A stretch of 64,000 nt of DNA, from NCBI GenBank assembly GCA_947259495.1, contig CAMYLV010000006.1:1-64000 (forward strand), read 5' to 3'. Shown piece by piece: positions 1 to 64,000 of the stretch. A program made the translations under genes and the position numbers. How positions within the stretch are numbered: position 1 is the stretch's first letter; every line of letters starts with the position of its first letter. The notes beneath the pieces are model-generated. The model was not told the origin of the DNA and searched no databases. It worked only from the letters and a program-made list of their open reading frames with translations. The stretch is from an uncultured Desulfobacterales bacterium. Its GTDB lineage: Bacteria; Desulfobacterota; Desulfobacteria; Desulfobacterales; JAHEIW01.

Positions 1-825
1 TTTATATTTTGAAAAATCATGCCCGGTGCTGGTTCGAATCAAGGCAAGAATTTTTTGGACATAATTCCGAAACTGTTGCTGGGCGGTTTCGATTCTCTCG
101 GGTCTTTCAATGTAAGGGTGCTGCACGTATCTAACAAGTTCTGCGGGAATCTTTTCCACCGGAAATATAAAGTCGACCAGGCCGGTAGCAATGGCGCTGC
201 TGGGCATCCCTGCATACCTGGCCGAATCAGGATCCTGAACCATGGCCATGCCGCCTTCGCCCTTGACCGCTTTTAAACCCAGGGTGCCGTCCGTTGCGGT
301 GCCGGACAAAATTATGCAGATGGCTTTTTCCCTCTGATCTTCCGAGAGTGATCTGAAAAAGCAATCAATCGGCAAATTGACGCCATGCGTTTGCGTCGGT
401 TCGGTTAAATGGAGCCTGCGGTTCAGGATGATGACATTCTTATCAGCTGGATTAAGATACACGTGATTGGATTTAATCTCTTGATTGCCTTCTATGCGCA
501 GGACCTTCATGGGTGTATATTTCATTAAGATATCCGCCATGATACTTTTGTGTTTCGGGCTCAAATGCTGGATAATCACAAACGCCATGTTGGTATCAGG
601 CGGCACATTGGAAAAGAATAATTCAAGCGCCTCCAGGCCCCCGGCGGATGCACCGATACCGACGATGGGAAAATCTGGATGTACTTTTCTTGGTTTTGGG
701 GCACTTTTTTTGCGTGAAGCCGACGCGGCTTTGGAGGAAGTGACACTTTTTTTGGGGCGTGATATTTTTGGGGCTACTCGTTTTTTTATTTGTTTAGACT
801 TGGTTTCCTTTTTTTTAGCCGGCAT
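1..825 (-). CDS. CheB-CheR hybrid chemotaxis protein, 5' part (cut by window start)
   Basis: This reading frame stays open to the first base of the window, so only the first 275 residues are present. Residues 1-50 are a Lys/Ser-rich tail, then comes a CheB methylesterase domain with the expected catalytic Ser (GASAGG, Ser60), His (QHLSP, His87) and Asp (TATDG, Asp179). Near residue 268 the sequence TGHDFSKYK is the typical beginning of a CheR methyltransferase domain. Such CheB-CheR hybrids usually continue into PAS and kinase modules and act in chemotaxis-like or other signalling. There is no N-terminal receiver domain. The ATG at 825 follows an AGAGGG ribosome site. The fusion class is clear; what follows CheR is outside the window. 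Confidence 0.9.
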   Translation of the reverse strand, partial: MPAKKKETKSKQIKKRVAPKISRPKKSVTSSKAASASRKKSAPKPRKVHPDFPIVGIGASAGGLEALELFFSNVPPDTNMAFVIIQHLSPKHKSIMADILMKYTPMKVLRIEGNQEIKSNHVYLNPADKNVIILNRRLHLTEPTQTHGVNLPIDCFFRSLSEDQREKAICIILSGTATDGTLGLKAVKGEGGMAMVQDPDSARYAGMPSSAIATGLVDFIFPVEKIPAELVRYVQHPYIERPERIETAQQQFRNYVQKILALIRTSTGHDFSKYK

Positions 826-1222
826 GGTGATACCCTCTAGTATCCGCTTTAATTAAATAATTTTCGGTATTGCCGTAAAACCTGATTGTTGGCTTAACAC
901 AATCTATTGCCATATCATTAATTATTCAAGTAGTGTTGTTTGGCTGATATTTAACTTTCATTTAGCCAAAATCTCATAATATGATCCGCTGGCTGTCAGG
1001 ATTTGTATCATACGCGCAAATACAAAAGGGCCTATACACGAGTTCAGACTTACACCTGTGTATAGGCCCTCATAACTGCCATAAGGTTTTTCTCCAAAAC
1101 TTTAATTATGTCTCAGCCATATCATTATTCTGATACATTCCATATAGATTAAAATTGATGAATTATCAAACCTCTTTCTATATTTTTCCCCTGCATGCTT
1201 AACAGACGGCTATATTATTTTG
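826..1222. other. Intergenic region, AT-rich, no gene seen
   Basis: No convincing coding frame was found. The only clear structure is the long hairpin at 1027-1070, listed separately. The region separates two leftward units (the CheB-CheR gene and the small membrane protein gene), so it should hold the promoter of the former and the terminator of the latter. Confidence 0.5.
1027..1070. terminator. Perfect 13-bp inverted repeat, possible terminator
   Basis: AGGGCCTATACAC at 1027-1039 pairs perfectly with GTGTATAGGGCCT-type sequence at 1058-1070, with an 18-nt loop. It lies between the end of the small membrane protein gene and the start of the CheB-CheR gene. There is no long T-run on the leftward side (an AAAA precedes it on the plus strand, giving TTTTG in leftward RNA), so a leftward terminator is plausible but not certain. 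Confidence 0.45.
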
Positions 1223-1600
1223 TTAGACGTCTTTTTTGAAGCTGGCAATGATCTTGTCAATATCGGTTTGTTTTAATTGATCGAATTCTAATGTAGCAAT
1301 GGATATTTCCAGATCATGATCAGCATCCGCAAATAGATATAATCTGATTCTTTTACTCCGGCCAGGATCTCCGATTTGAAATCCTTTAGGATCGAAATTT
1401 TCAATTATCTCCCTCCTTGTAAGTGTGGTTTTTAGCGCTTGTCTTTGAGCAGTATCAAAGAAGGTATAAAATAAGTATGCGTTGGGCCCATAAGATATCG
1501 TCAGAGCAACACCGAGTAAAGTAAAAATGGCGAATCCGATAAGGATTGCCATTAGCATGTGCTTTTTTTGCATGTCAAACCGATGACGTAATTTTATCAT
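1223..1600 (-). CDS. Small membrane protein of unknown function
   Basis: The 125-residue product has one strong membrane segment at about residues 14-38, followed by a ~85-residue soluble domain ending in Lys/Asp-rich sequence. I do not recognise the family. It starts 30 nt after the stop of the PilZ-like gene in the same direction, so the two probably form an operon. No clear ribosome site precedes the ATG at 1600; Met10 and Met15 are other possible starts. Confidence 0.6.
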   Translation of the reverse strand: MIKLRHRFDMQKKHMLMAILIGFAIFTLLGVALTISYGPNAYLFYTFFDTAQRQALKTTLTRREIIENFDPKGFQIGDPGRSKRIRLYLFADADHDLEISIATLEFDQLKQTDIDKIIASFKKDV

Positions 1601-1630
1601 TTGATCATTTTATGAATCCACTTTAAGCGC

Positions 1631-1924
1631 CTAACAATATTGTACACCTGTTCCATATCCGTAAAAGGAATTGTCATCTATCCCCTTGCTCCACACCACT
1701 TGAGCACGGCAGGCGTCTTTGATTAAGATAGGAGATGGGTTATCGAATTTAATATTAATAATTTCGACGGGTTGAAAGCCGGTCAGCGATACAAAATATA
1801 TTCCGTTTCTGCTTTCGTTGTGCATTAATCCAAAAAAGATATTTCCGACGGTTTCCTCCTCAATAATGATAATGGATAAACGATTCAGACGTTCACTTTT
1901 TCTCAATTCTATTTGCGCGTCCAT
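1631..1924 (-). CDS. PilZ-like domain protein
   Basis: The 97-residue product has a single small beta-rich domain. It opens with an Arg/Lys-containing segment (RKSERLNR) and ends with a strand pattern AQVVWSK...YGTGVQY, which resembles the end of PilZ domains (c-di-GMP receptors). The classical RxxxR and DxSxxG signatures are not clear, so c-di-GMP binding is uncertain. A GGGAGG ribosome site lies just upstream of the ATG at 1924. It is the first gene of a two-gene unit with the small membrane protein. Confidence 0.6.
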   Translation of the reverse strand: MDAQIELRKSERLNRLSIIIIEEETVGNIFFGLMHNESRNGIYFVSLTGFQPVEIINIKFDNPSPILIKDACRAQVVWSKGIDDNSFYGYGTGVQYC

Positions 1925-2328
1925 TTGTACCTCCCTCTTATTGCTCAGAATATTAGAATAACTTAAGCAAAGCGGAAAAGTTCAGGGCTCGAGAAAGAGG
2001 ATCAGGTATCTCCAGCTGATATTTAGCTGAGGTAAAGATCAACGTCTCGCGAATTTCTTAACCGTTGCGTTTCCGGGAGTTCACAGAGTTATCAAATTGT
2101 TTTATTCAGAATTCTATCAAAAAGCAGCGGCACCGCAAGATTGGATTATTATGGGTATTATATGGGGTAAAAAACCATATGAAAGGGGAGGCGTGGACTC
2201 TGAAATTATCCGAAAAAGGGGCGGAAACTGTGAAATCTGTATTTTTCAGAAATTGTGGATTCGTTGCAATATGGTTTTTGGGTTTGATTCAATTTAGGTC
2301 CTCTTAAGCACCCGCGGTAATCTTGGGA
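1925..2328. other. Intergenic region, nothing recognised
   Basis: About 400 bases between two leftward genes. Two short overlapping plus-strand frames of 66-80 codons occur here, but they have no ribosome site or recognisable sequence and are treated as chance. The region must contain the promoter of the PilZ-like gene, but I could not pick a convincing -35/-10 pair. Confidence 0.4.
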
Positions 2329-4074
2329 TTAGTCAGTACTTAAGAATTTCAGAATCCGGGCGTTAATGATTTCAGGCTGATCCATGATCAGGAGATGACC
2401 TGCATTTGGAATGATTTCGGCGGTCAGATCGGGCATCCATTGTTGCGCCCGTTTGATTACTTTTTGGGGATTATAAACCTTCTCTCCGGCACCGATTAAC
2501 ATAAGAGCGGGTAGATCGATCTGCTTTAATTCGGCATCGGTATAGACTGTCGGCCATATGCTGGTGGCCGGGCGACAGTATCGCGTGACCCTCTCTATAT
2601 GATGAATAAATGTCTCTTCAAACACCGTCCCCTTGGCGGCACCTATCTGTAGCATTTTCCTTACGGGGGGGTGGATGTTGAATTCCGCCAGATGCAATAT
2701 GAGTTTGGTTATGAAACCTAAAGGACGGAAAGATGCGGCCGGCGCCAGCAAGACAATTTTTCGCAACCGCTCCGGATAAGCCAGGGCCATATTCAGCGTT
2801 AACCACCCCCCGTAGGAGTGCCCCAGCAGATAACCTCTTTCGATGTTGAGGCCGTCAAATACCTCTCTTAACCAATGTGCATAATCGGCCCGCTTCATCA
2901 GGAGTCGATCAGCCACGCTTTTGCCGGCGTCCGCAATTACATCTACCGCGTAGACGCGATGATGGGCGCTTAATTCGGCAATGTTGGCGAACCATTGGCT
3001 TGCCCGGCGATGGAGTTCAGGTACGAGATCATTCTGGTTCAATCGTAATCGCTGCTCGAGCAGATCCGCAAAGAGGTGGTGGTAGCGATACCAGCAGCGT
3101 TCGTCGTCGAGCGGGATGACAAACAGATTGGCTTTTTCCAGGGAGTTTAACGACTGCCGGCCGTTTTCCTGATCGGTGACGGCATCGCAGAGCGGGCCGG
3201 ACAGACGCCCTAATATAGACGTCTGCAGCAGGAAATTACGCAGATGCTCGGGTTGACGGCTCAGCACCTCTTCGGTGAGATAGTCTGCTATATAGCGATT
3301 ATCTCCCTTGAAGCCTTTGATGAAATCAGATGGGTCTTTGCGACCCTGCAGTGACAGAGCAGCCAGCTGCAGACCGGCAGCCCATCCTTCGGTGCGCGTT
3401 TCGAGCAATTGAATGTCTCGGATTGAGAGTTGCAGATCCAAGCTTTGATTGAGGAAGTTGGCGGTTTCATCGGCGCGGAAACTAAGATCAGCCGCACGCA
3501 GCTCGGTCAGTAGGTTCTGACTGCGCACCCGGGCTAGCGGCAAGGGAGGATCCGAGCGGGTGGCAATGATGATGTGCATTTGTTCCGGCAGGCTTTCAAG
3601 CAAAAACGCAATCAGGTCGTGGATTGGCCTGGCATCGATCAAATGATAATCATCAAGAACAAACGCCAGGTCTGTCGAAATACGACTTACATCATTGAGC
3701 AGGTTAATCAGAATGGATTCAATCGGTGGCGGTTGCGGTGACTGCAGCATCGTCAAAGCGGCTTTGCCGATACCGGCCTCCAAGGTCTGAAACCCCAGAA
3801 TGACATAGGTAAGGAATTGCAGAGGGTCATTGTCACCGTTGTCCACCGAAAACCAGGCGGCCGGAATTTTGTGGGAGTGGATCCAGTCGACCAATAGGGT
3901 GGTTTTACCGAAGCCGGCCGGTGCGGATATGAGGGTAAGTTTACGTGCAAACCCCTCCTCCATCCGCTTGTCCAGGCGCGATCGCGATATCCAATTTGAT
4001 CGCAACGGAGGGACCCTAAGCTTTGTTCTTAATGGCGTAAGGTGCTGTATTTCATCCCAAGCGTCTTGTTCCAT
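2329..4074 (-). CDS. Chimeric ORF: MalT/LuxR-type NTPase fused to truncated alpha/beta hydrolase
   Basis: Residues 1-360 are the N-terminal STAND ATPase part of a MalT-like LuxR regulator: Walker A APAGFGKTT at 51-59, Walker B VLDD at 139-142, ATRSDPPLPLARVR at 171-184, and WYRYHHLFADLL near 328. At about residue 361 (bases 2976-2994) the sequence changes within a few residues into an alpha/beta hydrolase already past its first strands, with nucleophile GHSYG (Ser420) and the terminal NAGH (His560). The regulator lacks its TPR region and HTH domain, and the hydrolase lacks its N-terminal third including the oxyanion HG motif. The frame is open for 581 codons. It looks like a deletion fusion of two genes; whether it works is unknown. 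Confidence 0.8.
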   Translation of the reverse strand: MEQDAWDEIQHLTPLRTKLRVPPLRSNWISRSRLDKRMEEGFARKLTLISAPAGFGKTTLLVDWIHSHKIPAAWFSVDNGDNDPLQFLTYVILGFQTLEAGIGKAALTMLQSPQPPPIESILINLLNDVSRISTDLAFVLDDYHLIDARPIHDLIAFLLESLPEQMHIIIATRSDPPLPLARVRSQNLLTELRAADLSFRADETANFLNQSLDLQLSIRDIQLLETRTEGWAAGLQLAALSLQGRKDPSDFIKGFKGDNRYIADYLTEEVLSRQPEHLRNFLLQTSILGRLSGPLCDAVTDQENGRQSLNSLEKANLFVIPLDDERCWYRYHHLFADLLEQRLRLNQNDLVPELHRRASQWFANIAELSAHHRVYAVDVIADAGKSVADRLLMKRADYAHWLREVFDGLNIERGYLLGHSYGGWLTLNMALAYPERLRKIVLLAPAASFRPLGFITKLILHLAEFNIHPPVRKMLQIGAAKGTVFEETFIHHIERVTRYCRPATSIWPTVYTDAELKQIDLPALMLIGAGEKVYNPQKVIKRAQQWMPDLTAEIIPNAGHLLIMDQPEIINARILKFLSTD

Positions 4075-4460
4075 GAGACGACTTTCGCCTGCGGCATCAT
4101 CGCAAGGATAGCGGAGAGTTCGCGTTTAAAGCTTTCTGGTGCCATAAAGTTTCACCCCACCTTAAGGTTTCACGCAGCGGCGCTCAGAATGCAGGTTATT
4201 CGAAGAATCACAAAAATCAGGTGAGAAACAGAATTCGACTCAGTGTGAGAAGCAGCGCTTCAGGTTAGCTGGAGCAGGAAAATCAGGATTAGTTTGTATG
4301 CGTTTATACCCATATCGACGGGTTTCCGTCAATCATAATTGCAGGTTCTTGCCGGTGGGTATGATAAAATGCCGGATAGTCAGTCGAAATCTGAATTATT
4401 CAGAAATTGTAAATTTGTTGATGTATGATTTTGAGAATTGGTTTTGAATGTGAGTTTTAG
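4075..4460. other. Intergenic region, nothing recognised
   Basis: About 385 bases between two leftward genes. Plus-strand frames here have no ribosome site or family resemblance. No strong hairpin, repeat or promoter pair was found. Confidence 0.4.
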
Positions 4461-6869
4461 CTATTCTTCTTCGTTTTCAACTTCTTTTTTGAATTTTTCG
4501 TAGCGTTTAACGTATTCTCTGAGCTTCTTTTGGACCGCGCCGTACACGGTTCCTGCAGGATAAATTCCCTTTTTGTTGGGTTTACCGGCCGGAACGCCGG
4601 TCAGAATCTCGATGCCTTCTTCAACCTTGGAAACCCGATAGATATGGAATTTCTTTTTTTTGACGGCATCGATCACTTCTTTTTTAAGCATTAAATTTTG
4701 GATGTTGGCCGTCGGGATCATAACGCCCTGTTGGCCGGTCATGCCTTTTTCTTTGCAAACTTGATAAAAACCTTCCACCTTCTGATTGACATCGCCGATG
4801 GCCTGAATTTTGCCCTTCTGGTTGACCGATCCGGTAACGGCTATTCCCTGCTTGATAGGCATATTCGCTAAACTGGAAATGATGGCATACAGTTCGGTGG
4901 ATGAGGCGCTGTCGCCGTCGATACCGAAATAACTTTGCTCGAAGGTGATGCTGATCGACAGGCTGAGCGGGTGCTGTTGGGCGAAGGTGCGCCCCATATA
5001 TCCGGATAGGATCAACACGCCTTTGTCATGGGTGCTGCCGCTGAGTTCCGCTTCACGTTCAATATTCACAACACCCTTTTTGCCTATATAGGTTTCGGCT
5101 GTGATGCGTATCGGTCGGCCAAAGGAGAGTTCACCGATCTGGTAAACCGCCAGGGCATTGACCTGCCCGATCACCGCGCCCTTCACATCGATCATGATGG
5201 TGTTGTCCAGATAGGAGTCATGTATTTTTTGTTCATACAGATTGTGACGGAAGCGATGATCGTTAAAGGCTTTGAAGACGTGTTTATCCGTTACCTGGCG
5301 GGCGTTGTTCTTGCGGGCCCAGTAATCCGCCTCTTTAAGGATTCCCAGGACGGGGCCGAATCGAATGGACAGCTTATTTTTGTTGGAAACATATTTTTCA
5401 CCGTACTCCACCATAACGGCGACGCCTCTGGGGGTGAAAGGCAGCAATTTTTCCTCCCGGCAAACCCGGGCGATAAAACGGGCATACTGCTGGATCGTGC
5501 GCGGGGTTCGATCAACTTCCGAGTCAAAATCCGCTCGAACTTTAAATATTTTATTGAATCGAGGGTCTTCGCTTTGAATGATTTCAAAGATTTCATAGCT
5601 GCCCAGCAGGATGATTTTGACGTCCAGGGGGATAGGCTCCGGCTTGAGGGAGGTGGTGCCGAAGCCGGTTTCTTCCGGGATGTCTTCAATTTGCAGGCAT
5701 TTGGTTCGCAACGTTCTTTTCAGCGCTTCCCAGACATAGGGGTTCATCATAACCGAGTCGATTTCCATAATCAGGAATCCGCCGTTGGCACTCAGCAGAG
5801 AGCCTACCTGCACCATGGTAAAATCCGTGTTGATGGTGCCCATAAACGCGCGTTTTTCGATGCGGCCGAAAACATTATAATAGGTCGGGTTGGTTTCAAA
5901 AATAACCGGCGCCCCAATAGTTGATTCCTGATCCACCAGTACGTTGACTTCATATTGCTGAAAAGAAGCATCTGTGTTGCGCGGCGCTTGCTCCGGCGGC
6001 GGGGTTTCGGCTTTATTCTGCGGAATAAATAAATTGAAATTCTCGACGATATGTTCCTGAACGGTATTCAGGTGCGCGACAATATCTTCGCAGGCCTTAA
6101 ACTCTTTTCGAATTGGATCTAAACGCTTTTTGACCGCCGACAACGCGTAGGTATTCATCAGTTTTTCAATGTCAGCATGCAAGGCCAGGTTATTTTTATC
6201 CATTTCCACGGCGGTAGCTTCGATTTCAGCCTGAATGGATAGCAGATTTTCCTCGATTTTGGCCCTTGCCTTAGCAGGCAGGGTGTTAAACTCTTCGGGC
6301 GTAATCTGTTGACCGTCGACCAGCGGGATGGTTTGAAAATCGGTCTCGGTTTGCTCAATATGCAGGTTTTTGTGGGCGGCAAAATCTTCCAGCTTCTCAA
6401 AAAGCGCATGCTGTTGTTGAGAAAATATATTCTTTAATTTGGATAATTTTTTTAAATAGGCATCACCTTCAAATACTTCGGGCAACTCTTTTTTTAAACT
6501 GTCGATGGCCCGTTTCATCTTCTTGCTGAATTGGATTGCGGTTCCCGGTGGGACGACGATGGCTTTCGGGCGAAATTCATCTTTGAAGTTGTTGACCAGG
6601 CACAGGTCATTGGGCGTTGGCAAGCGTTTGGCGTGTTTGTTAACCAGATCTCTGACAATGGTCGATTTGCCGGTACTGGCCAAACCGGTCACAAAAATAT
6701 TGTATCCAGGATCCGCCATATTTAGTCCAAAATCAATGGCCTGCACGGCGCGCTCCTGCCCGATCACCGTATCCAGGGGCTTAACTTCGGATGTGTTTTT
6801 AAACTTGAAGATCTTCGGGTCACAAACCAGCCTTAAATCGGATATCTTCAGCTCAAATTTCTTCGCCAT
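4461..6869 (-). CDS. Lon-family (LonB-type) ATP-dependent protease
   Basis: The 802-residue protein has an AAA+ module with Walker A GLASTGKST at 62-70 (after VIGQERA) and a C-terminal Lon protease domain. The protease Ser-Lys dyad is visible: Ser654 in GDSAS and Lys697 in NQKVEG, 43 residues apart as in E. coli Lon (679/722). The insert between the halves contains a long coiled-coil-like stretch, as in the cytosolic Lon-related group that includes E. coli YcbZ. There is no LAN substrate-binding domain and no membrane segment. It would degrade or process proteins using ATP in the cytosol. The ATG at 6869 follows CAGGAG. It seems to be transcribed alone. Confidence 0.9.
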   Translation of the reverse strand: MAKKFELKISDLRLVCDPKIFKFKNTSEVKPLDTVIGQERAVQAIDFGLNMADPGYNIFVTGLASTGKSTIVRDLVNKHAKRLPTPNDLCLVNNFKDEFRPKAIVVPPGTAIQFSKKMKRAIDSLKKELPEVFEGDAYLKKLSKLKNIFSQQQHALFEKLEDFAAHKNLHIEQTETDFQTIPLVDGQQITPEEFNTLPAKARAKIEENLLSIQAEIEATAVEMDKNNLALHADIEKLMNTYALSAVKKRLDPIRKEFKACEDIVAHLNTVQEHIVENFNLFIPQNKAETPPPEQAPRNTDASFQQYEVNVLVDQESTIGAPVIFETNPTYYNVFGRIEKRAFMGTINTDFTMVQVGSLLSANGGFLIMEIDSVMMNPYVWEALKRTLRTKCLQIEDIPEETGFGTTSLKPEPIPLDVKIILLGSYEIFEIIQSEDPRFNKIFKVRADFDSEVDRTPRTIQQYARFIARVCREEKLLPFTPRGVAVMVEYGEKYVSNKNKLSIRFGPVLGILKEADYWARKNNARQVTDKHVFKAFNDHRFRHNLYEQKIHDSYLDNTIMIDVKGAVIGQVNALAVYQIGELSFGRPIRITAETYIGKKGVVNIEREAELSGSTHDKGVLILSGYMGRTFAQQHPLSLSISITFEQSYFGIDGDSASSTELYAIISSLANMPIKQGIAVTGSVNQKGKIQAIGDVNQKVEGFYQVCKEKGMTGQQGVMIPTANIQNLMLKKEVIDAVKKKKFHIYRVSKVEEGIEILTGVPAGKPNKKGIYPAGTVYGAVQKKLREYVKRYEKFKKEVENEEE

Positions 6870-6978
6870 ATTTTCTCCTGTTCGGCAGAGAAAGGTATTT
6901 TTTTCGCGTCATTTGGCATTTAATATAAAAGGCTTTGGATATTTAGAATTGGCTTCAAAATCTTAGATTATGTTCGAG

Positions 6979-7060
6979 GGCGAGGCATGATCCGCTTCAA
7001 AAGTGGAGCGTACACGTCAGTACTCGAGCATTTTTAAGCGGATCATAACATGGCCCTCGA
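6979..7060. repeat. Family 2 structured repeat, copy 1
   Basis: Arms ATGATCCGCTT (6987-6997) and AAGCGGATCAT (7036-7046) enclose the 28-nt family-2 apical sequence at 7003-7030. An outer pair TCGAGGGC / CCCTCGA flanks it. The stem sequence differs fully from the other two copies while the apex is kept. It lies between the Lon-like gene and the nitrilase-family gene. Confidence 0.75.
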
Positions 7061-7109
7061 GCATCAGATAGGGTTTTTAAGCCAATACTAAAGTATAGCA
7101 GGGGAAACC

Positions 7110-7934
7110 TTATTTTACAATTCTTGTCAGCGGTTTATAGTGCTGCGGCTGCCGGTCGGTTAGAACATTATTGATGGAATTGAAGGATTTATTGCGTGTT
7201 TTTGCTGGAATAATTTCTACCAGAAGAACTTCGTCATTATCGCTTCCGGCTTTTGATAACTCCTGGCCGTTAAAATCATAAATGGCGGAACTGCCTTTAA
7301 AGCGCAATTCTTCGCCGCTTCGCTTTTCAGAGCCGGCCCGATTGGCCACGGCCAGATAGACATTGTTTTCAATTGCGCGCGCGGGCATTACCCGGCGCCA
7401 GGCCCCGGTGATTAAATTGGCCGGGCAGACAATCAAATCGGCACCCAACAGGGTCAATACCCGGGCCGATTCGGGAAAGCGCCAATCGTAACACACCATC
7501 GGCCCGATACGGACATCCCGCTTTTTATCCGGCACCACAAAAAAGCCGGTATCGCCGGGGTCAAAGCAATCATTTTCTTTATAAAAAAGGTGGGTTTTGC
7601 GATAGACAGATGACTTTTTTCTTTCCGGAACGATGACAAAACACGAATTATAGAGGTTTTTATGATAACGTTCGGCAAACCCGGCCACCACAACGGCATT
7701 CTTTTTCTGCGCCATACCACTGAAAAAATCGCCGCTTTCACCGCTGGCGGTTTCGGCCACTTGAGCGACTTCTTCCCTGGAAAGAAAAAAATAACCGGTG
7801 GTGCACAGCTCGGGAAAGACGATGATATCGGCCGTGACATTTTCCACCAGTTTCTGCATGCGCGAAAAGTTTTTTTGTTTTTTTCCAAATTGGGGCGTGA
7901 ACTGGACCACAGCCAATTTTAATGGTCTCATCAT
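7110..7934 (-). CDS. Carbon-nitrogen hydrolase (nitrilase superfamily)
   Basis: The 274-residue length and the catalytic triad Glu42 (FPELCTTGY), Lys113 (YRKTHLF) and Cys148 (VCYDWRFPE) place it in the CN-hydrolase superfamily, of the omega-amidase/carbamoylase-like size class. These cytosolic enzymes hydrolyse amides or related C-N bonds through a Cys thiol; the substrate cannot be told from sequence. The start is one of two adjacent Met codons. It stands between repeats and the uvrA gene with no obvious operon partner. Confidence 0.88.
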   Translation of the reverse strand: MMRPLKLAVVQFTPQFGKKQKNFSRMQKLVENVTADIIVFPELCTTGYFFLSREEVAQVAETASGESGDFFSGMAQKKNAVVVAGFAERYHKNLYNSCFVIVPERKKSSVYRKTHLFYKENDCFDPGDTGFFVVPDKKRDVRIGPMVCYDWRFPESARVLTLLGADLIVCPANLITGAWRRVMPARAIENNVYLAVANRAGSEKRSGEELRFKGSSAIYDFNGQELSKAGSDNDEVLLVEIIPAKTRNKSFNSINNVLTDRQPQHYKPLTRIVK

Positions 7935-8025
7935 AATTGTAATCTTTCATATAGTTCATAAGTTTAGGGTTCAAAGTTTCACGAGGTTTCAGGTGTCTGG
8001 CGTCACGTTTTCGGAAGACAGAGTT

Positions 8026-8052
8026 CAGATGACAGATGACAGATGACAGATG
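8026..8052. repeat. Heptamer tandem repeat (CAGATGA, nearly four copies)
   Basis: CAGATGA occurs three times in tandem followed by CAGATG. It lies in the ~180-bp gap between the nitrilase-family gene and the end of uvrA, in sequence that also looks like the degenerate palindromic heptad DNA seen at 25.5, 51.4 and 60.8 kb. Confidence 0.8.
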
Positions 8053-8117
8053 CAAAAACTGCAAGATGATGCGATTTTTCTGTCCTCTGTTTTCTCACTT
8101 CTGGCAGCTGTTTTCTG

Positions 8118-11100
8118 TTATCGAACCCCTGAACCTTTAAGGTATTGGTTAAAACATCTGGCCGTATGGGATTTAGCGCTATATTTTAAAAGCTCCGGTG
8201 GTGAACCGGCGGCTATTACCCGGCCGCCCTCATTGCCGCCTTCCGGGCCCAGATCGATAATATAATCGGCTTCCTTGATGATCTCCATGTTGTGTTCAAT
8301 AATGGCCACGGTGTTGCCTTCATCGACCAGAGCCTGCAGAACGCTGATCAGGCGTTGAATGTCGGCCAGATGTAAACCGGTGGTCGGTTCGTCTAAAATG
8401 TAAAGGGTATGCCCGTTTGTGCGTTTAACCAGCTGCTTGGCCAGCTTGATGCGCTGGGCCTCTCCGCCCGACAGAGTGGGGCTGGGTTGCCCCAGGCATA
8501 GATATCCCAGCCCGACTTCACAGACAAACTGCACGGCGCGTCGGATGGGGGGTATGGCTGAAAAAAACCGAACGGCTTCGGCAAACGTCATCTCCAAGAC
8601 ATCGGCCATATTTTCGCCCTTGTATAGGATTGCCAGGGTCTCCTTGTTATAGCGCTTTCCCCGGCAGACATCACAGGGTACGTAGACATCTGGCAAAAAA
8701 CTCATCTCCACTTTGGGTCGCCCCTGACCCTTGCAGGCATCACAACGGCCCTCTGCGACATTAAATGAAAAGCGGCCGGGTTTATAGCCTCTGGCTCTGG
8801 CAGCCGGCGTCATCGAAAACAAGTTGCGGATATCAGCCAGAAAGCCGACATAGGATGCCGGGACCGATCGCGGTGTGCGGCCGATGGGGCTGTGATCCAC
8901 CTCCAGTACCCGCTGAATCTGCTGCCAGCCTTTAATGTCTCTACACTTGCCGGCCGGATATTTTTTATTCTGCAGGCGGTTGCGCAGCCCCTTATACACT
9001 GTTTCTTTTAGCAAAGAAGATTTACCCGAGCCCGAAACACCGGTTATGCAAATCAGGCGGCCAAGGGGCAAATGCGTGCTGATTTTTTTGAGGTTGTTGG
9101 TTTCCGCCCCCTGCACTATCAGTTTTTTGACATTGCGGCAGGGTCTGAGTCGAGATGAAATTTTCTTCGGATGGCCGTCAAACAGTGCGCCGGTAACCGA
9201 GGATTTAACATTTTTCAAATGGGTGAGTGCACCGGTCGCCACAACTTTCCCCCCCTCCTGACCGGCGCCGGGGCCCAGGTCGATGATCGTATCCGCGGCG
9301 CGAATGGTTTCCTCATCATGCTCCACCACCAGGATGCTGTTGCCCCGATCCCGCAGAGTCTTGAGGGCATCGATGAGGACCCCGTTATCCCGGGCATGCA
9401 GGCCGATGGTGGGTTCATCCAGAATGTAGCAGACACCGGTAAGATTGGAACCCAGTTGAGCGGCCAGGCGAACCCGCTGGGCCTCTCCCCCGGACAGCGT
9501 GTCACCGCTGCGCGCCAGCGACAAATAGGATAGGCCCAGCTGGTTGAGCAAAGACAGCCGGATCAGAATTTCGCTGACCACCGGCTCAGCGATCGGCCGT
9601 TGCGGCGCACGGAATTTTAATCTTTTGACGGCATCAAATATGTCCCGCGCCGGTTTTTGAACCAGATCCCAGATGGAATGATCGCCGACCTTCACCGCCA
9701 GGGCCTGGGGTTTGAGGCGGCTGCCGCTGCATGCGGCACAAACCGTGGCTTCGCTGGGTTCTTCATCTTCGATCTCCGCGGTGCCGGATACGCCCAGCCC
9801 ACCGCACTCGGGGCAGGCGCCCTGTTTGCTGTTAAAGGAAAACAGCCGTGGGTCAAGCGGTTCCAGACTGATCCTGCAGGTCGGGCAGGTTCCGGAAAGA
9901 CTGAAGATTTCTTCGCGTCCGCGGCGGTCCAAAAGCGTGAGACTGCCGTTGCCCGTTTTCAGGGCATTATCCACCAGGTGTCCAAGATTTTTAGACGGCA
10001 GACCTCCGACGACCAGTTCGATGGTGTGTTCGTGATAGCGGCTCAGAGCCATGCCTGCTTTGAGTGCGGTCATGCGGCCATCGATGCGGGCCTTTTTAAA
10101 TCCGTTTTTCAGGGCCCGGGCCAACACGTCCTTGTGAAATCCCTTGCGCCCAAAAACCTGGGTGGCCAGGACTGCAGCCGGCCTTTTGGCATAGCGTTTG
10201 CGGAGTTGTTTGACGATGGCGGCCCGGCTTTGCACCGCCAGCTGCCGACCGCATCCCGGGCAATGCTGGCGGCCCAATTTGCTGAATAGCAGCCTGAGGA
10301 AATGATAAATTTCGGTGAGGGTGGCCACCGTCGAGCGGCGGCTGGAATGACTGATGCGCTGCTCGATGGCCACCGTCGGCGCCAGACCGGTGACCAGGTC
10401 CACATCCGGGCGTTCTAAAATTTTCATATACTGGCGAACATAAGGGGCCAGGCTTTCCAGGTACCGTCGCTGCCCCTCTGCAAACAGAATGTCGAAGGCC
10501 AGGGTGGATTTGCCCGATCCTGAAACGCCACTGAGCACCACCAGCTCGTTCTGGGGAATGGTCAGGCTGATGTTCTTTAAATTGTGTTCCCGGGCACCCT
10601 TTAAGGCTATCCCTTTAGACACCGCTGAAGCTGCAAAGTCGGCACTCGGATCGGCAACCCCCGGTGGCCTGCCGGATTTTGGGCGTTTCAGACGTCCCTT
10701 GCCATCCAGGTAGGCTTTTAAGAACCGTCCGGTGTGCGAGTCGCTGTTTTGTGCGATTTGTTGGGGCGAACCGCTGGCAACCAGCCGGCCGCCGTCATCG
10801 CCGCCTTCAGGCCCCAGATCGATGACCCAGTCTGCGGTTTTGACCACATCCATGTTGTGCTCGATGACCAAAACCGTGTTGCCGCCATCCACCAGGCGCT
10901 GTAAGGCCGTGAGCAGTTTGCCGATGTCATCAAAATGCAGACCGGTGGTGGGTTCGTCAAAAATAAACAACCGATGGGCCGGGTTCTTGCCATTGGATTT
11001 TAAATGGCGCGACAGTTTCAGGCGCTGGGCTTCACCGCCGGACAGGGTATTGATGGGCTGGCCCAGGCGAAGGTAGCCCAGACCAACGTCTGTCAGCGGC

Positions 11101-13451
11101 TGTATGGCGGTCAGAATTTTCGGTTGATCATCAAAAAAATCCAGGGCCTGGCTGACCGTCAGATTCAGGATATCGTTTATGTTTTTGCCCCGATAGGCGA
11201 CCTGCAATACCGCTTCTTTAAAGCGCCGGCCCTGACAATCGGGGCAGGTGATAAACACATCCGAAAGAAACTGCATTTCGACCTTTTCAAATCCGTCGCC
11301 TTTGCAGGTCTCACACCGTCCGCCGTCGACATTGAAGGAAAAATAACCCGGTCCGAAGCGTTTGGCGCGGGCAGCATCGGTATCGGCCAGCAGCTTGCGG
11401 ATGGGCTCAAGGGCCTTGGTGTACGTCAGTGCATTGGCTCGCGGGGTCCGGCCGATGGCGCGCTGGTCGATCAGAACCACATCATCGATGTTTCCGACCC
11501 CGCTGATTTTCTGGTGCTGGCCGGGTCGGTCCCGGGGATCGCCCAAGGCGCGTTTGGCCGCTTTGTAGAGGATCTCTTCTGCCAGAGTGGATTTGCCGGA
11601 TCCGGATACGCCCGTCAGACAGACAAACAGCCCCAGGGGAATGCGCACATCGATGTTTTTTAAATTGTTTTCGGCCGCCTTTTTTATCGTAATCCATTGA
11701 TTTTTTTGGGGGCGGCGTTGCTGTGTGCCGAGCGCAATCCGGCGTTGGCCCTTTAAATACTGGCCGGTCAGCGAGCCATTGACGCGTGCGGTGGGGCCGA
11801 AATACATCACCTCCCCGCCTTTTTCGCCGGCGAGGGGCCCCAGATCCAGCAGAAAATCGCTTTCGCGGATAATTTCAGGATCATGCTCGACGACCACCAC
11901 GGTATTGGACAGGTTGCGCAGCCCTTTTAAGATGCGAATCAGCCGATGATTATCCCGCGGGTGCAGGCCGATACTGGGTTCATCCAGAACGTACAGGGTA
12001 TTGACCAGAGAAGATCCCAGGGCCGAGGCCAAGGCCACCCGCTGGACCTCACCGCCGGATAAGGTGCGGGATTGGCGGTCAAGTGTCAAATACCCCAGGC
12101 CGACATCCTTTAAATAGGTCAGACGGCTACGAACCTCATCGCAGACCAGCCGGCCGGCTTCATCCTGGCCGGAAAGCGCCAGGCTGTTGAAAAAATCAAG
12201 GGCCTGCATCACATTGCACTGATAGACCTGGGCGATGGTGCGGCCGGCCAGTCGGTATTGCAGGGTCTCATCTTTAAAGCGCGTACCGTTGCAGTCCGGA
12301 CAGATATCATAACTGCGATAGCGCGAAAGAAATACCCGCACCGGCATTTTATAGGTTCTGCTTTCCAGCCAGCGAAAAAAGCCCCTGACGCCGTAATAAC
12401 TTTCGGTGCCTTCGATAATCGCGTTTCTATCGGCCGCCTTTAGGCGTTGAAACGGAACCCGGGTGGCAATTTTACGGCGCCGGCAAAAATCCATCAGATC
12501 ATCAAATTCCATGCGCCCGTCTTCCCGCGAACCAAAAGGCCTGATGGCGCCGTCTGCCAGTGAGCGGGAGGGATCCGGGATAATGAGGTCCAGATCGATG
12601 CCGATGGTCCGCCCGAATCCCCGGCAGGTATCACAGGCACCCAGCGGGCTGTTAAACGAGAAAAGATTCGGCAGCGGCGGATTGTAGACGATATTACATT
12701 TTGCGCATTGCAGCTGATTGCTGAAGGCCTGCTGGCCGTGGGGTGGAATCCAGACATCCAGCCGCCCGCCGCCGAAGCGGAAGGCCAGTTCGAGAGAATC
12801 CAGGATGCGATCACGGTCTTTGGTGCGCAGGATTAAGCGATCCGCCAGAACCGGAATTTCTTTTTGATGTTCAGCGGGTTGCCATTCATCCAGATGGGTA
12901 ATTCGGCCCTCGAGGTAAAGGCGGTCAAAGCCCATTTGCATCAGAAATTGACGCACGTCTTTGACCGACGCAGCCTCCAGCCGATACGGAAAGGTGATGA
13001 CGATCCGGGTGCCGGCCGGCTGGCGTTTCAAAAAATTCCATACGTGTGCCGGTGTTTCGGGTTTGACCGGCTTTCCACACGAGTGGCAATGCAGCTCCCC
13101 CAGGCGGGCATAAAGCAGCTTAACGTAGTCGGTTATTTCGGTCATGGTGCCGACGGTTGAGCGCGAGGTTCGCACCGGGTCTTTGCGGTCGATGGCGATG
13201 GCCGGCGGGATCCCTTCAATTTTGTCCACCCGGGGGCGATCCATGCGATCCATAAATTGGCGCGCATAAGGCGAAAACGTTTCCACGTAACGACGCTGAC
13301 CTTCGGCATAGAGGGTATCAAAAGCCAGAGATGATTTACCGGAACCGCTGACGCCGGTTACCACCGTAATCCGGTTCAGGGGGATGTCAATATCCAGATT
13401 TTTCAGATTGTGCTGGCGGGCGCCTTTGACCCGGATTTTTTGTGTTTTCAT
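8118..13451 (-). CDS. uvrA: Tandem (double-length) UvrA excinuclease ATPase
   Basis: UvrA finds DNA damage for nucleotide excision repair and normally acts as a homodimer of ~940 residues. This 1777-residue protein contains two complete UvrA units joined head to tail, the second starting near residue 945. Four ABC P-loops (GVSGSGKSS or -ST) lie near residues 34, 615, 980 and 1470, and each unit has its ABC signature (LSGGEAQR or LSGGEVQR), zinc-finger Cys pairs (for example CAKC, CPDC, CETC, CPTC, CAAC) and insertion regions. All four P-loops look intact. It would thus fold as a single-chain pseudodimer. The ATG has no clear ribosome site. No uvrB or uvrC is nearby. Long UvrA proteins are known in some bacteria. 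Confidence 0.92.
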   Translation of the reverse strand: MKTQKIRVKGARQHNLKNLDIDIPLNRITVVTGVSGSGKSSLAFDTLYAEGQRRYVETFSPYARQFMDRMDRPRVDKIEGIPPAIAIDRKDPVRTSRSTVGTMTEITDYVKLLYARLGELHCHSCGKPVKPETPAHVWNFLKRQPAGTRIVITFPYRLEAASVKDVRQFLMQMGFDRLYLEGRITHLDEWQPAEHQKEIPVLADRLILRTKDRDRILDSLELAFRFGGGRLDVWIPPHGQQAFSNQLQCAKCNIVYNPPLPNLFSFNSPLGACDTCRGFGRTIGIDLDLIIPDPSRSLADGAIRPFGSREDGRMEFDDLMDFCRRRKIATRVPFQRLKAADRNAIIEGTESYYGVRGFFRWLESRTYKMPVRVFLSRYRSYDICPDCNGTRFKDETLQYRLAGRTIAQVYQCNVMQALDFFNSLALSGQDEAGRLVCDEVRSRLTYLKDVGLGYLTLDRQSRTLSGGEVQRVALASALGSSLVNTLYVLDEPSIGLHPRDNHRLIRILKGLRNLSNTVVVVEHDPEIIRESDFLLDLGPLAGEKGGEVMYFGPTARVNGSLTGQYLKGQRRIALGTQQRRPQKNQWITIKKAAENNLKNIDVRIPLGLFVCLTGVSGSGKSTLAEEILYKAAKRALGDPRDRPGQHQKISGVGNIDDVVLIDQRAIGRTPRANALTYTKALEPIRKLLADTDAARAKRFGPGYFSFNVDGGRCETCKGDGFEKVEMQFLSDVFITCPDCQGRRFKEAVLQVAYRGKNINDILNLTVSQALDFFDDQPKILTAIQPLTDVGLGYLRLGQPINTLSGGEAQRLKLSRHLKSNGKNPAHRLFIFDEPTTGLHFDDIGKLLTALQRLVDGGNTVLVIEHNMDVVKTADWVIDLGPEGGDDGGRLVASGSPQQIAQNSDSHTGRFLKAYLDGKGRLKRPKSGRPPGVADPSADFAASAVSKGIALKGAREHNLKNISLTIPQNELVVLSGVSGSGKSTLAFDILFAEGQRRYLESLAPYVRQYMKILERPDVDLVTGLAPTVAIEQRISHSSRRSTVATLTEIYHFLRLLFSKLGRQHCPGCGRQLAVQSRAAIVKQLRKRYAKRPAAVLATQVFGRKGFHKDVLARALKNGFKKARIDGRMTALKAGMALSRYHEHTIELVVGGLPSKNLGHLVDNALKTGNGSLTLLDRRGREEIFSLSGTCPTCRISLEPLDPRLFSFNSKQGACPECGGLGVSGTAEIEDEEPSEATVCAACSGSRLKPQALAVKVGDHSIWDLVQKPARDIFDAVKRLKFRAPQRPIAEPVVSEILIRLSLLNQLGLSYLSLARSGDTLSGGEAQRVRLAAQLGSNLTGVCYILDEPTIGLHARDNGVLIDALKTLRDRGNSILVVEHDEETIRAADTIIDLGPGAGQEGGKVVATGALTHLKNVKSSVTGALFDGHPKKISSRLRPCRNVKKLIVQGAETNNLKKISTHLPLGRLICITGVSGSGKSSLLKETVYKGLRNRLQNKKYPAGKCRDIKGWQQIQRVLEVDHSPIGRTPRSVPASYVGFLADIRNLFSMTPAARARGYKPGRFSFNVAEGRCDACKGQGRPKVEMSFLPDVYVPCDVCRGKRYNKETLAILYKGENMADVLEMTFAEAVRFFSAIPPIRRAVQFVCEVGLGYLCLGQPSPTLSGGEAQRIKLAKQLVKRTNGHTLYILDEPTTGLHLADIQRLISVLQALVDEGNTVAIIEHNMEIIKEADYIIDLGPEGGNEGGRVIAAGSPPELLKYSAKSHTARCFNQYLKGSGVR

Positions 13452-13519
13452 GCCGTAAATTTATAAGATAGGTTCTAAATTTCACTTCGTGGAGTGAATT
13501 CCATTCGCACAGAAATGGA

Positions 13520-13714
13520 CTATTCCTCTACGATGATCGCCCCGGGAGCACATTCAGCGGCTGCCTGGCGAACCAGATCCTGCAGGTGTTCGGGGACTTC
13601 GTCAACGATGACTCTTGCCTGCAGCTGATCGGTATCGTAATCGAATACTTCCGGACACAGTTTGTTGCAGTTGCGATCGCCCATACACAGGTCATAATCG
13701 ATTTTAACTTTCAT
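13520..13714 (-). CDS. Single-cluster ferredoxin of the Asp-ligand type
   Basis: The 64-residue protein has CMGDRNCNKLCP followed by a distal CAPG. The spacing C-x2-D-x2-C-x3-C-P with Asp in the second ligand position is that of Pyrococcus furiosus-type ferredoxins, in which the cluster can be [4Fe-4S] with an Asp ligand or [3Fe-4S]. It is a small cytosolic electron carrier. The ATG at 13714 is chosen because AGGAGG (13724-13729) sits right before it; an in-frame ATG 24 nt further upstream lacks this. It lies upstream of uvrA in the same direction. Confidence 0.88.
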   Translation of the reverse strand: MKVKIDYDLCMGDRNCNKLCPEVFDYDTDQLQARVIVDEVPEHLQDLVRQAAAECAPGAIIVEE

Positions 13715-13748
13715 TTTTGGTATCCTCCTGAATATCAATTTTATGATT

Positions 13749-13952
13749 TATACCGCTTTTCACAATAATGTTCCGATATACGGAAGTGGGGCATAAATGG
13801 TTGTAGAAAAAAACGTTTTACCGCTTTCCATAATAGTGTTCCGATATACGGAAGTGGGGCATAAGTGGTTGTAGAAAAAAACGTTTGAATATCGGAACGT
13901 TTTTTGACAACCACTATAGAATATCGGAACGTTTTTTTGACAACCACTATAA
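13749..13952 (+). repeat. Family 1 repeat, outer copy interrupted by another copy
   Basis: The left part (13749-13818) and right part (13919-13952) together make one family-1 element. They are separated by an inserted second copy. After removal of 13819-13918 the join reads AAACGTTT/GAATATCGG, exactly as in intact copies at 35.7 and 49.6 kb. Confidence 0.88.
13819..13918 (+). mobile_element. Family 1 element inserted in another copy (100 bp, MITE-like)
   Basis: This 100-bp unit begins TACCGCTTTCC and ends CAACCACTATA. It has two parts: a small hairpin (TTCCG..CGGAA) and a large hairpin with arms AGTGGTTGT and AAAAAAACGTT against AACGTTTTTT and CAACCACT. It has no coding capacity. Its clean insertion in the loop of the outer element shows it has moved. 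No transposase gene is in the window. Confidence 0.85.
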
Positions 13953-14116
13953 AAAGGATTCGGATCCACTGACGATAACCACCTGGACAATTAGGTACCA
14001 GAATTAGACACTTAAACATAACTATTGAATTGTCGGATACAAAATATTTTTAGCAGATCCATGATCATTATGGTTTAACTTTGATTTATTTTCGGGTACT
14101 TAATACAAATTATTTG

Positions 14117-14181
14117 GCACGAGTCCTCCAGAGGCGGACAAGTCGGAGGCTTTCATTTTCCTATTAATTTTCATGCAAAAT
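14117..14181 (-). repeat. Family 4 short repeat, longest copy
   Basis: Read on the minus strand this starts TTTGCATGAAAATTAAT and ends CTCGTGCC, matching the sequence at 29379-29423; this copy carries extra GC-rich sequence in the middle. It lies just upstream of the SDR gene and abuts its ribosome site. Confidence 0.6.
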
Positions 14182-14191
14182 GGAGGTATAA

Positions 14192-14986
14192 ATGCCAACC
14201 AACCCTTCTGTTGTTATCGTAAGCGGTGCATCGCGCGGGGTGGGCGCGGCAACTGCGCGCTGGCTGGCTAAAGCCGGCGCGGCGGTCGCATTAATTGCGC
14301 GTTCGGCGGATGCGCTTGAGACGGTCGCCAGTGAAGTGCAGCAACTGGGGGGCGTTTCGCTGGTTTATAAAGCCGATGTTTCCGATGCCGGCGCCTGCCG
14401 GGCAGCGGTCGCCAGAACCCTGGAACGATTTGGACGGCTGGATGCGGTGGTCAACAATGCCGGTATGGTGGAGCCTCTTGCTCCGGTCGGCGACAGCGAC
14501 ACCGACCGCTGGCAATACAACATCGCCGTCAATTTGCTCGGACCTTTCTACCTGATCCGGGCGGCGATCGCCGAGCTGCGCCGGCAAGGGGGTCGGATCG
14601 TCAATGTCAGCAGTGGTGCGGCCACCAAAAGCGTTGAGAATGCCAGTGCTTACTGTGCGGCCAAAGCAGCGCTGAATCATTTCAGCCGCGTGCTGGCGGC
14701 TGAAGAACCCCGGGTGACGGTGATGGCTGTCAGGCCGGGGGTGGTGGATACCCGGATGCAGGACACCATCCGGCAGAAAGGCCGTGGTGTTATGTCCGAC
14801 GGTCAGCTGGCTTATTATCAGAACCTAAAAGAGCGCGGTCAGCTTGAAAAGCCGGAGGTGCCGGGGCGCTCGCTTGCCTGGCTGGCGCTACACGGTCCCC
14901 GGGAATTCAGCGGGCAATTTTTAGACTACGATGACCCCCGCATCAGCCAACCGGCGCTGGAGGTTTTTGGCGAAAAATTGGAATAA
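14192..14986 (+). CDS. Short-chain dehydrogenase/reductase
   Basis: The 264-residue protein has the classical SDR features: nucleotide-binding SGASRGVG near residue 11, NNAG near 90, catalytic Ser in NVSSG and YCAAK (Tyr/Lys). It would be a cytosolic NAD(P)(H)-dependent oxidoreductase; an Arg after the glycine motif and RS at the end of strand 2 favour NADP(H). The substrate is not evident; overall it resembles the sepiapterin-reductase-like group. The ATG follows GGAGG. It appears to be a single-gene unit. Confidence 0.88.
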   Translation: MPTNPSVVIVSGASRGVGAATARWLAKAGAAVALIARSADALETVASEVQQLGGVSLVYKADVSDAGACRAAVARTLERFGRLDAVVNNAGMVEPLAPVGDSDTDRWQYNIAVNLLGPFYLIRAAIAELRRQGGRIVNVSSGAATKSVENASAYCAAKAALNHFSRVLAAEEPRVTVMAVRPGVVDTRMQDTIRQKGRGVMSDGQLAYYQNLKERGQLEKPEVPGRSLAWLALHGPREFSGQFLDYDDPRISQPALEVFGEKLE

Positions 14987-15231
14987 AATTGCCACACCTT
15001 CCCCGGAAAATCGGAAGGGCATTGCAATCCATACATTACCAAATGATAATATTTGCATAAGCTTGGGATAATGTTGGATAGGTACACATTAGACCACCTA
15101 ATTGATCGTAAACAATAAGAAAAATAGTTACAATGTACAAATCAAATTCAATAGCCGCCGAAGATGCGTTTTGAAATCTGCTGCTGGCTGGTGGGGACAG
15201 GAATCATAAACCGGTTTGTTGTTTAAGATAA

Positions 15232-16458
15232 ATGCGGCGCGTACTCTGGGGTAGCAATTTGTTAAGAAAAGCAATTCGATCATGTTCCGATAGAAAACAT
15301 ATTCCTGGCGGGCTTGTGCTGCCCTTTGCTCTGTTTCTGGTTTTGTGGCCCAATTGTTCGATCAGGGCTCAGGACAAAACCGATGATCGTGACGCTAAAC
15401 AGGAGCTAAAAATTGTTGAAGAAGAGGAAGACCTTAGCTGGCTCAATCAAAAGATTCAACCGATTGTCGGCGAAAAAATCAAACTCAATGGCGGCGTCGA
15501 ACTCAATTATACATATCTTGACGTCAAGGATGTTGATGACGAAAATAGGGGCAGCAGTTCTGATTTTTTTATGAGCACGGCGGAACTGGCACTCCGCATG
15601 TTTTTTAACAATTGGAGCAAGGCCAAAATCGTGGTCGCTGCGGAGGATGTCGGCGAGAGGGGTGATGCTGGAAATATACGTCTGAATGAGGCCATCGCCA
15701 CTTTGAAAAGTCTGCAGGTCCCTGTGTACGTCGTTGGCGGCAAAACCGTGATGCCATTCGGGGTTTTCGAAGACCATCTGATCGAAGGCACGCTTGCCGA
15801 AGATTTGTATGAGATCGATGAGTGGGGGGCCACCATCGGTTTTAACCCCGACTTTTACGGGCTGGACATCTCATTTTCGGTCTACCGCAAACCACAGGTC
15901 ATTGAAAATTTGCAAAACTTCAATACCCATGATTTCAGGTCCGAACGCCGGAAAGAAGATAAATTCAGATCTTTCATTGCCAATGCAGCCCTTGAGCCGA
16001 TTGAAGACGCGCTGACCTTGAGCGCTTTTTACGATAGTGAACCCGGCGACGGCCGGCGCAACCGGTCCATTGGAGGTGCTTTTTCGCTCAATTACTGGAA
16101 GTTCATCCTGGATACGGAATACATCACCGCTCTAACGCGGGAGAACGGCGAAAACGAAGAAGAGAACAAAGAAAGTGCCGCAGCCGTGGGACTTGCTTTT
16201 GATGTGCTGGATTCATTGCAGCTGGCAACGCGGTATGAAGTTTTCAGAGATGATACCCGCGGAGACCAGGATGAGGTTTTGGATTATCAAATCGCGACAG
16301 GATTCAGCTATTCACTGCTGGAGTTTATCGACGTCTTCTTTTTAACCGATGCCATGCTCTTATTTGAATATCGATATTCCAAATATGAAAAGGAACAGGA
16401 CAGCGACGCCTCGAACTCTCAAAACATGTATCAATTTCAGTTAGTTTTTGAATTCTAG
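15232..16458 (+). CDS. Outer-membrane beta-barrel protein, LbtU-like porin
   Basis: The 408-residue product has a signal-peptide-like segment at about residues 27-46 ending ...RAQ, a short acidic region, and then repeated amphipathic strands finishing in ...FQLVFEF, a C-terminal aromatic typical of outer-membrane barrels. The barrel resembles LbtU-type siderophore porins of proteobacteria, which would make it an uptake channel; this family call is moderate. It lies 126 bp before a two-component regulator pair in the same direction, which may respond to or control the same envelope condition. No good ribosome site is seen before the ATG. Confidence 0.65.
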   Translation: MRRVLWGSNLLRKAIRSCSDRKHIPGGLVLPFALFLVLWPNCSIRAQDKTDDRDAKQELKIVEEEEDLSWLNQKIQPIVGEKIKLNGGVELNYTYLDVKDVDDENRGSSSDFFMSTAELALRMFFNNWSKAKIVVAAEDVGERGDAGNIRLNEAIATLKSLQVPVYVVGGKTVMPFGVFEDHLIEGTLAEDLYEIDEWGATIGFNPDFYGLDISFSVYRKPQVIENLQNFNTHDFRSERRKEDKFRSFIANAALEPIEDALTLSAFYDSEPGDGRRNRSIGGAFSLNYWKFILDTEYITALTRENGENEEENKESAAAVGLAFDVLDSLQLATRYEVFRDDTRGDQDEVLDYQIATGFSYSLLEFIDVFFLTDAMLLFEYRYSKYEKEQDSDASNSQNMYQFQLVFEF

Positions 16459-16522
16459 TTTGCAGCGGCACATCTATTTTCAGCACATTAAAGATTGTCT
16501 AAGTTTTTAAGATAGCTTCTAT

Positions 16523-16538
16523 ATTACCATATGGTAAT
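16523..16538. promoter_or_regulatory. 16-bp perfect palindrome upstream of response regulator (possible operator)
   Basis: ATTACCATATGGTAAT is a perfect palindrome ending 46 bases before the start of the response-regulator gene and 65 bases after the porin gene. Its position suits an operator, perhaps for autoregulation by the neighbouring OmpR-type protein, though those usually bind direct repeats. The sequence just upstream contains TTTTTAAGATAGCTTCTA, close to the end of the family-2 element. Confidence 0.45.
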
Positions 16539-16584
16539 CTTCGGATAACATACCCTTAATTTTTTTATGATATAGTATAATGCC

Positions 16585-17262
16585 ATGCGATTATTGCTCG
16601 TAGAAGACGACCTCAAAATTGCTCAATTTGTCGAAAATGGACTCAGGGAAGCCGGCTTTGCTGTTGATCACGCTGCCGATGGCGAAGACGGACTGCACCT
16701 GGCGTTGACGGAATCCTATGACATCGCGGTCGTGGATCTGATGCTGCCCAAGCTCGACGGCTTAACACTCATCGAAGAGGTCCGCAAGAATAATATCAAT
16801 ACACCGGTGCTGATTTTAAGTGCCAAAAGATCCGTAGATGATCGGGTCATGGGGCTAAAAACCGGCAGTGATGATTATCTGGTTAAACCGTTTGCCTTTT
16901 CCGAGCTGCTTGCCCGGGTTCAGGCGCTCATTCGACGCTCGACGCACGTCACCGCGCCTTCCGAGCTCACGGTTGCGGATCTGATGTTGAACCTGGATAA
17001 ACGCAAGGTTTTTAGAGCGGGAAAGGAGATTTTCCTGCAGCCGCTGGAGTTTTCTTTGCTCGAATATCTGATGCGCAGCGCCGGCCGGGTAGTTTCTAAA
17101 ACCATGATCATGGAGCATGTCTGGGATTACAACTTCAGCCCCCAGACAAATGTCGTTGAAGCCCGTATTTGTTATCTGCGGGATAAAATTGATAAGGATT
17201 TTGATATAAAGCTGATTCATACGGTTCGGGGTGTCGGCTATGTTCTTAAGGAAACTGCATGA
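16585..17262 (+). CDS. OmpR-family response regulator
   Basis: The 225-residue protein has an N-terminal receiver domain with acidic pocket (VEDD near residue 8), phospho-acceptor Asp51 (VVDLMLPKLDG), a Thr/Ser region (LILSAK) and Lys (LVKPF), and a C-terminal winged-helix DNA-binding domain ending RGVGYVLK. It most resembles the CusR/CopR metal-response group. The gene overlaps the start of the histidine kinase gene, so the two are translationally coupled. No ribosome site is evident; TATAAT directly before the ATG is too close to be used as a normal promoter. Confidence 0.92.
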   Translation: MRLLLVEDDLKIAQFVENGLREAGFAVDHAADGEDGLHLALTESYDIAVVDLMLPKLDGLTLIEEVRKNNINTPVLILSAKRSVDDRVMGLKTGSDDYLVKPFAFSELLARVQALIRRSTHVTAPSELTVADLMLNLDKRKVFRAGKEIFLQPLEFSLLEYLMRSAGRVVSKTMIMEHVWDYNFSPQTNVVEARICYLRDKIDKDFDIKLIHTVRGVGYVLKETA

Positions 17263-18640
17263 TTTAAAAAATTCGTTATTATTTCGCCTGACGATTCTGT
17301 ATGCGGTGGCATTTACGGTTCTGGCGGCAATCGGTTTTCTAATCTTTTATTACCGGATTTATGCCGTCACCATGGAACGCCTGGATTTCGAGTTACTGGA
17401 AAAAACCGGAAGATTCACTGCCCTGATGAAAGATGCCGGCCTGGAGGGCGTCCGGCCTGCAATTGCCGATGAGGCGGCATCCGAAGATCCGCAAGAAGAC
17501 TTTTACCGTCTGTCTAATTTCAAAGGGGATGTCCTTTTTAGCACTGATATGTCCTTCTGGGGCAGTATTGATCAACAGAGCCAGTTACAAAAAATGCAAA
17601 ATGACGGCGTGACCGATTTGATCCAAACCATAAAGTTCGCCGAGCGCGACGACAAGGCCCGCACGGTGACGTCCATAATAGGTCCGGATAGCGTCTTGCA
17701 GATCGGGGAAAGCCTTGAAGAGGTAGACGAGTATCTGGATATTTTCCTGCAATTGTTTTCAATATTGATTGTCAGCTTGATTCTCGCGTCCACGATCATC
17801 GGCTGGTTGCTGGCCCGGCGGGCCACAATCGACATGCAAGAAGTAACTGAAACCGCTGAAGAAATATCAAAGGGCGCTTATGATCGACGGGTTCAGATCA
17901 AAGCTCGCTACAGGGAGATCGAACGGCTGGGCGCAACGTTTAACCGCATGCTGGATCGCATCCAGAGTTTGCTGAATTCAATGAAAGAAATTAACGATAA
18001 TATCGCCCACGATTTAAGAAGCCCCCTGGCCAGAATTCGCGGTATCGCCGAAATGAGTCTGCTCAAAGAAAAATCGGTTGACGCTTACAAAGAAATGGCT
18101 GTCAACACCATTGAGGAATGCGATTCGTTGATTGGCATGATCAATACCATGCTGGACATCACCGAAGCTGAAGCCGGTGTCAATGGTGTCGAAACAGAAA
18201 AATTTGAGCTGGTGGAACTTCTCCGCGAGGCCTGTGAACTTTTCCGCCCCATCGCTGAAGCTAAAAAGATACATCTGCAAACAGACCTGCCGGAATCCCT
18301 GACGGTGACCAGCGATCGCAAAAAAATGCAGCGGATCGTGACGAACATTCTGGAAAACGCCATCAAATACACCCCCGCAGACGGAGCGGTTACGGTCTCC
18401 GCCGCAGCACAAAACGGCGAGCTTCGAATCGAGTTTGCAGACACCGGGACCGGGATTTCCGCAAACGACCTGCCGCATATCTTTGAGCGCTTTTATCGTT
18501 GCGATCGCAGCCGGTCTCAGGGTGGTGTGGGCCTGGGCCTCAGCCTGGTCAAGGCCTATACCGAATCGATAAACGGCACGGTTCATGTCGAAAGCGCCCT
18601 CGATCAGGGCAGCCGTTTTGCCCTGGTATTTGAGTCCTGA
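17240..18640 (+). CDS. Membrane sensor histidine kinase, partner of the OmpR-type regulator
   Basis: The 466-residue protein has two membrane segments (about residues 15-38 and 170-192), a periplasmic domain between them, a HAMP domain, a HisKA domain with the phospho-acceptor in NIAHDLRSPL (about His257) and a HATPase domain with N box (NILENAIKYT), ADTGTG and GVGLGLS. It fits the CusS-like class. I chose ATG 17240, preceded by GGGGTG, over the GTG at 17231; both overlap the end of the regulator gene. Autophosphorylation and transfer to the upstream regulator is expected. Confidence 0.9.
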   Translation: MFLRKLHDLKNSLLFRLTILYAVAFTVLAAIGFLIFYYRIYAVTMERLDFELLEKTGRFTALMKDAGLEGVRPAIADEAASEDPQEDFYRLSNFKGDVLFSTDMSFWGSIDQQSQLQKMQNDGVTDLIQTIKFAERDDKARTVTSIIGPDSVLQIGESLEEVDEYLDIFLQLFSILIVSLILASTIIGWLLARRATIDMQEVTETAEEISKGAYDRRVQIKARYREIERLGATFNRMLDRIQSLLNSMKEINDNIAHDLRSPLARIRGIAEMSLLKEKSVDAYKEMAVNTIEECDSLIGMINTMLDITEAEAGVNGVETEKFELVELLREACELFRPIAEAKKIHLQTDLPESLTVTSDRKKMQRIVTNILENAIKYTPADGAVTVSAAAQNGELRIEFADTGTGISANDLPHIFERFYRCDRSRSQGGVGLGLSLVKAYTESINGTVHVESALDQGSRFALVFES

Positions 18641-18718
18641 TCCTTTATTGATTTTACTACCACCACGATTATCTCCTGCCTCTCATTTGCAGTTCACATA
18701 GCCGCTTGATGGTGGTTA

Positions 18719-18817
18719 TATAGGGATTGTTAAAAAAACGTTCCGGTATTTCAGCTTTTTTTCTACAACCCCTTATGCTGCTGTTCCGTATTGGGAACAT
18801 TATTATGGAAAGCGGTG
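18719..18817 (-). repeat. Family 1 repeat, inverted copy
   Basis: Reads TATAGGGATTG ... GGAAAGCGGTG on the plus strand, the reverse of the family-1 element, with the GGGGTTG variant of the large hairpin. It fills part of the 400-bp gap between the kinase gene and the DUF4390 gene; nothing else was recognised in that gap. Confidence 0.85.
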
Positions 18818-19040
18818 AAAATCCTTTCCCGGTCCCTGATAATCCTCTTTCGCAGGCCCGCGAAGCCCCGTCGTCATTCTTTGCCTACATTATCAAATAA
18901 TAACTTTGGCGTAATCTTCCGGTAAAAATTGTTGATTATACTCGATGTCCAGAGTCGGTGGTTGTTTTCAAGTGGTTCCTGAAAACGATTCTATGAACCC
19001 CGAAATCGACAACGGATTTTCTTACTACCGAGGTAACCGG

Positions 19041-19673
19041 ATGGATTTTATCATCGCCAATGCAGCCAAGATAACTTCACAAAGTCGTTCCTCTTCGCGC
19101 CGGTCCGGCTCATTGAAGTTTGGAAACAGGCGCTTAAAAATTCTGCGCCGCTTTTGGATGACGTGCGGCATCATTTTCCTTGCAACCGCTTTGACAACTG
19201 CGCTGGGCGCTGAGGTCAATGATCTGGTCATCAACAGTTCCCGGGACCATCTGATTTTATCCGTCAAAATCCGCGATGGTATCACCGGAGAAGTCAATGC
19301 GTCGCCGGCGGCGGACGTATCGGCCACCATTATTTTTTCGATTGCCCTCTATGAGGTCAAACCCTTCTGGTTCAATAAAAAAATTGTGCACCACACGGCA
19401 ACCAACACCATTGAGCACCGCCCCGAAAAAAATGAATACCGTCTGCTGCGTTCCTGGGACAGCGGACCGCCGTTGGAGGTTGACTCCTTAAATCTGGCCC
19501 GACTGCTGATGGCTGAAGTCAACAATCTGAAATTGATGCCGCTGACCGGGCTCGAAAAGGGCCGCTCTTACCAGATCCGGGTGCGGGCCGTCTGCCAGGA
19601 CAAGAACGCCTTTATTTTCAGTCCGTCGGAGTGCTCTAAAACCGACTGGCACACCGTGGATTTCACTTTTTAG
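19041..19673 (+). CDS. DUF4390 family secreted protein
   Basis: The 210-residue product has a basic N-terminus, a hydrophobic signal segment (TCGIIFLATALTTA) ending near ALGA, and a domain with LVINSSRDHLILSVKI, a central FSIALYEVKPFW and RLLRSWD, which match DUF4390 proteins. Their function is unknown; they are often found near NtrY-type kinases, and here a different two-component pair lies upstream. I take the ATG at 19041, preceded by GAGG, over an in-frame start at 18945 that has no ribosome site. An internal Met before the signal segment is another option. Confidence 0.75.
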   Translation: MDFIIANAAKITSQSRSSSRRSGSLKFGNRRLKILRRFWMTCGIIFLATALTTALGAEVNDLVINSSRDHLILSVKIRDGITGEVNASPAADVSATIIFSIALYEVKPFWFNKKIVHHTATNTIEHRPEKNEYRLLRSWDSGPPLEVDSLNLARLLMAEVNNLKLMPLTGLEKGRSYQIRVRAVCQDKNAFIFSPSECSKTDWHTVDFTF

Positions 19674-19720
19674 CCGATTATGCAGGCCGGATGAATTTAG
19701 CCTGCTGGATCATCATTAGT

Positions 19721-19859
19721 TTCCATCCGGAAATGGCCCTTTTTCCGATGAGCTGCGTTCTCCGCGTGTTTCAGCCCTCGACGTACTCTAAGTACGCCTC
19801 AAGCTGAAACTCTTGTGCGGCCTTGCTCATCGAAAAAATTACTCATTTCCGAATTGGAA
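19721..19859. repeat. Long imperfect palindrome (~139 bp)
   Basis: TTCCATCCGGAAATG at 19721-19735 pairs with CATTTCCGAATTGGAA at 19844-19859. Inside, TTTTCCGATGAG pairs with GCTCATCGAAAAA, and GTTTCAG with GCTGAAAC, around a GTACTCTAAGTAC centre. It occupies most of the 300-bp gap between two plus-strand genes and could form one long hairpin in RNA or single-stranded DNA. It has no coding capacity. Confidence 0.85.
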
Positions 19860-19977
19860 GCCGACTAGTGCTCTCCTTTGGAAATATAAATTTTCGGATA
19901 TGCACTAATTAAGTTTCTATTAACCCGGGCGCTTTTCGATTACGAAGCACCCACAAATACCACACAAGGAGGAAATT

Positions 19978-20769
19978 ATGTTATCAGCAAAGGTTAGCGA
20001 AAAATCAAAGAGAATGAGGAAACACATGCGGTTGTTGACGATTATTCTGTTAACAGCAGTCGCTGTGTTCTTTACGATGGGCGAATCTGCACTGGCAAAG
20101 GGATGGAAGAAAAAGGCGGAGAAACTCGACCCTGTCAAAGTGTTCATTGAGTGGAATTCAGAGGATTCCGATCACGGCATCCAATTCTTCTGGGATTCCG
20201 ATGGTTTCACGCGGATGATGGTCTTCAATGAAAGCGGGAAAAAGGTTCTGGACATCACAACCAAAAATGGCGTTAAAGACCAGGGACTCACCGAGACTGC
20301 CATCGAGAGCGTCGAGCCGCCCGAGAGCGAACAGACGAGGGATCAGTTCTTTGAACGTTTTCCGGAGGGATGGTACCATTTTTGGGGTCGATCGAGCGAA
20401 GGCAGCTGGTTGTACGGAAAGGCATATTTTTCGCACGACATTCTGGAACCTGCCGTATTGGATCTTGATGATTTCTTCCCGGACGGTGAAATCAAATGGA
20501 CCAAGCCTGAATCTGATGATGAGACCGGGGAGTCTCTGGAAGTTGTCGGCTATGAAATTGTGATTGAACTGGTACTTGCCGATGAGCGCGTGTACAAGGA
20601 GACCACCACACTTCCGGCCGGAACGAGAGGATACGTCGTTTCAGAAACATTCATGGAACTGATTGACAATCCCCCTGGGGAAATTGATGAGCTGAAAGTC
20701 GAGATCTTAGCAGAGGAGCCAACCGGAAACAAGACCATCAGCGAGGAAGAAGTGGAATTGGAGGATTAG
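19978..20769 (+). CDS. Secreted protein of unknown function
   Basis: The 263-residue product has a basic start, a hydrophobic segment at residues 18-36 and a likely signal cleavage after ALA (near residue 40). The mature part is acidic, with no cysteines and no membrane segment, and contains many Trp/Phe residues (EWNSE, FFWDSDGF, GWYHFWGR) and an Ig-like beta pattern in the second half (VVGYEIVIELVLADERVYKE). I do not recognise the family. AAGGAGGAAATT precedes the ATG. A strong hairpin follows the stop, so it is a single-gene transcript. Confidence 0.8.
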   Translation: MLSAKVSEKSKRMRKHMRLLTIILLTAVAVFFTMGESALAKGWKKKAEKLDPVKVFIEWNSEDSDHGIQFFWDSDGFTRMMVFNESGKKVLDITTKNGVKDQGLTETAIESVEPPESEQTRDQFFERFPEGWYHFWGRSSEGSWLYGKAYFSHDILEPAVLDLDDFFPDGEIKWTKPESDDETGESLEVVGYEIVIELVLADERVYKETTTLPAGTRGYVVSETFMELIDNPPGEIDELKVEILAEEPTGNKTISEEEVELED

Positions 20770-20797
20770 ACGCAACTGTAAACTGCATATAATCAAC

Positions 20798-20851
20798 GGG
20801 CTCCATTCGCAACTTACGTTTTGGCACTGTTGAGGCGAATGGAGCCCTCTT
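20798..20851 (+). terminator. Terminator hairpin after the secreted protein gene
   Basis: GGGCTCCATTCGC (20798-20810) pairs perfectly with GCGAATGGAGCCC (20835-20847), a 13-bp stem with a 24-nt loop, followed by TCTT. It lies 28 bases after the stop codon. Confidence 0.75.
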
Positions 20852-20918
20852 ACTTTATGCAGCTGTTCATTCAACGCGAAACCGCCGATAGCAACTGCAA
20901 GACCGCCATCAAAAAATT

Positions 20919-21116
20919 AGAACCTATCTGAAGAATAGTAGATTACGTCCCCCGCTTGAAAGCGGGATTTCACATCCGATCTTAAGAAGTTAGGGTATTC
21001 AACATAGCGCGGCGCAAACCGATTCAAAAGTGGAGCATACACGTTAGTATTCGAGCATTTTGAATCGGTTTGTAACACAGCCCTTGGGCGTTAGATGCAT
21101 TTTTAAGATAGGTTCT
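20919..21116. repeat. Family 2 structured repeat, full-length copy with terminal inverted repeats
   Basis: The element is bounded by AGAACCTATCT (20919-20929) and AGATAGGTTCT (21106-21116). Inside is a 14-bp perfect stem, AAACCGATTCAAAA (21016-21029) against TTTTGAATCGGTTT (21058-21071), with the conserved 28-nt apex. The right end overlaps the stop codon of the glutaredoxin-thioredoxin reductase gene. The ends and lack of coding capacity are MITE-like. Confidence 0.8.
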
Positions 21117-22356
21117 ACATTCCCTTTAAATACTCCCTGATCATCAGCGCGGCGCTGCCGCCCTCGCCGGCGGCGCTGACCACCTGTTTGGTGCTTTTGT
21201 CGCGCACGTCCCCGGCGGCAAAGATGCCCGGGACGCTGGTTTCCAGCAGCAGGGGGTCGCGCTTCTCGAAGCCGGTTGGTCGCTTTTCCTGATGCAGCAG
21301 GGCATGGCCGGTGACAATGAACCCCCATTCGTCCAGTAAAATGCCGCTGTCGGCCAGAAAACCCGTGTTGGGCACCAGGCCGATAAAAATAAAGACCCCG
21401 TCCACCGGCATTTCCTGCTCTTCACCGCTCTGGTTGTTGCGGACCCCCAGCCGGTTGAGCTTTGCATCCTGGCCCATAAATTCTTTGACTTCGGTGTGCC
21501 AGTGCACCGCAATTTGCGGATGGCTCAAAACTTTTTCCTGAATGATCCGGGTGGCCTTGAATTCGCCGTCCCGCACCAGGATGGTCACCTTTTCGGCAAA
21601 TTTGGTCAGCAGCAGGCTTTCTTCGGTGGCGCTGTTGCCGCCGCCGATCACCGCCACGTGCTTGCCCTTGTAGAAAGGCCCGTCGCAGGTTGCGCAAAAA
21701 TGAACCCCGGCACCGATGTACTCGTTTTCGCCCGTCACGTTCAGCCGTTTGTAGCGACTGCCGGTGGCAATCAACAGCGTGTCGGAACTGTACCGGCTGC
21801 CGTCTTCGGTTGTGACGCAGTGGTAATTGTCGGGGCTCTGAACGGCGGCAATCTGCTGGGCCTGCAGCAGCTCCACACCGAAGCGTTCAGCCTGTCGGCG
21901 CAGGCGCTCGGAGAAGTCGATTCCGGTAACGCCATCCGGAAACCCGGGCATGTTATCCAGTTTTTCGGTCCCGGCGGCCTGTCCGCCGAAGGCGGCACGT
22001 TCGATCACCAGGGTGTCGATGGCTTCGCGGGCCGTATAAAGGGCGGCCGTCAGTCCGGCGGGACCGCCGCCTAAAACGATCAGGTCGTAATGGCTGCGGG
22101 CGGCTTTGGTTTTCAGCCCCAGTTTGGCGGCCAGCTCCGCATTGCTGGGCTCCACCAGAAAAGAGCCGTCGGCAAAGGTAATTGTCGGGATGATCCGTTT
22201 GCCGTCGTTTTTTTCGATCACGAACGCTTCGGACTGCGGGTCCTGTTCAATATCCACCCAGTTGTAGGGGATCTGGTGTTCGCCCAGAAACTGCTTGCTG
22301 CGCCGGCAGTCCGGACACCAGTGGGCACCGTATACAGTAATTTCCGCATTATTCAT
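21115..22356 (-). CDS. Glutaredoxin-thioredoxin reductase fusion protein
   Basis: Residues 1-80 are a glutaredoxin-like domain with CPDC (Cys14, Cys17) and a cis-Pro (IIPT). Residues 88-413 are a low-molecular-weight thioredoxin reductase with FAD motif GGGPAG (96-101), redox-active CATC (221-224), a second nucleotide motif GGGNSA and the C-terminal GDVRD. The fusion would pass electrons from NAD(P)H through FAD to its own glutaredoxin domain, giving a self-contained thiol reductase. Its second nucleotide-binding region lacks the usual HRR(D/S)xxR arginines (it reads LVRDGEFKATRI), so the NADPH preference is open. AAGGAG precedes the ATG. The stop codon lies in the end of a family-2 repeat. 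Confidence 0.92.
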   Translation of the reverse strand: MNNAEITVYGAHWCPDCRRSKQFLGEHQIPYNWVDIEQDPQSEAFVIEKNDGKRIIPTITFADGSFLVEPSNAELAAKLGLKTKAARSHYDLIVLGGGPAGLTAALYTAREAIDTLVIERAAFGGQAAGTEKLDNMPGFPDGVTGIDFSERLRRQAERFGVELLQAQQIAAVQSPDNYHCVTTEDGSRYSSDTLLIATGSRYKRLNVTGENEYIGAGVHFCATCDGPFYKGKHVAVIGGGNSATEESLLLTKFAEKVTILVRDGEFKATRIIQEKVLSHPQIAVHWHTEVKEFMGQDAKLNRLGVRNNQSGEEQEMPVDGVFIFIGLVPNTGFLADSGILLDEWGFIVTGHALLHQEKRPTGFEKRDPLLLETSVPGIFAAGDVRDKSTKQVVSAAGEGGSAALMIREYLKGM

Positions 22357-22539
22357 CTTTTTATCTCCTTATCTTGGCAGTACTTTTGGGTATGATGGTT
22401 AATCTAAGGAAATTTAAATACTTGTAAAAAATCTTTCTCTGAATATTACAACTTACAAACGCATCAAAATAGTGTGTGTAGATTTGTGTCTGAAACCTTT
22501 TGAACACTGTAATTAGGGACTGTAATAACTAATAAAAGC

Positions 22540-22740
22540 AGTCTTAAAAATAGCAGATCACGTCCAAGGGCAAAACGCAAACCGATTCGAAAACGGAGTA
22601 TACACGCTAGTATTCGAGTATTTCGAATCGGTTTGATGCACACCTTAATATTCATAAAAATAGGTGTGTAATCCCGTTCTCTCGGGGAAACACAGCCATT
22701 GGGCGCCTGTCCGCCGCAGGCGGAATAGATGCATTTTAGA
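22540..22740. repeat. Family 2 structured repeat, expanded copy
   Basis: AAACCGATTCGAAA (22579-22592) pairs with TTTCGAATCGGTTT (22621-22634) around the 28-nt apex. Compared with the copy at 20919-21116, the right flank carries extra hairpins: CACACCT...AGGTGTG at 22640-22668 and GCCTGTCCGCCGCAGGC near 22705-22722. It fills the gap between the thioredoxin reductase fusion and the lipoprotein gene. Confidence 0.7.
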
Positions 22741-22750
22741 GGCTGCTTTT

Positions 22751-23167
22751 CTATTTTTCCAATTCCGCTATCCTATCCGCCTGCTCAGCCACCCGAATCA
22801 TCCACTGGCTGTCATCTTTCAGATGGATTTCCGCCAGCTGGTTGAACTCCTTTGCCTGATCCGCGAAGCCTTTCATCAGCCAGGCCTCGGAAAGATAATA
22901 GTAATTCTGGCCGTTGCCGGGATGGAGGCTAACGGCCTGTTCCAATACCCGGATGGCCCGATCCGGCCGGCGGTCCTCCACCAGGCGGCGCCCCTGGTCG
23001 GTCAATTGCAAAGAGGCTGCAACGCGCGGGTTATCTTCAGCCGCTTCTGCAGATGTCGTTGTTTCCTCAGCTTCAGAGGGATATCCTTCTAAGGGCGGTT
23101 TTGGACATCCAACCAGCAATGCGGCCAGCAGAGCCAGGCAGATGATTTGCATGGCTTTAATCGTCAT
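22751..23167 (-). CDS. TPR-like lipoprotein next to PBP1B
   Basis: The 138-residue product has a signal peptide with lipobox LLVGC (Cys21) and a mature part with a Thr/Glu-rich linker and tetratricopeptide-like helices (AIRVLEQAVSLHPGNGQNYYYLSEAWL). It is thus a likely outer-membrane or periplasm-facing lipoprotein. Its start overlaps the end of the PBP1B-type gene by 11 bases and AGGGGG lies before the ATG, so the two are coupled. In enterobacteria PBP1B needs an outer-membrane lipoprotein (LpoB) and is tuned by the TPR protein CpoB, so a role as a PBP partner is a reasonable inference. Confidence 0.82.
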   Translation of the reverse strand: MTIKAMQIICLALLAALLVGCPKPPLEGYPSEAEETTTSAEAAEDNPRVAASLQLTDQGRRLVEDRRPDRAIRVLEQAVSLHPGNGQNYYYLSEAWLMKGFADQAKEFNQLAEIHLKDDSQWMIRVAEQADRIAELEK

Positions 23168-25451
23168 TGATGAGCCCCCTTACGCCTTTAATTATTTTTC
23201 CGGCGATGCCGTCTTCAGCGTGCAGCGGACAATGCCCGCCCGGCGTGTGGCCTGTCAGAAAATACACCTCCACCGGTTCGGGGCAGCCATCAACCGCCGG
23301 CCGGCCGGTGACCGGGCAAACCAAAATTTTTTCAACTCCCCGCGGGATGTTAAACTGGGTTTCAGATCGGTACTGGGGGATGGCGTTCATCAGGTCGGCC
23401 CAGATCGGTAGTGCCGCGGCTGCGCCGGTGGCCTTAATCGGATCCCCGTTGTCAAACCCCACCCAGACCAGAGCGAGAATATCCGGCGTATAGCCCACAA
23501 ACCAGGCATCTCTAAAATCGTTGGTCGTTCCGGTCTTGCCGGCAACCGGCCAGGTCACACCCCGCCATTGCAGCGAACGGGCGGTGCCTTCCTTGACCAC
23601 ACCCTGCAGCATGCTGTTCATGATGAAAGCTTCGGCCGGCGGTATTATGCGCTCGATATTGAGATGCTGATGCTCGAGGATCCGGTCATTTTCGTCCACA
23701 ACCCCTTTTAAGGATAGCGGAAACGGTTGCACGCCCTCCGCAGCAAATACGCAATAGGCCCGGGCCAGCTCCAGCGGTATGACCTCGAAGGCGCCCAGGG
23801 CCAGCGACGGGTAGGGTTTAAGTGGTGTCGAAAAATGAAATTTTGCGGCTATATCCACAACCCGATCCAGGCCGGTCTTCATGGCCAGGTCGACGGTGGC
23901 CAGATTGTGGGACTTTTTAAGCGCATCCTGCAGACTGACCGTATATTCGGTCACCGGCTCGAAATTCTGGGGATCCCATTGTTTACCGTTGACGGTGTAC
24001 GATTTGGGATCATTTGACAGCAGCGTCGTGGGTGTAAACTGCGCCAGGCTGCTCAGATAGACAATTGGTTTGAATGCACTTCCGGGTTGACGGCGGGCCT
24101 GGGTGATTCGATTAAACTGGCTGACACTGTAATTGCGGCCACCCGCCAGGGCCAGGATATGGCCGGTTTTGGGCTGCATGACAACGACGGCACCCTGTAG
24201 TTTGTCTTCAGGCGCTGTGCGCTGCAGTTCTGGATTTGAACTTTCCAAACCGGCCAGGCCCTTTGTCAAGGCCTCTTCGGCGGCCATTTGAACCTGGGTG
24301 TCCAGGGTGGTGTAAATGGAAAGCCCAAGACTGGATAGGTCTTCCGAACGATACAGGCTGTTCAGCTGTTCGGTCAGGTAATCGATAAAATAGGGTGCTT
24401 TTTTATCGGCTGCCTTAAATCCGACGGCGTTGATGGGTTGCTTGAGCGCGTCTTCAAGTTCGGTTTGCGTAATCCACTCCCAGCGGTGCATGGCCTGCAG
24501 CACTTTGTCCCTGCGGCTCTGGCAGCGCGCCATATTGCGATAGGGAGAATAATTATTGGGCGCTTTGATGAGACCGGCAATTGTGGCGGCTTCAGAAAGC
24601 GTCAGTCGCTTTACCGGCTTACCAAAATAAAAATAAGACGCTTCCCCGATCCCGTTGATGGCAACCGAGCCCTTTTGCCCTAGATAGATCTCATTCAGGT
24701 AAATTTCTAAGATTTCACGCTTGCCGTATCTGAATTCGATGATAACCGCCAGAATAAGTTCTTTTAACTTGCGGATAAACGTTCGCTCCGGTGTCAGAAA
24801 ATAATTTTTGGCCAGCTGCTGGGTTAACGTCGAACCGCCCTGCCGGACGGCGCCGTGGCGCAGATTGGTCATCATGGCACGCAGAATGCCCCGCCAATCG
24901 ACGCCGTGATGCTCAAAAAAACGGTGATCCTCCGCAGCCAATACGGCCTGAATCTGGTGTTCAGGGATCTGCTCAATCGAAATCAGTTGCCGCCGCTCGC
25001 GTTCCTGGCCGAAAAACTGCATGATTTCCTCGGGCTCCAATTCCAGGATCGGAATCGTCTCGCCGTTGTCTTTGCGACGGATTGTTCCGATCCTGTCTTC
25101 GCTGAAGTCGATTTGAGCTAAAAATCCGGTGCGTTCGGTCCAGGGGGTTTTCAGGTCGTTTAAAAAAATATCCAGCGCCTGCGTGCGGATCCGGATTTCA
25201 CCTTTTTGGGAGGGTACGCTGTTCACCCGGCGATACCCTAAATTGGAAAGCGTCGCGCTGAACAGCGATGAGTTCATGCGCTGTCCCGGATATAAAAGCG
25301 TTGTGTCCGAATAGACCGTCGAGGGAATGCTCCAGCGCCGGGTGGAAAAGCGTTTTTCAACCTGGACGGATAGATGCCAGCCGTAAATCGCCAGCGCTAT
25401 CCCCCCTAAAATAAGAATGAGCAGAGTGTATTTTGCGAGTCTTTTTATCAT
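23157..25451 (-). CDS. mrcB: Bifunctional peptidoglycan synthase, PBP1B type
   Basis: The 764-residue class A penicillin-binding protein has an N-terminal membrane anchor (8-26), a UB2H-like domain (about 45-130), a GT51 glycosyltransferase domain with catalytic Glu174 (AAEDHRFFEHHG) and QGGSTLTQQL, and a transpeptidase domain with SxxK Ser458 (GSAFK), SHN (514-516) and KTGTT (639-643). It polymerises and cross-links peptidoglycan at the outer face of the inner membrane. The UB2H region and overall order favour PBP1B over PBP1A. The C-terminal tail has a Cys pair (ILVCPVTGRPAVDGCPEP). The downstream lipoprotein gene overlaps it. Confidence 0.93.
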   Translation of the reverse strand: MIKRLAKYTLLILILGGIALAIYGWHLSVQVEKRFSTRRWSIPSTVYSDTTLLYPGQRMNSSLFSATLSNLGYRRVNSVPSQKGEIRIRTQALDIFLNDLKTPWTERTGFLAQIDFSEDRIGTIRRKDNGETIPILELEPEEIMQFFGQERERRQLISIEQIPEHQIQAVLAAEDHRFFEHHGVDWRGILRAMMTNLRHGAVRQGGSTLTQQLAKNYFLTPERTFIRKLKELILAVIIEFRYGKREILEIYLNEIYLGQKGSVAINGIGEASYFYFGKPVKRLTLSEAATIAGLIKAPNNYSPYRNMARCQSRRDKVLQAMHRWEWITQTELEDALKQPINAVGFKAADKKAPYFIDYLTEQLNSLYRSEDLSSLGLSIYTTLDTQVQMAAEEALTKGLAGLESSNPELQRTAPEDKLQGAVVVMQPKTGHILALAGGRNYSVSQFNRITQARRQPGSAFKPIVYLSSLAQFTPTTLLSNDPKSYTVNGKQWDPQNFEPVTEYTVSLQDALKKSHNLATVDLAMKTGLDRVVDIAAKFHFSTPLKPYPSLALGAFEVIPLELARAYCVFAAEGVQPFPLSLKGVVDENDRILEHQHLNIERIIPPAEAFIMNSMLQGVVKEGTARSLQWRGVTWPVAGKTGTTNDFRDAWFVGYTPDILALVWVGFDNGDPIKATGAAAALPIWADLMNAIPQYRSETQFNIPRGVEKILVCPVTGRPAVDGCPEPVEVYFLTGHTPGGHCPLHAEDGIAGKIIKGVRGLINDD

Positions 25452-25469
25452 TATATTCTTTGGTCAATC

Positions 25470-25612
25470 AAAACCCGAAATTCGAAATCCTAAATACGAA
25501 ACAATATTGAAATCCTAAATTCAAATGCCTAAAACTTTTCAATTTGGGTCATTTGATATTTGAGTTTGTTTCGAGTTTCGATATTCGTATTTCGTGCTTC
25601 CAATCATCTAAT
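25470..25612. repeat. Degenerate palindromic heptad repeat (CGAAATT/AATTTCG type)
   Basis: The left half has CGAAATTCGAAATCC-like units and the right half the reverse type (GTTTCGAGTTTCGATATTCG). Together they make a loose, low-complexity inverted repeat of ~140 bp between the PBP gene start and the MFS transporter gene end. Such sequences are common in intergenic DNA of environmental bacteria. Confidence 0.7.
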
Positions 25613-25674
25613 ATAATACATATTGAACCCCTTGTGGATCCCCAGGCGCAAATTTGTATCGAATCCCTGAGCCT

Positions 25675-26883
25675 TTACGGCTTGCGCCAGCCACGCAGAC
25701 CCCAGGCGAGGGATACGAGCGCCAGGCCGCTGATCGCGGCTGAAACCAGAGCCGTCGCGCAAATGCCGCCTGCCAGCCATATGGGGCCGCCGATCAGCGC
25801 GCCGACCACGCGCCCGACCCCGGCCGATGCCAGATAGCTGGCCATCATCGTTGCCCGCGATGTGGGTACCAGTTCGGTGAACAGGGACAGGCTGGTGACG
25901 ATGGTAAATTCAAATGTCAGAAATATAATAAACAGCCCTGTTAAAGCCATCCCCAGAGTCTGCCCCAGAAACGGCAGAATGCCATAGCAGATCAGACAGG
26001 CCGCCAGGCCAACGATCACCGATCGCTTTAAGCCCAGGCGATCGGCCAGTGCGGCCGTCAACGATTCACCGGCCAATTCGGCGATACCGATGACGCTTGT
26101 TCCCAGGCCCAATGCCACAATGCTCAAACTAAACTGTTTTTCCAGCCAGGCCCCGTAAACAACAAATAAATTATCGTTTGCCACGCTAATCCAGAAGGCA
26201 TAAGAAAGCGCCCCCAGGGCTGCACGTTCCCGCAGGAGTTGTCGCCAGGCACCTTTAAACAGCGGTACAGACTGATCGGGTGCTGGCTTGCGTCTGCCTT
26301 TTTCGACGATTATTCTGAGCACTAGAATGCCCAAAATACCAAAACTGCCCATTGCAAAAAAGGGGGCCCGCCAACCCAGACGGTCGATGAGAAGCGCAAT
26401 CAGCGGGATGCCCAACAGGGTACTGCCCGCCCAGCTAAATTCGAGAAAACCGATCGCCAGGCCCCTGCGATGAAACGGGACGCGTTCGCTGACATAGGCC
26501 TGCAAGGCAGGATCAAAAATACTTTTCCCCAGGCCGGCTAAAAATAGCGCGACCAGAATTACCCCGTAAAACGGAAACAGGCCCCCGGCAAACATCCCGG
26601 CAACCAGCAAGGTCATCCCTGTGAGCATCATTAAACGATACCCCAGACGATCCGCAATCGGTCCGAAGAATAACCCCAGAACCGCTGTGGCCTGATTCAC
26701 CGCAATCAATGAGGTGATTGCCGTCAGGGGTACGCCCAATCCGCGGCTTAACGCCGGTGCAAAGGGATAAGCGAACCGGCGCGCTGTGTTGAGCACCAGG
26801 CGGCACAGAGTGGTCACCACAATGCTGAGTGTTAAGCGGTAAACGGAGCTTGCGGTCGTTTCAGACACGGGTTCCGTAGACAT
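25675..26883 (-). CDS. MFS transporter
   Basis: The 402-residue protein has about 12 hydrophobic segments and the typical loop 2-3 motif region GPIADRLGYR near residue 75, with the analogous ADRLGLKR in the second half. It belongs to the major facilitator superfamily in the inner membrane; the N-terminal half resembles drug/H+ antiporter-like or YNFM-type members. The substrate is unknown. It follows the OsmC gene in the same direction with a hairpin between them. Confidence 0.87.
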   Translation of the reverse strand: MSTEPVSETTASSVYRLTLSIVVTTLCRLVLNTARRFAYPFAPALSRGLGVPLTAITSLIAVNQATAVLGLFFGPIADRLGYRLMMLTGMTLLVAGMFAGGLFPFYGVILVALFLAGLGKSIFDPALQAYVSERVPFHRRGLAIGFLEFSWAGSTLLGIPLIALLIDRLGWRAPFFAMGSFGILGILVLRIIVEKGRRKPAPDQSVPLFKGAWRQLLRERAALGALSYAFWISVANDNLFVVYGAWLEKQFSLSIVALGLGTSVIGIAELAGESLTAALADRLGLKRSVIVGLAACLICYGILPFLGQTLGMALTGLFIIFLTFEFTIVTSLSLFTELVPTSRATMMASYLASAGVGRVVGALIGGPIWLAGGICATALVSAAISGLALVSLAWGLRGWRKP

Positions 26884-26907
26884 GGCCGGCTACCTGTGGA
26901 GGTTAGT

Positions 26908-26935
26908 ACCTGAATTTTTCATGCAAAATTCAGGT
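26908..26935. terminator. 11-bp perfect hairpin between OsmC and MFS genes
   Basis: ACCTGAATTTT (26908-26918) pairs with AAAATTCAGGT (26925-26935) around a 6-nt loop. It is just beyond the OsmC stop codon in the leftward direction, so it may end or attenuate transcription from OsmC into the MFS gene. The T-run is short. Confidence 0.5.
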
Positions 26936-26940
26936 AGAGG

Positions 26941-27339
26941 TTAATCTGCCGTTTGCGTGATGGTTTCAAACTGCGGGGGCTCAAGCAGGTGTTTTTTGAC
27001 ATAGCAAAGATTCATCGCCTTGATGATTGCCGGGATGTATTTTTCGGGAAAGTTCGGCGGCAGCGTCAGTTGCATGACAATCTTTTTGACCATGTGAGTT
27101 TTTGGATCCGTTTCAAAATCCAGCACAAGTTTTAATAGGGCAGTGTCGATTTTGCGCTTTTCGCAAAAATTCAGGGCATAGAGGCCCGCACAGGTGCCCA
27201 GTGAAGCAAAAAACAGAAAAGTAGGCGTCGGCGCGGAACCCTCTCCGCCATCTTTTTCGCTCTGGTCGGTTTTGATCGTAAAACCCTTGAACATCGCATC
27301 GACTTTTTTACCTCCCGTAAAGCGGATTTCCAATGCCAT
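26941..27339 (-). CDS. OsmC-family protein
   Basis: The 132-residue protein has the OsmC/Ohr fold pattern: beta-rich start (LEIRFTGGKKVDA), then TPTFLFFASLGTCAGLYALNF with Cys50, and a second helix with Cys112 (MNLCYVKKHL). Two conserved Cys in these positions are the peroxide-reducing pair in Ohr/OsmC; the second is present here, so thiol peroxidase-like activity is possible, though many YhfA/YlnU-type relatives have unknown roles. AAGGAG precedes the ATG. Confidence 0.85.
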   Translation of the reverse strand: MALEIRFTGGKKVDAMFKGFTIKTDQSEKDGGEGSAPTPTFLFFASLGTCAGLYALNFCEKRKIDTALLKLVLDFETDPKTHMVKKIVMQLTLPPNFPEKYIPAIIKAMNLCYVKKHLLEPPQFETITQTAD

Positions 27340-27583
27340 AAGTGTATCTCCTTATATCGTTTGAATATAAAATTTGTGAGGCTGCCAGCAGATACCACAA
27401 AAAATCTTTGCTTTCAATCACCCATCACCAGAAAACGATGGCGGTCTGGCTTTTTATAATATCTTGTAATTATTTATATTATTACACTCATTCGATTTTA
27501 GGTGGTTGTTCCGGTCGAATTAAAAACGGGATCGAGCGATATAATATTTAAGAAATAACGGTCTTGAGCCGATAATCTGTTTA

Positions 27584-27686
27584 TACCGTTTTCCATAATA
27601 ATATTCTGGAATACGGAAGTGCGGCATAAGGGGTTGTAGAAAAAAACGTTTGAATACCGCAACGTTTTTTTGACACCCCTCATATA
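27584..27686 (+). repeat. Family 1 repeat
   Basis: Reads TACCGTTTTCCATAATAAT ... CACCCCTCATATA, the GGGGTTG variant of the element. It lies in the ~500-bp gap between the OsmC start and the zinc-ribbon protein gene, in which nothing else was recognised. Confidence 0.88.
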
Positions 27687-27835
27687 ATCCGTCGAAATAA
27701 ATTAGTTTCCAATTCGTTTCATCCTTTGAGAGAGCTTATTATTGGATGAGCACGGATTAAAAATCAATTCATTTTGCGGAAAATGCAGCCGGATAAATCA
27801 AATTCATATTGGCAGAGCGAAAGGAGTTGCCGAAA

Positions 27836-29374
27836 ATGGAAGAAAACCAGATTACGTGCCCTCAATGCGGTCTTATGAATAATTGTCTCGCAGACGCTTG
27901 TGTTCAGTGCGGGATTATTTTCGTTAAAGACCCGGCCATGAAATTAGCAGCGGCGACGCTGGGTGATGAAAAAAGAAAAGCCATCGAAGCGGCAGAGGCC
28001 ATCCTCGATGAGACCCAACCGTCTATCGCATCTGCCGCCCCTGACAATGAAATGATCAAGCAGCCTGATCTGCATGAGGACACCCTTGAAAGTAGGATTC
28101 CGCAAGCAGAAGAAATTCCGCTAATAGAAGTGGAATCGTCAGATTCAGAGGCGACCGAACCGGAAGAGAATAAACAAACGCAAAATACGGAAATTGAGCT
28201 GGAGGCGATTGAAACCGCCATAGAGACGGTGACCGGGCCGACGGATGCCCTAACGCATTTTTTATGGGACGTCAAAGCTGATGAACCGGCTGAACCGGCA
28301 GCTGTGGAGAGTGCCGAAAAATCTGCCGGAACACCGGGCAACCCTAAAAAAGAGGCTGATGAGTCTGTTAAAACCGATAAATCGGTTTCTGCCAATGAAG
28401 ACAGTCATGATTCAAAAACAGGTGATACGGCTGCGAAAGAATTTGAAGCCGGGGCCATGGCTGCAGACGAATCGACAGAAATTCTGTTAACCTCAGAATT
28501 TGAGAAAGCACAAGCAGAATCCACTGCGCTTGCCGAAGCGGAAGCCCCGGCCCATAAACCGGCGGAACCGATCAATTCCGAGGACAAATCAACGCCAGAG
28601 GTTGAATTCCAGCCGGTCGAACCGGAAATAATATTGGAAACTGAATCTGAAGTAACGCCGGTTGAATACGGTGCGGACCAGACTGAAGCACAGGCCGATG
28701 TGCCGGCATCGAGAGAAATGCCCGACAAAACGACCGAAGTTGACGTGCAGGCCAAACAGCAGGCGCAGAAGGCCAGACAGGAAGCCCTCATAAAGCAGCA
28801 GGAAGCCCTGCTCAAAGCCGAAGCCCGCAAAAAAGAAGAAGCCGCGCGGGCCAGAGCAGCAGCGCTAAAAAAGAAAAAACTGACCCGGGCCAAAGTCGAG
28901 GCGTTAAAGAAGCAAAAAGCAGCCCAGGCCAAGGCCGAGGCGCTAAAGAAAAAGAAAGCCAGCCAGGACAAGGCGCTGGCCTTAGAGAAGCAGAAAGCCA
29001 GCCAGGCCAGGCTGGATGCACTGGAAAAGCAAAAAGAAGCCCAGGCGAAGGCCGAGATATCGGCCGGGGACATGCAGGTAGCCGCCGCGGACCGGAGCAA
29101 TCATGCTAAGTTTTTGGGATTGCTCCAAAGATACGAAGGCAAAGCCATCGGAATAAACTATGATAATTCTGCAGAAATTAAGGAAGCCGAGCTGGTTGAA
29201 GCCAATGAAGAATTTTTCAGTGTCAAGGTAAAAGATAAAAAAGTACGGTACAGTTACCCGTTGAAGACGATCTTAACAATTGTCGAGGGTGAGCAAGGTG
29301 TTGAAACCGGCGAAGATGACAATAAAGCCCAATTTGATGCGGTTATTAAAGTGTATCCGCTGGTGTTGTTCTAA
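27836..29374 (+). CDS. Zinc-ribbon, acidic and coiled-coil protein of unknown function
   Basis: The 512-residue protein begins with a zinc ribbon (CPQC at 8-11, CVQC at 22-25), continues with ~260 residues of acidic, Glu/Thr/Ala-rich sequence likely to be disordered, and then a Lys/Ala/Gln helical segment made of about five 13-residue repeats (ALKKQKAAQAKAE type, near residues 340-425). The last ~90 residues form a separate compact domain (FLGLLQRYEGKAIGINYD... to the end). I do not recognise the whole. The start is ATG 27836, preceded by AGGAG (27822-27826), rather than the earlier in-frame TTG. A terminator follows. Confidence 0.75.
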   Translation: MEENQITCPQCGLMNNCLADACVQCGIIFVKDPAMKLAAATLGDEKRKAIEAAEAILDETQPSIASAAPDNEMIKQPDLHEDTLESRIPQAEEIPLIEVESSDSEATEPEENKQTQNTEIELEAIETAIETVTGPTDALTHFLWDVKADEPAEPAAVESAEKSAGTPGNPKKEADESVKTDKSVSANEDSHDSKTGDTAAKEFEAGAMAADESTEILLTSEFEKAQAESTALAEAEAPAHKPAEPINSEDKSTPEVEFQPVEPEIILETESEVTPVEYGADQTEAQADVPASREMPDKTTEVDVQAKQQAQKARQEALIKQQEALLKAEARKKEEAARARAAALKKKKLTRAKVEALKKQKAAQAKAEALKKKKASQDKALALEKQKASQARLDALEKQKEAQAKAEISAGDMQVAAADRSNHAKFLGLLQRYEGKAIGINYDNSAEIKEAELVEANEEFFSVKVKDKKVRYSYPLKTILTIVEGEQGVETGEDDNKAQFDAVIKVYPLVLF

Positions 29375-29378
29375 GACA

Positions 29379-29423
29379 TTTTGCATGAAAATTAATGAGA
29401 ATATGAAAGTCTCCGGCTCGTGC
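29379..29423 (+). repeat. Family 4 short repeat
   Basis: TTTGCATGAAAATTAATGAG followed by AATATGAAAG and CTCCGGCTCGTGC; matches 14117-14181 in the reverse direction, and its first part recurs at 43493-43513. Confidence 0.6.
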
Positions 29424-29454
29424 AAAAATCAGTAAAAATTTAGCGACTGGCAAA

Positions 29455-29504
29455 GCGTCTGAAGCTAGATAGATGATATGCTTTTTAGCTTCAGGCGCTT
29501 TTTT
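29455..29504 (+). terminator. Intrinsic terminator after zinc-ribbon protein gene
   Basis: GCGTCTGAAGCTA (29455-29467) pairs with TAGCTTCAGGCGC (29486-29498) with one G-T type mismatch, followed by TTTTTT. It lies 80 bases after the stop codon. Confidence 0.8.
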
Positions 29505-29637
29505 ATGAAACTCTGCCAAAATTTTTCATCATATCTTTCTTTCCACGTGCTACCCAATCCCTGGATTGTTTGCTTGACACCACCGATCCCGCATTTTATG
29601 TAATTGCAGATGCGACATATCTGAAATTGCATTTAGG

Positions 29638-29730
29638 CATCTGTTCGGTTTTTTTGAGCAGGGGTCGGGAATATGAGATCGAAGCTAAAATTGTTGAACA
29701 GTTTATGAGTAATCAAAACAGGGTAAACCA
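29638..29730 (+). pseudogene. Remnant of an M24 (aminopeptidase P-like) peptidase
   Basis: About 31 codons here (EYEIEAKIVEQFMSNQNR and flanks) match an internal part of the intact peptidase just downstream (EYEVEAEIVHEFMRNRSR, near 30361-30410), also at the DNA level (GGGAATATGAG.TCGA.GCT). It is only a fragment of the M24 catalytic domain, placed directly before the start of the intact gene. It is best read as a decayed paralogue or partial duplication. Confidence 0.65.
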
Positions 29731-29732
29731 AT

Positions 29733-31022
29733 ATGATATATCCCAAAATTGATCCCCGCGTATTTGTTAAAAATCGGCAGCGTTTCAGCAAGCAACTCAA
29801 ACCGAATTCTATTGCGATCTTCAATTCCAATGATGTGATGCCGACCAGTGCCGACGGTACCCACCCCTTTATTCAGCAGACAGATATCTTTTATTTGAGC
29901 GGCATCGATCAGGAAGAGACCGTACTGGTTATTTGTCCGAATACTCCCGACAAAAAGCAGAAGGAAATCCTGTTTATCAAGGAAACCAACGAGCAGATTG
30001 CCACCTGGGAGGGGCAGAAGCATACCCAGGCGGAAGCCCGGGATATCTCCGGTATCCAGAAGGTTCACTGGATCGCTGAGCTGAATGCCATCCTGCGGCC
30101 GTTGATCATTGAATCTGAAAATATTTACTTAAACACCAACGAGCATTTGCGGGCGCCGGATATTGTCGAAACTCGGGACATGCGCTTTCTTAAATGGTGC
30201 CGTCAAACTTTTCCGCTGCACCATTATGAACGTGTGGCACCCATTATGAACAATTTGCGGGCCGTCAAGTCTCCGGCAGAGATCGAGCTGATTAAAACGG
30301 CCTGCGGTATCACCGAAAAGGCATTTCGGCGTCTGCTCGGTTTTATGCGCCCTGGGGTATGGGAATATGAGGTCGAGGCTGAAATCGTTCACGAGTTTAT
30401 GCGCAATCGATCCAGGGGTGCCGCCTATGAAACCATCGTGGCTTCAGGGATCGACGCCTGCACCCTGCATTATGTCAAAAATGATAAACAATGCCGGAAG
30501 GGCGATCTCGTGCTCATCGATTTTGGTGCCGAATTCGCCAATTATGCTGCTGATGTCACCCGCACGGTCCCGGTAAACGGCAAGTTTTCCAAAAGGCAAA
30601 AAGACGTTTATAATGCTGTGTTGAAGATTCAAAAGGCGGCCATCCAGATGCTCAAACCGGGAAATACACTCGAAAAATATCAGAATGCGGTGGCCAAATT
30701 AATGCAAGCCGAGCTGATTCGCCTGGGTGTGCTGAAAAAAGCAGACGTAAAAAAGCAGCCCAAAGATGCGCCGCTTTATAAAAAATTTTTCCCCCACGGC
30801 ACCTCCCACCATCTGGGGCTGGACGTGCATGATTACGGTGATCGATACCGCAAATTTGAACCCGGCATGGTTTTTACCTGCGAGCCGGGGATTTATATCC
30901 GGGACGAAGCCATCGGGGTCCGCATCGAAAATGATATCCTCATCTCCCCAAGGGGCCCGGTTGATTTAACAAAAACCATTCCGCGCGAAGCCGAAGAAAT
31001 AGAAGAATTAATGAATAAATGA
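29733..31022 (+). CDS. pepP: Xaa-Pro aminopeptidase (M24B family)
   Basis: The 429-residue protein has an N-terminal creatinase-like domain (aminopeptidase P N-domain) and a C-terminal pita-bread M24 domain. The five metal ligands are visible: Asp in LIDFGAE, Asp in AADVTRT, His in HGTSHHLGLDVHD, Glu in TCEPGIY and Glu in VRIENDI. It would remove N-terminal residues before proline in cytosolic peptides using two Mn or similar ions. Length fits the family. The ribosome site is weak (AGGGT). Another M24 fragment sits directly upstream. Confidence 0.92.
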   Translation: MIYPKIDPRVFVKNRQRFSKQLKPNSIAIFNSNDVMPTSADGTHPFIQQTDIFYLSGIDQEETVLVICPNTPDKKQKEILFIKETNEQIATWEGQKHTQAEARDISGIQKVHWIAELNAILRPLIIESENIYLNTNEHLRAPDIVETRDMRFLKWCRQTFPLHHYERVAPIMNNLRAVKSPAEIELIKTACGITEKAFRRLLGFMRPGVWEYEVEAEIVHEFMRNRSRGAAYETIVASGIDACTLHYVKNDKQCRKGDLVLIDFGAEFANYAADVTRTVPVNGKFSKRQKDVYNAVLKIQKAAIQMLKPGNTLEKYQNAVAKLMQAELIRLGVLKKADVKKQPKDAPLYKKFFPHGTSHHLGLDVHDYGDRYRKFEPGMVFTCEPGIYIRDEAIGVRIENDILISPRGPVDLTKTIPREAEEIEELMNK

Positions 31023-31042
31023 TATTTTTTTACCACGAAAGC

Positions 31043-31291
31043 TCGAAACGCAAGCAAGCCGGGAATATAGGGAAAACGTGCCGGGTGCGCGGCCGCCTCT
31101 TCTTGCATAACCTTCAGATCTGCGAGACTGAATACCACCACTGCTGCACACGCGACGTTTTGGCGATAGGCGGTGTCGACACCAGCCACGGAGGCAATTT
31201 CATGCGGTTGGATGCGCCCTTTACGAATCACCCTGCGGGAAAGCGGTGTTTGCAGCGCTATCGCTGCCTGCGGTAACACATCCCACGGGTA
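31043..31291 (-). pseudogene. nfi: Truncated endonuclease V gene (nfi remnant)
   Basis: About 83 codons encode the N-terminal third of endonuclease V, including AGVDTAY (first catalytic Asp), the AAVVVFSLADLKV strands and the PYIPGLLAFR wedge. The match ends exactly before the catalytic Glu expected after FR; the later catalytic Asp and His regions are absent and the frame runs into the end of the pepP gene region. The 5' part overlaps the start of the M28 peptidase gene on the other strand. Endonuclease V repairs deaminated DNA; this copy cannot be active. Confidence 0.8.
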
Positions 31292-31334
31292 AGCCGTTTT
31301 TGCAGAAAAATTTTTCACGCTTGCCTCTATAAAG

Positions 31335-32327
31335 ATGCTGATCAAATTTTCAACCCTGACTTTCATTATTACGGCTACACTGGGATTGGCTCTAATAGAA
31401 AACCTTCATGCCGATAGCAGGGAGGGATTTATGGTTGACCGCCAACAAACCCGGCAGCGGCTGCGGGAGCATCTGCATGCCCTGACGGTGAACATCGGTG
31501 AGCGCAGCGTGAGTGTGCCCGAGAATCTGAAGGAAACGGCTGCCTATATTGAATCTTTTTACCGGGATCTCGGTCTTACGGTCGACAAACAAGCATACTC
31601 CTACGCTGCGTTGCCGGTGGATAATATCATTGCCGAAATTTCGTTTTGTGAAAATCCCAAACAGCGCCTTTTGCTGGGGGCGCATTATGACTCGGTCAGT
31701 GGAACCGTCGGAGCCGATGACAATGCCAGCGCCATTGCCGTGCAGCTGGAGGTCGCCCGGTTACTATCCCAACGGTCGAATAAAGACGCTTTTGATCTGG
31801 CAATCAAATTTGTTTCTTTTGCGCTGGAGGAGCCGCCCGCGTATGGCACCCGCTACATGGGCAGCCGGGTGTATGCCAAAAGGGCTCGCGCCCAAAAGGA
31901 AAATATTGACGGCATGATCTGCCTGGAGATGGTCGGTTACGCCTGCCACGAGCCGGGCTGTCAGAATTACCCGTTTCCGCTGATGTTCATGGATTACCCC
32001 GAGACCGGCAATTTCATCGGCGTCGTCAATAATTTCAAAAGTCGGAGATTTGCCAAAAGGCTGCTGGCCCAGTTTCAAAAAAATGAAGACCTGCCTTCGA
32101 TAAGATTAACAATTCCTTTGAACGGAAGGATACTGCCGGCGGTCAGGCTCAGTGATCACGCCTCTTTCTGGGACCGGGGATATAAGGCCGTTATGGTGAC
32201 CGATTCGGCCTTTTTTCGAAATCCGTATTATCACACCGCGGCCGACACCATGGACAAACTGGATTTTGAATTTATGGCCGAAGTGGTGGAAAGCCTGGTG
32301 ATTTTCTTCTTATCTTACCAAAGATAA
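31335..32327 (+). CDS. M28 family zinc metallopeptidase, exported
   Basis: The 330-residue protein has a signal-like hydrophobic N-terminus (residues 4-24) and an M28 aminopeptidase domain: His in GAHYDSV, bridging Asp in GADDNASA, catalytic Glu pair in ALEEPP, Glu in CLEMVGY and C-terminal His in YYHTAADT. It would be a periplasmic or exported di-zinc aminopeptidase. The start at 31335 has no strong ribosome site; Met33 is an alternative that would remove the signal segment. It overlaps the nfi remnant on the opposite strand. Confidence 0.85.
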   Translation: MLIKFSTLTFIITATLGLALIENLHADSREGFMVDRQQTRQRLREHLHALTVNIGERSVSVPENLKETAAYIESFYRDLGLTVDKQAYSYAALPVDNIIAEISFCENPKQRLLLGAHYDSVSGTVGADDNASAIAVQLEVARLLSQRSNKDAFDLAIKFVSFALEEPPAYGTRYMGSRVYAKRARAQKENIDGMICLEMVGYACHEPGCQNYPFPLMFMDYPETGNFIGVVNNFKSRRFAKRLLAQFQKNEDLPSIRLTIPLNGRILPAVRLSDHASFWDRGYKAVMVTDSAFFRNPYYHTAADTMDKLDFEFMAEVVESLVIFFLSYQR

Positions 32328-32361
32328 GTTGCTGGCCGGCACTATATTTTTTAGACAGGAT

Positions 32362-32460
32362 TTACCCGTCGTCGCTAAAGTTATAACGGGCCAGCAGATC
32401 GGCCATCAGGGACCCCGGATCAACGAAAAGGCGGATGAAACCGCCCGGTTGATCAACTTC
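32362..32460 (-). pseudogene. Short remnant of a MalT/LuxR-type regulator
   Basis: Read leftward, about 30 codons give PGGFIRLFVDPGSLMADLL and then a stop. This pattern is typical of the TPR region of MalT-like LuxR regulators. There is no longer frame around it. It is a small trace and the assignment is tentative. It lies between the M28 peptidase and the glutamate dehydrogenase gene. Confidence 0.4.
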
Positions 32461-32524
32461 TTGAGCGCCGCTGGAATGCCGCCAAGCAAAACCGCTCCAG
32501 CGGCGTCCGGACATCGGCCGCTTT

Positions 32525-33877
32525 TCAGATCAGCCCCTGATCCAGGGTGGCATCGACAACCCGCACGAAGCCGGCAATGTTGGCGCCCGCCAGATAGTTT
32601 CCGGGCAAATCATAACGGGCGGCAACATCCAGACAGTTTTGGTGGATGTTTTTCATGATGGTTTTCAGACGGCGGTCGACCTCTTCGGCGGACCAGTTCA
32701 GGAGCATTCTGTTCTGAGCCATTTCCAACCCGGATACCGCCACGCCGCCGGCGTTGGCGGCCTTGCCCGGGGCGAAGAGAATTTGTTTGTCCATAAAGAT
32801 TTTGACCGCCTCTGGTGACGACGGCATGTCGGCACCTTCACAGATTAATTTAATGCCGTTGTTGATGAGGTTATAGGCATCGTTTTCCCCGATCTCGTTT
32901 TCCATGGCACATGGAAAAGCGCAATCGGCTTTCAGGTTCCAGAAAGGATTATGGTCAAGCGAGGTGTCGGTTTCGAAATAAACCGTTTCGGAATATTTAT
33001 CGACGTATTCCTTGATTCGTCCGCGTTTGATATTTTTCAGCCTTTTGATGAAAGCCAGCTTTTTTTGGTCGATGCCTTCCGGATCGTAGATATAGCCGGA
33101 TGAATCCGAAAGGGCGACAACCTTGCCGCCCAGTTCAATAATTTTTTCGGCCGTGTGTTGCGCCACGTTTCCGGAACCGGACACCAGACAGGTTTTACCG
33201 TCAAAGGTTTCATTGCGGGTAGCGAGCATCTCGGCCGCAAAATAGACCACCCCGTATCCGGCTGCCTGGGGCCGCATATAACTACCGCCCCACTGCAACC
33301 CTTTGCCGGTCAATACGCCGCTGAATTCATTGCGCTGTTTTTTATACATGCCAAACAGATATCCGATTTCTCTGGCCCCCACCCCCAGACCACCGTCGGG
33401 AATGTCGGTGTCCTGTCCGATGTGGTGAGACAGTTCGCTCATAAAACTCTGGCAAAACCGCATGACCTCGTCTTCTGATTTTCCTTTGGGCTCAAAGTCA
33501 GATCCGCCCTGAGCGCCGCCCATCGGAAGGGTGGTCAGCGCGTTTTTAAGGGTTTGCTCGAAGGCTAAAAATTTAAGAATGCCGAGATTAACCGAGGGGT
33601 GAAATCGCAACGCGCCTTTGAAAGGCCCGAGGGCGCTGCTCATTTCCACCTGGTAGCCCCGATTGACACGCACGTTGCGCTCGTCATCCATCCAGGGAAC
33701 CCGAAACAGGATCACGCGTTCGGGCTCGGTGATGCGCTCTAAAACACCCATCTGGCGATATTCCGGGTGGCGGTCCAACACAGGCTTTATGGTGCCAATG
33801 ACTTCCCGTACCGCCTGGTGAAATTCTTTTTCCGCCGGATCTCTTGCCAAAATCTGTTTCAAATCGCTGTCTGACAT
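32525..33877 (-). CDS. Glutamate dehydrogenase-like protein lacking catalytic Lys and Asp
   Basis: The 450-residue protein aligns along its full length with hexameric bacterial NADP-type glutamate dehydrogenases: GPFKGALRFHP, LKFLAFEQ, VGAREIGYLFG, Rossmann VSGSGNVAQ and NAGGVAVSGLEM. However, the active-site signature reads GGAQGGSDF with Gln123 where the catalytic Lys (Lys125 in Clostridium symbiosum) should be, and PDGGLGVG with Gly163 where the catalytic Asp (Asp165) should be. Lys87 and Lys111 (substrate carboxyl binding) are kept. A strong AAGGAGG precedes the ATG. It follows an FMN glutamate-synthase-like gene by 51 bases in a likely operon. Ordinary dehydrogenase activity is doubtful. 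Confidence 0.85.
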   Translation of the reverse strand: MSDSDLKQILARDPAEKEFHQAVREVIGTIKPVLDRHPEYRQMGVLERITEPERVILFRVPWMDDERNVRVNRGYQVEMSSALGPFKGALRFHPSVNLGILKFLAFEQTLKNALTTLPMGGAQGGSDFEPKGKSEDEVMRFCQSFMSELSHHIGQDTDIPDGGLGVGAREIGYLFGMYKKQRNEFSGVLTGKGLQWGGSYMRPQAAGYGVVYFAAEMLATRNETFDGKTCLVSGSGNVAQHTAEKIIELGGKVVALSDSSGYIYDPEGIDQKKLAFIKRLKNIKRGRIKEYVDKYSETVYFETDTSLDHNPFWNLKADCAFPCAMENEIGENDAYNLINNGIKLICEGADMPSSPEAVKIFMDKQILFAPGKAANAGGVAVSGLEMAQNRMLLNWSAEEVDRRLKTIMKNIHQNCLDVAARYDLPGNYLAGANIAGFVRVVDATLDQGLI

Positions 33878-33928
33878 CTTGAACCTCCTTCAATCTGGTC
33901 ATTGCGCTAACGACAACCCGTTTGAGAT

Positions 33929-35512
33929 TTAAGCATCGATGATCTCTAAAGCTTCATGCCGATAGGCATCCATCACATACCGGGTGCCGGTGATTTTGGC
34001 ACATTCCTCCGTCAGAGAGAAGATATCATCCCGGCTGATGTAGTTTACTTTCCAGTTGCGGGATCCGGCCATCAGTTGCTGAAGTCCCACTTTGATCTTA
34101 TCGACCACATTAAAGAGCCCGATGGCACCCAGCGGCAGGTTGTCTATTTCTGAGCCGTATTTGCCCTTGAGGACTTCATAATTCATAAAAATTTCTTCTT
34201 TGGTAAATCCGAATTTCGAGACGGTCGACGGCAGGCCGCCGTCCTCGTCGCGCAGCCAGCGTTCAGCATTTTTGCCGACCATGCCCGGAATCATCAATGC
34301 CCGGCCCATGCAAACCGCTTTGCAATACGGTGCGCCCAGGGCCAGGGCTTTAAAAACATGGTCTTCGGATGAGAAACCGCCCGCAAAGGCCAGATCCGGG
34401 ACGCGCCGGCCGTTTTTGGCAAGCCGTTCGCTGAGCTCAAGCGCCATCGCGTGAAGGTAAATAGACGGAATGCCCCATTCGTTCATCATGCGCCAGGGGC
34501 TCATTCCGGTACCCCCGGGAGCGCCGTCGATGGTCAGCAGGTCGATTGCGGCATCGCTGGACCAGCGGATGGCCATGGCCAGTTCCCGCATGGGATAGGC
34601 GCCGGTCTTCAGGGTAATGCGCTTGGCGCCTAAATTGCGCAAGCGTTGCACCTCGTTCATAAAGCTTTCCTGATCCACGAAACCGAGGCGCGAGTGTCTT
34701 TCAAATTGTTTCAAGGGCCCGGCCTTGAACGCCGCCTGGTGCGCCGGGTCTTCCGGATCCGGGGTGACAATGTATCCGCGCTTTTTCAATTCGATGGCGC
34801 GTTCCAGAGAGTCGACCTTGATTTCCCCGCCGATGCATTTGGCGCCCTGGCCCCATTTCAGCTCGATGGTTTCTGCCCCGTGCTTTTCAATCACATATTC
34901 CGCCACGCCATTGCGGGTGTCCTCCACGTTCATCTGAATCATTATATCGCCGTAGCCTTCATGGTAGTGGCGATATTCCTGGATGCGGCGATCCATCTCG
35001 GGTGAATTTTTTATCAGGCCGTTATCGCCGATTTCCAATGCGGGATCGATCCCGCACACATTTTCACCGCACACCAAGCTGATGCCGCTGATGGCAGCGC
35101 CAATGGCGAAGTGATCCCAATTTTTACGCGCAATATCGGTACTGCCGAGGGCGCCGGTGAAAATCGGTACCTTCAATTTGACCTTGTTGGTGACCCCGTA
35201 TTCGGTTTCGGTATCGACGTTTGGAAACGTGGCCCTGTCCGGATCGGTTTCAATTCCTTTGGCGCCCAGCGCATAACCCATAATGTTCAAATGTGAGTAG
35301 TCCACCGGGTAATCCTTGTCCGCTCCGGCCGTGACACTGCCAAATGGCTCCGGGTAAAGCAGTTCCCGGCCCCGGAAAGTGGCTTTGAACATGTCACAGT
35401 TTCCTTTGCAACCATCCAAACATCTGCTGCAGATACCGGATTGGGGGGCAACGTTGCGTGATCGGTTTTTGGTCTGAAGGGCGTCGTTCGCATTGGGTCG
35501 ATTGAGATTCAT
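33929..35512 (-). CDS. FMN-binding glutamate synthase-like protein
   Basis: The 527-residue protein has an N-terminal Cys cluster (CSRCLDGCKGNC at 28-39, possibly an iron-sulfur site) and then a glutamate synthase alpha-domain-like FMN barrel (GALGSTDIARKNWDH, IELKWGQGAKCIGGE, LLTIDGAPGGTGMSPW, AFAGGFSSEDHVFKALALGA). It lacks the glutaminase domain, and the usual 3Fe-4S CPVGIAT segment after the FMN motif is not seen. Such proteins resemble archaeal-type GltB subunits. AAGGAG precedes the ATG. The glutamate dehydrogenase-like gene follows, so both may serve one nitrogen or amino-acid reaction. Confidence 0.82.
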   Translation of the reverse strand: MNLNRPNANDALQTKNRSRNVAPQSGICSRCLDGCKGNCDMFKATFRGRELLYPEPFGSVTAGADKDYPVDYSHLNIMGYALGAKGIETDPDRATFPNVDTETEYGVTNKVKLKVPIFTGALGSTDIARKNWDHFAIGAAISGISLVCGENVCGIDPALEIGDNGLIKNSPEMDRRIQEYRHYHEGYGDIMIQMNVEDTRNGVAEYVIEKHGAETIELKWGQGAKCIGGEIKVDSLERAIELKKRGYIVTPDPEDPAHQAAFKAGPLKQFERHSRLGFVDQESFMNEVQRLRNLGAKRITLKTGAYPMRELAMAIRWSSDAAIDLLTIDGAPGGTGMSPWRMMNEWGIPSIYLHAMALELSERLAKNGRRVPDLAFAGGFSSEDHVFKALALGAPYCKAVCMGRALMIPGMVGKNAERWLRDEDGGLPSTVSKFGFTKEEIFMNYEVLKGKYGSEIDNLPLGAIGLFNVVDKIKVGLQQLMAGSRNWKVNYISRDDIFSLTEECAKITGTRYVMDAYRHEALEIIDA

Positions 35513-35684
35513 TTTTTCTCTCCTTGTATAAGAAAATTAACACTTCTGTTTTACTCAGTGCCGGTTTCGGTTGCCCGCGGGCGTGCGCAGGGTATCGAAC
35601 GTTTTATACCGTTTTCCGTCTCCGCAATGGATATCTTTTATAGTTTTATGACGCCATCATAGATCAAAAAGCAACGAATTTTTA

Positions 35685-35784
35685 TACCGCTTTTCATAAT
35701 AATGTTCCAAATTACGGAATTGGGGTATAAGTGGTTGTTAAAAAAACGTTCGAATATCGGAACGTTTTTTTAACAACCACTATA
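35685..35784 (+). repeat. Family 1 repeat, intact copy of 100 bp
   Basis: Reads TACCGCTTTTCATAATAATG ... ACAACCACTATA with loop GTTCGAATATCGG. It lies in the ~380-bp gap between the divergent glutamate synthase-like and CoA-transferase genes. Confidence 0.9.
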
Positions 35785-35891
35785 ACAAAAGATTGATTTA
35801 TTACTGAAAGTTGTTAAATGAACTTAAATTGAGCAGAGCAAATGGTTGGTGTTTAACGACCCGAACCAAAACTTAGAAGAAAAGATAAAAG

Positions 35892-37763
35892 ATGAGCAGA
35901 ATGGATGACACCAGATGGAAAGATCGGGTTGTCGCTCCCGCGGAGGTCCTGGCGCACATCAAGCCGGGCATGACCATTTTTCTGGGAAGCGGCGTGGCTG
36001 AACCGCGAACTTTGATGAAAACGCTCATTGATTCCGGCCTCTCCAATACAAATGACCTGGAATTGATCCAGCTCACCCGCCACAGCGATTTTCTCTCACT
36101 AAAAAAACTGGATTGGCAAAAGTATCGCCTGAAAACGTTTTTTTCCACCTGGGTGTCCACCGAGGCCGTGGTGGCCGGAAGTGTCGATTTGATTCCCGCG
36201 CGTTTTTCGCAGATCCCAAGAATTATCAAATCCAAAAGGCTACCGATCGATGTGGCTTTTATTCAAATCACGCCTCCCAATCAAGACGGATACTGCAGTC
36301 TCGGGATCGCCGTTGATGTTGCCCGGGAAGCCATGGAGCAAGCCTCGGTGGTGGTCGGCGAAATCAACACCCATATCCCCTTCACATTTGGCGACACCCT
36401 TGTCCCGGTCTCGGATTTTGACCTGCTGGTAGCGTCAACCGAATCGCCAACTTATTTTAAACGCTGGCCGGTTAACAGCGCCATCGACCAGGTGGCCGCC
36501 AATATTGCCCAGGTGATCGAAGACGGGGACTGTCTCAGCTTTTTTACCGGTTCGTTGTTCGAGGCTTTAGCCCGGCACCTTACCCACAAACGCCATCTGG
36601 GAATCCACTCGACCTTTTTTACGGACGCTTCGATGGATCTCGTCAAAAGCGGTGCCGTGACCAATTATCGTAAAGAGGTATTCCGGGGCAAATCAGTGGC
36701 TTCCTATGCGCTGGGAACGCCGGAGCTGATGGTGTGGCTGGACCACAATCCATTGGTGGAACTTCAAAGTATTGAACAGGTGTTTGATCCGACTCAAATT
36801 GGTCGCAATCCTAATTTTGTCGTTGTGGAACAAGCGCGCAAAGTGGATCTTTTAGGCCGTATTGCTTTTTCGGCTGGGAAGGGAGACATTATTTCGGGGC
36901 CCGGACAATCGGCCGACCTGTTTACCGGCGCCGAAATTTCCCGCGGTGGCCGCGCTGTGATGGGGCTGCCCAGCCGCAACTCGAAGGGGGTTCCCAATAT
37001 CGTGGTGATGTTGCGCAACCTTCGCAACCAGTTCCATATGCGTGAATCAATCGATGTGGTGGTCACCGAATACGGTGTTGCCAGCTTGAAGTGGCGCACC
37101 ATCCGCGAGCGCGCTCAAGCCTTGATCGATATTGCGCATCCCGATGACCGGCAAAAACTCGTGGAACAGGCAAAAGAAAAAAGGATTTTGTTCAGTGACC
37201 AGATTTTTTTGTCCGAGAGCGCCCATTTATATCCCATGGAAATTGCAACTGAGCACATCTTCCAAGGCGAATTGAAGGTCCGCTTCAGGGCCATCAAACC
37301 CTCCGATGAAGAAGCCATGCGGCGCCTTTTTTACCGTTTCTCCAATACGGCGATTTACCGACGATTCTTGTTTCCCATCTCCACCATGCCCCATGACAAA
37401 ATACAAGAATACGTCAATGTAGATTACAGCCAGGTGATGTCGGTGGTGGCACTGGCAGGCGAACCCGATCAGGAGACCATCATTGCCGAGGCAAGATTTG
37501 CAAAAGATGACCAGAGCGCATACGCTGAGCTGGCTTTCATCGTGGATGAAAAATACCAGGGACGGGGTATTGCCACCTACCTTTATAAAATGCTGATCCG
37601 GCTGGCAAAAGAGCGGGGCTTAAAGGGTTTTACCGCTGAAGTGCTGCATGCCAACAAGGAAATGATGAAAATTTTTGAAAAAGGTGATTTGCCGATCGAT
37701 GCCCGCCTGGAGAATGGCCTATACCGGCTGACCGTTCCTTTTGATGCAGAATCCACTTCCTAA
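35892..37763 (+). CDS. CoA-transferase/acetyl-CoA hydrolase fused to GNAT acetyltransferase
   Basis: Residues 1-450 form an acetyl-CoA hydrolase/4-hydroxybutyrate CoA-transferase family domain (VFLGSGVAEPRTL-like start, TGAEISRGGRAVMGLPS and VVTEYGVASLKWRT). Residues ~455-623 form a GNAT domain (VRFRAIKPSDEEAMRRLF, then the acetyl-CoA site VDEKYQGRGIATYL). This combination is known in deltaproteobacteria. The first part would move CoA between acetate and other carboxylates, or hydrolyse acyl-CoA; the GNAT part may acetylate a protein or the enzyme itself as feedback. Cytosolic. The ribosome site is weak. Confidence 0.88.
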   Translation: MSRMDDTRWKDRVVAPAEVLAHIKPGMTIFLGSGVAEPRTLMKTLIDSGLSNTNDLELIQLTRHSDFLSLKKLDWQKYRLKTFFSTWVSTEAVVAGSVDLIPARFSQIPRIIKSKRLPIDVAFIQITPPNQDGYCSLGIAVDVAREAMEQASVVVGEINTHIPFTFGDTLVPVSDFDLLVASTESPTYFKRWPVNSAIDQVAANIAQVIEDGDCLSFFTGSLFEALARHLTHKRHLGIHSTFFTDASMDLVKSGAVTNYRKEVFRGKSVASYALGTPELMVWLDHNPLVELQSIEQVFDPTQIGRNPNFVVVEQARKVDLLGRIAFSAGKGDIISGPGQSADLFTGAEISRGGRAVMGLPSRNSKGVPNIVVMLRNLRNQFHMRESIDVVVTEYGVASLKWRTIRERAQALIDIAHPDDRQKLVEQAKEKRILFSDQIFLSESAHLYPMEIATEHIFQGELKVRFRAIKPSDEEAMRRLFYRFSNTAIYRRFLFPISTMPHDKIQEYVNVDYSQVMSVVALAGEPDQETIIAEARFAKDDQSAYAELAFIVDEKYQGRGIATYLYKMLIRLAKERGLKGFTAEVLHANKEMMKIFEKGDLPIDARLENGLYRLTVPFDAESTS

Positions 37764-37780
37764 CATCTATTTTTAAGACC

Positions 37781-38320
37781 CTATTCTCCCTCCCCGGATA
37801 CAGCAAAACCACTGGGACCCAACCCGGTTGATGATGGGGTCCCGGCAATTTTGGCGAGATAGGTGCCCCCTAGTTTCACAATATGATTGTTGACATTGTC
37901 AAAATAATTGTAGTGCAACTGCTCTTCATCAATGATTTCTTCAAAAACTTTCATACTGATGCTGTCACCATTTTCCCGGCAAACGAGAAGGAATTGATTG
38001 TAAACGTCGATTGTGTCATCCTCCAGCTCAGCGTCAAATGGGAAGATGCCCTCGACCGCCTGGCCCTTCTCAACGGTACCGTCATGCCCGGCCACCGGCT
38101 CGCCGCCAAGTTCCTTGATACGTTCGGCGAACATCTCGGCGTGCCGCATCTCGTCGATAGCGATAAGCTTCACCTTTGCCGCCAGCTCTCCGTAGTCGAG
38201 ATCGTCCAGGTTGTAATGCTGATTCATGTACTGATGAATCGCTTGTAGCTCCATCGCACGGGCTTTGTTTAGCACATCGATGACCTTTTGAATTCTCTCC
38301 TCTTTGGAAGTGTTTCCCAT
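37781..38320 (-). CDS. bfr: Bacterioferritin
   Basis: The 179-residue protein matches the Desulfovibrio desulfuricans type of bacterioferritin in length and in the tail TYLAKIAGTPSSTG. The diiron ligands are present: Glu in RAMELQAIHQY, Glu and His in IDEMRHAEMF, Glu in CRENGD-following helix and EEIIDEEQLHYNYFD. The haem-ligand Met is Met58 in IDEMRH. It stores iron and removes H2O2/O2 in the cytosol as a 24-mer. GGGAGG precedes the ATG. A short palindrome (GTTAAAGTTAAC) lies about 20 bases upstream of the ribosome site. Confidence 0.93.
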   Translation of the reverse strand: MGNTSKEERIQKVIDVLNKARAMELQAIHQYMNQHYNLDDLDYGELAAKVKLIAIDEMRHAEMFAERIKELGGEPVAGHDGTVEKGQAVEGIFPFDAELEDDTIDVYNQFLLVCRENGDSISMKVFEEIIDEEQLHYNYFDNVNNHIVKLGGTYLAKIAGTPSSTGLGPSGFAVSGEGE

Positions 38321-38465
38321 AATTATCCTCCCTTAAAAAAGCGATAGTTAAAGTTAACTTCGCCATTAATAAAAAGTCGCAAACAAGTGTGGTATGAAGC
38401 CTTTTTAGAAATTCGTCTAAATTAAAGTCAATCCGGGTTTTTTAAATAGAGGTCTCAGTGATATG

Positions 38466-39071
38466 CTAATCACGTCTGCATAAAAACTCCCTGACACCAT
38501 TCCGATAGATGAATGACTTAACCATCTGAAATTCTGACAATATGGATGTAATAATTCTGTTGCTGTAATAATGCCGGGGCAGATCTAGGTGATTCTGAAG
38601 ACGAAAGATTATCTGATAGCCATCCTGCATGACAAAGGAATGTATTTGCGATGGTGCCCATTGTTTTTCAAAACTGGTTACGATCATCATGCCCCTTGGT
38701 TTTAGTAATGTATGACAGAGCTGCACCAAACTGCCGGTTTCGTCATTATTCAAATGATCAATAAAATCCCATAGGTTGATTCCATCGAAGCTACCAGGTG
38801 CATAGTCTAAATATTCCCGCACCCTTTTAATCGGCAGACCTTTGCGCCGATTCCGATTCAATCGTAAAAACAAATCGCAAATGTGCAAACGCTTTATCCG
38901 TTGTAAAAAATACATGATATTTTCTTTACAAACGGGTCCCACATCCAGAATCTGAGCTACTGATGGCTGGGCAAGGTTTTCAACATACATTTTAAGCATC
39001 ATGCTGGTATAGTCTGCAAGCGATGGTTCAGCATGTGAATAATCATAAACGGGTACAGTCGGGGTCGCCAA
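38466..39071 (-). CDS. Methyltransferase-fold protein coupled to bactofilin
   Basis: The 201-residue product has a class I methyltransferase-like order: ILDVGPVCKENIMYFLQ in the place of motif I, a central DGINLWDFIDHL like motif IV, and LLKPRGMMIVTSFE like motif V/VI. The glycine-rich loop is degenerate (DVGPVCKE), so SAM binding is uncertain. The start is a TTG at 39071, four bases after the bactofilin stop; the AAGGAG used for it lies in the end of the bactofilin gene, so translation is coupled. It may act on the cell envelope or polar structures with bactofilin, but this is only from context. Confidence 0.65.
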   Translation of the reverse strand: MATPTVPVYDYSHAEPSLADYTSMMLKMYVENLAQPSVAQILDVGPVCKENIMYFLQRIKRLHICDLFLRLNRNRRKGLPIKRVREYLDYAPGSFDGINLWDFIDHLNNDETGSLVQLCHTLLKPRGMMIVTSFEKQWAPSQIHSFVMQDGYQIIFRLQNHLDLPRHYYSNRIITSILSEFQMVKSFIYRNGVREFLCRRD

Positions 39072-39074
39072 AAA

Positions 39075-39602
39075 TCAATTCTCCTTAACGTCCTCTTTGG
39101 CCGTTTGGGTTTTGGACATGTTAACTGGTTGTGCGGTCGCAGCGGGTGTCGATTTTTCGGCCAATGTTGTCTTTCTGTGAGGCTCCTGAGCAAGCTCGAT
39201 GGATCCCTTAAAGTAAGCACCATCTTCCACCGAAATGCCTTTTGCCCTAATATCTCCCATAAAATCAGCCTCTTTGGTAATTTCAACCTTGCCCTTTGTC
39301 ATGATATTACCAATCATTTGTCCGCTGATCTTTACATTCTGGGCATGAATCTCGCCTTCAACGCGCCCCTTTGGGCCGACCGCAAAATTATACTTATCCA
39401 TCTCTATATTGCCTTTCATTGAACCTTCGATAACGAGATGCTCATTTCCATGAATGTTACCTTCAATGGTGATGTTTTCTCCAATGACGGTACTTTCAGC
39501 CCTTGTTTCTGTGCGCGGAACCGGTGGAATCTTTTTTTGTTCGGTGATGCCATTATAAGCAGAGCCGTTGTAATCATCACTTTTTTTCCCTTTTTTTAGC
39601 AT
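39075..39602 (-). CDS. Bactofilin
   Basis: The 175-residue protein has a central right-handed beta-helix domain (STVIGENITIEGNIHGNEHLV..., with repeats such as GRVEGEIHAQNVKISGQMIGNI) flanked by flexible tails, as in polymer-forming bactofilin cytoskeletal proteins. The ATG at 39602 follows AAGGAGG and fits the short N-terminal tail (LKKGKKSDD); an earlier in-frame ATG at 39626 has no ribosome site. It polymerises without nucleotide, usually at the membrane, as a scaffold. The next gene is coupled. Confidence 0.9.
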   Translation of the reverse strand: MLKKGKKSDDYNGSAYNGITEQKKIPPVPRTETRAESTVIGENITIEGNIHGNEHLVIEGSMKGNIEMDKYNFAVGPKGRVEGEIHAQNVKISGQMIGNIMTKGKVEITKEADFMGDIRAKGISVEDGAYFKGSIELAQEPHRKTTLAEKSTPAATAQPVNMSKTQTAKEDVKEN

Positions 39603-39784
39603 GTCGCCTCCTTTCGAATCAGGCAATTTTTTTTAAAGCGCCTTCTTGTACGATTTTTTGGAATTAATCCAATAGTTTCAACTGTGAATTGAATCTGATT
39701 GGGTTGCCGAACAGGTTTACAAATCGAAAATAATTATTATGGTCAGATTCAATCTAACATAATTGGAGGTAAAATAAACTTAAA

Positions 39785-40327
39785 ATGCATCTAACACCGG
39801 TACTTGCTTTTATTTTGCTCACAACCTGGGGTCCTGATACCACCTTATCTGATAAGAAGGGGTCTTTGTCAAATTTGGAGTTGTCAAAAAGCCATTATCT
39901 ATTGCATCCTTCAGACAGAGAAAATAAAAGTCACACAGAAAATAAAAAAGATTTTAACAGGACAGTTCGTGCGAGCATCCGAGAAGTTACAGCTTACAAT
40001 GTAGGGGATCCCGAACAAAACCACGGGAACCCCTGCATATCAGCCAATGGGGAAAACATTTGTGTTGCCCTTAATACTGGATTTAAAAGATGTGCTGCCA
40101 ACTTCGTTCCGTTCGGCACGCAACTCTATATTGCCACTTACGGAGTTTGCACAGTTACCGATAGGATGAATAGTAGATACAGGAATCGGGTCGATATAGC
40201 AATGAAGAAGACTGAAAAGGACAAGGCGCTTCAATTCGGATTAAAAAAGCTCCAAGTCACCATTATAGGATCGTCTAATCAAAAAACAAAAATTCCCGCC
40301 GAATACGCATTCAAAAAAGAGATTTGA
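39785..40327 (+). CDS. Secreted 3D-domain protein (double-psi beta-barrel)
   Basis: The 180-residue product has a short hydrophobic N-terminus and a C-terminal 3D domain: REVTAYNVGDP, then FVPFGTQLYIATYGVCTVTDRMN and NRVDIAM, with the characteristic Asp residues. 3D domains occur in MltA-like and Rpf-like cell-wall enzymes and bind or cleave peptidoglycan strands. The fourth conserved region is normal. GGAGG lies 15 bases before the ATG, more than usual. It is divergent from the bactofilin unit. Confidence 0.75.
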   Translation: MHLTPVLAFILLTTWGPDTTLSDKKGSLSNLELSKSHYLLHPSDRENKSHTENKKDFNRTVRASIREVTAYNVGDPEQNHGNPCISANGENICVALNTGFKRCAANFVPFGTQLYIATYGVCTVTDRMNSRYRNRVDIAMKKTEKDKALQFGLKKLQVTIIGSSNQKTKIPAEYAFKKEI

Positions 40328-40430
40328 TGAGCCCGCCCAAAACAGCTGCGTTTTTTTCTTTACACCTTATAAATTGATAATGCGCACCAAGCCTTCGGAT
40401 CAGAGGAACGACAACATAAATGGGAGTAAA

Positions 40431-41486
40431 TCAGTTGCTTTTTTGGCGATTTCGATATTGAGCGTAATCAACCAGAGTGGCCTCGATGTTCATTGTCTCC
40501 GGTGCCAGCGCCCGCAGGGCCGGGGCTCTGAAAACGGCCATGGCCTGTGCTGAAATCTTGCCGTGCACTTTAAGTTTCACAATGCTGTCTTGTGAAATTT
40601 GAAACAGGCTGGATTGAAGCCAGGATTGAATTTGGGCGGCACTCATGCCGCCGGTGTGCAGATTCAGCTGGACCATTGGGCGGGCCGGCAACTCGTGAAA
40701 GGTCCAATTGCTCAATGTTGCGCTTAAAGTTGCGCTGGTGTCAAATTCCAGGGTTATATAGCCCTTGGGTTCATCTTTTTCGGCAAAGGAGGTGCGTTCG
40801 ATCGAACCGGGATAGAATACTGGCGTTTTCAGCGCTTTTCCCCTGAGGTCCTTTGTTAGCACCTGAAAGCGATGAATGTGACCGGCCAGAACGGCTGCAA
40901 AACCGGCGGGAATATCGCCGGTGCGGATGACATCGTGGGCGTAGCGAAAAGTGTAACCAGCCGGGCCGACCGCAGCACCTTCTGCCGATTGGTGGAGACA
41001 GAGGACATGCGCGTCTGCCTTGACCTGCCGCCAGCCGGTTTGATCAATCAATTCTAAAAACCCCCTGCGAATTGCGGTCCGAACGAAGGGAAAGCCGGCC
41101 AGGGCCAGCGACCCCTGCTCTGTCTGCAGCCTGAAGGTTCGCGGGCGATCGAAAAGGTGAATGCCGGCGTGTGTGGCCAGATGGCCATGGGGAATCGCCG
41201 AGCGCTCATGATTGCCGGGCACCAGATAGACCGGCACGCCCGTTTCGGCCACCCGCTTTAGCGGCTCAAATGCCATTTCGACCAGGCGGGCCGGCACCTT
41301 GCTGCGATACAAAACGTCGCCACCGTGGACGACGGCATCTACTTCGGACTCTAACGCCGGCGTCAGGGCGCGTTGAAAATTGGCGAAAAACTCCGGGCCC
41401 CTTCTGCGCCGCTTGATGCGCGGGCGAAAGGGCAGGTCGAATCCCAGGTGGGTATCGGCCAGCAGCAGGATACGGATTATACCCAT
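40431..41486 (-). CDS. SbcD/Mre11-like metallophosphoesterase nuclease
   Basis: The 351-residue protein has the five calcineurin-like motifs: LLADTHLG, GGDVLYRSK, PGNHERS, LCLHQS and GHIHRF. This order is typical of SbcD/Mre11 DNA exonucleases and close relatives, although a capping domain and the C-terminal part are shorter than in SbcD. No SbcC-like ATPase gene is next to it. Its start overlaps the end of the exonuclease/GIY-YIG gene by 10 bases, so both are expressed together, which suggests a joint role in DNA repair or processing. Confidence 0.85.
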   Translation of the reverse strand: MGIIRILLLADTHLGFDLPFRPRIKRRRRGPEFFANFQRALTPALESEVDAVVHGGDVLYRSKVPARLVEMAFEPLKRVAETGVPVYLVPGNHERSAIPHGHLATHAGIHLFDRPRTFRLQTEQGSLALAGFPFVRTAIRRGFLELIDQTGWRQVKADAHVLCLHQSAEGAAVGPAGYTFRYAHDVIRTGDIPAGFAAVLAGHIHRFQVLTKDLRGKALKTPVFYPGSIERTSFAEKDEPKGYITLEFDTSATLSATLSNWTFHELPARPMVQLNLHTGGMSAAQIQSWLQSSLFQISQDSIVKLKVHGKISAQAMAVFRAPALRALAPETMNIEATLVDYAQYRNRQKSN

Positions 41487-43243
41487 GGCAGCAATTTGGC
41501 CAGCTGGCGGCCGCTCAGGATAGTCCCGGGGTTCAAACGAAGCTCAATTTTGCGCTCTTCGCCGACGAGCCGCCGCAATTCGGTAGTGACCACCCGCAAA
41601 CGCTCGTAGGTGGTGACATCAAATATTTTCTGGCGTTTGGGGATGCGTTTGGTATAGCCCGCTGAAAGGGGCGTTTCTTTTTCGATGGGCAGTTCTTCTC
41701 GCAGGCCCACGGCACCGTTTTCTAACAGCAGGACAATTTTGCGGCGGTCCTTTGCGTTGCGGGCCTCCCAGGCCAGAGATGATTCACTCAGCAGGCACAG
41801 CCAGCGGGCGCGGCGGATCAGAAGCGCGCCGCGCATGATGGAATATTCGATTCCCCGGGCAACGGCCTCAGGTGTCCAGCTCGGCGCCTCTTCAGATTCC
41901 TCCCCTTGATCATCCGGTGCTTCTTCGTCCGCTTCTGTCGCCTCTGCGGATTTGGCCTTTTCACGTGCTTTCAGTCTCTCAGCCCAGAGTTCACGGCCGA
42001 GCGCGGCCACAATCCGCAGCGCAGAAGGGTTTTTTAAGCGCTTCCGGTGATTGCAACGAAATAAAGCCAGGCCATCCGCCAGGCAATCCGTTTCCGGGGC
42101 ATAGGCCTGCCGCACGCCCAGAATGGCATACCCGCCTTGGAGAAAATCATCACCGGCTGGGTCCCGGCTGTTTTGATGCCAGGCAGCGAAGGTCGTCATG
42201 GCTGCAGTTGGGTTCCCTTCGGGAAGCGGGCCAATGCAATGTATTTTATCGGGCTTAACAGCGCATTTTTTCAGATCGCTGGAACAGAATACCAGTTTGC
42301 GCTGTCCGGTTTGCAGGGCGACGTTATAGGGCGGACAGTGCCGTTTGATCTCATCGGATTCCAGCACGGCGGCTTCCAGCGCCGAGCCGGTCCGGGTCAC
42401 GTCCAGGTTGGCGGCCTGACTGAGCATTTCGAGGGTATGTTCCGCATGGGGTCCTTTCTTTCGAAAATAACTGTTCACCCGCTGCTTGAGGGAGGTCGCT
42501 TTTCCGATGTAAAGCAAATCGCCATTGGAGCGTAACATTCGATAAATGCCGGGTGTGTCCGGCAGATTGAGACGAATTGCAGGCTGCATCGGATAATCCC
42601 GGCCGGTTCGGCTCTGGGGTCTGGTGCGTTTCAGCCAGCTGTTGAGTTGATCTAAATCGTAAACGCCGTGTTCCGCAGTCAGCTGCCGAACGAAATGCTG
42701 CCAGATTACGGCCGTGGCAACAGCGTGAGCGCCACTGCGGCGCTGCCGGGGGACCGAGTGGCCGAAGTAACCGGCTACAGCCCGCAGTCCTCTGCGCGGC
42801 AACCCGGGCAGCAGGCGTTGGGCGATCTCGTGCGTACAAATAATTCGGAACGGAAAGGCCTCCGGATGATGTTCAGCCGTGTGAAGATGCTTTAAAAACG
42901 GTTTTTCAAAACGGGAATAATGAATGATGATGGGGCACTGCTCCATCTGATCGGCAGCGGCGACCCGCCGAGCGGCCTGCATGAGTTTGAGCCAGACGTC
43001 GGTGGCAGGAAGGGCCTGATCTGAATCCGTCCCGGTTATACCGGTAATGCGTTGCACCGCCGGGGGGATGTCGACATCCGCCGGCAAACCGACACGATAG
43101 GCGCTTACGGGCAAGGTCTCCGGTTTGACGCTCGCTGCGGCACAGGTTTGTACCCAGCCGATTTCAAGCAGGTGTTCTTTTTGCGGGTTGGCACCGGTGG
43201 CCTGACAATCAAGCGTCAGAATTTCTAAGTCGGCAAGGTTCAT
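41477..43243 (-). CDS. Degenerate DnaQ-like exonuclease fused to GIY-YIG nuclease (UvrC/Cho-like)
   Basis: Residues 1-200 have a DEDD exonuclease fold, but the catalytic positions are changed: LDCQATG (Asp12 kept, Gln14 for Glu), HYSRFE (Glu113 for Asp) and HAVATA (Thr177 for Asp). Residues 225-315 are a GIY-YIG domain as in UvrC N-termini and Cho (PGIYRM, LLYIGKATSLKQRVNSYF, Glu in VLESDEIK). The rest (to 588) is an unrecognised domain with an acidic linker. Exonuclease-UvrC-like fusions are known in several bacteria. TGGAGA precedes the ATG. It heads a two-gene unit with the SbcD-like nuclease. Confidence 0.85.
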   Translation of the reverse strand: MNLADLEILTLDCQATGANPQKEHLLEIGWVQTCAAASVKPETLPVSAYRVGLPADVDIPPAVQRITGITGTDSDQALPATDVWLKLMQAARRVAAADQMEQCPIIIHYSRFEKPFLKHLHTAEHHPEAFPFRIICTHEIAQRLLPGLPRRGLRAVAGYFGHSVPRQRRSGAHAVATAVIWQHFVRQLTAEHGVYDLDQLNSWLKRTRPQSRTGRDYPMQPAIRLNLPDTPGIYRMLRSNGDLLYIGKATSLKQRVNSYFRKKGPHAEHTLEMLSQAANLDVTRTGSALEAAVLESDEIKRHCPPYNVALQTGQRKLVFCSSDLKKCAVKPDKIHCIGPLPEGNPTAAMTTFAAWHQNSRDPAGDDFLQGGYAILGVRQAYAPETDCLADGLALFRCNHRKRLKNPSALRIVAALGRELWAERLKAREKAKSAEATEADEEAPDDQGEESEEAPSWTPEAVARGIEYSIMRGALLIRRARWLCLLSESSLAWEARNAKDRRKIVLLLENGAVGLREELPIEKETPLSAGYTKRIPKRQKIFDVTTYERLRVVTTELRRLVGEERKIELRLNPGTILSGRQLAKLLPWV

Positions 43244-43325
43244 CTATCTCCAGCAAGATGTCAATAATAGAGTTAAAAAGTTTAATGTACAGGCCGCTGG
43301 CACCTGGCTCTGTGCCTGGGCGGAA

Positions 43326-43381
43326 ATAAACCCCGCCCCGCCAAAACAGATTAAAGAGCATTGTGTAGGGGCGGGGTTTAT
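43326..43381. repeat. 14-bp perfect inverted repeat (GGGGCGGGGTTTAT type)
   Basis: ATAAACCCCGCCCC (43326-43339) pairs perfectly with GGGGCGGGGTTTAT (43368-43381). It lies in the 330-bp gap between two divergent genes. This palindrome style is met in many environmental genomes as a small dispersed element. Confidence 0.75.
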
Positions 43382-43492
43382 CCCGGCCCGTAGAACCGAG
43401 TTTAACGAATTCTGATAATAATTCAATGATTGAATAGGGGCGTTTGTAAATTATCTTTTGTCTTAATTATCTCAATATGTTAAAAGCAAAAC

Positions 43493-43513
43493 TTGCATGA
43501 AAATTAATGAGAA
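43493..43513 (+). repeat. Family 4 short repeat, partial
   Basis: TTGCATGAAAATTAATGAGA matches the start of the copy at 29379-29423. It lies about 60 bases upstream of the first dynamin-like gene. Confidence 0.5.
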
Positions 43514-43575
43514 GTCTAGAATTTATTAAATGGCAACGAGTTTAACAAATTTCAGATAAATATTTGGGGGGTCAG

Positions 43576-45540
43576 ATGGAGCCAGCGTTTTATAACGCCT
43601 TATCAAATTTGAAAGAAGGCATCCCGCGTCTGGCCCAGCTGCTTCAATGCGGTCAGGCGTCCGACATCGCCTCCTGGCGCCATATTGTTGAAGCCAAGTT
43701 GATTCCCCGGTTTTCAACTGATTTTCCGATGGTGGCAGCCATTTGCGGCGGCGGTTCCTCGGGCAAATCCACCCTGTTCAACTCACTTGCGGGAGAGCGA
43801 CTGGCACCCACCGGCGGCCGGGCCGGTATGAATCGCCGGGTGCTGTTTGCGGTTCCCGAATCCCTGGTGGCCAAAACCCGGCTGGTCTCCGATCTGGTCG
43901 AACCGTTTAAGGCTGATCTCCAGCCGCTCAAAGACAGCGCCGAACTCACCCGTCCCGGCAACCCGCTTTATGCGATCAACCGCACGGGACCAAAGGATCT
44001 GGTTTTACTGGACACCCCCGACTTTGACACCGGCGCCGGGGGCGTGTATACCAACCGGGACGTGACCCGCATGGCCCTGGAAGCCTCCGATATTTTCATT
44101 TATATTTTTACCAACTCCAATTACAACAATCGCGACAACACCGATTTTATGTCAAAAATGCTCACCGGCATCGGCACCCGCAAGTGTTTTTTGATATATC
44201 GCGTCTACCCCAGTTTCAGCGATCAGGAAGTGCGCGAGCATGCCATGACCGTCGCAGACGGCATATACGGCGCTGACGCCGGGAAAAATATTCTGGGTAT
44301 CTACCGCACTGATGAAGACAATCGCGTGGCCGCCGGTGAACAATTTATGCTGCTGCGGCCCGTATCTGAAAATGCCGCCGAATTTGATGCGGCTCTGGCA
44401 GCCGTCGACGCCCCCCGATTGCGACTTGAATTGCACGGCTCGATACTTGCGGATGTCTTCAAAAAGGCTGAAAATCTCCTGGCGGATGCCCGCTGCTCAC
44501 TGGATGAGCTGCAACTCTATCTGGATGCGTTTCAGACCGTCCAGAGCCAGTACGTGCATGAAGCCCTCAAACATTTCCCCATGGATCGTGTCATGAAACG
44601 GTTTGCCAGGATCTGGGCCAAAACCGACCCGGCTCACATAAAGTTTATGCGCAAAACCGGCAACGTCATCGAGTTTCCCCTCAAGGTGCTTATCGGAGCC
44701 GCTGGTTGGGCCAAAGCGCGTGTCTCCCCGGGCGCAGGCGGGCCCAAGGATTCCGCAGATTTTAATAAAAAGCTGGAAGAAGATCTGGTCACCGCAGTGA
44801 CCAGTTTGCACGCCCAGGCTATCGGCCCCCAGATCTCGGTTAACGGCTCTTTGAATGATCCGGTTGTCCGGCGGATGGCCGAATCTGTTGAGCGCATTCG
44901 GATTCAACGCAAGATTGCCGACACCCAAAATCCCCGGGCGGAATCCGCCGAACAAGATCGCGTCCTGCGTTTTTTTGTCAATACCCATCCGGCCGTTTTG
45001 GCGGAGCAGGGGCGCTTGCGGGATCAGGATTTTCGATCCATGCTGCAGTCCATCCTTTCTGAAAAGGAAGAATTGTTGGACATCCCCGCAGACATGCTGA
45101 AAGATTTAAAGAAGCTGGCCGACGAGTTTCGCAGCCAGATGGGGCTGTGGTCCAAAATCAGTCAAACCTTCTGGGCTTCGCTAAATGTCTTGCCGGCGAC
45201 CGCGGCGGTTACTTACGTTCTGTCCACCGGCGACCCGGTCGGTGCCGCCGGCATCAAAGTGAAATTGACCGGGCTTTTCGGGGCCAAAGATCTTTATGCC
45301 CTGGTTGCCATTCCGGTAACCACCCAGTTTAAAAAAGCCGATCAACAGCAGCTCCAGACCATGCTGGGGCCCATCGCCCAGGCCTGGTTTAATCACAAAT
45401 TAAAAAAAGTGCAGCAGCTTTTTGAGGAAACCATTACCGGCACCACCATCGGCAAGGTGAGCGAAACCATCGAGCGGGCGACCGCTGAGATGGCGGAAAT
45501 GCAAACCGGCATGGATGTCTGTGCAAAGGAACTCGGATAA
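43576..45540 (+). CDS. Dynamin-like large GTPase, first of pair
   Basis: The 654-residue protein has a P-loop GGGSSGKST at about 58-66, a switch region around APTGGRAG and a G3 motif LLDTPD near 145. The usual G4 N/TKxD is replaced by IYRVYPSFSD, so guanine selectivity may be altered. The remaining ~450 residues are mainly helical as in dynamin-like proteins, with a hydrophobic helix near 360-375 and a hydrophobic stretch near 535-560 (VLPATAAVTYVLS...GLFGAKDLYALVAIPV). The ATG at 43576 follows GGGGGG. The second GTPase gene begins three bases after its stop. Confidence 0.75.
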   Translation: MEPAFYNALSNLKEGIPRLAQLLQCGQASDIASWRHIVEAKLIPRFSTDFPMVAAICGGGSSGKSTLFNSLAGERLAPTGGRAGMNRRVLFAVPESLVAKTRLVSDLVEPFKADLQPLKDSAELTRPGNPLYAINRTGPKDLVLLDTPDFDTGAGGVYTNRDVTRMALEASDIFIYIFTNSNYNNRDNTDFMSKMLTGIGTRKCFLIYRVYPSFSDQEVREHAMTVADGIYGADAGKNILGIYRTDEDNRVAAGEQFMLLRPVSENAAEFDAALAAVDAPRLRLELHGSILADVFKKAENLLADARCSLDELQLYLDAFQTVQSQYVHEALKHFPMDRVMKRFARIWAKTDPAHIKFMRKTGNVIEFPLKVLIGAAGWAKARVSPGAGGPKDSADFNKKLEEDLVTAVTSLHAQAIGPQISVNGSLNDPVVRRMAESVERIRIQRKIADTQNPRAESAEQDRVLRFFVNTHPAVLAEQGRLRDQDFRSMLQSILSEKEELLDIPADMLKDLKKLADEFRSQMGLWSKISQTFWASLNVLPATAAVTYVLSTGDPVGAAGIKVKLTGLFGAKDLYALVAIPVTTQFKKADQQQLQTMLGPIAQAWFNHKLKKVQQLFEETITGTTIGKVSETIERATAEMAEMQTGMDVCAKELG

Positions 45541-45543
45541 AAA

Positions 45544-47328
45544 ATGAATTTTGATCGCAATACGGCCATCTTAAAGGCCATGGGCAGAATCGCCGCATGT
45601 AAAAATGATTTGCAGCGGTTGAGTGCCGAGCTTGGCCAGGCACCCCTATGGCTCCCGGGACGGGGGCTTGACAAACAGTGCCGCCAGGCAACCGGCATGA
45701 TCGACGGCATTGCCGAGCGCTTCGAGCGGAAGCTGGTGCTGACGCTTGTCGGCCCCAGCGGCTCGGGTAAATCCACCCTGTTGAATGCCCTGGTGGGTAT
45801 TGATGAACTTTCAGATACCGGCCACCAGCGACCCACCACCGATCATTTAATCGTTTTTAGCGCCACTCCCAGCGATAGCGACCAATTGGTCGAAGAGCTT
45901 GACAGCGAAATCGTCGAGACCCGTTCGAACCCGGCGGCCGTTCACTTCGAACATGTGCTTTTGGTCGACACACCGGATACCGACAGCAGGGCATTTCGCA
46001 AACATATTCCCATTGTCGAACAGACCATCGCCAAATCCGATATGCTGATTTGCGTGTTCGACGCCGAAAACCCCAAGCGACGCGACCATGTCGATTTTCT
46101 GGCGCGCTTTATCCCAAAGTTCAGCGGGGAATCTCTGGTATGTGTCCTCAATAAATGCGACCGGCTTGCCGAGCCGGAGCTCAAGAATCAAATCGTGCCG
46201 GATTTTTTGGAACATATTCGCAGGGGCTGGCAGGTGCCCGCCGACCGGGTGTTTTGCATATCAGCACGACGCAATCTGACCAATCCGGATTGGGATGCCG
46301 CCGCGGCTCCCCGGCATGACTTTGATGAATTCAAAGATCTGCAGCAGTTGGTGGTCAACACGATCAACCAGGCCGGATATGTCATCGACCGGCGCATTGA
46401 AAATGTCCGGCGCCTGCGGGACTTTGTCTTTGAGGAAGCCGGCCGTAACGTTTTAGATCATAAATCCGTTCTGTCCGATGCGGTCGATCGGATTGCCGCT
46501 GCTGAAAAAAAAGCGCTTGAGGATGCGCTTTCCGGCATGCAGGAAAGCGGTGCACAGCATTTGTTCGGGTTGAATGTCCTGGTTTATCAGAAACTGGCTC
46601 AACGATGGCTGGGCCCTATGGGGTGGATGATTGCGGTCTGGGCGCGGCTGTTGATTTTTGGCAGCGGCATCATGGCTGTTTTTCGATTCGGCCGCCCGGT
46701 GCGTCAGGTAATCAATCGATTGTCAGCCTTAAAGCATTCGAAGGAAACCCGATCCACCCTTGAAAACCCGGAAAAGGATCAACAGATGGCAGCGGCTTTC
46801 AGAAATTATAGACTGGTGGTGCTTGAAAACTGGCCGGATATTGCCAGATCCCTGATCCAGGGCGGCTTTGACAGCTCGATTCGCAAAGTGGAAGACGCTC
46901 TGTCCGGCACCGCCGGTTTCGAGCAAAAGCTGGCCGCCATCTGGACCGCGGCCCTGGACGGCCAGATCGAACGTTTAACCGCTAATCTCAGTGGCCTGCC
47001 GGTTCAAATTCTTTTTAATTTACCCGCCGTCGGTATCCTGGGCTACTGTGGCTGGTTGACCCTGCAATCATTTTTCAGCGGCCGTTATCTTTCCGGCGAT
47101 TTTTTCATGCACGCCTTCTGGGCTATCGGCCTGGTGTTATTTTTAAGTTTCTTCATTCTGCAGCTGTGCATCCGGGCGGTGGCCTCCACTAACCGGATAA
47201 CGGCCAGGGCCTTTGAGGAGTTGAAGCGCCGGCTGGATCATTTAGATGAACTCAATCAAAATCCGGTCAAAGACCAGCTCGACACGGTGCTGGCGCTGGC
47301 CGCGCTGGCGGAAGCAAAACATCAATAG
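45544..47328 (+). CDS. Dynamin-like membrane GTPase, second of pair
   Basis: The 594-residue protein has P-loop GPSGSGKST (70-78), switch Thr-rich RPTTD (97-101), G3 VDTPDTD (141-147) and a canonical G4 NKCD (203-206). The C-terminal half is helical, with a membrane-like segment near 360-385 and two strong hydrophobic segments at about 485-510 and 525-550. It is therefore a membrane-bound GTPase. It is translationally coupled to the upstream GTPase. Bacterial dynamin pairs (DynA/B, LeoA-like) remodel or protect membranes; a similar role is inferred here. Confidence 0.78.
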   Translation: MNFDRNTAILKAMGRIAACKNDLQRLSAELGQAPLWLPGRGLDKQCRQATGMIDGIAERFERKLVLTLVGPSGSGKSTLLNALVGIDELSDTGHQRPTTDHLIVFSATPSDSDQLVEELDSEIVETRSNPAAVHFEHVLLVDTPDTDSRAFRKHIPIVEQTIAKSDMLICVFDAENPKRRDHVDFLARFIPKFSGESLVCVLNKCDRLAEPELKNQIVPDFLEHIRRGWQVPADRVFCISARRNLTNPDWDAAAAPRHDFDEFKDLQQLVVNTINQAGYVIDRRIENVRRLRDFVFEEAGRNVLDHKSVLSDAVDRIAAAEKKALEDALSGMQESGAQHLFGLNVLVYQKLAQRWLGPMGWMIAVWARLLIFGSGIMAVFRFGRPVRQVINRLSALKHSKETRSTLENPEKDQQMAAAFRNYRLVVLENWPDIARSLIQGGFDSSIRKVEDALSGTAGFEQKLAAIWTAALDGQIERLTANLSGLPVQILFNLPAVGILGYCGWLTLQSFFSGRYLSGDFFMHAFWAIGLVLFLSFFILQLCIRAVASTNRITARAFEELKRRLDHLDELNQNPVKDQLDTVLALAALAEAKHQ

Positions 47329-47375
47329 GGGTCAGCTGTTTATAGGGGGTCGTCTTTTGATCCACCCCGTTCGGG

Positions 47376-48818
47376 CTATTCGTAAATCTTTTCAAATAAT
47401 TTTTCCGCGATTTCATCATCCAATTTTCGGAGGATTTTATACTCATCCAGAGCGGCAGCCTTATCGCCCTGCTGTAAAAAGGCCTGCCCGATGGCATAAT
47501 GGGCGGGTGCGAAATCCGGATTGATCCGAATGGCCTTTTTATAGGCCGACATTTGATCCTGGGAGTTGCCGAGTTCGCCGTATACAACACCCAGATTAAA
47601 CAGGGCCTCAGGAAATTCGGGATGAATATCTATGGCTTTTTTATATGCCGTAGCGGCCAGAGCATATCGGCCGAGTTTGGTATAGGTCACCCCGATGTTA
47701 TAATAGGCATGTTGCGCTTGCGGATTGATGCGAATAACTTTTTCAAAAGCTTCGCGGCCTTCATCATACCGGCCTAACTTGTTGAGAGAGATTCCGAGAT
47801 TAAAGTAGGCGGCTTCAAACTCCGGATTTATCGCAACCACCTGCTGGAATGATTCAATCGCCTCATCGTAGCGACCGATTTTGTTGTAATAATTTCCCAG
47901 ATGATAGTGAGATATCTCGTTGGCCGGGTTCGTTTGTATGGCCTGCTTATAAGCCGCGACGGCTTCTGCGTGAGAATTTTTGCCGGCATAACAATATCCG
48001 AGGCCGTACCAGGCTGTGGTACTGTTGGGGTCGTTTTCGGTCGCCAGTTTAAAATACTGCAGGGCTTGCTGGTCCTGTCCGTTTACTGAAAGGCTATACC
48101 CCTTGCGGCACAGTTCTGCTGCCAGGCGCGGCTTTTGATCGCTCCGACTGAAGGTCCATTCTGAGAGTGATTGCACGGTCTTTTTGATTTTCAGGTCGCG
48201 TATCGATTTGCTCGATACCGCAAAATTTAGATTCTGACCTTGCAAAAATTGAAAGCTGGCCACGCCCACAACTTTGCCTTTCATATTGACCACCGGGCTG
48301 CCGCTTGAACCGGGAGATATGGGGGCCGACATCTGAAAAAAGGTCCCCAGACCGGGTATTTCCCGCACAGAGGAAACAATCCCGTCACTGACAGTTTGCT
48401 CCAGTCCCATGGGACTGCCCACGACGACCACCTGCTCGGCCACGGGGGGCACCTCATTGCTCACTCGCAACCAGTGAACCTTATCAGAAGGGATGTCGAC
48501 GCTTACCTTAATCAAATCGGTTTCTTGATTCTCGGCCACAATCGTTCTGATACGGAAGGTGCTCCCGTCTGCGGTTCTGATCTCAGCGCCGAATTTTCCG
48601 ATGAGCACATGGTGGTTTGTTATTAAATGTCCGTATTTATTAACAAAAAATCCAGTGCCGATATTTGCCACATTGTTGTTGACATCATAGGCGACGACTG
48701 TGGCAACCGCTGGTTGGATAGACTTCACCAATTCGGTCAAATTGGCGGCCGCTGGCGCAACTTTTGAAGTCGCAACCATTAAAGCAATTAGAAAAATTGT
48801 TCGTATTGTTAATTTCAT
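47376..48818 (-). CDS. Trypsin-like (HtrA/S1C) protease with TPR repeats, exported
   Basis: The 480-residue protein has a signal peptide (1-25), a trypsin-like domain with His70 (TNHHV), Asp101 (ETDLI) and Ser172 (PGSSGSPV), and then about six tetratricopeptide repeats (for example AYFNLGISLNKLGRYDEGREAFEKVIRINP). It has no PDZ domain; the TPRs take the place where substrates or partners would dock. It would act in the periplasm. It is convergent with the GTPase pair. GAAAG/GAAG stands in for a ribosome site. Confidence 0.9.
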   Translation of the reverse strand: MKLTIRTIFLIALMVATSKVAPAAANLTELVKSIQPAVATVVAYDVNNNVANIGTGFFVNKYGHLITNHHVLIGKFGAEIRTADGSTFRIRTIVAENQETDLIKVSVDIPSDKVHWLRVSNEVPPVAEQVVVVGSPMGLEQTVSDGIVSSVREIPGLGTFFQMSAPISPGSSGSPVVNMKGKVVGVASFQFLQGQNLNFAVSSKSIRDLKIKKTVQSLSEWTFSRSDQKPRLAAELCRKGYSLSVNGQDQQALQYFKLATENDPNSTTAWYGLGYCYAGKNSHAEAVAAYKQAIQTNPANEISHYHLGNYYNKIGRYDEAIESFQQVVAINPEFEAAYFNLGISLNKLGRYDEGREAFEKVIRINPQAQHAYYNIGVTYTKLGRYALAATAYKKAIDIHPEFPEALFNLGVVYGELGNSQDQMSAYKKAIRINPDFAPAHYAIGQAFLQQGDKAAALDEYKILRKLDDEIAEKLFEKIYE

Positions 48819-49034
48819 CAGTCTTCACTTTCTCACATAAACTACACGATTTCTTAGAACTGTCAAATTGACATAAAATCTACCATAAGCACAAAACAGG
48901 CAGAATAAAGCCCATATGGCATAATTTCTGGAAATTTCGTCAATAGGCGCCCCGATTTTTACGGATTTGTTTTTAATTCGGTGATTTCAATGTGGCCGAT
49001 TAAACCGTATATATACCACATATAGTATTTTTTC

Positions 49035-49063
49035 TTGACATTTATCAATATATTGTGATAAAT
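49035..49063 (+). promoter_or_regulatory. Candidate -35 box with overlapping palindrome
   Basis: A perfect TTGACA at 49035-49040 is followed by ATTTATCA (49040-49047) and its reverse complement TGATAAAT (49056-49063). The inner bases CAATATATTG are palindromic too. The palindrome would cover the spacer and -10 of a rightward promoter (GATAAA at 49057-49062, 16-bp spacing), so it could be an operator. The transcribed DNA downstream ends in a strong terminator. Confidence 0.45.
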
Positions 49064-49065
49064 AT

Positions 49066-49280
49066 ATACCAGCATGTCAATGATTGTTGCTGGCCATTGG
49101 TAATAATCATTTGAGGGCAGGCAGGGCAAGACCCATTATGGGTCTTGCCCACTATGGTCATAGTAGACGACGACTGGGCATCGTATGATCCATTTGAGTT
49201 GAATTCAGGTTTTTTAATGCTTCACTATGACCGTAATTAAATCACCCCCGGGTAGTGTGAGGGCTGCCCGGGGGTTTTTT
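49066..49280 (+). ncRNA. Candidate small RNA with internal hairpins
   Basis: Between a promoter-like site and an intrinsic terminator lies ~210 bases with a perfect 11-bp hairpin (GGGCAAGACCC at 49124-49134 with GGGTCTTGCCC at 49140-49150) and a long-range pair GGTCATAGT (49156-49164) with ACTATGACC (49224-49232). A 28-codon frame from ATG 49155 (start MVIVDDDW) also ends just before the terminator, without a ribosome site, so a short peptide cannot be excluded. No known RNA family was recognised. Confidence 0.35.
49245..49280 (+). terminator. Strong intrinsic terminator
   Basis: CCCCCGGG (49245-49252) pairs with CCCGGGGG (49267-49274), followed by TTTTTT. No protein gene ends shortly before it on the plus strand, which is the reason to suspect an untranslated transcript upstream. 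Confidence 0.85.
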
Positions 49281-49318
49281 AATTTATTGCAAGGGTGCAT
49301 CATTGGTCTATGGTCGCT

Positions 49319-49591
49319 TTAATCCTTCCCTTTAGCGGCAGTATTTCTCAATTCCCGCTGCGCTTCAACACAGTCACAATGACCGCCGATCGCTTCAATA
49401 AAATACATGCAATGATTTCGAACTGTCGATTTATCAGCGTATTTGCACCTTTTCTGGTCATTCCAGACTGCACCGGCACTACAGCGAGACATTACCCCCG
49501 GCACACAATAATTTGCCCTGACCAGCCTGAGATCGGGTTTATCCTCGCGCAACAGACAATTGCTTTTTTCATTCGGTATGCATTTCGTCAT
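49319..49591 (-). CDS. Small cysteine-rich protein of unknown function
   Basis: The 90-residue product (from ATG 49591) has nine Cys, arranged in the first two thirds and in a HCMYF...GGHCDCVEAQRE tail, which suggests metal binding. I do not know the family. A family-1 repeat ends 8 bases before this start and supplies the upstream DNA, including a TATAAAATA stretch. No clear ribosome site was seen. Longer in-frame sequence reads into the repeat and is not counted. Confidence 0.55.
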   Translation of the reverse strand: MTKCIPNEKSNCLLREDKPDLRLVRANYCVPGVMSRCSAGAVWNDQKRCKYADKSTVRNHCMYFIEAIGGHCDCVEAQRELRNTAAKGKD

Positions 49592-49598
49592 TATTTTA

Positions 49599-49699
49599 TA
49601 CCGCTTTCCATAATAGTGTTCCGATAATCGGAAGTGGGGCATAAGTGGTTGTAGAAAAAAACGTTTGAATATCGGAACGTTTTTTTGACAACCACTATA
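49599..49699 (+). repeat. Family 1 repeat, intact copy
   Basis: Reads TACCGCTTTCCATAATAGTG ... CAACCACTATA with TA on both flanks. It lies directly upstream of the Cys-rich protein gene. The rest of the gap to 50027 holds nothing recognised. Confidence 0.9.
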
Positions 49700-50027
49700 A
49701 CAATCCCGGCGACTTGCGCTTTGGCTTGCAGATTACGATCAGCGCTGCAGCGCTTCAATTTTGTTAAATGAAAAATTAAATCAAACGGTTACCCACTAAA
49801 CAGCACAGCGGGTTCCAACTGCGTTATGGCACCTTGCATCATTGACTCGCCCCACAAATGATGGGTCTAAATCGAGGGACGATTGAAATCTCCAAACCGT
49901 TGACAATCCGGCCGCCCAACAGCTGACCCGGCGGATGATGATGGCACACCGCTCGTCCGGCTAATAAGATTGATTTCAACAAATTCATTTTGTCGGAAAA
50001 AATCATGGAAGCGGAATAGTTACCGGA

Positions 50028-50261
50028 TTAACCGCTCATCAATACCCGGGCCGGCATTCGTGAAGAGACAATTGTGGGTGTGGAGTTACAAAAGTCAAGC
50101 AGGGCAAAGCCGATCCCCTTTTGCGCGTAAGCTGTCAAATCCAAAAGCGTTTCGCCCGGTTTCAAAAAGCATACGTGTTGGCCCAATTTGCTTTCGCCCG
50201 GGCGCAAATCAATTTCGGATTGAATGGTCTGCTGCTCGCAGATGACAATATGTTGTTTCAT
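50028..50261 (-). CDS. Small hypothetical protein
   Basis: The 77-residue product (MKQHIVICEQQ...) has no signal, no membrane segment and two Cys. I do not recognise it. It follows the Arg-rich small protein gene in the same direction after ~100 bases. A ribosome site is not evident, so it is a moderate call based on reading-frame character only. Confidence 0.4.
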   Translation of the reverse strand: MKQHIVICEQQTIQSEIDLRPGESKLGQHVCFLKPGETLLDLTAYAQKGIGFALLDFCNSTPTIVSSRMPARVLMSG

Positions 50262-50357
50262 TTTTGGGTGGGTCCCGGGAAGGTTCCAAAGTCGAAGGTA
50301 AGGTGCAGCGATTTGATGTTTGACAATTTTGGTACTGATCGTTTTCCAACAACAGCG

Positions 50358-50558
50358 TCAGTCAACGAAAACCGTTCGTCTTTCCTTGCCCCTCTTCCTT
50401 TTTTCGTTGAGCTTTCTTCTACGATCGGCACCGCTTCTGCGGTCGTACTGCGTCCTTCTTTCGGGCCGATGTTCGATCGCGACAGAGCGTCGCCGCTCGG
50501 AGTAGGAGCGGGTGCCGCCGTTGTCGATAAAAGCAATCAGGTTATCCAAACTACTCAT
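50358..50558 (-). CDS. Small Arg-rich protein
   Basis: The 66-residue product has a short acidic/hydrophobic start (SSLDNLIAFIDNGG) and an Arg-rich remainder with repeated ERR / DRR patterns (RPERRTQYDRRSGADRRR). Such RR-rich stretches are frequent in small proteins or tails of deltaproteobacterial regulators. Function is unknown; nucleic-acid or membrane-phosphate binding is possible. The other two frames on this strand are open in part, so the exact frame carries some doubt. Confidence 0.5.
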   Translation of the reverse strand: MSSLDNLIAFIDNGGTRSYSERRRSVAIEHRPERRTQYDRRSGADRRRKLNEKRKRGKERRTVFVD

Positions 50559-50663
50559 CGGGCACTCTCTCGAAATCGATCAGATGCTTGAAGTAGAAAG
50601 TTTTTGTCCTGAAAATCATAAATCCTGAATGGCTGCTTTGCAAGCTAAAATTTTTTGACGGGA

Positions 50664-51086
50664 TTATTTATTTTCGATCGGATATCCGGCCTTTTTCCAG
50701 GCAGCCCAGCCGCCTTTGAGGGCATAAACATTGCGGTATCCATTTTCAATCAAATGGCGTGCCGCCCGGGCACTGGTTCTTTCATTTTTTCAGGTACAAT
50801 AAATTATTAAGGTTTTGTCTCTGGCATATTTGGGGGCCCATTGCTTCACTGCGCCGGGCTCTTCGCGAACCGCATGGGTTATTTTTGCGGCGCTTCGCCA
50901 CCATGATTTAGGCGTGCGGACATCGATAAAGATTACATCCGGACTGCCAAGCATCTGTTTCGCCTGTTCAATGGAAATGCGCGGCACCTCAACTGAAGTC
51001 GCCGCAGCCGCCGGACAGTTAAAGGAGACAACGACCAGCAGGGCGATCAAAAAACCAGTGATTGCAGAAAAAATACGGATGATCAT
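50664..51086 (-). CDS. Exported rhodanese-like protein with in-frame UGA (probable selenoprotein)
   Basis: The frame has a signal peptide (IIRIFSAITGFLIALLVVVSFNCPAAA) and a rhodanese domain (VIFIDVRTPKSWWRSAAKI). It meets TGA at 50790-50792 directly after IIYCT and then stays open for 41 codons that complete the domain (KNERTSARAA, NVYALKGGWAAW, AGYPIENK) to a TAA at 50664. In relatives the position of the TGA is normally the second Cys of YCxC, so the codon is likely selenocysteine (Sec99 next to Cys97). A GC-rich hairpin 16 nt after the UGA fits a bacterial SECIS. The protein would handle sulfane sulfur or selenium in the periplasm. Start ATG 51086 is chosen for the signal peptide. The alternative is a nonsense-mutated gene. 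Confidence 0.75.
50759..50773 (-). promoter_or_regulatory. Candidate bacterial SECIS hairpin
   Basis: In leftward RNA, GUGCC (50773-50769) pairs with GGCAC (50763-50759) around a CGGGC loop. The apical loop begins 21 nt after the UGA and has G in its second position, both within the known range for SelB-read bSECIS elements. The stem is short (5 bp). Confidence 0.55.
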
Positions 51087-51549
51087 GGTTACTACTCTTG
51101 TAATACACTTGTAAGGCATGGCGCTATCTGACGTCATTATAGGGCTTCAATTTGAAGGGGTCAACCGCTTGAAAGGATTGATGATGATGACGCCTGGATC
51201 CCGCGCAGGCACAAGTAGGCTGAAAAATTGGAGCTGGCGTCAATTCGACGCGGCAGATCTATAGTCACCCAAAAAAAATAGGGGCGGCTCATGATGAGCC
51301 GCCCCCTCCCTAAGGAATTATATCAAACAGCGTGCCCGCCTGCACACTGTTGTTTTAATTATCGGTATTTTTAAAAAGAACTTTACCGCTAAATGTCAAT
51401 CAGCAGTTAGTCTCTTTCAACCGCGAAGGGCACGAAGGACCCGAAGAGGGGGTATCAATTTATTCATCCTGCCTTTGTGAGCTTCGTGATCTTTGTGGTG
51501 AGATCACTATCGGGCGTAAACGACTGGATCTTTCCAGATAACCACGTTC
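51087..51549. other. Intergenic region with a short degenerate heptad repeat
   Basis: From 51410 to 51510 the DNA contains CGAAGGGCACGAAGGACCCGAAGAG and the reverse-type TTCGTGATCTTTGTGGTGAG, a degenerate palindrome of heptads like those at 25.5 and 60.8 kb. The earlier part has GGGGCGGCTCATGATGAGCCGCCCC near 51281-51306, a strong GC-rich inverted repeat (GGGGCGGCTCAT/ATGAGCCGCCCC) that may be a terminator. No gene was seen. Confidence 0.6.
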
Positions 51550-51738
51550 CTAATTAATGGCTTCGATTTTGACAAACTCATTTTTTTCCTGGCAATACCA
51601 CTGATGCGGCCCGACACATCGATACTCCTCTTCGGAGAGGGCAATAATTCGCTGCGCAAAAGCGAGTGCCTGCTGCTTGTCGGAAAAGAGATTTCTCAGG
51701 GTTCCGATGTGTTTGCCATATTCAACAACGCAAATCAT
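51550..51738 (-). CDS. Small hypothetical protein
   Basis: The 62-residue product (ICVVEYGKHIGTL..., ending FVKIEAIN) looks like a compact alpha/beta domain with two Cys and a CVGPHQWYCQEKN centre. I do not recognise it. Base composition and frame resemble the surrounding genes; a weak GGA precedes the ATG. It stands alone. Confidence 0.55.
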   Translation of the reverse strand: MICVVEYGKHIGTLRNLFSDKQQALAFAQRIIALSEEEYRCVGPHQWYCQEKNEFVKIEAIN

Positions 51739-51796
51739 GATTGCTTAATCCTTTCATCCAACAGGATTTTACGGTTCAACATGCGAATCCGATGCA

Positions 51797-51825
51797 GCCC
51801 CCGGGGAGAGCTAAGCCCCGGGGGC
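51797..51825. repeat. 10-bp GC hairpin (GCCCCCGGGG / CCCCGGGGGC)
   Basis: The perfect 10-bp stem has a 9-nt loop and is followed on the plus strand by GAAAGGAGGAGC, a ribosome-site-like sequence with no start codon after it. Its role is unclear; it could be a remnant leader or a terminator-like structure. Confidence 0.6.
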
Positions 51826-51885
51826 ATTGAAAGGAGGAGCGTCCCGCAGTATTTGGAGTTTTGGGACGGATGTCGCATGGTTTTG

Positions 51886-51984
51886 TAGTGGTTGTCAAAA
51901 AAGCGCTTCGTTATTCTAGCGTTTCTTTCTGCGACCACTTATACCGCAATTCCGTATCTCGGAATATTAATATGGAAAGCGGTA
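51886..51984 (-). repeat. Family 1 repeat, inverted and diverged copy
   Basis: Reads TAGTGGTTGTCAAAAAAGCG ... GGAAAGCGGTA on the plus strand. The large hairpin has changed on both sides (AAAAGCGC and AGCGTTTCTTT). It lies in the ~480-bp gap before the small membrane protein gene; nothing else was recognised there. Confidence 0.85.
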
Positions 51985-52223
51985 AAACTGCCGGAGCACG
52001 CATGCGAACTGATAATTTAGTATTCAACTTTCATGCCAATTGGATACTGCAGCGGTTTCTCAAAAAAAATAGGGTTAGCGCGCACCTTGCCCGGATACCA
52101 AAGGGGGATGAAGGGGAAGCAGGTGCTGCCTGTCAATTTTTTGACCGCTCTGGCCGTCGATTGTTTGCTTGACATTGCAGCAGGACGAGGATATCAGAAA
52201 ACGAAACCGGAAAGAATGAAAAG

Positions 52224-52499
52224 ATGGACCTTACCTTAAATTGGCTGGTAGAAATTTGGAAGACATTTAGTACTTGGACTTCCACCCAACCGACATTTAT
52301 TCAGGTAGCCTTCGGCATGGGCCTGTTTTATGGGGTGCTACAGCTATTGCGGCTGTCGTATCGCGTTACTGTTTATACCCTATCGGGATTGTTCGCCGGC
52401 CGCCGCCGGCCACGGACGAAAAAGGATTTCAAACCGCCCAACCGCTCGAAAAAACACGTCACCATGGATGATGACGCCCCCCCGTTTGTTTTCAGATAG
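52224..52499 (+). CDS. Small membrane protein
   Basis: The 91-residue product has one membrane segment at about residues 22-44 (PTFIQVAFGMGLFYGVLQLL) and a basic, Arg/Lys-rich cytosolic tail (RRRPRTKKDFKPP...) ending in DDDAPP. The function is unknown. The ribosome site is weak. Confidence 0.6.
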   Translation: MDLTLNWLVEIWKTFSTWTSTQPTFIQVAFGMGLFYGVLQLLRLSYRVTVYTLSGLFAGRRRPRTKKDFKPPNRSKKHVTMDDDAPPFVFR

Positions 52500-52548
52500 A
52501 ATGCTAACACTCAAATTTTTCGCCGCCGAATTACCGCTTTGAGCATTT

Positions 52549-52651
52549 TACACCGTTTTCCGTAGTAATGTTCCGGAATAAGGAAGTGTGGCATAAGGGG
52601 TTGTAGAAAAAAACGTTTAGAAACTGGAACGTTTTTTTGACAATCCCTATA
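52549..52651 (+). repeat. Family 1 repeat
   Basis: Reads TACACCGTTTTCCGTAGTAAT ... GACAATCCCTATA. It is the GGGGTTG variant. It lies just after the small membrane protein gene and before the end of the alcohol dehydrogenase gene on the other strand. Confidence 0.87.
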
Positions 52652-52695
52652 CCTCCGGCAATTTTTGCCGTCGGCTGACCGCCTGCGCCGTTGTG

Positions 52696-53850
52696 CTAAA
52701 GGGCCATCTGCAGAATTTCCAGTAATTCCGATTCGGTCAGGCGAACCGGATTGCCCTGCATGCTGCTGGCTTTCCGCGACTTGGCCACCGCAGCCGGAAA
52801 ATCGGCTTTGTTCAGGCCGAGGTGTGCCAATGATTCGACCTGAAGCCTTTGACAGAGATCCCTTATCCACGCTATGCCGTCTTCAGCCCGGGCTTCAGTG
52901 CTCTGGGTCAGAATGCGCGCGAGTTCATTATAGCGCTCCAGCACCGGTGAGTGCGCTGCACGTTTGCGCAAGGCCCTAATATTGATGTCCATGACGTGGG
53001 GCAGCAGTGCAGCGCAGATGGCCCCGTGGGCTCCGGAAATCATGCCGCCCAACGGGCCGGCAATGCCGTGAACCGCACCCAGTTTTGCATTGGCAAGGGT
53101 CATTCCGCTGAAAAGACTGGCGAGGCACATATTTTCGCGGGCACTGCGGTCGTTTCCATTCTCATAGGCGCGCTGCAGCGAATGGGCACTGCGGTGCAGT
53201 CCTTCGCGGCAGATACCGTCGGTTAAGGCATTGGACTGGTTGGAGACAAATGCTTCCATGAGCTGGGTGAAGGCATCCAGACCGGTGACAGCCGTGATCA
53301 CAGGCGGTAATGAAAGCGTCAAATCGGGGTCGATCACTGCCAAATCCGGCATCATGAACGGACTGCGCATACTGACTTTGACCCGGTGTTGCGATGAACC
53401 CAGCACGGCGTTGCGGGTCACTTCTGATCCGGTTCCGGCCGTGGTCGGTATGGCAATGTACGGGGCAGAAGGATGAACCAGAGGACGGGCCCTGCCGATG
53501 ACTTCCAGGTAATCTGCCGGCCGGCCGCCATTGGTGATTAATGCGGCAACGACTTTGCCCGTGTCAATGACACTGCCGCCGCCGATACCGATGACCAGAT
53601 CACATTCAGCGCGGCGGGCTTTGCGCACCGCTTCGAGGGCCATATCGACAGTGGGCTCTGCGGTTACCGAGTACCGGGCTATTTCCATGTCCTCCCCGGC
53701 CAGGGCATCTATCAACGCGGATGCCCGCGCTGGGCTGCGGCCGGTCAACAGCAGGGGCCGGTGCCCCATCTCCGCTGCCAGCGGGGCAATATCGTTTACG
53801 GTGCCGGGGCCAAAAATAATTTGATTGGCTGTGGAAAATTGAAATCTCAT
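52696..53850 (-). CDS. Iron-containing alcohol dehydrogenase family protein
   Basis: The 384-residue protein has the family order: nucleotide-binding GIGGGSVIDTGK near residue 90, IPTTAGTGSEVT near 133, metal-binding Asp in VTGLDAFTQLMEAF and His in AVHGIAGPLGG and GAHGAICAALLPHV. In the first metal site the second ligand is Gln in place of His (DAFTQ for DAFTH), a known variation in one branch of the family. It would be a cytosolic NAD(P)-dependent alcohol or aldehyde dehydrogenase; the substrate is unclear. Confidence 0.9.
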   Translation of the reverse strand: MRFQFSTANQIIFGPGTVNDIAPLAAEMGHRPLLLTGRSPARASALIDALAGEDMEIARYSVTAEPTVDMALEAVRKARRAECDLVIGIGGGSVIDTGKVVAALITNGGRPADYLEVIGRARPLVHPSAPYIAIPTTAGTGSEVTRNAVLGSSQHRVKVSMRSPFMMPDLAVIDPDLTLSLPPVITAVTGLDAFTQLMEAFVSNQSNALTDGICREGLHRSAHSLQRAYENGNDRSARENMCLASLFSGMTLANAKLGAVHGIAGPLGGMISGAHGAICAALLPHVMDINIRALRKRAAHSPVLERYNELARILTQSTEARAEDGIAWIRDLCQRLQVESLAHLGLNKADFPAAVAKSRKASSMQGNPVRLTESELLEILQMAL

Positions 53851-54225
53851 TTTCTGCTATCTTCCAGGAAGCAATAACCGGTTTCTTATCACCTTATCGG
53901 CTGCAATTCAAACCGGCTGCAGCTGCTTCATTTGACATTTTAGGGCAAAATAATTGACGATAATTGTCATTTTTATATGTTTTATTGCACTTAGGAATTC
54001 AATAAATATTTAATATAATTATTAAATATTTAAAAATCAATTTTGGCACAGATATTGTAGTGTTGCGATAGTAAAATTAAATCAGTTTAAAACTTCTCAG
54101 ATGCACGTGCATCTTCTTATTCGGGCTCTCACAACCATACATGATGGAGTATGTTCCGGTTGGAATAACGGCATTTCGGGAAGTTTTAATTTTTTTAAAT
54201 AATGCTACTCGGTTTTGGGGGGCAA
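53851..54225. other. AT-rich intergenic region
   Basis: A very AT-rich stretch (about 53950-54060) lies between the divergent alcohol dehydrogenase and flagellar-rod-like genes. It holds the candidate sigma-54 site at 54044-54059. No gene was seen. Confidence 0.55.
54044..54059 (+). promoter_or_regulatory. Candidate sigma-54 promoter
   Basis: TGGCACAGATATTGTA matches the -24/-12 consensus (TGGCACG-N4-TTGCW) with correct spacing, except A for G and T for C in the -12 GC. It lies ~170 bases upstream of a flagellar-rod-like gene, a class often read by sigma-54 RNA polymerase. The changed -12 GC lowers confidence. Confidence 0.35.
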
Positions 54226-54579
54226 ATGATTTCAGCATTAAACGGCACCATATCCGCTTTAAGAGCTTTTGTCACAAAGCTGGGAGTCACGGCTGACAAC
54301 ATTGCCAACGTAAACACGGATGGATTCAAGCGAAACCGCGCAATACTGCATGCCGATCACAACGGGGGTGTTCGGGTGGAAATTAAAAGGGATGATAGCC
54401 CGGGCTTTCGTTATGATGTCATCGAAAACAATAAAAAGGTTGACAAGGAGACCTCCAATGTTGACCTGACGGAAGAGATTCCGAATTTAATGGTCACCAA
54501 GCGGGCCTATCAGGCAAACTTAAAATCCCTTGAGGCTCAGGATGAAATGCTGGGCTCCCTCCTGGATACCGTCGGTTAA
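54226..54579 (+). CDS. Flagellar rod-like protein (FlgC/FlgG family ends), orphan
   Basis: The 117-residue protein has the N-terminal rod motif (ADNIANVNTDGFKR) and the C-terminal rod domain (VDLTEEIPNLMVTKRAYQANLKSLEAQDEMLGSLLD). The middle is only ~50 residues, shorter than in FlgC or FlgG. It is exported by the flagellar type III system in normal cases. No other flagellar gene is in the window. I take ATG 54226, just after GGGGGG, rather than the earlier in-frame start at 54202. Confidence 0.8.
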   Translation: MISALNGTISALRAFVTKLGVTADNIANVNTDGFKRNRAILHADHNGGVRVEIKRDDSPGFRYDVIENNKKVDKETSNVDLTEEIPNLMVTKRAYQANLKSLEAQDEMLGSLLDTVG

Positions 54580-54636
54580 AAAAGCCTCTTTTTGCTAACC
54601 AGCGCCTTTATCCGCCCTTTTTTCTGTTGGTTGGAA

Positions 54637-55035
54637 TTAAGTTCCAGATGTTATCTTTCCTTTTGCGACATCACGGTCCACCAATTTATGCAATTCCTCA
54701 ATGTGGTGGGATTCCTGGGTGATAATATTTTCCAGAAAATTAAGGGTTTCATTGTCGGCGATAAACGGTCGCAACATCTTGTAAAATATGACTTTGTCAT
54801 TTTCAAATTCAATGGCCAACAAGAGTAATTCCGTCAGCCGGTTAATTTCGCTGAAGTCAGCCTCTTTCAGGGAAAAACTCTGTTTACCCAGTACATCGCT
54901 GAGCAGGGATTTTCCCATGGCTTCGACCGCCGGGTCTTTGACCTGCGGATCAATGGTCTTTTTTAACTGACCAAACCATGCAGCATGCTCGACCATTAAA
55001 AACATTTTCTTTGAAATCTCCTCTTCTGCCGGCAT
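54637..55035 (-). CDS. Ferritin-like/rubrerythrin-type helical protein
   Basis: The 132-residue protein is all-helical, with LLLLAIEFENDKVIFYKML in one helix and ENIITQESHHIEELHKL in the next, patterns of a rubrerythrin-like four-helix bundle with possible Glu/His metal ligands. It lacks a rubredoxin tail. The start at 55035 has no ribosome site, while Met11 (55005) has GAGGAG before it at 12 bases; either is possible. Confidence 0.65.
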   Translation of the reverse strand: MPAEEEISKKMFLMVEHAAWFGQLKKTIDPQVKDPAVEAMGKSLLSDVLGKQSFSLKEADFSEINRLTELLLLAIEFENDKVIFYKMLRPFIADNETLNFLENIITQESHHIEELHKLVDRDVAKGKITSGT

Positions 55036-55276
55036 TTTTTAAAATGCCCAAAGACCCCTGATTTTGGATGACCTATTTCGGTCTTACAGGGTCAGTCGTC
55101 GAAACCCGCTCGAATCTTTCAGCTATCGTCGAATCTGTCCCCATTAACGATCTGCAGCGCCTCTGAGGTCTCGTTTTGCAGGGTTGCTTTTCTTGTAATC
55201 CTATATTAAACAGCGGGGCATGACAGCTTTGGATTCAAAACCTGTGTGTTCATCATTTTGACAAGGAGTGTAATCG

Positions 55277-56161
55277 ATGCCTTCTAAAAAGTCTAAGCCG
55301 AAGCCCCGCTTTTTCATTTCAGCCCACGATGATGCCCAATCGGCCCGTCCGCATATTGATTCACCGCAATGCCGCTCGTCTTCCTACCGGCTGGCATACC
55401 AGGATGATGAATTTATTTTGCGGGATGAGCTGCGCCCGGTACGATTACAGCTGGAGTTACTAAAACCCGAGCTGATTTTGCAGGAGAATCATATTGAATC
55501 AACGGTGGTTGTCTTCGGCAGTGCGCGCATTCCGGATCCGGCAACAGCCGAAGCCCGGCTGGTTTCCGCTGAAGCCCTGTACCGCAAAAATAAAAACGAT
55601 GATACCCTTAAACAAAAAGTTGATATCGCGCGGCGTGCTCTGGCCAACAGCAAATATTATGAAGAAGCCCGCAAACTCGGCGGCCTTATTTCCAGCAACA
55701 CCGCTAAAGACAAAATGGTGGTCATAACCGGTGGGGGACCCGGCATAATGGAGGCTGCCAATCGCGGCGCCCATGAGGCGGGCATCCCCAGCATCGGCAT
55801 GAACGTTGTGCTGCCCTTTGAACAGGCGCCCAATCCCTATATCACCCCTGAATTAACCTTTCAGTTTCATTATTTTGCGATACGTAAAATGCATCTTCTG
55901 ATGCGGGCCCGGGCCCTGGCGGCTTTCCCGGGCGGGTTCGGTACCCTGGATGAGCTTTTTGAGACCCTGACCTTGATTCAGACCCAAAAAGTGACGTCCA
56001 TACCGATCCTGCTGTTTGGCCAGGAATTCTGGGAGCGGGTGATCGATTTTAATGCCCTGGTAGCGGAGGGCACCATTTCACCCAAAGATTTGAATCTTTT
56101 TCAATATGTTGAAACCGCCGAAGAGGCCTGGAAAATCATATCCGGGGTTAATCCCGCTTAA
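55277..56161 (+). CDS. LOG family protein (Rossmann, phosphoribohydrolase type)
   Basis: The 294-residue protein has a ~60-residue basic N-terminal extension and then the LOG domain: VVFGSARIP, TGGGPGIMEAANRGA, and the active-site motif PGGFGTLDELFE with an Arg/Lys (IRKMHLLMRAR) before it. LOG proteins hydrolyse nucleoside monophosphates such as cytokinin ribotides or AMP. The extra helical insert (residues ~85-130) is of the long type. AAGGAGTG precedes the ATG. Confidence 0.88.
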   Translation: MPSKKSKPKPRFFISAHDDAQSARPHIDSPQCRSSSYRLAYQDDEFILRDELRPVRLQLELLKPELILQENHIESTVVVFGSARIPDPATAEARLVSAEALYRKNKNDDTLKQKVDIARRALANSKYYEEARKLGGLISSNTAKDKMVVITGGGPGIMEAANRGAHEAGIPSIGMNVVLPFEQAPNPYITPELTFQFHYFAIRKMHLLMRARALAAFPGGFGTLDELFETLTLIQTQKVTSIPILLFGQEFWERVIDFNALVAEGTISPKDLNLFQYVETAEEAWKIISGVNPA

Positions 56162-56284
56162 ATCTTTCTTGATTTTTTCGGCCTGCAGATTCTCATGTCC
56201 GGCCCCGGCCGCTTCTCTGGTAAATTTTTTGCCCGGCTGATTCCGCTTGCGTTTGTGACGTTTTTATCTGTCATTGTTCAGCGC

Positions 56285-56893
56285 TTATGCTGAGCGCATA
56301 CAGTGTATCCAGCCCTCGTTTGCCATTTTGGTCAACTCGCCGCTGCCGGTATAAATCGTGGTTTGCGCCGGTATGGTGGAACCGAGGCGCTTCAGGCTGA
56401 AATGCATCAGCGACATGCTGCTGGGTCCCCAGATTTGACCGTAGCCTTTTTTTAGCAGGGTGCTGCCGCTAAACAGGGCATCAGCCTCCCTGATCCAAAA
56501 ACAGACAGAGCCTTTTGTATGGCCGGCCGTCAGCAAAACGCGTATGTCAAGATTTCCCAGTTTGAGGGTGTCGTTGTCATTCAGAATCTGGTCCGGCTCG
56601 GTGTCGACGTCTGTTTCTTTGAGATGCTGGTACTCATATTCGTGTAGGCAAAAGGTTGCACCGAATTTTTGTTTAAGCAATGGCAGCGCCTGCACATGGG
56701 ATTGGTGGGCATGCGTGACCAGCACGTATTTCAAGGCCAGACCCCGTTCCTCTAATATCTGACCAACCTCATCGATCGCCTCGGAGACATCGATCGTGGC
56801 CGTTTCACGGCCACTGATCAAAAGATACTGGTTTTGGCCCGACTGCGATACGAAGTGTTTTACTTCCAAATTGCCTTTGTCTTTTAGTTTCAT
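56285..56893 (-). CDS. Metallo-beta-lactamase-fold protein with altered metal ligands
   Basis: The 202-residue protein has the MBL order with THAHQSH (His61, His63, His66) and AGHTKGS, but Ser65 replaces the Asp of HxHxDH, SGSTL replaces the bridging GDTL Asp, and TGSGE replaces the last GHG His. One metal site may remain, the second is probably lost. Lengths and fold are normal. The ATG at 56893 directly abuts a partial family-1 repeat, which forms the upstream DNA; an in-frame ATG at 56905 lies in the repeat. No ribosome site is seen. Confidence 0.75.
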   Translation of the reverse strand: MKLKDKGNLEVKHFVSQSGQNQYLLISGRETATIDVSEAIDEVGQILEERGLALKYVLVTHAHQSHVQALPLLKQKFGATFCLHEYEYQHLKETDVDTEPDQILNDNDTLKLGNLDIRVLLTAGHTKGSVCFWIREADALFSGSTLLKKGYGQIWGPSSMSLMHFSLKRLGSTIPAQTTIYTGSGELTKMANEGWIHCMRSA

Positions 56894-56952
56894 TTTGACA
56901 ACCACTTATGCCCCACTGCCGTATATCGAAACACTATTATGGAAAGCGGTAT
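56894..56952 (-). repeat. Family 1 repeat, partial inverted copy
   Basis: Contains GACAACCACTTATGCCCCACT ... GGAAAGCGGTATA on the plus strand, that is the small hairpin module and part of one arm of the large one. The gene start at 56893 lies where the rest of the element should be. The remaining gap to 57240 holds nothing recognised. Confidence 0.8.
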
Positions 56953-57240
56953 AATGTGGTTTTGTTCATTACGTGAAGCTTCTGGCGGTCTCTTTCAATT
57001 TCAGCGTTGTCCCATCATGCTAAAATTTTTGACAATTTTCAAGCATTTCGCTAAAAAGAACACCCGCCGGTGCTGACCGCAAGCATCGGTGCCGATTGAT
57101 GGAAAACCGACGCGGAACTGGATTTGACCGCTAATATGTAGTGCTTAGTGTATACTATACGACCGATCAAAACTTGAATCAAATCATGGCCCTGCCGTAA
57201 CCGGGCATTGTCGATGCTGTCTGAATAGAAGGAGGCGCAG

Positions 57241-58917
57241 ATGGATTATGAAAATTTTTTAACCAATATCTATTTTGGCCGGTTGGATCCTGAACCGTTT
57301 GATCGCTTCAGCGATTTTGAGGCCAATGAAACCACCCGGGGTATTATTCGCAAATTTCTTGAAGCGAATTCAGAATATCCGGCGTCCCTTCTGGAAGAGC
57401 AGGGGATGGTACCTGCTGATTTAATGGAGAAACTAGGCCGCAATGATTTTTTCGGCCTCACGATTCCCCGGGAATACGGCGGGGTCGGGCTGAGCCTGAA
57501 CCAGTATCTGCATGTCGTCGAAACACTGGCGAGTCAAAATATGTCGTTGGGGATACTCGCACTGGCCCATCTTTCGATCGGCATAAAGGGTATTGTGCTG
57601 TTTGGCACCGAGGAACAGAAACATAAATATCTGGCTCCGGCGGCCACCGGTGATATGATTTTTTCTTATGCACTGACCGAGCCGCAGACGGGTTCGGATG
57701 CGCAAAACATCGAAACCGTTGCCACCGAATCCGAAGACGGCCGGCATTTTATCCTCAATGGAACCAAGACCTACATTACCAATGCCAATTATGCCGGCGG
57801 GTTAACGGTATTTGCGCAGATGGATCCAGCCCGGCCCGGATACATGGGCGCCTTTATTGTCGAAACCGTCTGGGATGGTGTCAAGATCGGCAAGGATATG
57901 CCCAAAATGGGGCTCAAGGCCAGCTCCACCGCTACCATCCGGTTTAAAGATGTAAAGGTTCCCCGGGAGAATCTGCTGGGTCGACCCGGTGACGGATTTA
58001 AGATCGCCATGGTCATTTTAAATTACGGACGGATGGCGCTGGGAGCGGCATCGTCCGGCATGATGAAACAGTCGCTGCTGGATATGAACGATCGGGCCGC
58101 CAGCCGCACACAGTTTGGCGTTCCGATCAATCAATTTGAGCTCATTCAGGAAAAAATGGTTAAAGCCAAAGTTCACGGATATGTGGCCTCTGCGATGACG
58201 GCTTTTACCGCCGGAATGCTCGAAACCAACCCCACCGCTCTGGTGGCAATGGAAAGCTCGCATTGCAAACTGTTTGGCACCACCCGTGCCTGGGATGTCA
58301 TTTACGATACCCTCCAGGTTGCCGGCGGCTCCGGTTATCTGACCACCCAGCCCTATGAAAAACGAATGCGCGATTTTCGGGTAACCACCATTTTCGAAGG
58401 GACAACCGAAATTCATTCGATTTATCCGGCCATGTTCGTTTTGCGAACGTTAAGCAAACGCATTCAGGCGCAAACATCCGGCCGGTTGTCGCAATTTATC
58501 ACCCTGGTTAAAGAGATGTTTAAGCGCAGCAGCTGGCCCCTGGTGTTTAATGATAAACGCATGAACCGCGCGGCCCGCTTTGCGAGGTCAAGTGCGCGCC
58601 GGATTCGCCTGATGATTTTGGCGGGCTTTTTAACATATGGGCGCTCGATCACGCAAAAGCAATTTTTCCTGCGCCGCATTACCACCTTGAGCCTGTACCT
58701 ATACGGGGTCATTGCCGTGCTGGCTAAAGTTGAAGCCGCCCGAAAATCCGGACACGCCATTGCGGCTGACCTTGATATTCTGGCCTACTTTCTTGAAGAG
58801 GCCCGCCAGGCTCAGAAACTGAATCGGCGACTGTTTTCCACCCCCCAGGAAAAGCTTCATCACAAAATCACATCCGAGATTGTCAGCAGAAAAGATGTCG
58901 ACTGGTTTGACGCCTGA
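57241..58917 (+). CDS. Acyl-CoA dehydrogenase (long form, VLCAD/ACAD9-like)
   Basis: The 558-residue protein has the acyl-CoA dehydrogenase N, middle and C domains (FSYALTEPQTGSDA, PKMGLKASSTATIRFKDVKVP, QVAGGSGYL) and the catalytic Glu386 in IFEGTTEIH. An extra ~140-residue C-terminal helical domain (from RTLSKR) resembles that of very-long-chain and ACAD9-type enzymes, which dimerise and bind membranes. It oxidises acyl-CoA with FAD and passes electrons to ETF. AAGGAGG precedes the ATG. Confidence 0.92.
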   Translation: MDYENFLTNIYFGRLDPEPFDRFSDFEANETTRGIIRKFLEANSEYPASLLEEQGMVPADLMEKLGRNDFFGLTIPREYGGVGLSLNQYLHVVETLASQNMSLGILALAHLSIGIKGIVLFGTEEQKHKYLAPAATGDMIFSYALTEPQTGSDAQNIETVATESEDGRHFILNGTKTYITNANYAGGLTVFAQMDPARPGYMGAFIVETVWDGVKIGKDMPKMGLKASSTATIRFKDVKVPRENLLGRPGDGFKIAMVILNYGRMALGAASSGMMKQSLLDMNDRAASRTQFGVPINQFELIQEKMVKAKVHGYVASAMTAFTAGMLETNPTALVAMESSHCKLFGTTRAWDVIYDTLQVAGGSGYLTTQPYEKRMRDFRVTTIFEGTTEIHSIYPAMFVLRTLSKRIQAQTSGRLSQFITLVKEMFKRSSWPLVFNDKRMNRAARFARSSARRIRLMILAGFLTYGRSITQKQFFLRRITTLSLYLYGVIAVLAKVEAARKSGHAIAADLDILAYFLEEARQAQKLNRRLFSTPQEKLHHKITSEIVSRKDVDWFDA

Positions 58918-59040
58918 TGCGTCTTACAGACAACGGATTTTGATTTACAGGCAAAGATTCAATGGTTATGTTACAAACGTTTCCGAAAAAATAAGCCGAC
59001 GTGCATCAGAGAGGCCTGAAACGGCCGGAGGGAGGCACCC

Positions 59041-59757
59041 ATGAATCGGATTAGCATAGCAGCAATGATACTGGCTGTCCTGGGGTTTACCGGTTTTATA
59101 GCTCCAGCAGCCAGCGCCGACATTTACTCCTGGACGGATGAAAACGGCGTCAGATATTTTACCAACCACGCGCCGCCGAAACATGCCAAGCTTTTGATTA
59201 AATCACCCGAGATTCCGCATGATGAAGAGGCCCATCGTGAGCGCCTTGAAGAGGACAGGCTTGCGGCGGCCAGACATGAACTGGCGGAAAGAGAAGCCTT
59301 TTTGCTGCAACAGCAGCAGGAGGCTGAGCGGCGAATTGCGGCCGCCAATGCACGTGCTGATGCGGCGCTGCAGGAAGCCGATAAGATATTACAGGAAGCT
59401 GAGGCAGCAGCCGAAAGCGTCGATTACGATCGTTGGGGCAGTTACGGGTATTCTTATCCCTATTACCGCATTGGCCCAAGATACCCCTATTCAAGCTATA
59501 AACGCTATAATCTGGGTCTGTATCGCACGTATCCTTATAATTACAAGCGGCATCCCTCCAAGTATAGACACCATAATAAATACAGGCGGCATTCCGCTAA
59601 ATATGAGAACTTTAACAAGCGCCCTTCAAAAGGAATTAATCATAACCGTCACTACCGCTCACGCAGCGTCAGAAGCCATGACTCCCTGACGCGCGGGCGA
59701 TACACTTCGCACCGATCACGGGCCGCGGCCTTTCGGGGACGGCATGGTCGCTTCTGA
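59041..59757 (+). CDS. Exported DUF4124-type protein with Tyr/Arg-rich tail
   Basis: The 238-residue product has a signal peptide ending ASADI, a DUF4124 domain (IYSWTDENGVRYFTNHAPP), an Ala/Glu-rich coiled coil (residues 70-125) and a C-terminal region rich in Tyr, Arg, His and Lys. The composition suggests an envelope or nucleic-acid or polymer-binding surface protein. A GGAGG lies close to the ATG. The last part resembles low-complexity cell-surface proteins. Confidence 0.8.
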   Translation: MNRISIAAMILAVLGFTGFIAPAASADIYSWTDENGVRYFTNHAPPKHAKLLIKSPEIPHDEEAHRERLEEDRLAAARHELAEREAFLLQQQQEAERRIAAANARADAALQEADKILQEAEAAAESVDYDRWGSYGYSYPYYRIGPRYPYSSYKRYNLGLYRTYPYNYKRHPSKYRHHNKYRRHSAKYENFNKRPSKGINHNRHYRSRSVRSHDSLTRGRYTSHRSRAAAFRGRHGRF

Positions 59758-59821
59758 TTGTTTAGGGAGAACGGTTTTTGCTGAGAGGAAGGCATGCAAG
59801 AAACCCGCAACGGTCCGGCCG

Positions 59822-60688
59822 TTATTTGGGCTGCAAAAAGTCCTGAATATTTATGATTTTCTCGCCGGACTTGAGGGCGCCCTTCATTTCGGCGGCTGTC
59901 CCTCTTACCTTAGCCTTTTGTAACTGCTTGACGACTGCCTGAAGCTCAGCATTGTTTTGAATCAGTTGTTCGATCTGGACCTGCAGTTTTTCCCAGCTGG
60001 TTTCCAGATCTTCGGTGCTGAGTTCAAAGCCGCCCAGCGCGCCGAGCAATTTTCCCAGGTGGGCTAAAATTCCAAAGTGGGTTGTGCCCTGCAGATAATA
60101 TGGGCAGTGGCACCATAAGCTCATGCAGGCATGGTTTCTTTTCGATCCTTCCGAATGGATGATGGAATGAATGGCGCTGGGCCCCTGATAGGTAATTGCA
60201 GTTACGCCTTTTTTTTGTAAAATCGAAGACAGAGCCGTGTTGGACGCGATTGCCGAAATTATTCTGTCCGTGTGCAGGACATGGTCATACATACTGCCCA
60301 TGGTGATAATGGATTCAACCTTGAGCTTTTCGCAAAGACTGTAAAATTCCTCAACAAAACCGACCCACCTGAGGTTGGGCTCGTCGGCCTGCAGAATCAC
60401 CAGGTCGGGTTCATCCGGTGCTGTGTGCGCGGCATAAAAAACGCCTTCCGGTGGTGAAAAGCGCTTCATGACCCCTTCCTCTATATGCACCACAGGTCGC
60501 ATTTCGTCATAGCGGTAATAGGCATCGGGGTCCATTACGGCAAATCGTTGTGCTTTTAACGTGCGAATCAGGTAAGCGGCCATACCGCTTGATATTTTCA
60601 GCGCATTGCCCCAGCCGTCAAATCCGGCAATCAACAACGGATTTTTTACATCGGGCAATTCCTGGATTTGGATACCATCTGCACGCAT
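59822..60688 (-). CDS. PAC2 family protein
   Basis: The 288-residue protein matches the PAC2 (proteasome assembly chaperone) family: NPLLIAGFDGWGNALKISSGMA, a central MGSMYDHVLHTD and GPSAIHSI segments. A coiled-coil region occupies about 225-265. The bacterial role is unknown; the fold is an ATP-grasp-less alpha/beta. It is divergent from the carboxylesterase gene with a repeat in between. Confidence 0.85.
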   Translation of the reverse strand: MRADGIQIQELPDVKNPLLIAGFDGWGNALKISSGMAAYLIRTLKAQRFAVMDPDAYYRYDEMRPVVHIEEGVMKRFSPPEGVFYAAHTAPDEPDLVILQADEPNLRWVGFVEEFYSLCEKLKVESIITMGSMYDHVLHTDRIISAIASNTALSSILQKKGVTAITYQGPSAIHSIIHSEGSKRNHACMSLWCHCPYYLQGTTHFGILAHLGKLLGALGGFELSTEDLETSWEKLQVQIEQLIQNNAELQAVVKQLQKAKVRGTAAEMKGALKSGEKIINIQDFLQPK

Positions 60689-60749
60689 ATATGCAATTTG
60701 ACATTCGCATACTTAATTGTCAAGGTGATCATCTGTCGCTAAAAGAATA

Positions 60750-60860
60750 ATAAAACCACAAAGACACAAAGGGCACAAAGTTCACAAAAATAAATTAAAT
60801 CTGATTTTATGAAAACCGTCTTCGTGTGCTTCGTGTTCTTCGTGGTGAAAACAATATCAT
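60750..60860. repeat. Degenerate heptad palindrome (ACAAAG / CTTCGTG type)
   Basis: CCACAAAGACACAAAGGGCACAAAG in the left part and CGTCTTCGTGTGCTTCGTGTTC in the right part form a loose inverted repeat in the gap between the PAC2 and carboxylesterase genes. The same kind of DNA is at 25470-25612 and 51410-51510. Confidence 0.7.
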
Positions 60861-61005
60861 TTGTTCATTTCATATCCATAAAAGATTTCATGAATGACAA
60901 TTCTCGTATTTCTAATGGGTTAAGATACATGTCATCTCTTCGGGTCTTCGGGTCTTAGTGTCTTAGTGGCAAAACATGTATGTATGGAACAAGGAGGAAA
61001 TCAAA

Positions 61006-61680
61006 TTGAACTCAGATCTACCCGAATACATTGAAGTCAATCCGTCTGCTGATCCCGCAGCAGTCATTATCTGGCTGCACGGTCTGGGGGCCGACGGCCA
61101 CGATTTTGAGGCCATAGTACCGCAGCTGCGTCTGCCGGATTGGCTACCCGTGCGTTATGTTTTTCCGCATGCACCCGCGCGAGCGGTCACCATCAATGGC
61201 GGTGTCGTTATGCGAGCCTGGTTTGATATCTATGACGTAAATCTGACATCCGATTCGATAGACCATGATCAATTCCTTGAATCAACAGACATGCTGACGG
61301 CTTTGATTGAAAACGAATTGCGATCCGGTGTGGCTTCGGATCGAATTGTACTGGCCGGTTTTTCCCAGGGAGGCGCTATTGTTCTGCATGCCGGCCTGCA
61401 TTACAATAAACAGCTGGCCGGCATTTTGGCCATGTCGATGCATTTGCCGACCATAGCGCACATGGCTTCGGCGTTCAGCTCCGCCAGCAGACAGGTTCCC
61501 ATCATGATGGTCCATGGACAAATGGATCCGGTTATCCCGGTGCTTAAAGCAGTTGAAACCCGGCAGGCTCTCACCGGTTTGGGGTATGCGGTCGACTGGC
61601 ATGAATATCCCATGCCGCATACGGTTTGTGCCGATGAAATTGAAGATATTCGCGCCTGGCTCCTCTCAATTTTAACCTGA
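61006..61680 (+). CDS. Carboxylesterase/phospholipase (alpha/beta hydrolase)
   Basis: The 224-residue protein has LHGLGADGHDFE, nucleophile GFSQGG, an Asp in GQMDPVIP and a final His in PMPHTV, the catalytic set of the EstB-type carboxylesterases. It would hydrolyse esters in the cytosol. I use the TTG at 61006 as start because AGGAGG (60992-60997) is 8 bases upstream; an ATG at 60976 is in frame but lacks a ribosome site. Confidence 0.9.
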   Translation: MNSDLPEYIEVNPSADPAAVIIWLHGLGADGHDFEAIVPQLRLPDWLPVRYVFPHAPARAVTINGGVVMRAWFDIYDVNLTSDSIDHDQFLESTDMLTALIENELRSGVASDRIVLAGFSQGGAIVLHAGLHYNKQLAGILAMSMHLPTIAHMASAFSSASRQVPIMMVHGQMDPVIPVLKAVETRQALTGLGYAVDWHEYPMPHTVCADEIEDIRAWLLSILT

Positions 61681-61763
61681 ATGATCCAAATGTATTAAAA
61701 AAAGACAACGGCAGCGGGCTCAATGGGGCTATCGGGAAACGGGCTCAACCTTTTTGAGACAGC

Positions 61764-62378
61764 TTATTGCCGAATTGCCAGACAAATACCGTCATACTCC
61801 GGCGAGTGGAAGGGTAAATACGAAAACAGGAAGACCGATCGCCAATCCGGTTGTGCGGCAACAGCGCGATTAAACCCATCGGCGCCTTTGAATGCCACAT
61901 TATCAACCACCAGCAAGCCGCCTTTTCTTAGCAGGTTCTGGAAATACGGCAACGCGCGGTGATAATCTGCCTTTTCAATATCCATAAATATCAAATCGAA
62001 GGCGGTTTCCAAGGTCGCCAGTTCCTGCAACGCATCGCAAACGCGAAGCTCGATGCGCTCTTGCAGACCGGCTGTTTTAAAGTTCTTGAGCGCCCTTTTC
62101 GCCATGGCCGCATCTTGCTCCAGCGTTACGACCCGACCATTGACATTTTCACAGGCGCTTGCCAGAAAAATAGCCGAATATCCGGTCGCCGTGCCCAGTT
62201 CCAGGATACGTTTGGCCGCACTGACACGGGCCAGGATAAACAGAAATTCACCAACGACCGGTCCAATAATGGGGATAGCCTCACGCCGGGCTTCTTCCTC
62301 CAGCTCCATCAGAAATGCGTTTCTGTCGGGAACAAACTGCGTAAAATAGGCTTCGGGATTGTCGACTATGGCGGACAT
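61764..62378 (-). CDS. O-methyltransferase (family 3, SAM-dependent)
   Basis: The 204-residue protein has ILELGTATGYS (motif I), VVTLEQD, FDLIFMDIEK and LLVVDNVAF, the pattern of the catechol/caffeoyl-CoA-like O-methyltransferases. It uses SAM to methylate a small phenolic or similar substrate in the cytosol. I use the ATG at 62378, just after GAGGAGG; an in-frame ATG at 62426 reaches into a family-1 repeat. Confidence 0.9.
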   Translation of the reverse strand: MSAIVDNPEAYFTQFVPDRNAFLMELEEEARREAIPIIGPVVGEFLFILARVSAAKRILELGTATGYSAIFLASACENVNGRVVTLEQDAAMAKRALKNFKTAGLQERIELRVCDALQELATLETAFDLIFMDIEKADYHRALPYFQNLLRKGGLLVVDNVAFKGADGFNRAVAAQPDWRSVFLFSYLPFHSPEYDGICLAIRQ

Positions 62379-62413
62379 GGCACCTCCTCGGTTTTGGTTT
62401 TGTGCTATCGCTA

Positions 62414-62463
62414 TACCGTTTTCCATAATAATGTTCCGGAATACAGAAGTGCGGCATAAGGGG
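62414..62463 (+). repeat. Family 1 repeat, partial copy (small hairpin module only)
   Basis: Reads TACCGTTTTCCATAATAATG ... GCGGCATAAGGGG and then leaves the family sequence. It lies between two leftward genes. Confidence 0.8.
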
Positions 62464-62500
62464 CAGCGGCATCAGCAGGCCAATTTTATGGCGGTCGCAT

Positions 62501-63580
62501 TTAAAACAGATCTCTTTGGTCCCGCTGAATCTCATCCATATGATCGATATACAACTGAACCTGTCTTTTAAGCGCGGCAATTGGTTCCGGGTTGGCCAGT
62601 TTCCAGCGGTAAAGCTCATTTTTTAACTGGCGGCTTTCCTGCGCCAGCGCATCCTTCACCTGAACTTTGGCGGGGTCCCAGAGCAAATGCGCTTCAGTGG
62701 CGGCCAGATCGATTTTCTTAAAATGCCACTGGCAGTACCCGTCCCACCACTTGGAAAAAATTTCTCCGTTTGTCAGAGAACCTTCGAAAAAGAAATAGGT
62801 CCATTCCAGCTGCGACTGATGAATATGGAGGTCCCGGGCGATGTCCCGCAGCACCCGCCGGCCTTCGACGGTGTGGTTATCAAAAACGACCCAGTAGGGA
62901 AATTTCGGATCCGGGGCCTGGCCCTCTGTGATCGACGGCAAATGACCGGTTGCCGTCAAATAGGCGGCGGCCTGAATGACAGCTTTGTCATGTGGCAGGC
63001 CGGCGTTCTTGAAGCGGGAGGCGCTATCGATCAAGATTTTTTCAGTGGCAGATGTTTTTTGCCAGCTGATCCATTGCCAAAAATCATCGGGGCGCCGAAT
63101 GGCAGAAGCCACGACCTTGATGGCTTTATCGTCGGCGGTGTCGGTGAGCACCGTGTCGTCCCCCTGGGAAAATGCATAGGCTAAATAGCCGAGCCCGGTT
63201 GCATCACGGGCCTTGGTGGCGCGGGTTACCTGGATCAACGCCGCAACTTTACTGTGAAATTTTTTGTTGAAAATTAATTCCGTCCCCAGCGGCCAGCATT
63301 CTTCAAAGGTGATGATGGCTGTTTGGGAACGGTACCAATTCTTATCTTTTGATCCAAGAGATTCAAGAAAACTGCTGGTGGTGAGGACCAGATCGGCGTT
63401 TCCGCGCCTGACGGCCTTTTGCAGCAATGAACGATATCGTTTTTCGATTTTTGATCGGCTGGCTTTCATTGCAACAGCAAATTGGGGGTAATCGACAATT
63501 TCTGGTAAATCGCCTCGCAACTTGCGGAAAATCCAAAAGCGTGTCAATCGGCCGTGTAGTCGAAATATTTCTGTCGGCAA
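62501..63580 (-). CDS. Protein of unknown function, with a RarA/MgsA-like helical segment
   Basis: The open frame gives 359 residues from a TTG at 63580, with an alternative ATG at residue 38 (63469); neither has a good ribosome site. The sequence LLQKAVRRGNADLVL and later AVIQAAAYLTATGHLPS weakly resemble the C-terminal helical domain of RarA-type AAA proteins, but no ATPase is attached. The C-terminal 150 residues have many Trp and charged residues. Function is not known. Confidence 0.6.
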   Translation of the reverse strand: MPTEIFRLHGRLTRFWIFRKLRGDLPEIVDYPQFAVAMKASRSKIEKRYRSLLQKAVRRGNADLVLTTSSFLESLGSKDKNWYRSQTAIITFEECWPLGTELIFNKKFHSKVAALIQVTRATKARDATGLGYLAYAFSQGDDTVLTDTADDKAIKVVASAIRRPDDFWQWISWQKTSATEKILIDSASRFKNAGLPHDKAVIQAAAYLTATGHLPSITEGQAPDPKFPYWVVFDNHTVEGRRVLRDIARDLHIHQSQLEWTYFFFEGSLTNGEIFSKWWDGYCQWHFKKIDLAATEAHLLWDPAKVQVKDALAQESRQLKNELYRWKLANPEPIAALKRQVQLYIDHMDEIQRDQRDLF

Positions 63581-63662
63581 TCCGTCAACCGGGGATCACT
63601 ATCCGCGGGTTTCCTTATGGCGTGCTGCGGTGGTCTGGATACCTGCAATGATCTGATCTACG

Positions 63663-64000
63663 CTAATTCCCGCCGCGAAAACCCGGCGGCTCGGGTGTAA
63701 AGACGGCGATTTCATTGTCCTCTTCGATGATGATGGTGGTCCATTGTTTGCTTGAATACCACACACCCAGTTGCTGACCCTTATGGTCTAGTATACGAGA
63801 TCCATAGGGCGGGTACCCGTAGATAATATCCATCTGGCGGATCCAGTTTCTGAGCAGCGGTACGGTGACCTCAATTTCTTTCCACAACCCCTTGCGAAGC
63901 TTGTATTGGCGCTCAATGGCTATAATGGCGTAGGGAACGGAACCCCAGCTGCTGTAATAGTATTTGTGATCGGGTAAAATCTTATGCGTTTCAAAGACAT
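63663..64000 (-). CDS. Protein of unknown function, 3' part (cut by window end)
   Basis: The last ~112 codons of a gene that starts outside the window: it reads ...YYYSSWGSVPYAIIAIERQYKLRKGLWKE and ends PEPPGFRGGN before a TAG. The frame is open to the end of the window. I do not know the family. The many Tyr/Trp residues suggest an extracytoplasmic domain; this is only a guess from composition. Confidence 0.65.
   Translation of the reverse strand, partial: VFETHKILPDHKYYYSSWGSVPYAIIAIERQYKLRKGLWKEIEVTVPLLRNWIRQMDIIYGYPPYGSRILDHKGQQLGVWYSSKQWTTIIIEEDNEIAVFTPEPPGFRGGN

Follow-up and report, generated by a model that had tools for sequence, protein, structure and literature searches.

A rhodanese gene with a probable selenocysteine codon in an uncultured Desulfobacterales bacterium, a further member of the NF041203 family

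A gene on the minus strand at 50664..51086 of the window (the whole stretch of 64,000 nucleotides that was analysed) encodes a rhodanese of 140 residues whose codon 99, an in-frame TGA, very probably specifies selenocysteine (Sec), judging from comparison of its sequence with that of its relatives. The gene is a further member of a known selenoprotein family, NCBIfam NF041203, and not the first of a new one. UGA recoding in this gene is strongly supported by the conservation of the frame and of a bacterial SECIS (bSECIS) hairpin, and by the selenium genes of the same genome.

Reading frame, family and neighbourhood

With the TGA read through, translation runs from an ATG at 51086 to a TAA at 50664-50666. 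The N-terminal sequence is MIIRIFSAITGFLIALLVVVSFNCPAAAATS..., and the rhodanese domain comes next. Residues 1-29 (51000..51086, minus strand) were read by eye as a probable signal peptide, with a hydrophobic core and then AAAA before T30, which gives the rhodanese the look of an exported protein. The TGA (50790..50792, minus strand) comes after IIYCT and completes a CxU motif, IIYCTU, at residues 94-99 (C97-T98-U99). Past it the frame stays open for exactly 41 codons (50667..50789, minus strand), which hold the remainder of the rhodanese domain and the motifs ERTSARAA, LKGGWAAW and AGYP. This confirms the open frame and the motifs described in the initial annotation, which named no strand. 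A second in-frame ATG lies upstream at 51137, but the best promoter-like site (51164-51136) reaches into it, so that 51086 is the likelier translation start.

That site resembles a sigma-70 promoter (TTGACC-17-TATAAT, 11/12 matches; 51136..51164, minus strand), and a terminator-like hairpin of 12 bp with a T run (51280..51306, minus strand) lies between the upstream minus-strand ORF and the rhodanese gene. The hairpin suggests a transcript that begins with the rhodanese gene. Both sites carry little weight because such sites are found at about chance frequency in shuffled sequence (two promoter-like sites in the region against a mean of 1.4, and two terminator-like hairpins against 1.1). Rfam gave zero matches at E ≤ 1 between 50000 and 52000. 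A Pfam scan of seven neighbours (E ≤ 0.01) recognised a trypsin-like/TPR protein and an iron alcohol dehydrogenase and left five small ones without a match, so that no functional partner is apparent. The gene order round the rhodanese is common to the three same-genus loci (L026-L028) and partly to L029-L031, which marks the gene as an orthologue and says nothing on function. Four small ORFs without a Pfam match (49319-49642, 50358-50558, 51550-51738 on the minus strand and 52224-52499 on the plus strand) have conserved counterparts close to the rhodanese in the same-genus loci.

The protein matches the Pfam rhodanese profile PF00581 over residues 39-133, a span that includes the UGA (54.9 bits against a gathering cut-off of 22.2; E 1.3e-14). 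With the UGA entered as C, it matches NF041203 (rhodanese_LYCAU, "rhodanese-related (seleno)protein") at 160.8 bits (1.2e-47) against a curated cut-off of 115. The match covers profile positions 3-126 of 126, the Sec lies two residues past the Cys of the YC motif and the motif is CxU in both; the window protein has IYCTU where the profile has LYCAU, with no difference of kind. In its entry for rhodanese-like form 3, a 2026 review (PMC13188914) lists NF041203 with the motif CxU and one Sec; the corresponding entry of a 2022 review (PMC9312934) gives a CxU form of COG0607 with the same example accession, TKB26178.1, and both entries cite Zhang and Gladyshev (2005, Bioinformatics). Given the NF041203 match and the CxU rhodanese in both reviews, this kind of selenoprotein was already known. 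The initial annotation was right to propose a Cys-x-Sec rhodanese with a bSECIS, exported-looking by its N terminus, and wrong to call it a new selenoprotein.

Other known systems are more distant. TsoB (NF045694), a rhodanese/DsbD fusion with the motif UxxxxU, likewise has Sec inside the rhodanese active-site loop, but the window protein scores 31.7 bits against its cut-off of 805, is without the DsbD part and differs in its Sec spacing. The rhodanese fold is shared by GlpE (1gmx) and the Wolinella polysulfide-sulfur transferase (1qxn), and the title of the 1qxn entry names polysulfide-sulfur transfer; GlpE differs in the Cys seen at its active site and in having two residues fewer beside the active-site loop in the alignment. 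In both proteins we take Cys, not Sec, to be the working residue. A contig search from short exact peptide patterns returned only two archaeal rhodaneses (33 and 35% identity), whose loops, VYCRSGRRS, are ordinary, and plasmid records gave zero matches.

The UGA and its hairpin among relatives

Of 194 relatives searched, 51 had a match at E ≤ 1e-10, and the NF041203 profile, run against 395 genomes of the phylum, scored above its cut-off in 61. All 84 matches above the cut-off and part of the weaker ones were taken into an alignment of 143 rows from 140 loci (L025-L164), with two rows each from L049, L107 and L164. At the position of the UGA the alignment has Sec in 120 rows, Ser in 12, Cys in six, Ala in two, Thr in one and a gap in two; the 84 rows above the cut-off divide into 73 with Sec, nine with Ser and two with Cys. 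Relatives had been expected to carry Cys at this position, an expectation that proved mostly wrong. Of the six Cys rows, four score under the cut-off and fall outside the main tree. L097 and L098 resemble ordinary rhodaneses of another type, and the two L164 rows, also with Cys, are outside the main tree. The UGA is kept in all three same-genus homologues found (L026, L027 and L028). From codon -70 to codon +40, the only UGA codons in the 120 Sec rows are those at position 0 (120 rows) and at -2 (21 rows), which makes error or decay an unlikely source of the UGA. One locus, L049 (genome G013), has two adjoining Sec-rhodanese genes of the family.

Substitution patterns were compared on the two sides of the UGA. 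Against L026, L027 and L028, dN/dS is 0.41, 0.12 and 0.34 after the UGA and 0.13, 0.29 and 0.31 before it; against the farther L029, L030 and L031 the values after the UGA are 0.23, 0.20 and 0.31, in comparisons where synonymous sites are saturated or nearly so. By these ratios, the part downstream of the UGA behaves as coding sequence under purifying selection.

The putative bSECIS core is the hairpin GUGCC/CGGGC/GGCAC (50759..50773, minus strand), which occupies nucleotides 17-31 after the UGA (50773-50759), so that the 16-nt spacer given in the initial annotation is right. Its stem has 5 bp and its loop 5 nt with a G at loop position 2; the UGA-to-loop spacing is 21 nt, which bears out the earlier claim that the loop suits known bSECIS spacing, and the minimum free energy (MFE) is -7.8 kcal/mol for a 39-nt fold and -9.1 kcal/mol for a 44-nt fold. 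Every one of these values is inside the limits given in the legend of Fig. 2 of PMC13188914 (a loop of 3-9 with G as its first or second base, a stem of 4-16, a spacing of 16-37 and an MFE of -7.5 or lower).

As a single sequence, a 48-nt stretch of the window folds no more stably than its dinucleotide shuffles (z -0.52; 58 of 200 shuffles equally good), and the case for the hairpin rests on the comparison of relatives. When the best hairpin within the allowed stretch was scored, the two gap rows having been removed beforehand, all 120 Sec rows had one of -4 kcal/mol or lower, against 37% of controls in which the protein was unchanged and synonymous codons were chosen at random; the 21 non-Sec rows reached the same threshold in 19% of cases against 21% of their controls. 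In three of the 120 Sec rows (L080, L130 and L159) the best hairpin is located away from the common place, and for a general 40-nt fold the Sec rows have only a moderate advantage over controls (mean percentile 0.229). The full five-pair stem is present in 115 of 119 distinct Sec sequences versus one of the 21 non-Sec rows. Homologues with other residues, which the initial annotation had regarded as evidence against Sec, are a minority, mostly with Ser.

The loop G is invariant in all 119 distinct Sec sequences. One pair of the stem joins the third base of a Ser codon (mostly AGT/AGC) to the third base of an Ala codon (mostly GCA/GCG); it is kept in 118 of 119 (shuffle mean 95.1, maximum 101) as T-A in 76, C-G in 36, T-G in six and C-A in one, counts that come from related sequences, not independent events, in a sample picked by similarity to the window protein. 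Since the covarying positions are mostly silent, selection on the protein does not explain the covariation of the stem.

Selenium machinery and other readings of the UGA

The genome, 97.27% complete, holds the genes that the initial annotation had proposed to look for. One match each above the curated cut-off was found for selA (C1, 614.9 bits), selB (C7, 358.3 bits) and selD (C2, 358.7 bits), and a single match for tRNA-Sec (C10, 75.2 against a gathering score of 47) has an anticodon that reads UCA. An in-frame UGA is also found within selD, in TCGU-AAKIGP, which we take to be the usual Sec site of SelD.

Further Sec candidates of the rhodanese kind were seen in the same genome. The gene at L165:1114-1968 (C35), probably another Sec rhodanese, carries an in-frame UGA where classical rhodaneses have the catalytic residue (VIVYUAVGGRS), and its C-terminal part gives matches to ferritin-like families, all below cut-off. 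A three-domain rhodanese at L166:926-2104 (C5), with a start that looks lipoprotein-like by eye, has an in-frame UGA in its first domain (FYCGGPTUKLSHKSA) and Cys at that place in the second. L167:2448-4199 (C14) is a TsoB rhodanese/DsbD selenoprotein (989.7 bits against the cut-off of 805) whose rhodanese loop contains two in-frame UGAs; it adjoins further rhodanese genes.

If the UGA were a true stop, the gene would be a pseudogene or yield no more than a truncated rhodanese, and what follows the UGA would be a remnant frame. Of the 28 frames in the window that stay open from stop to stop for 250 codons or more, six end in UGA, so the codon apparently also works as a stop in this genome. Some members of the family also have a UGA at codon +42, the usual end of the protein. 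Against termination at codon 99, the frame and motifs past the UGA are conserved over 120 rows with zero UGA in codons +1 to +40, the ratios above point to purifying selection there, the hairpin is held by synonymous covariation, and selA, selB, tRNA-Sec and selD are all in the genome; we give this reading a very small chance. A smaller one still goes to decoding as some amino acid other than Sec, by a general change of the code or by near-cognate read-through. Sequence nowhere directly states the identity of the residue, which leaves room for such decoding, but a tRNA-Sec, SelA, SelB and a UGA-containing SelD are present, the full stem goes with the UGA-bearing sequences, and long open frames still terminate at UGA. 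Pseudogenization and general recoding were both rejected on these grounds.

An error of sequencing or assembly, which the initial annotation had named as a possible objection, would need to change a single base of a Cys codon (TGC or TGT) to give TGA. The identical TGA is present in three genomes of the same genus (G001, G002 and G003), in one of the same family (G004) and in 115 other rows; as independent genomes carry it, an error was rejected, and its probability is negligible. Insertion of Sec at codon 99 is by far the most probable of these readings.

The active-site loop and the use of selenium

An AlphaFold model, computed from an alignment of 39 hand-picked rows out of the 120 Sec rows with every UGA written as C, has a mean pLDDT of 90.5, with low values in the first 30 residues. 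Across those 39 Sec rows Tyr96, Cys97, Sec99, Glu102, Thr104 and Ser105 are invariant. The best Foldseek matches of the model are rhodaneses: 2hhg (E 5.8e-8), 6mxv, GlpE (1gmx, E 6.8e-6) and 1qxn (E 1.5e-5). Beside the active-site loop the family is two residues longer than GlpE or 2hhg, and because of these extra residues alignment alone cannot place Cys97 or Sec99 at the classical nucleophile.

In classical rhodaneses the catalytic Cys lies at the YC motif that closes the strand. The model has a strand at 92-96 and a helix from residue 100, and the rows that have lost Sec mostly retain the Cys (CxS in ten, CxA in two and CxT in one, against SxS in one). These features lead us to lean towards Cys97 as the residue that takes up the sulfane sulfur, a preference somewhat better than even. 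Sec99 may instead be the nucleophile that bears the sulfane sulfur, with Cys97 resolving it, a variant within the Sec reading to which we assign somewhat under half of the weight of that reading. The classical catalytic Cys aligns with Sec99 in the profile alignment to both domains of 6mxv, where the loop is gapless, and in the protein alignment to GlpE, where a two-residue gap precedes the loop; it aligns with Cys97 in 2hhg, with a gap within the loop. The position of the YC motif at the strand end, with the helix already under way from residue 100, and the retention of Cys in paralogues without Sec count against the variant.

With either residue as nucleophile, a course of events can be proposed. 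SelB and tRNA-Sec would translate the UGA of codon 99 as Sec, directed by the hairpin 16 nt downstream, and in the folded protein the active-site loop of the rhodanese would bring Cys97 and Sec99 together. One of the two would take up sulfane sulfur as a persulfide and its partner would resolve it through a reversible Se-S bond. Outside the cytoplasm, the protein may in this way pass on or reduce zero-valent sulfur, as polysulfide or persulfide, this last step with its substrate and partner being a guess from the fold.

The codon of the partner Cys is also TGA in 21 of the 120 Sec rows, giving a UxU motif (L026, L050, L052, L063, L069, L073, L084, L088-L092, L094, L119, L128, L129, L131, L132, L138, L153 and L160). 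They include the same-genus L026, and the full stem is present in all 21. These members apparently have two Sec residues, with one hairpin serving both UGAs six bases apart. Placed on a tree of 140 rows, which has few columns and a bootstrap that is not settled, and from which the two gap rows and the short L107 piece were left out, the UxU label requires 15 changes (gains or losses), at least ten of them forced by well-supported branches. A limited literature search found no UxU form of the NF041203 family in the parts of the publications that it covered.

Loss of Sec has mostly led to Ser. Eight of the 12 Ser rows (L096, L101-L107, L110, L111, L143 and L149) use TCA, one base off TGA, at this position, versus nine of the 85 other Ser codons in those genes, for which a binomial calculation that ignores kinship gives 5e-6. 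Seven of the Ser rows form one clade, and several come from genomes in which Sec forms are found as well. In L101 the Ser codon is TCA, yet all five stem pairs are still there, which looks like a recent loss of Sec with a fossil hairpin. The UxU form and the losses mostly to Ser, both features of relatives and not of the window gene, seem to be less well known.

Sec is here rarely replaced by Cys and is lost mostly to Ser, and the partner Cys and a second Sec have replaced each other, in either direction, at least ten times on the tree. It is possible, though we hold it doubtful, that Sec in this family is not simply a better and interchangeable Cys, and that the chemistry needs selenium itself. 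Were this so, candidates would include selenium handling and a diselenide or selenenylsulfide whose potential lies beyond the reach of Cys, and the UxU members would form a natural series for double Sec insertion from one bSECIS.

With the window gene, a known selenoprotein family gains a well-supported member. The comparative set assembled around it, with Sec, double-Sec, Ser and Cys forms and a Ser form with a fossil hairpin, would allow tests of the reason for using selenium in a rhodanese and of the way in which a single bSECIS might act on two neighbouring UGAs.
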